Origin: Lachnospiraceae bacterium
Lineage (GTDB): Bacteria > Bacillota > Clostridia > Lachnospirales > Lachnospiraceae
Assembly: GCA_024698145.1 (NCBI GenBank)
Contig: JAILRO010000049.1
Coordinates: 1-41,017 of the forward strand
DNA length: 41,017 nt
Direction: 5' to 3'
The notes under the pieces: model-generated
The model's input: only the letters and a program-made list of their open reading frames with translations
The model's database searches: none
Told to the model about the DNA's origin: nothing
Shown: positions 1-41,017 of the stretch, piece by piece
Numbering within the stretch: the stretch's first letter is position 1
How the letters are laid out: every line of letters starts with the position of its first letter
Translations under genes and position numbers: made by a program

Positions 1-669
1 AGGACATGAAAATATAATCCAAACATGAGCACCTCTCCCAGAACGGGAACGTTCTACAAGAGGTTTAATCCCATTTGCTTCACATATCCTACGAAGAGCA
101 TTCACTTCATCCTGCCATTCATTATCAACATTCGCAAAATCCGTCTTTTCTGAGTCTTTCTCGTGATTATCAAAATCATACACTATGAAACGAAGAGTTC
201 CATTTTCGTGAAGCGGATAAATGCCAATTACATCCGTACCATCTTCTTTATATCCAAACAAGTGTTTCTTTACTGTTTTAGGATCAAGTTTTGTCCAACA
301 TCTGTTTTCACATTCATCACAAGGATACTTTTTATCTCCTCGCTGCTTAGGGCACAGAGCATGTTCCCACCTATTTTCACACTGCGGAAAATAACCTCCG
401 TTCTTTCCACGCTTTGCAAAAACATCCTCTCTCCCCCAGAACATGGAATAAAAACGGATTACCATTTCATCAGTTATATATTTCGAATTAATTCTTCCTC
501 CCTGATCCGGATCATACTCCTCCGATTCTTCTATCACTTCTTCAAAAACATTCTTTAACTCATACGGAATGTTTTCTTTTTCAAGAATTGCTTTTAATTC
601 AGCATTTTCTGTTTGAAGTTTTCTAACTAATTCTCGTAAAGAATCAAGATTATAAGATTCTATATTCAT
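1..669 (-). CDS. TOTE-type archaeo-eukaryotic primase domain protein, 3' end cut off by window edge
   Basis: The 223 codons present are only the N-terminal part; the frame is open to the window edge. Residues 10-32 look like a short coiled coil. Residues 97, 106, 117, 120 and 124 are cysteines that could bind zinc. The segment FIVYDFDNH (161-169) supplies the D-x-D metal-binding motif of archaeo-eukaryotic primases (D165, D167), and SGRGAHVW (210-217) supplies the second motif with H215. This combination matches the AEP domain described in TOTE conflict systems, where the primase is usually fused to a helicase and a nuclease; those parts would lie outside the window. The ATG at 669 follows a GAGGGG ribosome binding site. 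A small gene ends 23 bp upstream on the same strand. The domain call is from remembered motifs, not a search; a DNA-related activity is known for the fold, and a defence role is inference. Confidence 0.82.
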   Translation of the reverse strand, partial: MNIESYNLDSLRELVRKLQTENAELKAILEKENIPYELKNVFEEVIEESEEYDPDQGGRINSKYITDEMVIRFYSMFWGREDVFAKRGKNGGYFPQCENRWEHALCPKQRGDKKYPCDECENRCWTKLDPKTVKKHLFGYKEDGTDVIGIYPLHENGTLRFIVYDFDNHEKDSEKTDFANVDNEWQDEVNALRRICEANGIKPLVERSRSGRGAHVWIIFSCP

Positions 670-692
670 CGTACCCCTCAATAATTATATTC

Positions 693-1082
693 TTACAAAT
701 TATCCAGACTAACCATTTTCAGGCTATTCTCCTCACAAAACTCCTTTTCTTCATATACTATTTCCAAATTCCAGATAATAGAAATCTTCATCATAAATTT
801 GAAATAGTTTTCCATGTATGTATATTTCTTATAAGCACATCGATATATTGTATACATGTATAGAATCCCAGCATCACTATAACACTCATCATATATTATA
901 CTATTGTTATGAACACCTTTATTTTTTAAAACAGACCTTGCAACTCTTAAAGCATATTCAGGCGAAAACTGTTTTGTATATTCCTCAATAATCCTATCAT
1001 CTATGCAATTCTTTACTCTTGTTATGGAATTAATCGTATATACATTTTTATTCCTTCTTGCACGTTCTGCTGCTGTCATCAT
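693..1082 (-). CDS. Hypothetical protein upstream of the primase gene
   Basis: A 129-residue protein that I do not recognise. It has a basic N-terminus (AERARRNK), a tyrosine-rich middle (about residues 65-95) and an acidic stretch EEKEFCEE near the end; no signal peptide or clear membrane segment is seen. The ATG at 1082 is preferred because GAAGGG lies about 9 bases upstream; a TTG at 1103 would add seven residues. The gene ends 23 bp before the start of the TOTE-type primase gene on the same strand, so the two are probably co-transcribed. A partner, regulator or immunity role is only a guess from position. Confidence 0.6.
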   Translation of the reverse strand: MMTAAERARRNKNVYTINSITRVKNCIDDRIIEEYTKQFSPEYALRVARSVLKNKGVHNNSIIYDECYSDAGILYMYTIYRCAYKKYTYMENYFKFMMKISIIWNLEIVYEEKEFCEENSLKMVSLDNL

Positions 1083-1152
1083 TCTTAGTTTCCCTTCAAA
1101 CAAGTTATTTTATCCTTTTATAATATATCATATACACAAAACAGAATCCAAA

Positions 1153-1186
1153 AAAGTCCCGCAGGCATTACTGTCTACGGGACTTT
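1153..1186 (-). terminator. Rho-independent terminator after gdhA
   Basis: AAAGTCCCG (1153-1161) pairs with CGGGACTTT (1178-1186). Read on the minus strand, the stem runs into TTTTTT. It lies 32 bp after the gdhA stop and insulates gdhA from the accessory locus. Confidence 0.85.
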
Positions 1187-1217
1187 AATTCATATATTCA
1201 ATTCAGACATTTATCAA

Positions 1218-2579
<1,362 letters not shown>

Positions 2580-2610
2580 TTAAAATTTCTAGTGAAAAGG
2601 TGTGCATACA

Positions 2611-2640
2611 AAAAGCACTTATATGTAGACAAGTGCTTTT
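2611..2640 (-). promoter_or_regulatory. Terminator-like hairpin in the gdhA leader
   Basis: AAAAGCACTT (2611-2620) is perfectly complementary to AAGTGCTTTT (2631-2640), giving a 10-bp stem with a 10-nt loop. On the minus strand the stem ends in TTTTT, so it resembles an intrinsic terminator. It lies between the predicted transcription start (about 2660) and the gdhA start codon, about 46 bp from the ATG, and does not cover the ribosome binding site. An attenuator is possible; no known riboswitch class was recognised. Confidence 0.55.
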
Positions 2641-2666
2641 AATCTCCGACGCCTTTGCCTTTCGGT

Positions 2667-2695
2667 ATTATACATAAGAAACTTAATTTTATCAA
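2667..2695 (-). promoter_or_regulatory. gdhA sigma-A promoter
   Basis: On the minus strand, TTGATA (2695-2690) and TATAAT (2672-2667) are separated by exactly 17 bp. The predicted transcript starts near 2660 with a leader of about 95 nt. The -35 element lies inside the first of the five palindromic boxes. Confidence 0.8.
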
Positions 2696-2808
2696 GTTAT
2701 AGGCGTTTATATTTAATTTTATTAAGTCATTTTCACAAATACTTAACATTGTTATGTACTTCATTAATAATATTAAGCAGTCGTACATTTTCCCTTAACA
2801 TTATTAAG
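2682..2808. promoter_or_regulatory. Array of five 15-bp CTTAA-N5-TTAAG boxes upstream of gdhA
   Basis: Five near-palindromic 15-mers occur at 2682-2696 (CTTAATTTTATCAAG), 2712-2726 (TTTAATTTTATTAAG), 2742-2756 (CTTAACATTGTTATG), 2763-2777 (ATTAATAATATTAAG) and 2794-2808 (CTTAACATTATTAAG). Start-to-start distances are 30, 30, 21 and 31 bp, close to whole helical turns, so all boxes would face the same side of DNA. The T-N11-A half-site geometry fits LysR-type regulators, but the protein is unknown. The first box covers the promoter -35. Together with the leader this array fills most of the 340-bp gap between gdhA and the NUDIX gene; 2809-2904 is AT-rich with nothing else evident. Confidence 0.7.
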
Positions 2809-2904
2809 TCATCTGTGTTATAACCCATTACAATATCATAACGCACACATTATAATATAATAACATATACAATGCAAAAAGCCTTGATTTTACAGTAACG
2901 AACA

Positions 2905-3387
2905 CTATTTCCCGACATGTTGTCCATCCAGTTGCACATCAGTCAGTTTATCATCTAAAGAGTACACGAGTTTCAATGAGAAATACGGGCGTTCTTTCAT
3001 CAGCAGATCAAAGAAAATCTTATCTCCTTCCCATATATCCAAGTCCATAACCTTGTCCTTATCAATCCAGACAAGTTCTCCTTCATCGCAATCTCCGATT
3101 TCACCTTCAAAACCGTCTGCTGTATATAAATGCATATACTCCACAACATCTTTTCCATATATAAAGGTTATAATTCCCCTAGCACGATAGTCTGTAAGTG
3201 TAAGTCCTGTTTCCTCAAAAACCTCACGCATAAGGCACTCATCCGGACTTTCTCCATATTCAAAATGTCCGCCAACACCGATATACTTATCCTTATTTAT
3301 ATCATTTTCCTTCTTAACCCTGTGCATCATAAGATACTTGTTATCCTTTTCAAGATAACACAGCGTTGTAAGTTCAGGTGCTTTCAT
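2905..3387 (-). CDS. NUDIX hydrolase (MutT-like)
   Basis: A 160-residue protein with a complete NUDIX box at residues 40-62: G40, E46, R54-E55 and E58-E59 with G61, matching GX5EX7REUXEEXGU. Such enzymes cleave nucleoside diphosphates linked to another group, using Mg2+ held by the RE..EE residues. The substrate cannot be read from the sequence; an 8-oxo-dGTP diphosphatase role is the usual first guess for this size. The ATG at 3387 has AGGAG about 9 bases upstream. It is the last gene of a three-gene run after birA, 25 bp apart. Confidence 0.9.
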   Translation of the reverse strand: MKAPELTTLCYLEKDNKYLMMHRVKKENDINKDKYIGVGGHFEYGESPDECLMREVFEETGLTLTDYRARGIITFIYGKDVVEYMHLYTADGFEGEIGDCDEGELVWIDKDKVMDLDIWEGDKIFFDLLMKERPYFSLKLVYSLDDKLTDVQLDGQHVGK

Positions 3388-3412
3388 CCTGCATCACTCC
3401 TGTTAATCACTC

Positions 3413-4402
3413 TTAAACATATCCATACAAACCGCGAACCGACACCTCGCCGGATATGATGTAATCCTGACTTCCATTCTCATCCTCGACAATCAACGCG
3501 CCGCTCTCATCTATTCCGAGAGCTTTTTTGACGTACTCGCCGTCTTTCTCTATTATCTTTACTTCGCGGCCTATATTAATCAAATGCTCATTATACTCAT
3601 CCTTTAGTTCGGACAAATCCTCAGTCTTCATGAAAATATCATAGTATCTTTCAAACAGTTCAAGTACTCTACCCAAGAGTTTTCCTCTTTCAATATCATG
3701 TTCCATTTCAAGTGCAACAGATGTCGCCGTATTTGTAATATCCTCGTCAAAGTTCTTTTGATTACAATTAATCCCTATGCCAACAACAACGTACTGTATG
3801 TATTCAAGATCAGTACTGCTTTCCGTAAGAATTCCGCATATTTTTTTGCCGTTAACAACCACGTCGTTTGGCCACTTTATAAATGTTTCCTTACCGGAAT
3901 ACTCTTTGACCGCTCCTGCAACCGCCATTGCAGCAACCAATGTAATCATCGATGCTCTGTCCACCTTTATATCCGGATACAATAGTATGGAAAAATAACA
4001 ATTTCCCGACGGCGATATCCAACCTCGTCCACGTCTGCCTTTTCCTGCAGTCTGCTTGTCCGTAACAACAACCGTACCATGCGCCCCGCCATTTTCAGCT
4101 ATACGTTTAACCTGAGTATTGGTTGAGTCAGTCTCCGGCAGATAAATGATATCCTTACCAAGCCACGAAGTCTTCATGTTATCCTTAATAACTTTCTCAT
4201 CCAAAATATCCGGTGCACTTTCAAGTCTATAACCACGATTATTAACAGACGATATCTCGTATCCATCAGACTTCAAGGCCTTAATATGTTTCCAGACAGC
4301 AGTTCTTGACAATCCAAGAGTATCACATATCTCCTGTCCAGATACATAATCGTTTGTAGTTTTGAGCATATTTAAAATATTCTCTCTGGTTAAATTTCCC
4401 AT
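3413..4402 (-). CDS. birA: Bifunctional biotin-[acetyl-CoA-carboxylase] ligase / biotin repressor
   Basis: Attaches biotin to carboxylase carrier proteins through biotinyl-AMP and, in forms with an N-terminal DNA-binding domain, represses biotin genes. Residues 4-60 form a winged helix-turn-helix (ICDTLGLSRTAVWKHIKAL). The ligase core shows GKGRRGRGW (120-128), the biotin/AMP loop, and KWPND (176-180). A smaller C-terminal domain follows. The ATG at 4402, giving 329 residues, is chosen because AAAAGGA lies just upstream; a GTG at 4432 would overlap the preceding gene by 29 bp. The stop of the preceding gene touches this start (TAGAATG), so translation is likely coupled. No biotin synthesis or transport gene is next to it. 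Confidence 0.94.
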   Translation of the reverse strand: MGNLTRENILNMLKTTNDYVSGQEICDTLGLSRTAVWKHIKALKSDGYEISSVNNRGYRLESAPDILDEKVIKDNMKTSWLGKDIIYLPETDSTNTQVKRIAENGGAHGTVVVTDKQTAGKGRRGRGWISPSGNCYFSILLYPDIKVDRASMITLVAAMAVAGAVKEYSGKETFIKWPNDVVVNGKKICGILTESSTDLEYIQYVVVGIGINCNQKNFDEDITNTATSVALEMEHDIERGKLLGRVLELFERYYDIFMKTEDLSELKDEYNEHLINIGREVKIIEKDGEYVKKALGIDESGALIVEDENGSQDYIISGEVSVRGLYGYV

Positions 4403-4403
4403 T

Positions 4404-4868
4404 CTACTCGCCGTCCTTTTCAGAATTGTCACATTCTTCTTTTTTCAATTTCAACATACCGTATAAAGCTTCACCCACATTGATATGCTCTGCAAACGGA
4501 ATAACAAACTGTTCCTTCCCTATATAAATCTGCACAAGACTATAATCGAGATTGGGATTAGGTATAACATATCCCAAATCAGTAATTTCCTCATAACCAA
4601 TTGTTCTTTCCTTGCGATGCATTTTAAGTGTCATCGTCTTATCTCCAAAAACATAGGTAATATCGTAAGCCTGTGGTTTTAATGTTTGAACCAAAAGCAC
4701 AATACCGTACATCAGACATACGGTACAAAGTAATGTTATTGCGATGCTGCTTCTTTCATGACGTACAACAACTACTGCTACGCGAAGTAACGCAACTGCT
4801 ATGAAAATAAATGCAAGACTGCGTAATGCAATTCTGTTCTTCTTGCTCTTACGAACTGTATGTTCCAT
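4404..4868 (-). CDS. Two-helix membrane protein of unknown function
   Basis: A 154-residue protein with a basic N-terminus (KSKKNR) and two hydrophobic helices at about 13-35 and 43-63, followed by a soluble domain of roughly 90 residues that is probably cytoplasmic. The soluble part has beta-rich stretches (YDITYVFGDKTMTLKM) such as occur in PH-like membrane-associated domains, but the similarity is too weak for a name. It is first in the operon with birA and the NUDIX gene and ends one base before the birA ATG. The ATG at 4868 follows AAAGGGG. Confidence 0.75.
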   Translation of the reverse strand: MEHTVRKSKKNRIALRSLAFIFIAVALLRVAVVVVRHERSSIAITLLCTVCLMYGIVLLVQTLKPQAYDITYVFGDKTMTLKMHRKERTIGYEEITDLGYVIPNPNLDYSLVQIYIGKEQFVIPFAEHINVGEALYGMLKLKKEECDNSEKDGE

Positions 4869-4919
4869 GTTTCAAATCCCCTTTATCAATCAAATATCAC
4901 TTTAAAACACAACACATTG

Positions 4920-4948
4920 ATTATACGGTATTTTCAAAAAAATGCCAA
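4920..4948 (-). promoter_or_regulatory. Promoter of the membrane protein-birA-NUDIX operon
   Basis: Minus-strand TTGGCA (4948-4943) and TATAAT (4925-4920) with a 17-bp spacer, immediately after the purA terminator and about 50 bp before the first gene. Confidence 0.72.
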
Positions 4949-4950
4949 CA

Positions 4951-4985
4951 AAAAAAAGATAACGAAGCAAGCCTCGTTATCTTTT
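4951..4985 (-). terminator. Rho-independent terminator after purA
   Basis: AAAAGATAACGA (4954-4965) pairs with TCGTTATCTTTT (4974-4985), a 12-bp stem with an 8-nt loop. On the minus strand it continues into a run of T. It lies 11 bp after the purA stop. Confidence 0.88.
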
Positions 4986-4996
4986 CATTTATAATT

Positions 4997-6271
4997 TTAT
5001 CTGTAGATAATATCTTCACGTCCCGGTCCGTTAGAAACCATTGTGATAGGGAATCCTATCTGCTCCTCAACGAACTCAATATACTTACGACAGTTCTCCG
5101 GAAGTTCCTCGTACTTCTTGATTCCTCTTATATCTGTCTTCCAACCCGGCAAAGTCTTAAGTACAGGCTTAGCCTTCTCAAGCTTGGCTGTTGTAGGGAA
5201 ATCAGTAGTAACTTCTCCATCAACCTCGTAGCCTACGCATACAGGAATCTCATCGAGATATCCAAGTACATCCAATACTGTAAATGCTACATCTGTAGTT
5301 CCCTGAATACGGCAACCATACTTAGTTGCAACACAGTCAAACCATCCCATTCTTCTAGGTCTTCCGGTTGTTGCACCATACTCACCACCGTCGCCACCGC
5401 GACGTCTCAACTCATCAGCCTCGTCACCGAATATCTCACTTACAAATGCACCCGCGCCTACTGCGGAAGAATATGCCTTAACAACAGTAATGATCTTCTT
5501 GATTTCATACGGCGGTATTCCTGCACCGATCGCGCCATAAGCTGCAAGTGTTGATGAAGATGTAACCATCGGATAAATACCATGGTCGGGATCCTTAAGT
5601 GAACCAAGCTGACCTTCAAGCAATATGTTCTTGCCCTCTTTGATTGCCTTATAAAGATATGCTGATGTATCGCATACGTAAGGCTCAACCATCTTCTTGT
5701 ACTCCATGAGAGTGTTAAACAACTCATCAACATTTAACAATGGCTTATGATAGAGATGCTCTAAAAGTGTGTTCTTCTGAACGATTACTCTTTCTAACTT
5801 CTCCTTAAGACCCTCCTCATCGAAAAGCTCGGCAACCTGAAAACCGATTTTCGCATATTTATCTGAATAAAAAGGAGCAATACCCGACTTTGTAGAACCG
5901 AATGACTTACCTGCAAGTCTCTCCTCTTCATACTCATCAAAAAGTATATGATATGGCATAACAATCTGGGCTCTGTCAGACACCAAAATCTTTGGCATCG
6001 GAACTCCTCTGTCTACGATATCCTTAATTTCCTTGAAAAGTACCGGTATGTTAAGAGCAACACCGTTACCTATAATACTTGTTGTATGATCATAGAATAC
6101 ACCTGACGGTAATGTATGTAACGCAAACTTACCGTAATCATTAACTATTGTGTGACCTGCATTTGCTCCGCCCTGAAAACGAACAATAATATCCGCTTCT
6201 TTACTAAGAGTATCTGTAATCTTTCCTTTTCCTTCATCGCCCCAATTAGCGCCAACAACAGCTTTTACCAT
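4997..6271 (-). CDS. purA: Adenylosuccinate synthetase
   Basis: Catalyses the GTP-dependent joining of IMP and aspartate to adenylosuccinate, the first committed step from IMP to AMP. At 424 residues it has the normal bacterial length. The P-loop-like GDEGKGK (11-17) contains the catalytic aspartate D12, and AGHTIV contains the catalytic H40. The segment TGRPRRMGWFD is the conserved IMP/GTP-site region. The ATG at 6271 follows GAGAGGAA. The gene stands alone with a terminator downstream; no purine operator was recognised. Confidence 0.97.
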   Translation of the reverse strand: MVKAVVGANWGDEGKGKITDTLSKEADIIVRFQGGANAGHTIVNDYGKFALHTLPSGVFYDHTTSIIGNGVALNIPVLFKEIKDIVDRGVPMPKILVSDRAQIVMPYHILFDEYEEERLAGKSFGSTKSGIAPFYSDKYAKIGFQVAELFDEEGLKEKLERVIVQKNTLLEHLYHKPLLNVDELFNTLMEYKKMVEPYVCDTSAYLYKAIKEGKNILLEGQLGSLKDPDHGIYPMVTSSSTLAAYGAIGAGIPPYEIKKIITVVKAYSSAVGAGAFVSEIFGDEADELRRRGGDGGEYGATTGRPRRMGWFDCVATKYGCRIQGTTDVAFTVLDVLGYLDEIPVCVGYEVDGEVTTDFPTTAKLEKAKPVLKTLPGWKTDIRGIKKYEELPENCRKYIEFVEEQIGFPITMVSNGPGREDIIYR

Positions 6272-6326
6272 AGTTTATTCCTCTCTGTTTTCATATTATT
6301 ACGGCTTGTTTCAGCCAACAATGGAC

Positions 6327-6355
6327 ATTATAACTTATTTTGACTCATAAGTAAA
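6327..6355 (-). promoter_or_regulatory. Possible purA promoter
   Basis: TATAAT on the minus strand (6332-6327) with a weak -35 TTTACT (6355-6350) and a 17-bp spacer, about 55 bp before purA. Confidence 0.45.
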
Positions 6356-6410
6356 ATCAATATTATGAATATTATATATAAGCAAAACTTATATCATGTG
6401 ATATTAAAAT

Positions 6411-6446
6411 ACCCCGTATCCCATTTACATCAAAATGGGGCGGGGT
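6411..6446 (-). terminator. Terminator after the DUF1292 gene
   Basis: ACCCCG (6411-6416) pairs with CGGGGT (6441-6446) and the inner CCCATTT pairs with AAATGGG. On the minus strand the hairpin is followed by ATTTTAATAT, a moderate U-tract. Confidence 0.75.
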
Positions 6447-6477
6447 GTGAAAAGAGAGGAATATTCGAAATCGAATA

Positions 6478-6753
6478 TCAAGCAACTTGTAAATTATTCT
6501 CTATAAAAGTACGAATAAGTCTTTTCTCTTTCTCTGTAGCTATCGGATCAAGAACAATTCTTCCATTCTCCTTGCCGTACATACAAGCATACAAATCAAT
6601 CTGCTTACCTGTTTCTTCTTTTGCCTTGTCGGCTTCGGTGTAAATAAGATAGCGTTGTCCTGTCTCAGGGTTCTCAACTACACTAAGACCTACGTATGTT
6701 ATCTCTTCGCCGAACTCATTGGTTAACTTAAACGTATTATTAAGCTCCATCAT
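6478..6753 (-). CDS. DUF1292 family protein
   Basis: A 91-residue acidic protein of the DUF1292 type, recognised by its compact beta pattern: FKLTNEFGEEITYVGL, then GQRYLIYTE, and a C-terminal helix EKEKRLIRTFIENN. Function is unknown in this family, which is widespread in Firmicutes. Two ATG codons are adjacent: the first (6753) lies only 3 bases after AGGAGG and the second (6750) lies 6 bases after it, so the second may be the real start. The gene follows the LysR gene by 33 bp and a terminator closes the pair. Confidence 0.8.
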   Translation of the reverse strand: MMELNNTFKLTNEFGEEITYVGLSVVENPETGQRYLIYTEADKAKEETGKQIDLYACMYGKENGRIVLDPIATEKEKRLIRTFIENNLQVA

Positions 6754-6786
6754 TATCCTCCTGACTATTAATACACTCTGTTTTGT

Positions 6787-7683
6787 CTACACCTTACTGT
6801 CAGTTTCAAGTATCTCTCGAAGCTTCGTTGCCGCTACCGACATTGATGAACGTTTGTCTATTATAAGACACATGTTTCTTGGTGGAATCTCTTCTTCAAA
6901 CTTAAGCTTAATCAGAGAGCCGTCCGATATCTGCTTACCCGCAAAATCTTCAACTACACATCCTACACCAAGATTCCTCATAGCAAACTGGATAATCATA
7001 TCACTTGTCGCTAATTCAAACTCCGGTTTCACCGCAACCCGCTTCCGTTCCAAGAAAGCCTCAACATAAGTTCTTGTACTGGTCTTACCCTCAAGACTTA
7101 TTATTGGAAGCTGTTCTAACTCTTTATAATCTATCATCCTATCCTTAAGATGCCTAAATTTCGTTCCAGCCACAAAAATATCCTGAACTTTTCGTACAGG
7201 AATAATATCAAAATGAGAGTCTGCATCTAAAGGGCCCGTTACAACTCCAAAATCGATTCTACCTTGTGTCAGGTGCTCAATCGTTCTCGGTGTCGGGGCA
7301 TTAGTCACCGTAACCTTAATCTCAGGGTATAACACGTGAAACCTTTCCAGAAAGGGAAGCAGATAGAACTGCAAGGTCATATCGCTTGCTCCAATTCTGA
7401 CTTCTCCGGTCTCAAGATTCATCATTTTAGCAAGCTGCCGTTCTCCTGCCATAATTGTTTCATAGCCATTGCTGACATATGAATACAATAAGTTCCCTGC
7501 TCCGGTCAAGCTGACACCTTTTGCTTTCCTGGTAAAAAGCTCTATACCAAGTCCCTCTTCAAGCTGCTTGACAGCCTGTGAAACAGCGGGCTGTGAAATA
7601 TTGAGCTTTCTGGCAGCACCAGTTATACTTTGCTCGGTGGCTACATGGTAGAATATCTTGTAATGCTCTAAGTTAGTATTCAT
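6787..7683 (-). CDS. LysR-family transcriptional regulator
   Basis: A 298-residue LysR-type regulator. Residues 1-60 form the winged helix-turn-helix (HVATEQSITGAARKLN, ISQPAVSQAVKQLEEGLGI), followed by a linker helix and a two-lobed effector-binding domain from about residue 90. It is of the CysL/CbbR-like general type, but the ligand cannot be told. The ATG at 7683 follows AAGGAGAG. The downstream DUF1292 gene is a likely operon partner. No divergent target gene is present, which is unusual for the family. The gdhA box array 4 kb downstream has T-N11-A geometry and is one conceivable target. Confidence 0.9.
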   Translation of the reverse strand: MNTNLEHYKIFYHVATEQSITGAARKLNISQPAVSQAVKQLEEGLGIELFTRKAKGVSLTGAGNLLYSYVSNGYETIMAGERQLAKMMNLETGEVRIGASDMTLQFYLLPFLERFHVLYPEIKVTVTNAPTPRTIEHLTQGRIDFGVVTGPLDADSHFDIIPVRKVQDIFVAGTKFRHLKDRMIDYKELEQLPIISLEGKTSTRTYVEAFLERKRVAVKPEFELATSDMIIQFAMRNLGVGCVVEDFAGKQISDGSLIKLKFEEEIPPRNMCLIIDKRSSMSVAATKLREILETDSKV

Positions 7684-7733
7684 TATAATCTCTCCTTATA
7701 GCTTAACGATATTCTATGACACGATTATAATAT

Positions 7734-7762
7734 ATATATCGGAATTTGTATATAGTTTTTAA
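7734..7762 (-). promoter_or_regulatory. Possible lysR promoter
   Basis: Minus-strand TATAAT (7739-7734) with a -35-like TATACA (7762-7757) and a 17-bp spacer, about 50 bp before the LysR gene. The rest of 7763-7880 is AT-rich; an imperfect inverted repeat ATAAGGC...GCTTAT at about 7842-7868 may be a regulator site. Confidence 0.4.
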
Positions 7763-7881
7763 CCTTTTTGTCGAATATTTTGTGTTTTAATGATATATAT
7801 ACCACTAAATGTGTTATTTTTACCAACAAATACTTGTGATAAGGCTTGGTATAATTTCTGCTTATGCCTAATATTCACCCC

Positions 7882-7900
7882 GCCTATACCTTGTATAGGC
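7882..7900. repeat. Short perfect palindrome
   Basis: GCCTATAC-CTT-GTATAGGC, an 8-bp stem with a 3-nt loop, lying just past the sirtuin terminator and upstream of lysR. It could be a second hairpin of the terminator region or a binding site. Confidence 0.5.
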
Positions 7901-7905
7901 AATAA

Positions 7906-7938
7906 AAAAGTGCACCATATATTGTATGGTGCACTTTT
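7906..7938 (-). terminator. Terminator of the cdaA-ptsH-sirtuin operon
   Basis: AAAAGTGCACCATA (7906-7919) pairs with TATGGTGCACTTTT (7925-7938): a 14-bp perfect stem with a 5-nt loop. The minus strand continues with TTTTTT. It lies 13 bp after the sirtuin stop. Confidence 0.9.
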
Positions 7939-7951
7939 GCATTATATTCTA

Positions 7952-8683
7952 TTATATTTGTTCAAAAACTTCACCGATTCTCTCGTTGATAAGCAGGTCA
8001 GCATTAACATCTCTAGCAGTCTTATCCATGTTAATTACAACGAGATGTGATCCTCTGAAATAGTCAATAAAGCCTGCCGCAGGGTAAACCGCAAGTGATG
8101 TTCCACCAATAATAAGAACATCAGCCTTACTGATATAGGAAACCGTTTTCTGCATAGTCATAGAATCGAGGCCCTCTTCATAGAGCACTACATCAGGCTT
8201 GATAACTCCGCCGCAATCACATGTCGGCACTCCATCAGCTTCAGCAATATATTCTACCGGATATGATTTACCACATCGTGTACAATAATTCCTATGAACG
8301 CTTCCATGAAGCTCAAGTACCTCTTTGCTACCTGCCGCATAATGAAGTCCGTCAATATTCTGGGTTACAACAGCCTTAAGTTTGCCTTTTTTTTCAAGTT
8401 CTGCAAGCTTCAAATGTGCTGCATTAGGCTTTGCATCTAATGCCAACATCTTGTTTCTGTAAAACTCAAAAAACTCTTCTGTATGATTTCTGTAAAAACT
8501 GTGGCTAACCATAACTTCCGGTGGGTATTTGTACTTCTGATTATACAGACCATCTACACTTCGAAAGTCCGGAATACCACTCTCCGTTGACACACCTGCG
8601 CCTCCAAAGAAAACTATATTGTCACTCGCATCAACAATCTCCTTGAGTTTCGCAATCTTTTCCTTTGATTCCTCGTGCAACAA
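7952..8683 (-). CDS. cobB: NAD-dependent protein deacylase (sirtuin, SIR2 family)
   Basis: Removes acyl groups from lysines, consuming NAD+. At 243 residues it is a typical short bacterial sirtuin. It has FGGAGVSTESGIPDFRS (26-42), the NAD loop; TQNIDGLH (107-114); the catalytic H126 in LELHGSVH; and zinc ligands C134, C137, C155 and C157. No ATG suits the start: tandem TTG codons at 8683 and 8680 follow AAAGGGGG, and TTG at 8683 is chosen. It is the last gene of the operon with cdaA, cdaR and ptsH, 20 bp after ptsH, and a strong terminator follows. Confidence 0.94.
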   Translation of the reverse strand: MLHEESKEKIAKLKEIVDASDNIVFFGGAGVSTESGIPDFRSVDGLYNQKYKYPPEVMVSHSFYRNHTEEFFEFYRNKMLALDAKPNAAHLKLAELEKKGKLKAVVTQNIDGLHYAAGSKEVLELHGSVHRNYCTRCGKSYPVEYIAEADGVPTCDCGGVIKPDVVLYEEGLDSMTMQKTVSYISKADVLIIGGTSLAVYPAAGFIDYFRGSHLVVINMDKTARDVNADLLINERIGEVFEQI

Positions 8684-8703
8684 TAATACCGCCCCCTTTA
8701 ACT

Positions 8704-8964
8704 TTACTTTTTGTCACCTTGCAAAAACGCGCTAAGATGTTCAAATGCCTGCTGTTCATCTTCGCCCTCACAAATAAGTTCTATCTCATCACCACAGCCA
8801 ACTCTTGCTGCCAATATTCCGAGCACACTCTTGGCATTGAGTAGACTTGTTCCTTTTCTTATCTGTATCTTTGATGTAAACTTCAAACTTTCCTCGCAAA
8901 ACAAACCTGCAGGTCGTAAATGAAGGCCTAAAGGCTCGGTAATAACTACTTTACCTGATACCAT
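8704..8964 (-). CDS. ptsH: Phosphocarrier protein HPr
   Basis: An 86-residue HPr. LGLHLRPAG (12-20) contains H15, the site phosphorylated by enzyme I, and KSVLGI contains S46, the regulatory serine targeted by HPr kinase in Firmicutes. Both being present argues for true HPr rather than Crh, which lacks the histidine. No ptsI is next to it. Instead it lies 22 bp after cdaR and 20 bp before the sirtuin gene, in an operon with the c-di-AMP synthase. The ATG follows GGGAGGGG. It may be one of several HPr paralogues in the genome. Confidence 0.93.
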   Translation of the reverse strand: MVSGKVVITEPLGLHLRPAGLFCEESLKFTSKIQIRKGTSLLNAKSVLGILAARVGCGDEIELICEGEDEQQAFEHLSAFLQGDKK

Positions 8965-8986
8965 AAAAACCCCTCCCCCCGATTAG

Positions 8987-10225
8987 TTATTCATTTTGCC
9001 TTATTTCAACATCAACCGAAATAGTGTCTAGTAATTCAACCCCAGCTATTTCTCTCATATTAACTGTAAATGTGTGTCTACCCGGTCCACACTCCGTAAC
9101 ATCAATACTTGGAATAAGATTGGTTACGGTAAGACTGTCCAGTTTGTCCTTAAGCCCCTTCACTTTCAAAGAAAAACTTGTTCCATTAAGAAACTCATAA
9201 CTGTAAGCCTCATTCTTGCCGACCATGTTAATCGAATCAGTGGTTATAATCATATTCTTCTCAACCAACTCTTCGATCATTATCTTAATCATTACTTCTT
9301 CTAGCGTTCCGACAACCGTTATTCCGTTAGGAAGATAATCTGCTATCTGAACCGATGCTTCCAAATCTTCAGTTGCATCTGTAACATCAATATCGTCAAT
9401 AACTATTTCATCAACCTTAGCAAGGTCAGATGCATCGCCCACAACAGTTATGCTTGTAGGCTGATAATCTATTCCGGCAATCGCGTAACCTTCCTTTGGT
9501 TCGCCTGATGCCTTAACCTTCAATGCAAGTTCCTTTGTCTTGGCAATCTCGATAGAAACGTCTACAGTTTTAACGTCATATTCAAACTTTGCAGAATCAA
9601 TAACCTCGCCACTTTTGCTCAAAAAAATCGGTTCTGCAGTAGCTCTAAGATCAGCATTCGCTCCTGCAACATCTACATCCACGACAACCTCACTAATCAT
9701 ATCGATTACGCTTTCTGCTCCGGAAACAGTAATGAGATTTGGTGTAGGTGTCTTACTTCTGATTGCATAACCATCTGCCACATCTGACGTAGTTCTTACA
9801 GTGATTGCCATCTGACTTTCTATCTTTTTCTCAACAGCAATATTAACAGTGTCCTCTTTGCACGAAATGCTGATATCTCTCGATACGTAGCTGTTATTGG
9901 CAGTTACAATCACAGTAACCGCATTAGTCATCGACATTTTAGAAAGATCAGCAACAGCATGGAAGTCCATGTTGGACAAATTCTCAACGACTTTCCTTCT
10001 TCCTTTAACGACAATATCTACCGTTGTTCCCTCCGGAACCTCGTACACCATATTATTATCAGTTATCGCCTCACCGTTGATAAATTCTATTTCTATTCCC
10101 GAAATCTGTCTTGTGGTTTTATAATCATCAATATTAGCTACAATCACCCATATGATTGCGGCAATCACAAGAGCCAAAAGCTTAAGGCCTATATTGTCAA
10201 AAATTTTATTTTTCACGTTTACCAC
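8987..10225 (-). CDS. cdaR: CdaR, YbbR-domain regulator of the diadenylate cyclase
   Basis: A 412-residue membrane-anchored protein. One N-terminal transmembrane helix (about residues 13-31, LKLLALVIAAIIWVIVA) is followed by repeated YbbR domains outside the membrane, visible as recurring patterns such as DGYAI and EGYAI with PTPNLITVSG and PTSITVVGD. In other Firmicutes CdaR binds CdaA and modulates c-di-AMP synthesis. The start is a GTG at 10225 overlapping cdaA by 20 bp; a second GTG at 10216 is equally possible. Tight overlap suggests coupled translation. No glmM follows, unlike the usual cdaA-cdaR-glmM order. Confidence 0.92.
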   Translation of the reverse strand: MVNVKNKIFDNIGLKLLALVIAAIIWVIVANIDDYKTTRQISGIEIEFINGEAITDNNMVYEVPEGTTVDIVVKGRRKVVENLSNMDFHAVADLSKMSMTNAVTVIVTANNSYVSRDISISCKEDTVNIAVEKKIESQMAITVRTTSDVADGYAIRSKTPTPNLITVSGAESVIDMISEVVVDVDVAGANADLRATAEPIFLSKSGEVIDSAKFEYDVKTVDVSIEIAKTKELALKVKASGEPKEGYAIAGIDYQPTSITVVGDASDLAKVDEIVIDDIDVTDATEDLEASVQIADYLPNGITVVGTLEEVMIKIMIEELVEKNMIITTDSINMVGKNEAYSYEFLNGTSFSLKVKGLKDKLDSLTVTNLIPSIDVTECGPGRHTFTVNMREIAGVELLDTISVDVEIRQNE

Positions 10226-11075
10226 GACCTTTCCACATTTTTATCTTTCTGGCAAAAGACTCATTTTTACCAAATCTTTCTATCTTGTCAACAAAATCTT
10301 CTCTGGAAAGATCTCTATATAATTCACCATTGCATGCCAACGAAACAGCACCTGTTTCCTCAGAAACAATTACTGTTATACTGTCTGAAACCTCACTTAT
10401 ACCAAGAGCAGCTCTGTGTCTTGTACCATACGCCTTGTTGATATCAAGGTTGTCTGAAAGTGGCAGATAACATGTAGCACTTACTATTCTGTCGCTTCTT
10501 ATAAGAACCGCTCCGTCATGCAAAGGAGTATTATGCTCAAATATATTGATAAGTAACTGACTTGAAACAACTGCATCAATTGCTATACCGGTTCTCTCAT
10601 AGTCTCCTAAACGAACCTCCTGCTCGATAACAATAAGCGCACCTGTCTTGACCTCCGACATTGCATAAGCAGCCTTTGTTATGTCGTTAAGTACCTTCTT
10701 ATCAATTCTTCTTCCCTGCTCACTGTTTTCACCTGTGAACAGTGAGGAAATGAATTTCTTACGTCCTAACTGCTCCAAGGCTCTTCGAAACTCCGGCTGG
10801 AATATGATAATTACCGCTATAATACCTTCACGTATGGTATTACGGAATATCCAAAGAAGAGTGTTAAAACCGAACACTGCAGATATTCCCATAAAAATAA
10901 GCAATATGAGAATTCCTTTGAACAGAGTCCATGCACGCGTCTTTTTAAACCATACCATGACATAATAGACTATAACTGCAATAAAAAGAATCTCTATCGC
11001 ATCCGTCACTTTCATTCTCGGTATGTAAAACCAGTCAAAATATGTTGTTATATAATCTTTTATTTGCCCCAACAA
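10206..11075 (-). CDS. cdaA: Diadenylate cyclase CdaA
   Basis: Makes the second messenger c-di-AMP from two ATP; c-di-AMP controls potassium and osmolyte uptake and cell-wall homeostasis. The 289-residue protein has three predicted membrane helices (about 24-42, 50-70 and 75-92) and a cytoplasmic DAC domain with both signature motifs, DGA (187-189) and RHR (219-221). The start appears to be TTG at 11075, with GGAGAG about 5-7 bases upstream; no ATG is available before the first helix. It overlaps cdaR by 20 bp and follows a membrane-protein gene by 29 bp. Confidence 0.95.
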   Translation of the reverse strand: MLGQIKDYITTYFDWFYIPRMKVTDAIEILFIAVIVYYVMVWFKKTRAWTLFKGILILLIFMGISAVFGFNTLLWIFRNTIREGIIAVIIIFQPEFRRALEQLGRKKFISSLFTGENSEQGRRIDKKVLNDITKAAYAMSEVKTGALIVIEQEVRLGDYERTGIAIDAVVSSQLLINIFEHNTPLHDGAVLIRSDRIVSATCYLPLSDNLDINKAYGTRHRAALGISEVSDSITVIVSEETGAVSLACNGELYRDLSREDFVDKIERFGKNESFARKIKMWKGRGKREK

Positions 11076-11104
11076 AACTTCTCTCCACTTTCATTATTAA
11101 GATT

Positions 11105-12028
11105 TTAATTAATATGCTTAATATTCTTGTTTGAACCTGAAATCGACATTTTCGGAATTGCCTTGACGTAATAATAATATTCATCATCTTCAAACTGTAA
11201 AAGCTCTGTTCTCTGATAATCCACAATACCTTTACAGAATTGAACAATAACCGCCAAAACTAATCCTATGATTGTTCCGTAAACTACCGGAAGTATGTCA
11301 ACATTTACCAAAACAAGCACGTTACCGATAAGGAAAAGTGCTACATTAAGAACACCGCCTACAACAAAGGAGATAATCCACGCATGTTCAAACGATAATC
11401 TGTAAATACAATATGTAACGAGAATAACTAACGCCATAACCACAAAGGAATACAAAAGCTCTTTGTTGGAAACAAGACCGTTAATCACATATTGATATCC
11501 CGACACTGCCGTATCTTCTTCCGTTGAAGCCGCCATAACCTTAACAATATCAGAAAGACTGCCCTCACAATAATCAAGCAGCAAACCAAATATTGCCGGA
11601 ACAATAGCTGTCGGACCAACAAGAAATCCGAGTATTATCGGAAGTGCATACGTAAGATGAATCATATTAAAAATCGGAACCAAAAGAACTATAATGCCGG
11701 TATGTGGAACAAATCTCATGTAGCCACAATAGAAAATAATAATCATGGCAACCGCCAATAGTCCGACATCAATCGATACCTTAAATGATTCCATTATTAT
11801 AATAACACCGCCAATTGCCGTTATAACCTCACTTGGCAAAAAGGCGCATATTGCAGAAAGCATAAGAATCACTATAGGATTCCCAAGAATCGCCCAATAT
11901 CCAAATCCTACATCCAGCGTATGAAAAACAATAAATGCCAATATAAATTTCAAAATTGGAGTTATTACAAAGTCATACCGTCCGAAGAACCCTTTAACGT
12001 TCTCCCTAAAAGTCAATAAAGTCGTCAC
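11105..12028 (-). CDS. Polytopic membrane protein linked to cdaA, function unknown
   Basis: A 307-residue protein with about eight hydrophobic segments, spread from residue 20 to 275, and a hydrophilic C-terminus with a run of acidic and tyrosine residues (FEDDEYYYYVKAIPKM). Patterns such as GFLVGPTAIVPAIFGLLLD suggest a transporter-like or scaffold fold, but I recognise no family. The GTG at 12028 has AGGAGG about 11 bases upstream. It overlaps the preceding gene by 23 bp and precedes cdaA by 29 bp, so a role connected with c-di-AMP or the envelope is a reasonable inference, not a demonstrated one. Confidence 0.85.
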   Translation of the reverse strand: MTTLLTFRENVKGFFGRYDFVITPILKFILAFIVFHTLDVGFGYWAILGNPIVILMLSAICAFLPSEVITAIGGVIIIMESFKVSIDVGLLAVAMIIIFYCGYMRFVPHTGIIVLLVPIFNMIHLTYALPIILGFLVGPTAIVPAIFGLLLDYCEGSLSDIVKVMAASTEEDTAVSGYQYVINGLVSNKELLYSFVVMALVILVTYCIYRLSFEHAWIISFVVGGVLNVALFLIGNVLVLVNVDILPVVYGTIIGLVLAVIVQFCKGIVDYQRTELLQFEDDEYYYYVKAIPKMSISGSNKNIKHIN

Positions 12029-12446
12029 TGATTACAACTCCTCCTTTTGTTTTAACTATCTCTGTTTCGGCCATCTCTCGAAGTTTCTTCAAATGATGAT
12101 TGTAAATGATAATGTTCGGTCTTGCCTTCTCATATCTTGCAGAATAGATAACAAAAGCTATCAACCAATATATTATTACCCAAATAGCATAAGCACCACC
12201 TATATATAATGCCCACTGCTTATAATCTATTTTCAATACGTTTGCCAAAATATAATCCAGCCTATAGACAACAACTATGGCAGCAATCAACACAAAAGCT
12301 ATCGTTGCATTAATTACTGATTTCAACGCATACAGCCTGACATAATCACCCTTATAAAAACTGTTCATCGGTATTTCTTTCTTGCCATCGTTCTTTTCAT
12401 AAATGGCAACCCGACTCATCATTTTGACATTCTCTTCACGAACCAT
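12006..12446 (-). CDS. Two-helix membrane protein, first gene of the cdaA operon
   Basis: A 146-residue protein with two hydrophobic helices (about 43-62 and 76-101) and a C-terminal cytoplasmic tail of about 45 residues. No family was recognised. The start is uncertain: ATG at 12446 has AAGG about 10 bases upstream, but that sequence lies before the transcription start predicted from the promoter at 12461-12489, so the ATG pair at 12422/12419, preceded by GAAGAGAA, may be used. It overlaps the next membrane protein gene by 23 bp. Confidence 0.75.
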   Translation of the reverse strand: MVREENVKMMSRVAIYEKNDGKKEIPMNSFYKGDYVRLYALKSVINATIAFVLIAAIVVVYRLDYILANVLKIDYKQWALYIGGAYAIWVIIYWLIAFVIYSARYEKARPNIIIYNHHLKKLREMAETEIVKTKGGVVISDDFIDF

Positions 12447-12460
12447 ATCATCACTACCTT

Positions 12461-12489
12461 ATTATAGTTTTTTATTGATAAAAGCACAA
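12461..12489 (-). promoter_or_regulatory. Promoter of the cdaA-cdaR-ptsH-sirtuin operon
   Basis: Minus-strand TTGTGC (12489-12484) and TATAAT (12466-12461) with a 17-bp spacer, in the 55-bp gap after the GH3 gene. Confidence 0.65.
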
Positions 12490-12501
12490 GTGTCTGCGCC
12501 T

Positions 12502-13773
12502 TTAATTTTCGTTATTTGCATACTTAATTTCAAGTTTGAGTCTGATTATTCTTTCAACAGATTCATCAATTCTTTCTTCGCTGATTCTACCCGACTCAAT
12601 CTCGTCTAAAACTCCTTGATACGCTTCTCTAAAATCCTTTGACATCAACACTATATCCGCCCCAGCCTCAATCGCCATTACAGCAGCCTCTTTGGGCGTG
12701 TACCTATCATTGATGGCGTTCATATTCATAGCATCGGTTATTACAACGCCTTGAAAGTTCATGTCATTTCGCAGAAGTCCTCCGATTATCTCTTTTGAAA
12801 GAGATGCCGGCGTACCATCTGTAATTATATTGGGAAGCGAAATGTGCCCTACCATTATTGCAGGAACACCTTCTTCAATACCCTTTTCAAAAGGTTTCAA
12901 ATCACTCTTTTTCAAGTCATCAAGTGTCATGCTGGTAAATGCGTATCCCTTATGAGGATCACCTGACGTTGAACCATGTCCCGGGAAGTGCTTATACACA
13001 CCAATAACTTTGTTGTCTTTCAAACCCTTTATATACTGACTTGCCATCTCGGCAACAACTTCCGGGTCATCAGAAAATGCACGTCTTTGTATAAGTGGAT
13101 TAAACGTAGAACTTTTTACATCGGTATCAGGAGCAAAATCAAGATTAAAACCAAGTTCATGCAGATACTTACCTATATACGCACCTGTATCATATGCGTT
13201 CTGTAAATCTTTGCTTGCACCGATATCTGACATATCTCCCACATCCTCTATCTCAAACGCAGGATTACTTGCAATTCGTGCAGTCTGTCCGCCTTCCTCA
13301 TCAACACACAACAAAATAGGAAGTCCCGTACGCTCTATGCTGTAGTTTTGAATATTAGAAAGCATAGTCTTTGTCTGTTCGGGATTCCTAAGATTCTCGG
13401 ACATATATATTACTCCACCAACGGGAATATTGTTAATCGACTCCTTTGTTGCCTCTCCCGCTGCCGTTACGCAATTAACCCCCGGAACCAACGATTCCGG
13501 ATAAACAATAAACAGCTGTGCAACTTTTTCTTCAAGATTCATGTAGTCAATTATATCATTTACTTCGTTGGCATATACATCAACTTCTTCAGTAGTAACT
13601 TCTTCCGTCAATTCCTGCGTTGTTTCATCAGTAGTTGATATGTCTTTGGTAGATTTTTCCTCTTGTGTCGTCGCAATATTATCTTGTGATGAACACGACA
13701 TCATCATTGTAGAAAATACAATCAATACTATGGCCAAAAACACTTTAAGTCTTCCTACCGCAAAAACTTCCAC
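12502..13773 (-). CDS. nagZ: Beta-N-acetylhexosaminidase lipoprotein (GH3, NagZ-like)
   Basis: A 423-residue GH3 enzyme predicted to remove GlcNAc from muropeptides during wall recycling. A lipoprotein signal with lipobox MMSC places C27 as the lipidated residue, so it acts outside the membrane, as in Bacillus. An acidic, threonine-rich linker follows (about 30-65). The catalytic domain shows KHFPGHG..SGDPHKGY with the general acid dyad of NagZ, and ITDAMNM with the nucleophile aspartate. The GTG at 13773 is supported by AAGGAG 7 bases upstream. It follows the tautomerase gene by 26 bp and probably shares its promoter. Confidence 0.92.
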   Translation of the reverse strand: MEVFAVGRLKVFLAIVLIVFSTMMMSCSSQDNIATTQEEKSTKDISTTDETTQELTEEVTTEEVDVYANEVNDIIDYMNLEEKVAQLFIVYPESLVPGVNCVTAAGEATKESINNIPVGGVIYMSENLRNPEQTKTMLSNIQNYSIERTGLPILLCVDEEGGQTARIASNPAFEIEDVGDMSDIGASKDLQNAYDTGAYIGKYLHELGFNLDFAPDTDVKSSTFNPLIQRRAFSDDPEVVAEMASQYIKGLKDNKVIGVYKHFPGHGSTSGDPHKGYAFTSMTLDDLKKSDLKPFEKGIEEGVPAIMVGHISLPNIITDGTPASLSKEIIGGLLRNDMNFQGVVITDAMNMNAINDRYTPKEAAVMAIEAGADIVLMSKDFREAYQGVLDEIESGRISEERIDESVERIIRLKLEIKYANNEN

Positions 13774-13799
13774 CCCACTACTCCTTTTTTGCCAACAGT

Positions 13800-14141
13800 C
13801 TAGAAATTACGTCCGTCCCAGCCCCAATCAGGAGTAGTACGGTATTCTACGTATATATTCCTTCCCGGTATTCCGAGTTCATTTTCAAATATCTCACAAA
13901 TCTTTTCTGTCATACTGTTAAATGCTGACGAGTTGCCACCACCAAACACGTCAACGGATATATACGCACCTTTTTCAAGCTTTTCGCCTCCAAAATAAAG
14001 CGAGTATCCATCTTCAAAGCCAATCATTACGTAAGTTTCAGGCTTACCAATGATGCTACAAGCCTTTCCAAGTTGCGATTTGATACTTTCCTCTTTGTCT
14101 GCACTCACAGGGACAGTAACCTTTGAATTAATAAATGGCAT
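13800..14141 (-). CDS. MIF/phenylpyruvate tautomerase family protein
   Basis: A 113-residue tautomerase-superfamily protein. The ATG at 14141 is chosen because AGGAGG precedes it and because it places proline at position 2, the catalytic base once Met is removed; a longer frame upstream is not supported. The length and the ending PDWGWDGRNF resemble MIF and MIF-like D-dopachrome tautomerases rather than the 60-residue 4-oxalocrotonate type. The natural substrate of bacterial members is not established. It is divergent from an AraC regulator with overlapping promoters and sits upstream of the GH3 gene. Confidence 0.88.
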   Translation of the reverse strand: MPFINSKVTVPVSADKEESIKSQLGKACSIIGKPETYVMIGFEDGYSLYFGGEKLEKGAYISVDVFGGGNSSAFNSMTEKICEIFENELGIPGRNIYVEYRTTPDWGWDGRNF

Positions 14142-14172
14142 AACAAAAACCTCCTGACAAAATACTAAACAA

Positions 14173-14218
14173 AGTGTAGCACATATCACTTGTCGCTTCA
14201 AGGAAAATCCTTTATAAT
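14173..14218. promoter_or_regulatory. Overlapping divergent promoters, araC-type gene and tautomerase
   Basis: Plus strand: TTGTCG (14190-14195), 17-bp spacer, TATAAT (14213-14218), toward the AraC gene. Minus strand: TTGAAG (14201-14196), 17-bp spacer, TACACT (14178-14173), toward the tautomerase. The two -35 elements are directly adjacent, so polymerases should compete. A palindrome AAGGA-AAA-TCCTT (14200-14212) fills the plus-strand spacer and is a candidate operator. Confidence 0.7.
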
Positions 14219-14259
14219 TATACCCATAAAATCTGATTTTCGGAAAATAGGAGGGCGCC

Positions 14260-15021
14260 ATGAGTACAGAGCATTCACATCAAAACTTCAGCATTTTTCA
14301 CGACGAGAAAATCTCATATCAGGAATTTCTTCACCGCGAGTACAACATAATACATGCCCCGTATCATCCGGAAATAGAATTTTATGAATGTATCAAGAAC
14401 GGTGATGTTGCAAAGGTCAACGAATTGTGTGAAGAACCTTTCCACACAAAGCCCGGATTCGGAACACTTTCCAAGAATCCTGTTCAAAGTCTTAAGTATC
14501 ATTTTGTCATATCTACAGCAATGATTGCACGTATGTGCATCAACCAAGGGCTTCAACTTTCCGAAAGCTACAACATGAGTGATTATTATATACAGCGCGT
14601 AGATAAAGCAAAAACTCTCGAGGAAGTATCAGAACTTCACGACGAAATGTGTCTTGCCTACACAAAAAGAATGCGCAAACTGCAAAAAGCCTCTGTATGC
14701 TCAAAGCCTGTTATTGCTTGTATCGACTATATATACGATCATCTTTCAACCAGAATAACAATGGAAGATTTGAGCGAGGTAACCGGTCTTTCAACCTCAT
14801 ACATTTCAAGAATTTTCAAAAAAGAAACAGGCTGTACTGTTAGCGAGTACATCCTGCTCAAAAAAATCGAGACTGCCAAAAGCATGCTCGTTCATTCCAA
14901 TTATTCAATTGCTCAGATTTCCGACGCTTTAGCATTCCCAAGCCAGAGCTATTTTACAAAAGTGTTTAGAAAATACTGTGGTACAACGCCCAAGAAATAT
15001 ACTCCTACCGGTGAGGAATAA
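14260..15021 (+). CDS. AraC-family transcriptional regulator
   Basis: A 253-residue regulator. The C-terminal 100 residues carry the two helix-turn-helix motifs of AraC/XylS: MEDLSEVTGLSTSYISRIFK and IAQISDALAFPSQSYFTKVFRK. The N-terminal 150 residues are an unrecognised sensor region, probably helical, with no cupin pattern visible. The ATG at 14260 follows GGAGGG. The gene is divergent from the tautomerase-GH3 pair and its promoter overlaps theirs, so it likely controls them or itself. Its stop codon directly abuts the stop of the convergent next gene, with no terminator between. Confidence 0.9.
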   Translation: MSTEHSHQNFSIFHDEKISYQEFLHREYNIIHAPYHPEIEFYECIKNGDVAKVNELCEEPFHTKPGFGTLSKNPVQSLKYHFVISTAMIARMCINQGLQLSESYNMSDYYIQRVDKAKTLEEVSELHDEMCLAYTKRMRKLQKASVCSKPVIACIDYIYDHLSTRITMEDLSEVTGLSTSYISRIFKKETGCTVSEYILLKKIETAKSMLVHSNYSIAQISDALAFPSQSYFTKVFRKYCGTTPKKYTPTGEE

Positions 15022-15612
15022 TCAACCATACGCATTGCACAAATGAAGCAATGCCATGGATACCTTCGAGCAGATTCCTACAATATATCTGCAATCCTGT
15101 TCCACGCTATGGATTCCTCTCCTGATGTAATTCTTATGTTCTGCCTTAAGGAAATCAATAATATCATTAACGCTTGAAAATGCTGACAAATCAGCAAGTT
15201 TCATGTTCTTCTTCCATTTCTCTATATCCTGTTCATTAAGCTTGGCAATATACGCTCTCAACTTATGCTTCAATTCACCCTCGTATATGCAGTGATCCTT
15301 CATACTACCGGGATATTCTTTGTTGTGCGGATATGTGAAATAATCCGCAATATAATGCAGCACCTCTCCAAGCCTTGTAAAATACAAAGTAGACATATCA
15401 CCCACATGGTTGTATCCATTTGTCAGCTTGTACATTTTGTTCTCGACAATATCTAATGTCTGATTAATCTCGTGTCTTTTTGTCAGAAATGAAGGCTTGC
15501 AATCCGGCAAAATACTTCCAACGTAGAACGCCTTCTTATGCTTGCGAAAACTGTTCATATCAGCGACATTAACAATGTGTCTTGCCAAAGAAATATGTGA
15601 TTTCTTACGCAT
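15022..15612 (-). CDS. Zinc-dependent phospholipase C-like protein
   Basis: A 196-residue protein resembling the zinc-dependent PLC/S1-P1 nuclease-like helical family found in clostridia. Support comes from HISLARHIV near the N-terminus, AFYVGSILPDCKPSF with a conserved aspartate, and LHYIADYFTYPHN, which carries the H-x3-D metal ligands. No signal peptide is present, so it acts inside the cell and its substrate is unknown. The ATG at 15612 is preferred (GGAAAGGAAG upstream) over a longer frame from 15645. Confidence 0.75.
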   Translation of the reverse strand: MRKKSHISLARHIVNVADMNSFRKHKKAFYVGSILPDCKPSFLTKRHEINQTLDIVENKMYKLTNGYNHVGDMSTLYFTRLGEVLHYIADYFTYPHNKEYPGSMKDHCIYEGELKHKLRAYIAKLNEQDIEKWKKNMKLADLSAFSSVNDIIDFLKAEHKNYIRRGIHSVEQDCRYIVGICSKVSMALLHLCNAYG

Positions 15613-15732
15613 AAAACAACTTCCTTTCCGATTAACATAAGCCAAAACTTATAACACAATATTAAGCTACAATATATAGTTTACTCTTATATAATCGAAA
15701 ATACAATTGTAAATAATTACAAAAAAACATGT

Positions 15733-15774
15733 AAAAAGGGACTACAACAATGACAGTACATTAATCGCAGCCCC
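15733..15774 (-). terminator. Terminator after the Cys-rich protein gene
   Basis: GGGACTACAA (15738-15747) pairs with TCGCAGCCCC (15765-15774) with a few wobble pairs. The minus strand continues with TTTTT. The segment 15613-15732 upstream of the PLC-like gene is AT-rich with no clear promoter. Confidence 0.65.
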
Positions 15775-15794
15775 TTAACAAAATAAAGGAATAA

Positions 15795-16709
15795 TCAATC
15801 TGTCGGAGCAGGAATAGGTACTCCAGTATCGCAGGTCATACCACCGCACCCCTGTACCTGACAATCATTTTTCAAGTTCTCCTCATTGTTCGGGAATCCC
15901 AGGTCAAGTGGCTTAATCTCAAGATCAAGCAGGTTGCCTGCAACAAATCTTATACAATCCGTATCGTCAGGCGAAATGATACTTCCTTTAGGCGTCTCTA
16001 TTCTGCCGGCACTGTTAACCTTATAACCTGCATAGTACATGCTTTGAAGAATGAGCGTAAGACCAACGGTTGCTTCGCTTTCATCCGAATCAAAATCAAG
16101 CAGTTTGGCAATCGCATAGAGATTAAGGCCCTGACTCGGAGTGCTGTTTGTTGTAGTCATACCAACAAAATTAACGGAAGGCGTGTTACCGGTCTCCCCC
16201 TCCTCAACCGCATAGCCGTAAGGCGCAAATATCTCCAGTTCAACCGACGCCGGATTTGTCTCCGCGTCATAGGTTGCCGCTGTTGTATCAGACGGAAGAT
16301 AAACCGCAGTAGGATTAATTGTATCAATTAACCTTCCGGCAGCATCATACAAATCAAGTGCAAAATCAACCGATATATTTGAGAGCGTAACCCCATAACA
16401 ATTCGGACGTCCTGTAAGCGACTCTACCGTAACACCTCCGGCACCATACACATAGGTTGCATTAAGGACCTTCGCTTTGGCGCATGTAACCGTCGGATAC
16501 GTTGTCGCAATATCGACAGGAAGTTCAAAAGTCGTACATAGATTAATTCCTATTTCATCATAGATTAACGGTGCCATTATACTCAGTTGCCGGGGCTCAC
16601 CACACATCGGATTTGTGCACACATCAACACAACCGTTTGCGCAATTGGACATTCCTCGCACCGCATTACTGACAATTCTCGGATTCTTACTACATTTACA
16701 CTTTGCCAT
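15795..16709 (-). CDS. Cys-rich N-terminus protein of unknown function
   Basis: A 304-residue protein that I do not recognise. The first 36 residues contain seven cysteines (MAKCKCSKN, SNCANGCVDVC, NPMCGEP), and a second cluster ends the protein (DCQVQGCGGMTCD). The middle is threonine-, valine- and glycine-rich with the beta-strand pattern of an extracellular or coat-like protein, yet there is no signal peptide. Such an arrangement would fit a metal-bound or disulfide-linked surface or coat protein, but that is inference. The ATG follows AAGGAAA. It is transcribed divergently from the coiled-coil gene, 83 bp apart, and closed by a terminator. Confidence 0.8.
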   Translation of the reverse strand: MAKCKCSKNPRIVSNAVRGMSNCANGCVDVCTNPMCGEPRQLSIMAPLIYDEIGINLCTTFELPVDIATTYPTVTCAKAKVLNATYVYGAGGVTVESLTGRPNCYGVTLSNISVDFALDLYDAAGRLIDTINPTAVYLPSDTTAATYDAETNPASVELEIFAPYGYAVEEGETGNTPSVNFVGMTTTNSTPSQGLNLYAIAKLLDFDSDESEATVGLTLILQSMYYAGYKVNSAGRIETPKGSIISPDDTDCIRFVAGNLLDLEIKPLDLGFPNNEENLKNDCQVQGCGGMTCDTGVPIPAPTD

Positions 16710-16792
16710 AATGCATTTCCTTATACCTGTTTACTACATATTATGTTCTAAAATGTAAAATGTTACCGTATAATAGGTAAAAAGGAATTGTC

Positions 16793-17107
16793 ATGGATTT
16801 TGCCCTTCCTGCGCTGATGATTGCTTTGGAAAACGAGCGCAAAACAAACGAAGCTTTAAGAAATATGATTACATCATTAAATGATGAGCTCGAAATAAGC
16901 AGGCACACCATAAAAGAACTTAACTTACAACTTAATGCAAGCAAAGGCTTGATACAAGAAATGAACGTTCAGTTAAACAGCACAAAAAAAGCACTCGCGA
17001 TTCGAGAATCTCAAATCGAAAGTGCTGTATTACAATATAATAAGTTAATGGAAACGGCGATTGCCTATCGAAATGACGCCTTAAGGAAAAGACACCTTAT
17101 TACTTAG
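16793..17107 (+). CDS. Small coiled-coil protein
   Basis: A 104-residue protein, almost entirely predicted coiled coil (about residues 10-95), with the repeated pattern KELNLQLNASKGLIQEMNVQLNSTKKAL split by a few breaks; LNLQLNAS and MNVQLNST look like an internal duplication. No known family is recognised. AAAAAGGA 6 bases before the ATG and an upstream TATAAT (16769-16774) support a real gene. It is one of only two plus-strand genes here, and its stop overlaps the convergent nadA stop by 8 bp. Confidence 0.72.
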   Translation: MDFALPALMIALENERKTNEALRNMITSLNDELEISRHTIKELNLQLNASKGLIQEMNVQLNSTKKALAIRESQIESAVLQYNKLMETAIAYRNDALRKRHLIT

Positions 17108-18011
17108 CAAGTTCGAGCATTCGCTCAAGCGGTCGTTTTGCAGTTTCCATGATATCAGCAGGAAGTGTTACTTCAGGTCCCATTTCCTCAAGTGCATTAA
17201 GCACCTTATCAAGAGTTACAAGCTTCATGTTCGGACAGAACTGTCTATGTCCTACAGAGTAGAACTTCTTGTCGGGATTCTTCTGCATAAGTTCGAAGAA
17301 AACTCCCATTTCAGTACATATGATAAACTCCTTCTTATTACATGAAGTCGCATAATCTATAATCTCCGATGTGCTTCCGATGAAATCAGAAATCTCAAGC
17401 ACGTCCATTGTACATTCCGGGTGAGTAAGCACCTCTGCCTGCGGGCATGCCTCTTTTGCATTCTTAACCTCTTCTACCGTAATGCTCTTATGCACATGGC
17501 AGAAACCGTCGTTGAAAATAAAGTTCTTCTCAGGAAGCTTTGTTGCAATATATCTTCCAAGGTTATTATCCGGCACAAAGAAAATGTTCTTCTCCGGAAT
17601 ATTGTTAACAACCTTAAGAGCATTAGAGGAGGTAACACAAACATCAGATACTGATTTGATCTCTGCTGTAGAATTAACATAGCAAACTACCGCCACGTCA
17701 TCATACTGTTCTCTAACCTCTGCAATTCTTTCCTTCGTAACCATGTGCGCCATAGGACAATCCGCACAATCATCTGCCATGACAACTCTCTTTTCAGGAT
17801 TGAGAAGCTTCGCACTCTCTCCCATAAATGATACTCCGCAAAAGAGGATATTCGCCTCTTTTACCTTGGTTGCAACTTTCGCAAGGTAGAAAGAATCCCC
17901 CACATAATCAGCTAATTCCTGGACATCACCATCAACATAATAATGAGCAAGAATAACAACATCTTTTTCTTCTTTAAGTTTCTTAATCTTATTGATTATT
18001 TCTTCTTTCAT
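17100..18011 (-). CDS. nadA: Quinolinate synthase A
   Basis: Condenses iminoaspartate with dihydroxyacetone phosphate to quinolinate in de novo NAD synthesis, using a [4Fe-4S] cluster. Cysteines fit the three-ligand pattern: C82/C85 in DDCADC, C171 in GFCHVH and C259 in RQFCPNMK. The three-fold repeated domain structure is indicated by LAHYYVDGDVQELAD near the start. The ATG at 18011 is chosen for GGAGATG upstream, giving 303 residues, the usual short form; a longer frame to 18053 includes the promoter. nadB and nadC, usually adjacent, are not in the window. Confidence 0.95.
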   Translation of the reverse strand: MKEEIINKIKKLKEEKDVVILAHYYVDGDVQELADYVGDSFYLAKVATKVKEANILFCGVSFMGESAKLLNPEKRVVMADDCADCPMAHMVTKERIAEVREQYDDVAVVCYVNSTAEIKSVSDVCVTSSNALKVVNNIPEKNIFFVPDNNLGRYIATKLPEKNFIFNDGFCHVHKSITVEEVKNAKEACPQAEVLTHPECTMDVLEISDFIGSTSEIIDYATSCNKKEFIICTEMGVFFELMQKNPDKKFYSVGHRQFCPNMKLVTLDKVLNALEEMGPEVTLPADIMETAKRPLERMLELAK

Positions 18012-18043
18012 GAGTACATCTCCTACCATAATCCTAAGTATCC

Positions 18044-18072
18044 ATGATACCATTTTGAATTAATATTTGCAA
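18044..18072 (-). promoter_or_regulatory. nadA promoter
   Basis: Minus-strand TTGCAA (18072-18067) and TATCAT (18049-18044), 17-bp spacer, about 33 bp before the nadA ATG. Confidence 0.65.
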
Positions 18073-18103
18073 CTGATATTTTATAAAACAAAAAAGCAAT
18101 AAA

Positions 18104-18129
18104 AAAACCTCTCCATTCGGAGAGGTTTT
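18104..18129 (-). terminator. Terminator after rpsI
   Basis: AAAACCTCTCC (18104-18114) pairs with GGAGAGGTTTT (18119-18129): 11 bp with a 4-nt ATTC loop, running into TTTTTTT on the minus strand. It ends the rplM-rpsI transcript. Confidence 0.92.
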
Positions 18130-18142
18130 GATTGTAAAATAA

Positions 18143-18538
18143 TTATCTCTTTGAGAACTGTGGTGCACGACGAGCTGCCTTGAGACCCGGTTTCTTTCTC
18201 TCTTTCATACGAGAGTCACGAGTAAGGTATCCTGCCTTCTTTAGTGAAGGACGATTCTCAGCATCTGCCTCTAACAAAGCTCTTGAAATACCATGACGGA
18301 TTGCACCGGCCTGTCCTGTGTATCCACCACCACGTACGTTAACAAGTACATCGAACTTACCAACTGTGTTAGTAATAACGAATGGCTGGTTAACGATCAA
18401 CTTCAATGTATCAAGACCAAAGTATTCTTCCATATCTTTCTTATTTATAGTAACCTTACCTGTTCCAGGAGTTAAGTATACTCTTGCAACACTGCTTTTT
18501 CTTCTACCTGTTCCATAAAATCTTGCTGATTTTGCCAC
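18143..18538 (-). CDS. rpsI: 30S ribosomal protein S9 (uS9)
   Basis: A 131-residue S9 with the standard start region ([18 protein letters not shown]) and a basic tail ending PQFSKR, which reaches the P-site tRNA anticodon in the 30S subunit. The tail is complete, so the protein should be functional. It follows rplM by 17 bp in the conserved L13-S9 pair and ends before a strong terminator. Confidence 0.97.
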
Positions 18539-18555
18539 TGATTTGTCCTCCTTTA

Positions 18556-18990
18556 TTAATATTTAATCTCTAACTCTTTCGGCTGCTGTGCCTGCTGCTT
18601 GTGCTCTGGACCTGCGTACACATGAAGCTTTGTAATCATCTGACGTCCCAAAGGTCCCTTAGGCAACATACCCTTAACCGCTTTGCGGAGAACTTCCTCA
18701 GGCTTCTTAGCTAACATCTCTTTGAGAGTTGTCTCTTTCATTCCGCCAACATAACCTGAATAGTTGTAATAGATCTTCTGATCTAACTTCTTACCTGTTA
18801 CTTTAATCTTATCTGCGTTGATTACAACGATGTAATCACCTGTATCCATATGTGGTGTATAAGTAGGCTTATTCTTACCTCTTAATACACTAGCTATCTC
18901 AGACGCTAAACGTCCTAATGTATGTCCTGTAGCATCAACTACATACCACTCTCTGTTAATTGTTGATGGGCTTGCCATATAACTCTTCAT
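18556..18990 (-). CDS. rplM: 50S ribosomal protein L13 (uL13)
   Basis: A 144-residue L13, recognised by [21 protein letters not shown] and KTLRGKNKP-like, MLPKGPLGR and [13 protein letters not shown] segments. It is an early-assembling large-subunit protein. The ATG at 18990 follows AAGGAGG. A perfect promoter and a leader of more than 200 nt precede it, and an L13 leader with autoregulation is known in Firmicutes, so control by free L13 is likely. Confidence 0.97.
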
Positions 18991-19225
18991 GGTATTCCTC
19001 CTTAAATAATATTCAAATGTTTCTGTCTCTCATACATATGACGGCTCCTTGCAATGTCCGAAACAATTCTCCGTCGTCGTATATTGACAATATCTATTAT
19101 CATCTTCTTCTGTCTCACCATATTATCCATATATATGATGTTGGAAAGCGACAGATAAATGATGACTCAAAACCACCAAAACACCTGGGCTAAAGGCATT
19201 AGAGCAGTCTTTCCCTATCGTCACA
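18991..19225 (-). ncRNA. Structured 5' leader of rplM-rpsI (L13-leader candidate)
   Basis: About 235 nt between the predicted transcription start and the rplM ATG, unusually long for this window. GACGG (19040-19044) pairs with CCGTC (19071-19075), and GGAAAG (19143-19148) pairs with CTTTCC (19209-19214), enclosing smaller pairings. The position matches the known L13 leader of Firmicutes, but I could not match a consensus. No ORF with a ribosome binding site is seen. The stretch 19262-19333 between promoter and truA is AT-rich and holds nothing else. Confidence 0.5.
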
Positions 19226-19232
19226 GTAAGAT

Positions 19233-19261
19233 ATTATATTATAAATAAAAATCTGTGTCAA
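19233..19261 (-). promoter_or_regulatory. rplM-rpsI promoter
   Basis: Minus-strand TTGACA (19261-19256), 17-bp spacer, TATAAT (19238-19233): a perfect consensus sigma-A promoter, the strongest in the window. Confidence 0.9.
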
Positions 19262-19333
19262 CGATTTTTTTCTGTTTTTTTGCTTATTTCAACATTATGT
19301 ATTTATTGTTATTTTTCATGTACAACATGTCGT

Positions 19334-20068
19334 TTAGAGATACTCTATCTCAACAAGTGTAAGTCCACATGCAGGTGCTTTATGCCCTGCTTTTGTCCTG
19401 TCTTTCGCCTCTAAAATATTCTTAATCTCCTCAGGTGGAATCATCCCCATTCCGACCTTTAGAAGTGAACCAACTATTATTCTTACCATGTTATATAAGA
19501 ATCCGTTTCCGTTAATTCTGATTTTGACAAGATTTCCCTCACGTTCAACATTTATGTAATAAATGGTTCTTATCGTATTCTCAACATCGTCTTTGGGCGT
19601 GCAGTAACTCTTAAAATCATGTTCACCTACAAGATACTGCGCTGCCTCATGCATTTTCTTCTCATCAAGATGAAAATATACAAAACGCGAATAAAGTCGC
19701 TGTATCGGGTCAGGGAACTGTGCATTATACAGTTTGTACTCATAAGTCTTTCTTGTATCGCAGTAACGAGGGTGAAAATCATCCGATACCTTTTCCGATT
19801 TCTGTATTCTTATATCATCCGGCAAAATGTTATTGATGGCATACGAGATTTTCTCCGGCGGCATGGTAACATTTGCATCAAAAACCGCAACATTACCTAG
19901 TGCATGAACCCCTGAATCCGTACGGCTTGCGCCAATAACGGTTATTTCTTCCGCAAAAAACTTTGAAAGTGCCTTATTAAGAACCTCTTCTACCGTTATT
20001 CCGTTTTTCTGAATTTGCCAGCCACAATAGTTTGTGCCGTCGTAAGCAACCGTTAGCTTAATTCTCAT
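19334..20068 (-). CDS. truA: tRNA pseudouridine synthase A
   Basis: Converts uridines 38-40 of the tRNA anticodon arm to pseudouridine. The 244-residue protein has the catalytic D51 in GASRTDSGVHALGN, and RNNILPDDI-like and YCTPKDD segments typical of TruA. It starts at the stop of ecfT (shared base at 20068). The order ecfA-ecfT-truA after rplQ and before rplM is the classical Firmicutes arrangement. No clear terminator follows. Confidence 0.96.
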   Translation of the reverse strand: MRIKLTVAYDGTNYCGWQIQKNGITVEEVLNKALSKFFAEEITVIGASRTDSGVHALGNVAVFDANVTMPPEKISYAINNILPDDIRIQKSEKVSDDFHPRYCDTRKTYEYKLYNAQFPDPIQRLYSRFVYFHLDEKKMHEAAQYLVGEHDFKSYCTPKDDVENTIRTIYYINVEREGNLVKIRINGNGFLYNMVRIIVGSLLKVGMGMIPPEEIKNILEAKDRTKAGHKAPACGLTLVEIEYL

Positions 20069-20916
20069 TACTTATCTCCCATTAACACATTAGGTACTAC
20101 GTTAAAAGCACTTATATGAAGTGTTTTCTTCAAAACAATCAAAGCAACAATATAAAGTATTACGAGTGCATAAGCCACGTAATCCGCTCTTTTGTATCTA
20201 AGCGGTTTCATTTTGGTTCTTCCCGATTCACCGTGATAACATCTTGCATCCATCGCAAGTGCCAACTCATCACTTCGTCTTATAACAGAGACAAAAAGCG
20301 GAACAATAATCGCCATCAGTCGCTTAACCCTGACAATCAAATTGCCCTCATTAAAATCTACGCCTCTTGCCATTTGAGCCTTCATGATCCTATCAAGCTC
20401 ATCTACCAACACAGGAATAAATCTTAATGCAATAGACATAATCATTGCAAGTTCGTGTACCGGTATATGAAATACCTTAAGCCACGAAAGCAACTTCTCC
20501 AGCCCATCAGTTAGCGAATTAGGTGTTGTAGTATATGTCATCATTGATGAACCCACAATCATTAGCACAAGACGCACAAAAAGAAATACAGCCGCTCTTA
20601 CACCACTTGTTGTAATCTTGATAAAATGCCATTCTACAAGCACATTTGCACCATTTACAGTAAATAATTGTATCAAGACCGTAAAAATTATGATTCCCAT
20701 AATTCCTTTTGTACCTCTGATTATGTACGAAAGCGGCACTTTGGAAAGTGCTATACATATTGCCAGCATTATAAATGCAACCCCAAACAGATATGCATTG
20801 TTAATGAAAAACAAGCTTATCACGTACATAAAAACAGCAACTATTTTCACACGCGGGTCCAGTCTGTGTATCGGCGAATCAACATTATAGAATTGTCCTA
20901 TCGTCATATTTCTCAT
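20068..20916 (-). CDS. ecfT: ECF transporter transmembrane subunit EcfT
   Basis: A 282-residue integral membrane subunit of the energy-coupling factor module, which shares one ATPase pair among several vitamin-binding S components. It starts with SPIHRLDPRVKI, the typical EcfT opening. About five membrane helices follow, with coupling helices near MARGVDF and LALAMDARCY, each with the conserved Ala-Arg type motif contacting the ATPases. It lies 11 bp after the fused ATPase gene and is translationally linked to truA. Confidence 0.95.
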   Translation of the reverse strand: MRNMTIGQFYNVDSPIHRLDPRVKIVAVFMYVISLFFINNAYLFGVAFIMLAICIALSKVPLSYIIRGTKGIMGIIIFTVLIQLFTVNGANVLVEWHFIKITTSGVRAAVFLFVRLVLMIVGSSMMTYTTTPNSLTDGLEKLLSWLKVFHIPVHELAMIMSIALRFIPVLVDELDRIMKAQMARGVDFNEGNLIVRVKRLMAIIVPLFVSVIRRSDELALAMDARCYHGESGRTKMKPLRYKRADYVAYALVILYIVALIVLKKTLHISAFNVVPNVLMGDK

Positions 20917-20927
20917 AATTCTGTTCC

Positions 20928-22697
20928 TTAAATCAATTTACATAATTCTCCAAAAATGTCTAACTGCACGTGACAGGAAACATCAACATCTACTCCAACG
21001 TCTTTTAATGCGTTAAGAAGTCTTATCCCCAGCGGCACTTCCACGTTGTCATTATCAATATTCTTTGCAAAAACATCCGAAACCGGTCCATCCATGCAAA
21101 CAGTACCATTGTCCATATATATAATTCTGTCCGCATATTCGGCAACCTCTTCCATATTGTGCGATACCATAACAATTGTAATGTTATGCAGCTCATTAAG
21201 AGTCTTTAGCATATCCAGCAATTTGTATGCACTGACAGGATCCATACCTGCTGTCGGTTCGTCAAGAATGAGATATTCCGGCTCCATCGCAAGTACCGAC
21301 GCAATTGCCACACGTCTTTTCTGACCTCCCGACATCCTAAAGGGTGATGCATCATATATTGTATCCGGCAGGCCTACCGCTTCAATTGCCTTATATGCAC
21401 GTTTCTGCGCTTCTATCTGTGAAATATTCATATTAAACGGGCCAAAGCATACCTCTTTCTCTACTGTCTCCTCAAAAAGCTGATATTCAGGATATTGAAA
21501 TACCAATCCAACCTTTTGACGTAGCTCTTTCGTCGAAAAATCCTTATCGGTTATATCATTTCCATTGTAGAACACATTCCCCTTTTGAGGAATAAGTAAG
21601 CCGTTTAAATGCTGCATAAGCGTCGACTTTCCGGAACCTGTAGCACCAACTACCGCAATAAATTCACCTTTTTTTATATGAAGGTTTACGTTAGCAAGTC
21701 CTACACACTCACTTGCGTATCCCTGGTTGTATGTATACGAAACATCGTTGAGTAAAATTCCATGCGATAAATCGTCATTGTTTTCTTCGGCATCTTTTTT
21801 AATATATGTGTTAGACTTATTGCCTTTGTTTTCTTTTCCAAACTTATTGCATAAAAACAGGATAAGATTATCTTCATCTTTGATTGTTGAAGCTTCATCT
21901 TCAGTAAGTAATCCCTGACCTTTAAGAAAATTAACGTATTGAATATACTTAGGGGGAACAACCCCACAATCTTTAAGAATCTCTGACTTTTCAAAAATTT
22001 CAGAAGGTGTGCCGCTTACAGCAACATTTCCCTTCTTCATGACATAAACCTTATCCGCTGTCAATACCTCATCCATATGATGAGTAATCCAAATAATTGT
22101 AATTCCTTTTTCTTTGTTGAGTTCTTTTGCAATATCAAGTATCTGCTTTCGACTTCGTGGGTCAAGCATAGCCGTAGCCTCATCAAATATAATGCATTTT
22201 GTCTCCATAGCAAGAACACCTGCTATTGCCACCTTCTGTTTCTGGCCACCGGATAAACTGCTTGGGGAATCATTTCTATGCTTACTCATTCCTGTCATTT
22301 GCAAAGCATCATCAACGTTATTCCAGATTTTGCTTGTCTTCATACCAAGGTTTTCCGGGCCAAAAGCTACATCCTCTTCCACGATAGTTCCAACAATTTG
22401 ATTGTCAGGATTTTGGAAAACCATTCCGGCAGTTTTGCGAATGGATAATTTGAGTTCTTCTTCCTTTGTATCCATTCCATCAACAACGACTTCGCCCTGA
22501 CTTGGAGTAAGCAACGCATTAATATGCTTTGCAAGAGTTGACTTACCGGAACCATTTTCACCGACAATAGCAATAAAATCGCCTTCTGACACCTCAAGCG
22601 AAACATCAGAAATAGCGCTGACTATTTCGTCAACATTTCCTTCATCATCGCGTCTAAAATATTCAAATACAAGATTTTTAATATCAATTAAGCTCAT
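20928..22697 (-). CDS. ecfA: Fused ECF transporter ATPases EcfA1-EcfA2
   Basis: One continuous 589-residue frame holds both ATPase subunits, which most Firmicutes encode as two genes of about 280 codons. Domain 1 (about 3-250) has Walker A GENGSGKS (46-53), signature LSGGQ (148-152) and Walker B FDEATAMLD with E173. Domain 2 (about 313-589) has GATGSGKS (351-358), MSGGQ (455-459) and LDEPTAGMD with E480. Both sites look active. A linker of roughly 60 residues (about 250-310), rich in Asn, Lys and Glu, joins them. The ATG at 22697 follows AGGAAAAG; the frame extends upstream to 22748 without support. The next gene is ecfT, so the fused subunit should pair with it. Confidence 0.93.
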   Translation of the reverse strand: MSLIDIKNLVFEYFRRDDEGNVDEIVSAISDVSLEVSEGDFIAIVGENGSGKSTLAKHINALLTPSQGEVVVDGMDTKEEELKLSIRKTAGMVFQNPDNQIVGTIVEEDVAFGPENLGMKTSKIWNNVDDALQMTGMSKHRNDSPSSLSGGQKQKVAIAGVLAMETKCIIFDEATAMLDPRSRKQILDIAKELNKEKGITIIWITHHMDEVLTADKVYVMKKGNVAVSGTPSEIFEKSEILKDCGVVPPKYIQYVNFLKGQGLLTEDEASTIKDEDNLILFLCNKFGKENKGNKSNTYIKKDAEENNDDLSHGILLNDVSYTYNQGYASECVGLANVNLHIKKGEFIAVVGATGSGKSTLMQHLNGLLIPQKGNVFYNGNDITDKDFSTKELRQKVGLVFQYPEYQLFEETVEKEVCFGPFNMNISQIEAQKRAYKAIEAVGLPDTIYDASPFRMSGGQKRRVAIASVLAMEPEYLILDEPTAGMDPVSAYKLLDMLKTLNELHNITIVMVSHNMEEVAEYADRIIYMDNGTVCMDGPVSDVFAKNIDNDNVEVPLGIRLLNALKDVGVDVDVSCHVQLDIFGELCKLI

Positions 22698-22717
22698 ATC
22701 TTTTCCTATAAATACAA

Positions 22718-22743
22718 AGGCGGGGACTTGGAAGTCTCCGCCT
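22718..22743 (-). terminator. Hairpin between rplQ and ecfA, possible partial terminator
   Basis: AGGCGGGGACTT (22718-22729) pairs with AAGTCTCCGCCT (22732-22743) with one imperfect pair. On the minus strand it is followed by TTTGTATTT, a weak U-tract. It may reduce read-through from the ribosomal genes into the transporter genes. Confidence 0.5.
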
Positions 22744-22763
22744 GTCATAATTCGTTATCTTGA

Positions 22764-23300
22764 TTAGATTAACTCAATGATTACTTCCATCGCTGCATCG
22801 CCCTTACGAGGTCCGATTTTAACGATTCTTGTATAACCACCGTTACGTCCTGCATACTTAGGACCATACTCATTGAATAACTTCTCTGTAAGATCAACCT
22901 TCTTAGTCATTCTCTTCTTACCTGCTGCCTCAGTAGGAACCTCAACTACAGGATAAAGAACCTTGAGCATCTGTCTTCTTGCATGAAGCTTAGATGGCTG
23001 GTCTTTCTTAACTGTCTTCTCAACTTCGTCATATACAGTAACTTTCTTACCGTCTACAACTTCTTTGATTCTCTTGCCATCTTTGTCTTTCTTAGCAACC
23101 TTAGCTGTTACAGTAACCTCATCGAAGTTATCTTTCTCTTTAACAGCCATTGTTATAAGACTCTCAGTAATCTTACGGATTTCCTTAGCTCTTGCCTCAG
23201 TAGTCTTAATCTTACCGTTGTATAATAACTGTGTTACCTGATTACGAAGTAACGCTTTTCTCTGTGCCTGTTTCTTTCCAAGCTTTCTATACATTGCCAT
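22764..23300 (-). CDS. rplQ: 50S ribosomal protein L17 (bL17), enlarged form
   Basis: L17 lies near the peptide exit tunnel. The ends are canonical (YRKLGKKQAQRKALLRNQVTQ; GGYTRIVKIGPRKGDAA), but the protein has 178 residues instead of about 120. Extra sequence lies at about 58-100, charged and lysine-rich, and at about 118-136. Both insertions keep the frame and codon style, so they look native rather than an assembly fault. Last gene of the alpha operon block, 60 bp after rpoA. Confidence 0.95.
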   Translation of the reverse strand: MAMYRKLGKKQAQRKALLRNQVTQLLYNGKIKTTEARAKEIRKITESLITMAVKEKDNFDEVTVTAKVAKKDKDGKRIKEVVDGKKVTVYDEVEKTVKKDQPSKLHARRQMLKVLYPVVEVPTEAAGKKRMTKKVDLTEKLFNEYGPKYAGRNGGYTRIVKIGPRKGDAAMEVIIELI

Positions 23301-23360
23301 AATGTAATGTCCTCCTTCACTTTGCTTACTCTTATTCGGCTTAAGTGGTATTTAATAATA

Positions 23361-24317
23361 TTAGTCCTCTCCGTTATTGAGAGATAATCCAAGTTCTTTC
23401 AATTTGTTAAGAACCTCGTCAAGAGACTTTCTACCAAGGTTACGAACTTTCATCATATCCTCAGTTGTCTTGCTTGTAAGTTCCTCAACAGTATTAATGC
23501 CGGCACGCTTAAGACAATTAAATGATCTAACTGAAAGCTCTAACTCATCTATGTTCATCTCAAGAACTTTCTCTTTCTCATTGTCTTCCTTCTCTACCAT
23601 AACCTCTGCTGACTTAGCATTCTCAGAAAGGTCAATGAAGAGATTCAAATGCTCTGAAAGTACCTTAGCTGCAAGACTTACAGCCTCATCAGGAGCAAGT
23701 GTACCGTTTGTATATACATCTAAAGTCAGCTTATCGTTATCAGTAACCTGACCTACACGTGTATTAGCAACAGTGAGATTAACTCTCTCTACAGGTGTAT
23801 ATATTGAATCTACAGCAATAACATCGATTGAAGAATCTTCTTTCTTGTTCTTGTCTGCTCCAACATAACCTCTACCCTTTGTTATTGTAAGCTCCATATC
23901 AAGTCTCGCATCCGGACCTGAAAGTGTTGCAATAACCAAATCTGGGTTAAGAATCTCAATGTCACTATCAACATGAATATCTGCTGCTGTAACAACACCT
24001 TCACCTATAAACTCAATGTATGCCTGCTTTGGCTCATTAGATGAACTGTTATTCTTGATAGCCAATTCTTTGATGTTCATAACGATTTCAGTAACATCCT
24101 CTTTTACTCCGGGAATAGAACTGAACTCATGTAAAACACCTTTAATCTTAATGTAGCTTACTGCTGAGCCCGGCAAAGATGATAACATAATTCTTCTTAA
24201 AGAATTACCAAGTGTTGTACCATAGCCTTTCTCCAAAGGTTCCACTACAAATCTACCGTATCTGTTATCCTCTGAGATTTCTGCAATCTCAATTCTTGGT
24301 TTTTCAAATTCAAACAC
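23361..24317 (-). CDS. rpoA: RNA polymerase alpha subunit
   Basis: A 318-residue alpha subunit. The N-terminal assembly domain shows [25 protein letters not shown]-type sequence; a flexible linker is followed by the C-terminal domain (about 245-315) with [16 protein letters not shown] and [12 protein letters not shown], which contact UP elements and activators. Length and order are normal, between rpsD and rplQ. Confidence 0.98.
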
Positions 24318-24352
24318 GTTACGAACCTCCCTTTTGGTTTTTGGGTTACCGA

Positions 24353-24946
24353 TTACTTAGAATACAACTCGACGATAAGTGTCTCATTAACTGGTACATC
24401 AATCTGCTCTCTTAAAGGAAGCTCTGTAACTGTACCGCTTAAGTTCTCCTGGTCAACATCTAACCATGCAGGAACTAATCTACCGCCTGTTACTTCTAAG
24501 ATATCTTTGTATCTCTGTAAAGATTTGCTCTTCTCACGAATCTCAATCTTATCTCCGGCTTTGATTCTGTATGAAGGAATATTCACACTCTTGCCGTTAA
24601 CCAACACGTGCTTGTGACCAACAATCTGTCTTGCCTCTCTACGTGTTCTTGCAAATCCCATACGGAATATTACATTATCAAGTCTTGACTCTAAAAGAAT
24701 CATAAGGTTAGGACCTGTAAGACCTTTCATTCTCTCTGCTGTTGCATAGAGATTACGGAAAGGCTTCTCCAATACTCCATAAATGAACTTTGCTTTCTGC
24801 TTCTCGCGAAGCTGTAAACCATATTCGCTCATCTTTCTGCTTGAGCGGATTAACTGTCTGTTTGACTTCTTATCTACTCCGAGAACCTGTGGTTCCATAC
24901 CCAAAGATCTACATCTTTTGAGAACCGGTGTTCTATCTACTGCCAT
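24353..24946 (-). CDS. rpsD: 30S ribosomal protein S4 (uS4)
   Basis: A 197-residue S4, primary binder of the 16S 5' domain. [24 protein letters not shown] lies in the S4 RNA-binding domain. It has no N-terminal zinc cysteines. S4 is an operon regulator in other bacteria; being co-located with rpsM here makes it the prime suspect for binding the structured RNA upstream of rpsM. Confidence 0.97.
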
Positions 24947-24962
24947 CTGAATATACCTCCTA

Positions 24963-25355
24963 TTACACTCTTCTACGCTTTGGTGGACGACATCCGTTAT
25001 GAGGAACCGGTGTTACGTCACGAATACTTAATACCTCAAGACCTGCAGCCTGAAGCGCACGAATAGCTGCCTCACGACCTGAGCCCGGACCCTTAACCAT
25101 AACGTCTACCTTCTTAAGACCATGTACCAATGCTGCCTTAGTTGCAGTCTCTGCTGCCATCTGTGCTGCATATGGAGTAGACTTCTTAGAACCCTTGAAA
25201 CCTAACTCACCGGCACTTGCCCATGAAAGCGCATTACCTTCATTGTCGGTTAATGTAACAATTGTATTATTAAAAGATGACTGAATATGTGCCTGTCCGT
25301 GTTCTACGTTCTTCTTAACACGCTTCTTAGTCACTTTTTTTGTAACTTTAGCCAT
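24963..25355 (-). CDS. rpsK: 30S ribosomal protein S11 (uS11)
   Basis: A 130-residue S11 of the 30S platform with [29 protein letters not shown] and the C-terminal [12 protein letters not shown]. Normal length; follows rpsM by 42 bp with a good ribosome binding site. Confidence 0.97.
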
Positions 25356-25397
25356 TAAACTAAACCTCCTGAAAAATGTAAATGTATATTGCTATAC

Positions 25398-25766
25398 TTA
25401 TTTCTTCTTGTTTGCTACTGTTCTCTTAGGACCCTTACGAGTTCTAGCGTTAGTCTTAGTCTTCTGTCCACGTACCGGTAATCCCTTTCTATGACGGATT
25501 CCACGATAACATCCGATTTCCTGAAGACGCTTGATGTTAAGTGCGATCTCTCTACGAAGATCACCCTCTACCAACTGGCTATCATTAATAATCTCACTGA
25601 TTCTCTTAACCTCGTCATCTGTAAGATCACGAACACGAGTATCAGGGTTAACATTTGCTTCTTTCAAAATACGCTGAGATGAAGGAAGTCCAATACCATA
25701 GATATAAGTAAGACCTATCTCAACACGTTTTTCTCTTGGTAAATCTACACCTGAAATACGAGCCAT
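25398..25766 (-). CDS. rpsM: 30S ribosomal protein S13 (uS13)
   Basis: A 122-residue S13, which contacts the P-site tRNA and the L5 bridge. [20 protein letters not shown] and [19 protein letters not shown] are diagnostic. The start follows GGAGG by 11 bases. It is preceded by a 333-bp stem-loop-rich gap, which sets it apart from all other genes of the superoperon. Confidence 0.97.
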
Positions 25767-26099
25767 ACTGACTGCTACCTCCGTTTTGTAATAATAAAAT
25801 CTTTTACCCTAAGATTTCCTTATATAAGAATATTTCTTATACGTATTCTCCGAAAAACCTGCGTATCTCTGTGGGGTATCACAGAGTGAAATGCATACCG
25901 GCACTCTCCGAAGTCGAACCTGCTAATTATTAGGTTCTTTTATTGATATGTTATATGGGTTCATGACACCCATATATACAGCCGCTTTCAATTTCTTCTT
26001 CCATAATAAAGATCCGTTATTATAGAAGGAACTTCACACCGGGAATACGGTGTTACTTTGGTCAATAAGCTACGACAGTAATTATCGATGGGCTATCAT
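25767..26099 (-). ncRNA. Structured intergenic RNA between rpmJ and rpsM
   Basis: A 333-bp gap inside an operon whose other gaps are mostly 10-60 bp. Read 5' to 3' on the minus strand it shows: ACACCG/CGGTGT (26053-26048 with 26041-26036); a 12-bp stem with one wobble (26028-26017 with 26009-25998); an 8-bp stem ATATGGGT/ACCCATAT (25975-25953); GAACCT/AGGTTC (25937-25916); CTCTGTG/CACAGAG (25886-25867); and ATAAGAA/TTCTTAT (25840-25824). The CTCT of the fifth stem can instead pair upstream (AGAGTG 25907-25902 with CACTCT 25888-25883), so the two forms exclude each other. A module GCAGGTT...TTCGGAGA occurs twice. No ORF or terminator is seen. Most likely a leader controlling rpsM and the alpha genes; no known class was recognised. 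Confidence 0.65.
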
Positions 26100-26213
26100 C
26101 TATCCCTGTCTCTGCTTATGCTTCGGATTCTCACAGATTACCCGAATACTGCCTTTTCTTTTAATGACTTTGCACTTATCGCAAATTGGTTTAACTGATG
26201 CTCTAACCTTCAT
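26100..26213 (-). CDS. rpmJ: 50S ribosomal protein L36 (bL36), zinc form
   Basis: A 37-codon gene, [15 protein letters not shown] to KHKQRQG. C11, C14, C27 and H32 form the zinc-binding C+ version, which suggests a zinc-free paralogue may exist elsewhere for zinc starvation. The ATG at 26213 follows AAAGGAGAG. It lies just after an internal promoter and before the structured gap. Confidence 0.96.
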
Positions 26214-26254
26214 TAAAATACTCTCCTTTCGAAAAAAGTCCGTTGCAAATAGCT

Positions 26255-26283
26255 ATTCTACCATCGTTGCATAATTAATGCAA
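26255..26283 (-). promoter_or_regulatory. Internal promoter upstream of rpmJ
   Basis: Minus-strand TTGCAT (26283-26278), 17-bp spacer, TAGAAT (26260-26255), in the 89-bp gap between infA and rpmJ. It would start a transcript carrying rpmJ, the structured gap and the alpha operon. Confidence 0.6.
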
Positions 26284-26302
26284 GCAAAAAATGGTATTTT
26301 TA

Positions 26303-26521
26303 CTATTTTTCTCTCCATTTAATTCTTCCTTTAGTAAGATCATAAGGAGATAATTCCAATGTTACCTTGTCACCGGGTAATATTTTAATATAATTCATTC
26401 TAAGCTTTCCGCTTATGTGTGCAAGCACTTCGTGACCATTTTCAAGTTCAACCTTGAACATGGCATTTGGTAATTTTTCAACTACAGTTCCTTCGATTTC
26501 TATTACGTCTGCCTTTGACAT
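26303..26521 (-). CDS. infA: Translation initiation factor IF-1
   Basis: A 72-residue S1-fold protein ([50 protein letters not shown]) that occupies the ribosomal A site during initiation. Canonical length; 14 bp after map, AAGGAGG before the ATG. Confidence 0.98.
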
Positions 26522-26535
26522 TTATAATCCTCCTT

Positions 26536-27303
26536 TTATAATTCGATTCCCGGGGCCGTAGAGAGAATCTCCGGTCCGTTATCTGTTATTAATATGGTAT
26601 TCTCATAATGGGCTGATGGGAGTCCGTCCTCTGTTACCACGGTCCAATCATCATCTTCCCAGTACACATCATACTCTCCCAAGTTAATCATGGGCTCAAC
26701 TGCTATTGTCATACCGGCGCATAATTTAACACCGCGTCTCTTACTTGCGAAGTTAGGAACTTCCGGCTCCTCATGAAGCTTTGCTCCGACACCGTGACCA
26801 ATAAGATCTCTTACAACAGAATACCCATACCCCTCAACATACTCCTGAATCGCTCTTCCGATATCTACAATGTGATTGCCCGGTACTGCCTGCTCTATAC
26901 CTTTGAAGAAACTCTCTTTTGTAATCTGAACGAGTTTCTTGACTTCTTCGGATACTCCCGGCATTATAAGGGTTCTTGCCGCATCGGAATGATATCCCTT
27001 ATAAATAACGCCTGCATCCAAACTTACTATATCGTCTTCCTGAATTATACGATCCTTGTTCGGTATACCGTGCACAACTTCTTCATTAATTGATACACAT
27101 ATAGAAGCCGGATATCCATTGTAGTTCAAAAAGGATGGAATACAGCCAAAGCTGCGAATTATTTCCTCACCGATTCTATCAACTTCTAAAGTTGACATTC
27201 CCGGTTTTACCTGTTTTCTTAATTCTTCATGCGTAATTGCGAGAATTCTTCCCGCCTCACGCATGAGTTCAATTTCTGTTTTCGACTTAATTGAAACCGC
27301 CAT
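26536..27303 (-). CDS. map: Methionine aminopeptidase, type I
   Basis: Removes the initiator Met from nascent proteins. The 255-residue enzyme has the metal ligands in SLDAGVIYKGYHSDAARTL (two Asp), the histidine in DLIGHGVGAKLHEEP, and the glutamates in TIAVEPMIN and the C-terminal TVVTEDGLPSAHYENTI. ATG at 27303 is chosen, preceded by AGGTGAG; GTG at 27312 would overlap adk by 8 bp. Confidence 0.96.
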   Translation of the reverse strand: MAVSIKSKTEIELMREAGRILAITHEELRKQVKPGMSTLEVDRIGEEIIRSFGCIPSFLNYNGYPASICVSINEEVVHGIPNKDRIIQEDDIVSLDAGVIYKGYHSDAARTLIMPGVSEEVKKLVQITKESFFKGIEQAVPGNHIVDIGRAIQEYVEGYGYSVVRDLIGHGVGAKLHEEPEVPNFASKRRGVKLCAGMTIAVEPMINLGEYDVYWEDDDWTVVTEDGLPSAHYENTILITDNGPEILSTAPGIEL

Positions 27304-27304
27304 T

Positions 27305-27982
<678 letters not shown>

Positions 27983-27989
27983 TTATATA

Positions 27990-28019
27990 ACTATAATATT
28001 GTTCTAATAACAAATCCAA
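27990..28019 (-). promoter_or_regulatory. Candidate adk promoter
   Basis: Minus-strand TTGGAT (28019-28014), 18-bp spacer, TATAGT (27995-27990), about 40 bp before adk. It could restore expression of adk-map-infA after the intervening element. Confidence 0.5.
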
Positions 28020-28072
28020 GTTCACTCAATAATACTCTTTCCGTAAACATCCATTTAGCAAATTGGAGATTG

Positions 28073-28519
28073 TCAGTACCACGCTTCATAATAATACCAA
28101 CCTTCAGATATTCTCTTTGTGATTCCTCCGTTGTCAGTGTTTTCCTCACTCCAGCTCCACTTGCCATTATCTTCTTTCAGACTAATATCAAAATTCTGAA
28201 AAGCTGCGGGAGTATCCGTTGGGGAATAATAAAAACCATAATATATTCCTGCAGGTGCTATTCCCACCCCTGAATAGAAGAATTGCACTATTGACTCGGA
28301 TTCTGAGTTTTTGAATACACCATCAATCTTTACATTCCTGTATGTACTAACAGAAAAATCTCCTTGAAGCTGTTTGGAAGCAATTCTTAACAAATCACTT
28401 TTATTCTCTTCTACAAAAGCAATAATTTCTTCTTCTCTTGTTGGTCTGTTAATACAATAAATAATCAGAGTTACAACACTACAAATTAATATAATAAGCA
28501 GCACTCTCTTTTTATTCAT
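28073..28519 (-). CDS. Membrane-anchored hypothetical protein inserted between secY and adk
   Basis: A 148-residue protein with one N-terminal hydrophobic helix (about 5-22, then Cys) and an extracytoplasmic domain of about 120 residues rich in aromatic residues (GIYYGFYYSPTDTP, GWYYYEAWY). No family is recognised. The ATG at 28519 follows GTAGGAG; a possible promoter TTGTGG-N16-GATAAT lies at 28575-28548, so it need not depend on the ribosomal transcript. Its place inside an otherwise conserved ribosomal gene order points to later insertion. Confidence 0.72.
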   Translation of the reverse strand: MNKKRVLLIILICSVVTLIIYCINRPTREEEIIAFVEENKSDLLRIASKQLQGDFSVSTYRNVKIDGVFKNSESESIVQFFYSGVGIAPAGIYYGFYYSPTDTPAAFQNFDISLKEDNGKWSWSEENTDNGGITKRISEGWYYYEAWY

Positions 28520-28578
28520 ATATGGCTCCTACTACTTGCTAATTAGTATTATCATATTTGTACATATAACCACAAACA

Positions 28579-28718
28579 GCTACTATGCATGTTGCCTGTT
28601 TTTCGCATGGACCCTTTGCAACCGCCGGTACTTAGCAAACAAAGTGAGCTTAGTACCGCTGCGCTTGCAACGGAGTGCAAACGTGTCCTATCGAAAAATA
28701 GGCAACATACATAGTAGC
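28579..28718. repeat. 140-bp imperfect inverted-repeat element after secY
   Basis: The outer arms 28579-28605 and 28692-28718 are complementary at 25 of 27 positions (GCTACTATG...TTTTTCG). Inside, CGGTACTTAGC (28625-28635) pairs with GCTTAGTACCG (28648-28658), and GGAC..TTTGCA pairs with TGCAAA..GTCC. The whole can fold into one long hairpin. It begins 14 bp after the secY stop and has no coding capacity, like a MITE or REP-type element. Confidence 0.75.
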
Positions 28719-28732
28719 GTCCGTTTTAATTA

Positions 28733-30046
28733 TTAATTATTAAGAAAACCTGAATAGTTTCTTACGAGCATCTGTGACTCTAACTGCTTCATTGTCTCAA
28801 GGATTACACCTACGATAATGATAAGTGATGTTCCACCGAAAGAAACATCCGCTTTGAACATACCGTTGAAGAAAATTGGAATAAGAGCTACGATCAAAAG
28901 ACCGATAACACCAATTAATACGATGTAGTTCAATATCTTGTTAAGATAATCCTGAGTTGGCTTACCCGGACGAATACCAGGAATGAAGCCGCCGCTCTTC
29001 TTCATATTGTTAGCTACTTCCATCGGATTAAATGTGATAGAAGTATAGAAATATGCGAAAATAATATTCAAAAGAATATATACAATAAGTCCTACCGATG
29101 CCTTAGGATATTCAGGATTGAACCAGTAGTTCTGGTTGAATACCTGTAATATCTTCTGTCCCGTTGTACCAACACCAAGATTGAAGAGGTTGATAATAAT
29201 TGACGGAACTGATAAAAGTGAAGCAGCGAAGATAATAGGAATAACACCTGCTGTATTAACCTTAAGAGGAATATAGCTTGACTGTCCTCCTGCCATCTTA
29301 CGTCCCTGCATCTTCTTTGAATACTGAACCGGAATACGTCTCTCAGCATCCTGAAGTATAATAACCAAAATTGTTGTTCCAATTACAACAGCTACAATAA
29401 TTACAACTGCGATAACTGCCTGAACAATATCCTTGCTCTTAACAAACAATGTGTAAAGATTTGAGAAATCATTTGGCATACGTGAAACGATATTAATCAA
29501 AAGGATTATTGAAATACCATTGCCGATACCCTTGTCTGATATTCTCTCACCAAGCCACATAATGATACAGCTTCCTGCAGTAAGAGTAAATATTATATTA
29601 GCAACTGTAAGTGCATTAACATCACCAAGTGCACCCTGTCTTGAGAATCCGATTGCAAGACCTGAACTCTCAATAATCGCAAGTGCGATTGAAACATAAC
29701 GGGTTATCTGGGTCATTTTCTTTCTTCCATCTTCACCATCTCTTTGCATCTCCTCAAGTGCAGGAATTGCAATAGTCAAGAGCTGCATAATAATGGAAGC
29801 CGTAATGTACGGTGTTACCGAAAGAGCAAACACTGACATCGAAAGGAATGAACCACCGGTAAAGGAATCAATAAAGCTGTAAGAACTTCCTACAACACTT
29901 TCAAGATACGCTTTTACCTGGGCAACGTCGATTCCCGGAATGGGAATCTGACAGCCCAGACGTACAATTACTACGATCCAAAATGTGTAAAATATTCTTT
30001 TCCTTAACTGTTCTACTTTGAATGCATTTATTAAGGTTTTGAACAT
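28733..30046 (-). CDS. secY: Protein translocase subunit SecY
   Basis: A 437-residue channel subunit with ten predicted membrane helices. The start FKTLINAFKVEQLRKRIFYT, the plug-region and GIDVAQ segments, and the cytoplasmic loop PIQYSKK-like (RRIPVQYSKKMQG) are diagnostic. It follows rplO by 1 bp in the normal spc order; after it the order is interrupted by the repeat element. Confidence 0.97.
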   Translation of the reverse strand: MFKTLINAFKVEQLRKRIFYTFWIVVIVRLGCQIPIPGIDVAQVKAYLESVVGSSYSFIDSFTGGSFLSMSVFALSVTPYITASIIMQLLTIAIPALEEMQRDGEDGRKKMTQITRYVSIALAIIESSGLAIGFSRQGALGDVNALTVANIIFTLTAGSCIIMWLGERISDKGIGNGISIILLINIVSRMPNDFSNLYTLFVKSKDIVQAVIAVVIIVAVVIGTTILVIILQDAERRIPVQYSKKMQGRKMAGGQSSYIPLKVNTAGVIPIIFAASLLSVPSIIINLFNLGVGTTGQKILQVFNQNYWFNPEYPKASVGLIVYILLNIIFAYFYTSITFNPMEVANNMKKSGGFIPGIRPGKPTQDYLNKILNYIVLIGVIGLLIVALIPIFFNGMFKADVSFGGTSLIIIVGVILETMKQLESQMLVRNYSGFLNN

Positions 30047-30047
30047 A

Positions 30048-30488
30048 TTACATCACCTCTGCTTTTCCACCAAGTGCTTCAATCTTTTCCTTAGCAGATG
30101 CAGAGAATGCATTTGCCTTTACAGTAAGCTTCTTAGTAAGTTCACCGTTGCCTAATATCTTAACGCCATCCTTAGGATTGCTTACGATTCCTGCTCCGAT
30201 TAAGCTTGCAACAGAAACCTCTGTATTATCGTCAAATGCGTTGAGTGCAGATATGTTAATTGCAACGATCTCCTTAGAGTTACGACATTTGAAACCTCTC
30301 TTAGGAACTCGTCTGTATAATGGCATCTGACCACCTTCGAAACCTGGTCTTGTAGGGCCTGAACGAGCCTTCTGTCCTTTATGTCCCTTACCTGCAGTCT
30401 TGCCATTTCCTGAACCATGTCCACGACCACGTCTGAAATTATCGCTGTGCGTTGAACCCTCTGCTGGTTTTAATGTAGATAAATTCAT
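30048..30488 (-). CDS. rplO: 50S ribosomal protein L15 (uL15)
   Basis: A 146-residue L15 with the long glycine- and arginine-rich N-terminal extension ([20 protein letters not shown]) that runs into the 23S core, and the RVPKRGF motif. Normal position between rpmD and secY. Confidence 0.97.
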
Positions 30489-30515
30489 TAATTCGCACCT
30501 CCTTATCTGTTATTA

Positions 30516-30698
30516 TTATATCTCTTCTACCTTAACTAAATGTCTAACCTGAGTAACCATTCCCTTTGTTGCATCATTGTTAGGAAGTTCTACAGTCTTG
30601 TTAAGCTTACGAAGACCTAATGCTTCCAATGTTCTTTTATGCTTTGGAATAGCTCCGATAGGAGACTTTACTAAAGTAACTTTTACCTTATCTGCCAT
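30516..30698 (-). CDS. rpmD: 50S ribosomal protein L30 (uL30)
   Basis: A 60-residue L30 (KVTLVKSPIGAIPKHKRTLEALGLRKLNKTV). Canonical length and position between rpsE and rplO. Confidence 0.96.
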   Translation of the reverse strand: MADKVKVTLVKSPIGAIPKHKRTLEALGLRKLNKTVELPNNDATKGMVTQVRHLVKVEEI

Positions 30699-30712
30699 TT
30701 GTAAAATCCTCC

Positions 30713-31222
30713 TTATCCTAATATCTCATCTACAGATTTGCCACGAAGCTTTGCTACTTCTTCAGGTGTCTTTAAGTTCTTAAGACCCTCGATTGTAGCA
30801 AGAACTACGTTCTGCTTGTTGTTAGAACCCAAAGACTTTGTACGGATATTTTTATAACCTGCAAGCTCGAGCACCTTACGTGCAGGACCTCCGGCGATGA
30901 TACCAGTACCTTCAGGAGATGTCTTAAGAAGTACAGATGCACTTCCGAACTTTCCTGTTAAGTCATGAGGAATACTTCCGTTATCATTGATAGGTACTTC
31001 TACAAGACTCTTCTTTGCGTCCTCCATTCCTTTACGAATTGCCTCAGGAATCTCGGCTGCCTTTCCAAGACCTGCACCTACATGACCATTCTTGTCACCT
31101 ACAACTACAAGCGCAGCAAATCTCATGTTACGTCCACCCTTAACAACTTTAGTGACACGCTTAATATTAACAACCTGTTCTTCTAATTCCAACTGATTGG
31201 CATCAATTATAGTATGCTTCAT
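30713..31222 (-). CDS. rpsE: 30S ribosomal protein S5 (uS5)
   Basis: A 169-residue S5 of the decoding region, with the double-stranded-RNA-like N-terminal domain ([20 protein letters not shown]) and [16 protein letters not shown]. The ATG at 31222 is chosen, with AAGGAGG 11 bases upstream; a longer frame to 31273 would run into rplR. Confidence 0.96.
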
Positions 31223-31241
31223 ATTGTTGTTATCCTCCTTA

Positions 31242-31610
31242 TTAGAATTCCAGACCAGCTTCTCTAGCTGCATCTGCTAACGCTTTAACTTTACCCTGAT
31301 ATATAAAACCGCCTCGATCAAAGACAACTGTCTTAATACCTTTTTCCAATGCCTTCTCTGCAATAGTCTTACCTACATAAGCTGCTGCATCTACATCGTT
31401 AGTCTTCTTAAGATCAGCCTTTGCAGCCTTATCGTTTGTTGAAGCTGCTACAAGTGTTTTTCCAACTGTATCGTCAATAATTTGAGCGTACATATGATTA
31501 TTACTTCTGAACACAGCCAAACGAGGTCTCTCTGCAGTTCCACTAAAGCGGTTACGTATACGTAAATGCTTCTTTGCACGAACTTTGCTTCTTGCTTCTT
31601 TCTTAATCAT
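31242..31610 (-). CDS. rplR: 50S ribosomal protein L18 (uL18)
   Basis: A 122-residue 5S rRNA-binding protein with [12 protein letters not shown]-type basic start, [19 protein letters not shown] and [24 protein letters not shown]. Full length. Confidence 0.97.
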
Positions 31611-31627
31611 CTATCTCACTCCTTTAA

Positions 31628-32167
31628 TTATTTCTTACCAGTCTTACCAACCTTGCGGCGGATAACTTCATCAGCGTACTTAATACCTTTACCCTTATAT
31701 GGTTCAGGTCTTCTTGTATCTCTGATCTCTGCAGCGTATTGGCCAACTTTTTCTTTATCGATACCTGTTATTGTAATAGTGTTACCATCTACCTTAGACT
31801 CTAAGCCTTCAGGATCTTCCATCTCAACCGGATGAGAATATCCTAAGTTAAGAACCAACTTCTTACCCTGCTTAGCAGCTCTGTAACCAACACCATTAAC
31901 CTCTAAAACTTTAGAATAACCTTCAGTTACACCGATTACCATATTGTTAATCAAAGTTCTTGTAAGACCATGTAATGACTTCATTTTCTTAAGATCATTA
32001 GGTCTTGTTACAACAACTTCTGCACCTTCAAGCTTAATGTCCATTTCCGCAGGTAATACTCTTACCAGTGTACCCTTTGGTCCTTTTACAGTCACTTGAT
32101 TATTTTCTGCAATATCAACAGTTACGCCTGCTGGTACCGCGATAGGCATTCTTCCGATACGTGACAT
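31628..32167 (-). CDS. rplF: 50S ribosomal protein L6 (uL6)
   Basis: A 179-residue L6 near the sarcin-ricin loop, with the two related domains ([35 protein letters not shown]) and the conserved [18 protein letters not shown] ending. The upstream gap to rpsH is 190 bp and holds a GTCGAC-rich element, but AAGGAGG before the ATG is intact. Confidence 0.97.
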
Positions 32168-32210
32168 GCCGTTACCTCCTTAAAATATATACATAATTAT
32201 TATAATTACT

Positions 32211-32357
32211 TTGTCGACTTCTAAATGCTTGTCTCTACATTTATTTGCCGACACGCCGTCGACTTCTAAACTCACCTTCGGTTCGTTAAGGACGTCGACA
32301 GGGCTACGACTAGGTTCAATCTTCGCCTTCGGCTCGATTTCACCAAGTTCTCTGCCA
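32211..32357. repeat. GTCGAC-rich intergenic element between rpsH and rplF
   Basis: About 147 bp with three GTCGAC sites (32213-32218, 32258-32263, 32294-32299). The first two belong to a 13-bp direct repeat GTCGACTTCTAAA, 45 bp apart. Inverted pairs CTTCGCCTTCGG and GCCGAAGGCGAAG-like halves surround it. The composition is richer in G and C than the flanks. It lies exactly between the rpsH stop and the rplF leader sequence, which suggests an inserted repeat of a family present elsewhere in the genome. A frame of 62 codons runs across it but has no convincing start. Confidence 0.6.
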
Positions 32358-32753
32358 CTACCAAACAAATGCTAATACTTCTCCACCAACCTGAGCTTCA
32401 CGAGCCTGCTTGTCAGTAAGTACACCCTTGTTTGTAGAAATGATGGCAACTCCTAAACCACCTAATACCTTAGGGAGTTCATCCTTGCCTGCATAAACGC
32501 GAAGACCCGGTTTAGAGATTCTCTTAATTCCGGTAATAACCTTCTCGTTCTTATCTTTACCATACTTAAGTGTGATACGGATTGTCTTGAACTTTCCTTC
32601 CTCAACCATATCAACTGCTTTAATGTATCCCTCTTCTAAAAGAATATTGGCAATTGCTTCCTTCATCTTTGAAGCAGGAACATCAACTGTATCATGCTTT
32701 GCAGTATTCGCATTACGAATTCTTGTAAGCATATCTGCGATTGGATCTGTCAT
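32358..32753 (-). CDS. rpsH: 30S ribosomal protein S8 (uS8)
   Basis: A 131-residue S8, a 16S central-domain binder and regulator of spc operons in Gram-negatives. [14 protein letters not shown] and [21 protein letters not shown] are diagnostic. Complete despite the repeat element that begins directly at its stop. Confidence 0.97.
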
Positions 32754-32777
32754 AGTTTTTTACCTCCTTCAAAAATC

Positions 32778-32963
32778 TTACCAACTTGACTTCTTAACAC
32801 CAGGGATTTCACCCTTATATGCTAACTCACGGAAGCAGATTCTGCATATTCCGTACTTCTTCAAAACCGCATGTGGGCGTCCACAAACTTTACAACGAGT
32901 ATATTCTCTTGTAGAGAACTTCTGTTTACGCTGTTGTTTAACAACCATAGATTTCTTAGCCAT
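32778..32963 (-). CDS. rpsN: 30S ribosomal protein S14, zinc type (uS14)
   Basis: A 61-residue short S14 (type Z) with zinc ligands C24, C27, C40 and C43 (CKVC...CRIC). It lies between rplE and rpsH, the usual Gram-positive place. Confidence 0.97.
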
Positions 32964-32977
32964 GAATCTTCCTCCTA

Positions 32978-33517
32978 TTATTTCTTGAATGGCATTCCGA
33001 ATAAAGTAAGTAACTCACGAGCTTCCTCGTCTGTCTTAGCTGTGGTAACGAAAATGATATCCATACCTCTTACCTTATCTACCTTATCATACTCGATTTC
33101 AGGGAAAATTAACTGTTCCTTGATACCTAATGCATAATTACCTCTGCCATCGAAAGCATCCGGATTGATTCCACGGAAGTCTCTTACTCGAGGCAGTGCA
33201 AGATTGATTAAACGATCTGCAAACTCGTACATTCTCTCGCCACGAAGAGTTACCTTACATCCGATAGGCATACCCTCACGAAGCTTGAAGTTTGCTACAG
33301 ACTTCTTAGCCTTAGTAACAACGGCCTTCTGTCCTGTGATGATCTCCAAATCCTGAACTGCTGTATCTAAAAGCTTATGGTTCTCCTTTGCCTCACCAAC
33401 ACCCATGTTGATAACAATCTTCTCAAGCTTAGGAATCTCCATAACGTTTTTGTAACCAAATTTCTTTGTCATAGCGTCTTTGATTTCGCTATTGTACTGC
33501 TCTTTTAATCTACTCAA
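32978..33517 (-). CDS. rplE: 50S ribosomal protein L5 (uL5)
   Basis: A 179-residue 5S rRNA-binding protein that also contacts P-site tRNA. Its conserved signatures are [38 protein letters not shown] and RDFRGI. Normal length; 22 bp after rplX. Confidence 0.97.
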
Positions 33518-33539
33518 CTTCTGTAGCCTCCTTTCTTAA

Positions 33540-33857
33540 TTAGTCGATCTTCTCTAACTTACCATTCACTTTAGCTACACGAACTTTGTTCTTCTTCTCG
33601 CCTTCGAAACCGATACGAACCGGCTTACCCTTGTGAACATACATTACGTTAGAAATATCAATAGGTGCTTCTTTCTCAATGATACCACCCTGCTGGTTTG
33701 CCATGTTTGGCTTAGTGTGCTTTGAAACCATGTTAACACCCTCAACCAAAACTTTGTGGTTCTTGACATCAACTGATAACACCTTACCATTTTTGCCTTT
33801 ATCTTTTCCGGTTATAACCTGTACAAGGTCATCCTTCTTAATCTTACTTGTTGCCAT
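33540..33857 (-). CDS. rplX: 50S ribosomal protein L24 (uL24)
   Basis: A 105-residue assembly-initiating protein with an N-terminal KOW motif (DLVQVITGKDKGKNGKVLSVD). Normal length and place between rplN and rplE. Confidence 0.96.
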   Translation of the reverse strand: MATSKIKKDDLVQVITGKDKGKNGKVLSVDVKNHKVLVEGVNMVSKHTKPNMANQQGGIIEKEAPIDISNVMYVHKGKPVRIGFEGEKKNKVRVAKVNGKLEKID

Positions 33858-33870
33858 CCTGACACCCTCC

Positions 33871-34239
33871 TTATAAAACTTCCGGTGCTAAAGAGACGAT
33901 CTTCATGAACTTCTTATCTCTGAGCTCTCTAGCTACAGGTCCAAAGATACGTGTTCCTCTTGGGTTCTGATCATCTTTGATGATTACAGCAGCGTTCTCA
34001 TCAAACTTAATATAAGAACCATCCTTACGACGTGCACCTTTCTTTGTGCGGACTACAACTGCCTTAACTACGTCACCCTTCTTTACAACACCGCCTGGTG
34101 TTGCATCTTTAACAGAGGCAACGATAACATCACCGATATTTGCATATCTTCTTGTTGAACCGCCTAATACTCTGATACAAAGAAGTTCCTTTGCTCCGGT
34201 ATTGTCGGCAACTTTAAGTCTTGTTTCCTGTTGAACCAT
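33871..34239 (-). CDS. rplN: 50S ribosomal protein L14 (uL14)
   Basis: A 122-residue L14 at the subunit interface; [20 protein letters not shown] and the [20 protein letters not shown] segment are diagnostic. Full length. Confidence 0.98.
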
Positions 34240-34256
34240 TGTCTTTGCCTCCTTAA

Positions 34257-34511
34257 TTACTTAGCCTTTTCTATAATCTCAACAAGTCTCCATCTCTTAT
34301 CCTTAGATAATGGTCTTGTCTCCATAACTTTTACACGATCGCCCTTATGACATTCGTTGTTCTCATCATGAGCCTTTAACTTATAAGTTCTCTTCACAAT
34401 CTTTCCATAAAGAGGATGCTTAACATTATCAACGATAGAAACAACAATTGTCTTATCCATCTTATCACTTGTTACAAGTCCTACACGTGTTTTTCTCAGA
34501 TTTCTTTCCAC
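34257..34511 (-). CDS. rpsQ: 30S ribosomal protein S17 (uS17)
   Basis: An 84-residue primary 16S binder with an OB fold ([41 protein letters not shown]). Normal length; 21 bp after rpmC. Confidence 0.97.
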
Positions 34512-34532
34512 TTGCTTTTCCTCCTTCCAATA

Positions 34533-34736
34533 TTAAGCATTAGCCTTCTCAGTCATGATTGACTGAATTCTTGCTATATTCTTTCTAACCTCTTTAATAC
34601 GGCTTGTGTTCTCTAACTGGTTAGTTGCATTCTGGAATCTTAAGTTAAATAATTCCTTCTTAGCAGCTACTAACTCTGCGTTTAACTCTTCAACATTCTT
34701 AGACCTTAAGTCATCACGATATTCCTTAGTTTTCAC
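34533..34736 (-). CDS. rpmC: 50S ribosomal protein L29 (uL29)
   Basis: A 67-residue two-helix protein at the exit tunnel ([21 protein letters not shown]). GTG at 34736 is chosen: AAGGAGG lies 8 bases upstream and the length becomes the usual one; an upstream GTG at 34745 sits inside the ribosome binding site. The start overlaps the end of rplP by 11 bp, so translation is coupled. Confidence 0.95.
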
Positions 34737-35163
34737 TGCCTGCACCTCCTTCTAAATCAGCTTTAGAAACAATTTTACACTTAACAGGGAGCTTATGTGT
34801 TGCAAGTCTTAATGCTTCCTTAGCAACATCCTCAGGCACACCTGCAATCTCAAACATAACACGTCCCGGCTTAACTACTGCTACCCAGCCTTCAACGTTA
34901 CCTTTACCTTTACCCATACGAACACCGATAGGCTTAGATGTGTAAGGCTTATCAGGGAAAATCTTAATCCAAACTTTACCTGTACGCTTTACGTAACGAG
35001 TCATAGCAACACGGGCTGCCTCAATCTGATTTGACTTAATCCAAGCAGGTTCCATAGCAACGATACCGAACTCACCATTGCTGATCTTGTTACCTCTTGT
35101 AGCCTTACCAGCCATTGAACCTCTGAATTGCTTTCTATGTTTTGTTCTTTTAGGCATTAACAT
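34726..35163 (-). CDS. rplP: 50S ribosomal protein L16 (uL16)
   Basis: A 145-residue L16 near the A site; [16 protein letters not shown] and [24 protein letters not shown] are diagnostic. The first ATG (35163) overlaps the rpsC stop as TAATG; a second ATG two codons on gives the more usual MPKRTKH start. Confidence 0.96.
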
Positions 35164-35828
35164 TATTTATCGCTCCCTTCCTTGTTGTTCTTAGTTGGAA
35201 GTACTTCGCCGTGATAAATCCAGGTCTTAACACCAACTTTACCGTAAGTTGTGTTTGCCTCAGCAAAACCATAATCAATATCTGCACGAAGTGTCTGAAG
35301 AGGAATAGTACCATCACTGTAGAACTCTGTACGCGCCATATCAGCACCACCCAAACGTCCTGAAACAGATGTTTTGATACCAAGTGCTCCTGTCTTCATA
35401 GTTCTACCCATGCAAGACTTCATTGCACGTCTGAAAGAAACACGGTTCTCTAACTGTGCAGCGATATTCTCAGCAACGAGCTGTGCGTCTGCATCCGGCT
35501 TCTTAACCTCTTTAACATCTACCATTAACTTCTTATCTGTAAGCTTTGCAAGATCCTTCTTAAGATTCTCAATCTCAGCTCCGCCCTTACCGATTACTAC
35601 ACCCGGCTTAGCTGTATAAATGATAACTTTTAATCTGTCTGATGCTCTTTCAATCTCAACCTTGGAAACCTGAGCGCTTTTAAGTCTCTTCTTCAAGAAC
35701 TTACGAATGTCATTGTCTTCTACTAAGTTGTTTGCGAATTCGCCATCTTTTGTATCAGCATACCATCTGGAATCCCAATCTTTGATGATACCAACTCTCA
35801 AACCATGAGGATTAACTTTCTGTCCCAT
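35163..35828 (-). CDS. rpsC: 30S ribosomal protein S3 (uS3)
   Basis: A 221-residue S3 at the mRNA entry channel. The KH domain holds the loop GKGG in [13 protein letters not shown]; the C-terminal domain follows with [13 protein letters not shown]. The N-terminus [21 protein letters not shown] is standard. Confidence 0.98.
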
Positions 35829-35839
35829 TTTCTGCCTCC

Positions 35840-36226
35840 TTATCTTTCATCAAGCACGATAGTGATATGGCTTGTTCTCTTCTCGATTCTATAAGCTCTA
35901 CCCTGTGCTCTCGGTTGAATTCTCTTCATTGTCGGTCCCTTGTTAGCATAACACTCTGCAATGTAAAGGTCCTCCGCCTTCATTCCATTGTTGTTCTCTG
36001 CATTAGCAATGGCTGACTTTAATAACTTCTCTATTACACTTGAAGCATATCTTGGATTGTATGCTAATATACCAAGTGCGGTCTGTACATCCTTACCTCT
36101 GATGGCATCTAAAACGAAACATGCTTTGGTTACAGATACTCTAGCGTAAGAAACCTTAGCCGAAGGTCTTGTATCCTTATTCGCATTTCTTTCTCTTTTT
36201 ATCTGGGATCTATGTCCTTTTGCCAT
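35840..36226 (-). CDS. rplV: 50S ribosomal protein L22 (uL22)
   Basis: A 128-residue L22 lining the exit tunnel, with the long hairpin region ([19 protein letters not shown]) where macrolide-resistance changes occur in other bacteria; it looks wild-type. Normal length, slightly basic N-terminal extension. Confidence 0.97.
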
Positions 36227-36255
36227 GGATGAACCCTCCTTTCAAATCTTGTCTA

Positions 36256-36537
36256 TTATCTAACCTTTGACTTCTTCTCGTCCTTACCATGTCCTCTGTA
36301 GGTTCTTGTTGCTACAAACTCACCGAGTTTGTGACCAACCATATCCTCAGTAACATATACAGGAACGTGTTTTCTTCCGTCGTAAACTGCAATTGTATGT
36401 CCTACGAAGCTAGGAAAAATGGTAGAACGACGTGACCAAGTCTTAATAACCTGCTTGTCGTTAGCCGCATTCATAGCATCGACTTTCTTTAACAAATGCT
36501 CATCTGCAAATGGTCCTTTTTTCAATGAACGTGCCAT
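36256..36537 (-). CDS. rpsS: 30S ribosomal protein S19 (uS19)
   Basis: A 93-residue S19 of the 30S head; [18 protein letters not shown] and [20 protein letters not shown] are diagnostic. Full length. Confidence 0.98.
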
Positions 36538-36554
36538 ATTTCAAACCTCCTTAA

Positions 36555-37397
36555 TTATTTAACGTTCTTTCCGTCTCTTGTTCTAACGATCATCTTGTTA
36601 GAGTGCTTATTCTTCTTACGAGTCTTAAGTCCAAGTGCCGGCTTACCCCATGGTGTACATGGACCTGGTCTACCGATACTTGTTCTACCCTCACCACCAC
36701 CGTGTGGATGGTCGTTAGGGTTCATAACGGAACCACGAACTGTAGGTCTGATACCCATATGACGCTTACGTCCTGCTTTACCTATATTAACAAGACCGTG
36801 CTCGATATTACCAACCTGACCGATTGTTGCACGTCCTGTAATAGGAACCATTCTCATCTCACCTGAAGGAAGACGAAGGGTTGCATACTTTCCTTCCTTA
36901 GCCATAAGCTGTGCTGAGTTACCTGCTGAACGAACAAGCTGTCCACCTCTACCAGGATATAACTCGACGTTGTGAATCTCTGTACCAACCGGAATATTCT
37001 CAAGTGGTAAACAGTTACCAATCTTGATATCAGCGTTAGCACCATTCATAAGCTTATCGCCAACCTTAAGTCCTACAGGAGCTAAAATGTATGCCTTCTC
37101 ACCATCTGCATAGTTGATAAGAGCGATATTAGCTGTTCTGTTAGGATCGTACTCGATTGATGATACCACTGCAGGTATATCATCTTTTCTTCTCTTGAAA
37201 TCGATAATTCTGTATTTTCTTCTAGAACCACCACCGTGGTGTCTTACTGTAATTTTTCCCTGATTGTTACGTCCGGCTGTTTTCTTAAGAGAAACTGTAA
37301 GTGACTTCTCAGGAGTATCCTTTGTAATAACATCGAAGTCCAAACCGGTCATATTACGTCTGGAAGGTGTATATGGGTTGTATGTCTTAATTCCCAT
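36555..37397 (-). CDS. rplB: 50S ribosomal protein L2 (uL2)
   Basis: A 280-residue L2, needed for peptidyl transferase centre assembly. [16 protein letters not shown] starts it and the conserved histidine region [14 protein letters not shown] lies near the C-terminus. The 66-bp gap to rplW holds nothing notable beyond the ribosome binding site. Confidence 0.98.
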
Positions 37398-37463
37398 TTT
37401 CTTTCTCCTTTCAAAATACCATTGTTTGTTATCACGCTTGTCTGCGTATATTCATACTATTAA

Positions 37464-37763
37464 TTAAAGTCCCTCGAAAATCTCGATGTCCTTGCTATCA
37501 GCTGTAAGCTGAACGATTGCCTTCTTAGACTTAGCTGTCTTTCCGTAAACCATTCCACGTCTCTTAGTCTTACCGTCTAAGTTCATTGTGTTTACCTTAG
37601 CAACCTTAGTTCCTTCGAACATATTCTCAACTGCTTCTTTAATCATTGTCTTGTTTGCTTCTGGATGTACTTCAAATGTGTACTTCTTCTCACCCATAGC
37701 ATCCATTGACTTCTCAGTAATGATAGGTCTCTTTATAACGTCATAATACTTGATATCTGCCAT
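37464..37763 (-). CDS. rplW: 50S ribosomal protein L23 (uL23)
   Basis: A 99-residue tunnel-exit protein that docks trigger factor and SRP ([26 protein letters not shown]). Its start shares one base with the rplD stop, indicating coupling. Confidence 0.97.
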
Positions 37764-38383
37764 TATGCGTACACCTCCTCAATTGCTGCAACTGCATCCT
37801 TGGTAATTACCAAAGTGTCATACTTAAGGATGTCGTATACGTTGATTGTGTTTGTAAGTGCAGTCTTAACATCAGGAACGTTTCTTGCAGATAATACAAG
37901 ATTATCATCATTATCCTTAGTTACTACCAACGCCTTAGATACCTCAAGGTTTCCAAGAACCTCTACAAACTTCTTTGTCTTAACTTCATCTAACTTGAAG
38001 TTGTCCAATACGATGAACTTCTCCTCGTTTACTCTTGAAGTAAGTGCTGAACAAATCGCACTTGCTTTCTCTTTTTTATTCATTTTAACGGAATAATCTC
38101 TTGGCTTCGGTGCGAATACTACTCCACCACCAGTCCACTGAGGAGCTCTGATAGAACCCTGTCTTGCATGACCTGTTCCTTTTTGTCTCCATGGCTTTCT
38201 ACCACCGCCACGAACCTCAGAACGAGTCTTTGCACTCTGTGTTCCCTGACGCTTAGCAGCAAGATGAGCCACAACTGCCTTATGAACTAAGTGATCATTA
38301 ACTTCTACACCAAACACTGCATCATTAAGCTCTAACTTTTCAACTTCTTTACCTTCAGTGTTGTATACAGCTACTGTTGCCAT
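37763..38383 (-). CDS. rplD: 50S ribosomal protein L4 (uL4)
   Basis: A 206-residue L4 with the tunnel loop ([20 protein letters not shown]). In E. coli L4 represses its own operon through the S10 leader, so it is a possible ligand for the long rpsJ leader here. Normal length. Confidence 0.97.
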
Positions 38384-38406
38384 TGTCTATTCCTCCTTCC
38401 TACAAA

Positions 38407-39093
38407 TTACTTTCCACATTTAACTGTTTCTTTAATCATGACTAATGACTTCTTAGGTCCAGGTACTGAACCCTTAACCAAAATTACATCATTGTCAGTA
38501 TCTATCTTAACAACCTCTAAGTTCTGAACGGTTACTCTGACAGCACCCATGTGACCTGCCATCTTCTTACCCTTAAATACCTTACCGGGATCAGTTGCAC
38601 AACCGTTTGAACCCTGATGACGATGGTACTTAGAACCGTGAGTCTTAGGACCTGTGTGAAGACCATGACGCTTAATAGCACCTGCGTATCCTTTACCCTT
38701 TGACTTAGCAGTTACATCAATCTTATCGCCTTCTGAAAAGATGTCAGCCTTAATTACGCTTTCACCTGCAACGTACTCAGAAGCATTCTCAACTCTGAAC
38801 TCTCTTACGAACTGCTTAGGTGTTGTGCCTGCCTTCTTGAAATGTCCTACAGCTGCCTTACCAGCACCATGAGGATTTCTTGTTACTTTCTTTCCTGATA
38901 CATCCTTAGTTGTAATCTTTTCCTTCTTTTCACCAAAACCAACCTGAATAGCATCATATCCATCGTTATCTACAGTTTTAACCTGTGTTACTACACAAGG
39001 TCCTGCCTGTAATACAGTAACAGGTGTTAATACACCATCTTCATTGAAGATTTGAGTCATTCCGACTTTTGTTGCTAAAATTGCTTTCTTCAT
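38407..39093 (-). CDS. rplC: 50S ribosomal protein L3 (uL3)
   Basis: A 228-residue L3, an early assembly protein. [15 protein letters not shown] and [13 protein letters not shown] with HRHQGSNG are diagnostic. A 108-bp gap with two hairpins separates it from rpsJ. Confidence 0.97.
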
Positions 39094-39125
39094 TTTGAAA
39101 CTTTCCTCCTAATTCATTTACAGCG

Positions 39126-39166
39126 GATTGCCGTGGCAATCATTCTAAATGGGGTTGTTACCCATT
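39126..39166 (-). repeat. Paired hairpins between rpsJ and rplC
   Basis: GATTGC/GCAATC (39126-39141, loop CGTG) and AATGGG/CCCATT (39148-39166) form two adjacent stem-loops in the 108-bp intercistronic gap. There is no U-tract, so RNA processing, stability or translational control is more likely than termination. Confidence 0.55.
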
Positions 39167-39201
39167 AGGTCTGCTTTCTTACATTATTAAATGTCTTTTA
39201 A

Positions 39202-39519
39202 TTATTTTGCTTTCATCTTAACATCGATGTAAACACCAGCTGACATATCGAGCTTCTGTAAAGCATCAATTGTAGCCTGGTTTGGCTGAATCACATCGAT
39301 CAATCTCTTGTGAGTTCTCTGCTCAAACTGCTCTCTTGAATCCTTGTACTTATGAACTGCTCTAAGAATTGTAATCTTCTCAACCTTAGTAGGCATTGGT
39401 ACAGGACCTGAAACCTTTGCTCCTGCCTTCTTAACAGTATCAATGATGTTTGCTGCAGCCTGATCGATTAACTTGTGATCGTAAGCCTTGAGTGTAATTC
39501 TCATTACCTGATTTGCCAT
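39202..39519 (-). CDS. rpsJ: 30S ribosomal protein S10 (uS10)
   Basis: A 105-residue S10, also known as NusE in antitermination. [18 protein letters not shown] and [17 protein letters not shown] are diagnostic. The ATG at 39519 is chosen for AAGGAGG upstream and the normal length; the frame stays open to 39621 within the leader. First gene of the S10 block; rpsL, rpsG, fusA and tuf are not upstream. Confidence 0.97.
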
Positions 39520-39755
39520 AAAAAAAGCCGCCTCCTTTTCGCACTTATTAGTAGTACGACAAGTGGTGACTGTACACTCTCCCGTGTGTGTCCTAAAATT
39601 ATTCATTCCAAAACTTATCACACGTCATCTCCGCCTCGCGGATGGTATATTGTACAGTGACTTGCCGTCAGTATCTAGACTTGACATTCGCTCCACGGAA
39701 AAACCTGCTATATTAAGCAGCAACCTCACGCTTCTACGCTATCAATGTCACAGCA
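39520..39755 (-). ncRNA. Long structured leader of the S10 operon
   Basis: About 235 nt between the predicted transcription start and rpsJ. GACTT...GACATT (39678-39688) pairs with AATGTC...AAGTC (39744-39761), enclosing CTGCT/AGCAG (39705-39720). Downstream are CCGCGAGGCGG and the complementary CTGTACA/TGTACAG segments. The position corresponds to the E. coli S10 leader bound by L4, but the fold was not matched to any known leader. Confidence 0.5.
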
Positions 39756-39761
39756 AAAGTC

Positions 39762-39790
39762 ACTATACCATACATTCCACCCCATTGCAA
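39762..39790 (-). promoter_or_regulatory. S10 operon promoter
   Basis: Minus-strand TTGCAA (39790-39785), 17-bp spacer, TATAGT (39767-39762). It lies between the expansin terminator and the S10 leader. Confidence 0.75.
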
Positions 39791-39806
39791 GAATAAATCT
39801 AAAATT

Positions 39807-39828
39807 ATTGTACTTTTTTAAGTACAAT
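39807..39828 (-). terminator. Hairpin after the expansin gene
   Basis: ATTGTACTT (39807-39815) and AAGTACAAT (39820-39828) form a 9-bp stem with a 4-nt loop directly after the stop codon. The minus strand continues AATTTTAG, a weak U-tract. Confidence 0.6.
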
Positions 39829-39829
39829 T

Positions 39830-40861
39830 TTAATATGGGAAATTCGCTTTACCTTTAACCGGTGTAGATGTTGTGTTTAATGCTATTCCTGTATCTATAA
39901 GTTGATGTCCGTATATATCGGTAACCCTGAAAGTAAATGGTCCGGCTCCGCCTAAACCTTTTTCTGCTTTGAAATAATTATACTCTTGTCTTGGAAGTTC
40001 TACATAATTACCTGTTGAAGCATCAAGATACTCTAATTTCGCAACAGGGTATCTGTGATTTCGAACCTGCACCTCAGCCCACCACTGTGTGCTTTGTGGT
40101 TTGAACACATACTGTATCGGTTCATCCGTTGGCAACGGTATTAACTTCCATGTTATTGCCATTCGTCCTGTAACCTTCGGTTCAATCTTTTCAAAAGCAT
40201 CAGGCTTAAGATCTATATCACCCTTCTTGCCTTCAGGAAGTCTATCCGTGATAAGCACATTTATCTTATCGCCGTCTTTATCGGTAATCTCAATATAAGC
40301 TCCGGCAAGACCATTCATGTAATCTTCATTATTCATAGCTGCGGTGTAATATCCTTTTGCAAAATCATCAAGATTTGCAGCACCACCGGCTGTTGGTTCA
40401 TACCATGTAGCCTCTCCGCTATGTGTTAATGTTATCGTATAATCTCCCGCATCTACCTTAGTCGTCTCCTGCGTAGGTTCTTTTGTCTCTGACTTCTTCT
40501 CTTGCGTTGTCTGGTCAGACGATTGTTCTGATGTTTGCTCCTGTGCATCATTCTGTTTCTTCTTATTAATAACTGTTATTTTACATTTATATTTCTTACC
40601 CGAAACTTTTGCCGTGACAATAGCCTTACCTATCTTCTTTGCTTTAACAACACCTTTGGAAGAAACCGTTACGACTTTCTTCTTATTAGAAGACCACTTC
40701 ACCTTCTTCTTAGTTCCCTTGAGTTTCAGACTCTTTGTACTGCCCACTTCCATTTGCAGTTTTTTACAACTCATTCTTACTTTCGCTTGTACAGGCACCG
40801 ATACCTGTACCACACCAAGCAAAAGAATCATGCACATTATCCATGTTCCTAACTTCCTCAT
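39830..40861 (-). CDS. Secreted bacterial expansin with N-terminal BIG2-like domain
   Basis: A 343-residue secreted protein. A signal peptide ends near VQA (26). Residues about 30-98 form a BIG2-like Ig domain (VGSTKSLKLKGT, KVVTVSSKGVVKAKKIGKA). A Gln/Glu/Thr/Lys linker (about 101-136) leads to an expansin module close in pattern to Bacillus YoaJ (EXLX1). D1 (about 143-243) has GEATWYEP and ITDRLPEG with the key D206. D2 (about 248-343) has the cellulose-binding aromatics W260-W261 and Y294/Y296, plus VQVRNHRYPV. Expansins loosen plant cell walls without hydrolysis; here they may open fibre to other enzymes. ATG 40861 follows AGGAG; a frame extends to 40966 without support. The 156 bp upstream (40862-41017) shows no clear promoter. 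Confidence 0.93.
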   Translation of the reverse strand: MRKLGTWIMCMILLLGVVQVSVPVQAKVRMSCKKLQMEVGSTKSLKLKGTKKKVKWSSNKKKVVTVSSKGVVKAKKIGKAIVTAKVSGKKYKCKITVINKKKQNDAQEQTSEQSSDQTTQEKKSETKEPTQETTKVDAGDYTITLTHSGEATWYEPTAGGAANLDDFAKGYYTAAMNNEDYMNGLAGAYIEITDKDGDKINVLITDRLPEGKKGDIDLKPDAFEKIEPKVTGRMAITWKLIPLPTDEPIQYVFKPQSTQWWAEVQVRNHRYPVAKLEYLDASTGNYVELPRQEYNYFKAEKGLGGAGPFTFRVTDIYGHQLIDTGIALNTTSTPVKGKANFPY

Positions 40862-41017
40862 AATCTTTCTCCTATCAAATAAATTGCTGTTTAATGCACT
40901 TTTATCCCTAACAAACGCGTATAGATTATCAGATGTATGAATATCCTGTATCCAGGTGAAACGCACTAAGAGGTTGTAGGTATGCCGACTACACTTTCTT
41001 ATAATACGCGACCGGCT

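Follow-up and report, generated by a model that had tools for sequence, protein, structure and literature searches.

A long structured gap between rpmJ and rpsM

The window, by which we mean the whole 41,017-nt stretch of Lachnospiraceae DNA that was analyzed, carries on its minus strand the genes map, infA, rpmJ, a 333-nt gap, rpsM, rpsK, rpsD and rpoA, in this order; the Lachnospiraceae belong to the Clostridia. The gene names, assigned via NCBIfam, place rpmJ (L36) at 26100..26213, rpsM (S13), the first downstream cistron, at 25398..25766, rpsK (S11) at 24963..25355, rpsD, the gene of the proposed ligand S4, at 24353..24946, and rpoA at 23361..24317, all on the minus strand. The gap occupies exactly 25767..26099 (minus strand), as a preliminary description of this DNA had stated, and the leader considered here is this entire intergenic RNA, on the sense strand and upstream of rpsM-rpsK-rpsD-rpoA. 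By the gene coordinates, the spacers within map-infA-rpmJ and within rpsM-rpsK-rpsD-rpoA measure 14–89 nt. The sense-strand fold of 25760-26102 was more stable than that of shuffled sequences (z = -3.11; 1/100 shuffles equally good).

Read 5' to 3' on the minus strand, the leader begins with a hairpin, GAUG-AUAGCC-CAUC, that overlaps the rpmJ stop codon (26087..26100), followed by the H1 hairpin (ACACCG/CGGUGU with the loop UAUUCC; 26036..26053) and by H2 (25998..26028), which is the 12-bp stem of the preliminary description, present and 92% complementary. Further downstream are the GCGGCUG core element (25979..25985) and, 2 nt 3' of it, the P2 hairpin UAUAUGGGU/ACCCAUAUA (25952..25976), which was delineated by alignment and coincides with a weak match to the model described below. 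In M2 (25862..25899), CAUUUCAC bulges from the 5' side of a stem whose inner hairpin is CUCUGUG/CACAGAG, and a Shine-Dalgarno-like GGAGGU of rpsM is found at 25777..25782. The core (25985-25979) and the CAUUUCAC-bulge stem (25899-25862) had both been overlooked in the preliminary description.

The Shine-Dalgarno sequence was buried no more than in shuffles (paired 0.80 vs 0.78 in the genus), and anti-Shine-Dalgarno sequestration was rejected there. Promoter-like sites showed no excess over shuffles in the genus or family gaps and were in excess in the class gaps (20% vs 6% shuffled, at 10 or more of 12 matching positions). The gap of locus L204, which lacks GCGGCTG, holds a TTGACA-N17-TATAAT sequence (12/12 consensus) between rpmJ and rpsM, whose sequence suggests a separate alpha-operon promoter in that genome. 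Terminator-like hairpins were flagged in 53/172 gaps as compared with 13/172 in shuffles, by a crude test with one mononucleotide shuffle per gap. In the window, where a terminator had been reported to be absent, a dedicated scan gave one weak match, on the antisense strand, and the crude test flagged one sense-strand hairpin before a T run at 25857, in a segment poorly conserved across the genus.

Conservation of the leader within the genus

The gap, or its rpmJ-proximal half, was matched in 20 of the 26 genomes of the window's genus. A search of 144 relatives gave 22 matches, the two outside the genus being 21–22 nt long and without rpsM within 3 kb. All 20 genus loci were flanked by rpmJ and rpsM, with gaps of 264–434 nt. 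The gap sequence is single-copy, with one match in its own genome, and a genome-wide repeat, the outcome that the preliminary description had set against synteny with rpsM, is thereby refuted.

Five helices were named on the 20-sequence alignment: H1, in which 100% of cells were paired and 3/6 pairs double-changed; H2, with 98.3% of cells paired in the 9 pairs that entered the count; P2, which reached 75.7% when read in a single register; and the two helices of M2, outer and inner (95.0% and 87.9%, respectively). When the two clades were each read in their own register, P2 was fully paired in 20/20 sequences, with compensatory changes present. Together, the genus helices contained 51 double-change cells as compared with 14.6 in shuffles, none of 500 shuffles being as high, while further pair types were not above shuffles (37 vs 36.1; reached by 213/500). 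The GCGGCUG core was invariant in 20/20 sequences. The AUAGCC loop of the 5' hairpin could pair with GGCUGU of the core, and this pair was kept in 19/20 genus sequences; it is almost invariant and therefore without covariation support.

Two further elements of the preliminary description fared less well across the genus. Both copies of the repeated GCAGGTT...TTCGGAGA module do exist in the window (25923-25905 and 25862-25847), but GCAGGTT occurs twice in only 2/20 genus gaps, and the copies sit mostly in segments of 0.30–0.45 identity in the genus alignment. The mutually exclusive helices sharing CTCT cannot be upheld as a conserved switch, with the alternative AGAGTG/CACTCT helix fully paired in only 2/20 genus sequences. 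The broader proposal of a structured alpha-operon leader, on the other hand, is strongly supported by synteny and covariation.

GCGGCUG recurs across the family and forms a bulge in the class

We examined a first family sample of 79 relatives (L026-L104), in which the rpmJ-rpsM gap was at least 120 nt in 67 and shorter in 12. GCGGCTG occurred in 55/67 of these long gaps (shuffled, 1.2%) and CATTTCA in 27/67 (shuffled, 1.7%). A second family sample of 40 loci, four of whose gaps were identical to gaps of the first, contained 33 gaps of 120 nt or more, every one of them with GCGGCTG. Rows removed before counting were the duplicates L023, L024, L105, L106 and L025, the last with a gap identical to that of the genus member L011, as well as L156, which is without rpmJ. 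In nine relatives (L026, L032, L045, L049, L055, L060, L071, L074 and L085) the gap is only 14–33 nt, so that this leader is absent there, and rpsD is still in the operon.

The CATTTCA module folded as stem, 5' bulge and stem in 47/56 family and class occurrences and in 18/21 genus occurrences, as compared with 38/385 for shuffled flanks. This CAUUUCA-bulge module, which corresponds to 25862-25899 in the window, is usually closer to rpsM than is the GCGGCUG core.

At the level of class and order, 60 loci were sampled, 59 of them with both rpmJ and rpsM and 49 with gaps of at least 80 nt, and GCGGCTG was present in 37/59 (shuffled, 0.4%). In this class form, GCGGCUG is a 7-nt 5'-side bulge between two stacked covarying helices, the outer P1 and the inner P2. 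With GCGGCUG held unpaired during folding, the inner hairpin P2 formed in 33/37 class loci and both helices in 32/37; in the controls, run on the first 122 motif loci, the corresponding values were 38% and 8% for random gap positions and 33% and 8% for shuffled flanks. The aligned class motif ends at a median of 71 nt (39–159) before the start codon, and its core therefore does not overlap the ribosome site. By eye, some class-family gaps without GCGGCTG share other conserved hairpin-like blocks (L187 with L203, and L194 with L206), which, judging from their sequences, are possibly other leaders in the same place.

A covariance model built from two loci gave 15 matches, and a model built from these 15 (R2) gave 27 matches in the 59 loci at E ≤ 0.5, the 15 included. 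MAFFT alone misaligned the 3' helices, and seeds of the same length were therefore selected, which the model then realigned; a pair alignment (A3) whose inner helices were out of register was discarded. Across the 27 aligned matches, 94.1% of cells were paired (56.0% shuffled), with 159 double-change cells (50.7 shuffled) and a covariation of 0.990 (0.267 shuffled), and in each case 0/500 shuffles reached the observed value. Sliding the partners reduced pairing to 41–47%. Double changes were seen at 15/15 pairs, a count that alone is not above shuffles (13.7; reached by 106/500). Because the realignment was fitted to the model, these alignment statistics favour the model's structure, a bias of which the folding test is free. 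The bulge read GCGGCUG in 26 of the 27 rows and ACGGCUG in one. Covariation of the stems across relatives, on which the preliminary description had made its proposal depend, was found in both the genus and the class alignments.

When 283 whole genomes of the class were scanned with the model, 43 gave a match, one in each, a number that is a lower bound owing to stricter filters. Thirty of these loci were examined, and in 29 the match fell in the rpmJ-rpsM gap, on the same strand as rpsM (19/20 when the 10 model-training loci are left out), the exception being a weak R2 match of 23.7 bits away from rpsM (L250 in genome G348, near 1501). By coordinates, the remaining 13 comprised four just upstream of rpsM, four on contigs other than that of rpsM, and five that were unplaced. 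Five genomes that trained the model (G473, G528, G536, G550 and G561) are not among the 43, having either not been drawn or been lost to the stricter filters. Beyond the class, R2 gave five weak matches in 299 phylum genomes, one of them at rpsM (L218), and 2 of 40 other-class loci, taken from among the best RpsM matches, carried GCGGCTG, by eye between two helices (L295 and L299).

A probable derived form of the class element in the window

When scored with R2, the window gave a match that coincides exactly with the core (25952-25976) but, at 12.8 bits (E = 5.8), is not significant alone. Its near relatives L117 and L116, which have the core, P2 and the CAUUUCAC module in common with the window, scored 23.1 bits (E = 0.0095) and 19.0 bits (E = 0.12), respectively. 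Only 4 of the 100 genus and family sources that made up the R2 scoring set, from which family loci including L150-L155 were left out, reached E ≤ 0.01. In constrained folds the outer helix P1 was formed in 23/96 family occurrences and in 0/20 genus sequences, and both helices hence in 0/20; P2 was formed in 9/20 genus sequences, although it is pairable in 20/20 by alignment. In the isolated fold of the window, the last two bases of the core are paired.

The window nonetheless has GCGGCUG directly 5' of a covarying P2 between rpmJ and rpsM, the arrangement by which we define a GCGGCUG leader, and it shows the conserved, covarying structure consistently upstream of ribosomal-protein genes that characterizes ribosomal-protein leaders in general. 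Since the outer helix is missing or reduced in the genus, and the core, P2 and CAUUUCAC module are common to L117 and L116, we call the window a derived, P1-less form, short of full membership in the class form.

Relation to known leaders

A scan with Rfam 15 gave no match in the gap at the gathering threshold; the only one elsewhere in the window was to the S10-Clostridia ribosomal-protein leader, an ordinary known leader (39662-39744, minus strand; 85.2 bits). At E ≤ 10, three chance-level matches appeared in or near the gap. Likewise, no gathering-level match to the core was obtained in 20 loci, 13 of which carry it, nor in 10 more. The statement that the RNA matches no known class thus holds for the sequence itself, which has no gathering-level Rfam match, but not for the location, as a published S4 leader candidate, RF03140, uses the same gap in other loci.

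In the accessible part of Eckert and Weinberg (2020, PMC7247131), the listing for Clostridia includes an S4 leader that lies upstream of rpsM, rpsK, rpsD, rpoA and rplQ and opens with a conserved GAAA. This description fits RF03140, named S4-Clostridia in the portion of PMC7779021 available, and its S4 ligand was also a prediction in the original paper (ligand basis 'Prior'; PMC7247131, same part). RF03140 resembles the present leader in occupying the same gap upstream of rpsM-rpsK-rpsD-rpoA in Clostridia and in having S4 proposed as its ligand, and differs from it in being a 55-nt hairpin pair that starts with GAAAGG, ends with CCCAAUUAGG and is without the GCGGCUG bulge. It matched the same rpmJ-rpsM gap in 4 of the 20 loci scanned (these 20 included four from the window's genus). 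None of the 26 genus genomes was above its cut-off (37.5 bits), the window's own genome having a best score of 13.9 bits on another contig, and the window gap gave no match to it at the gathering threshold or at E ≤ 10. In L035, RF03140 (about gap positions 137-193) and GCGGCTG (offset 21) are separate modules of one leader. The present findings also suggest a larger leader of modular build, of which RF03140 represents a single part.

The Alpha_RBS element of E. coli (RF00140) is similarly located directly upstream of rpsM and would let S4 control S13, S11 and S4 together, but it is a pseudoknot containing the ribosome binding site (PMC10931766, available text). Its score in the window was 9.9 bits (cut-off, 38), and the matching segment, 25734-25825, covers the rpsM start rather than the core. 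Membership of the window leader in either RF03140 or Alpha_RBS was rejected, both being below cut-off. At E ≤ 5, the only nearby Rfam matches in 10 motif loci were sub-threshold Alpha_RBS matches over the rpsM start, at L178:825-933 (21.6 bits), where the match touches the last 4 nt of the GCGGCUG motif, and at L192:860-933 (19.5 bits), both of which may reflect coding conservation. The Bacillus/Firmicutes S4 (rpsD) leader with GUAA, compared here by description, is akin to our candidate in binding S4 and in being reported as an rRNA mimic (PMC7247131), but it resides at a separate rpsD gene (PMC10931766) and is reported absent from Clostridia (PMC7247131), as far as the accessible parts of these papers go. 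No description of a GCGGCUG leader was found in the literature searched, including the available text of PMC11109978, PMC8040213 and PMC6429828; subscription papers and supplements fell outside this search, and a printed description may exist.

S4 as the predicted ligand, and competing explanations

A conserved, covarying structure is fixed in front of rpsM. The gap RNA is probably an unrecognised, or at least unrecorded, self-control element of these ribosomal-protein genes, most likely sensing S4. The best explanation in our analysis, held with moderate confidence, is a cis-acting leader of rpsM-rpsK-rpsD-rpoA with a GCGGCUG core beside a hairpin, for which S4 is the predicted ligand by mimicry of 16S rRNA helix 18. 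S4 in excess of its rRNA sites would bind the core, which resembles the base of helix 18, and would thereby reduce rpsM expression and, through coupling, that of the downstream genes; control could be exerted on translation, as in E. coli, or on transcription. In the window's genus, with its missing or reduced outer helix, the core has accessory modules on both sides, H1 and H2 lying 5' of it and the CAUUUCAC-bulge stem closer to the start codon.

The likeness to the base of helix 18 is one of architecture: the E. coli helix 18 fold consists of an outer stem, a 5' bulge with GGCU and an inner stem, as does the class form. Helix 18 differs in belonging to rRNA and in having a 6-nt bulge, GGCUAA, of which 505-507 pair with 524-526 (PMC7356742, available part). 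The sequence in common, CGGCU, is short, the fold of the helix-18 piece surpasses those of shuffles only modestly (z = -1.35), and no general partner for a helix-18-type pseudoknot was seen in the leader. S12 is encoded in another operon. According to the accessible text of PMC7356742, no proteins other than S4 and S12 contact helix 18 directly, and the available part of PMC10931766 describes S4 as repressing the E. coli alpha operon from a site at rpsM.

Among 84 loci, GCGGCTG occurred in 40/69 with rpsD in the operon as compared with 1/15 with rpsD elsewhere, and the median rpmJ-rpsM gap was 127 nt and 16 nt, respectively; the 15 rpsD-less loci represent three families and were partly picked for the absence of rpsD. 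In these same families, the four loci that keep rpsD (L260, L276, L279 and L281) are also without GCGGCTG, so that within families the motif does not follow rpsD. In the other classes, rpsD was in the operon in 39/40 loci, and 37 of these 39 were without GCGGCTG. L212 (genome G354) has kept GCGGCTG with rpsD located outside the operon; the stretch examined upstream of this distant rpsD had no GCGGYUG on its sense strand. The within-family counts do not support S4 and add weight to S13 or S11 and to an element with no ligand.

The same leader could instead respond to S13 (rpsM) or S11 (rpsK), a possible but considerably less probable reading. It has in its favour that rpsM is the immediately downstream gene and that the motif fails to track rpsD within the three families and persists in L212 without rpsD in the operon. 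We know of no autoregulatory S13 or S11 leader. The motif is moreover absent from 14/15 rpsD-less loci, the established repressor of the E. coli alpha operon is S4 (PMC10931766), and the accessible part of PMC7356742 reports no contact of S13 or S11 with helix 18.

We consider it unlikely that the gap holds an intercistronic processing or stability element that lacks its own protein ligand, for example an RNase site or a set of insulating hairpins. The position inside the operon, the lack of excess promoter-like sites in the genus and the absence of special pairing at the Shine-Dalgarno sequence would all suit such an element, but a 7-nt bulge that stays invariant while the helices on either side vary freely is what protein or ligand sites typically show, and the leader is tied to one operon. 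That the leader is a diverged copy of RF03140 is very improbable: the two occupy the same gap, RF03140 being there in 4/20 loci, yet the window gives no match even at E ≤ 10, 0/26 genus genomes exceed the cut-off, and the separate modules of L035 already contradict this reading. A genome-wide repeat, a mobile element or chance stems, for which the unusual length of the gap might speak, have next to no chance of being correct given the single copy in the genome, the syntenic position in 20/20 genus loci and the covariation.

Extending the S4 reading, we can picture the GCGGCUG bulge as a sensor of the alpha operon that is ancient in Clostridia and in some of their sister classes, with S4 reading a mimic of the helix 18 base. 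Members of the window's genus, having lost the outer helix, would instead pair the bulge with the AUAGCC loop of the 5' hairpin and so recreate in an mRNA the GGC-GCC pseudoknot known from helix 18, and the CAUUUCA module, as a second bulge in tandem, would contribute one more contact. This scenario is speculative and, taken as a whole, rather doubtful.

The class form measures about 40 nt and is thus compact; its single bulge is invariant and its helices vary freely, so that tests of ligand binding and rRNA mimicry would be simple. With the older S4 leaders reported absent from Clostridia and RF03140 proposed there (PMC7247131, accessible part), the S4-responsive GCGGCUG leader predicted here may explain how many Clostridia control their alpha operon.
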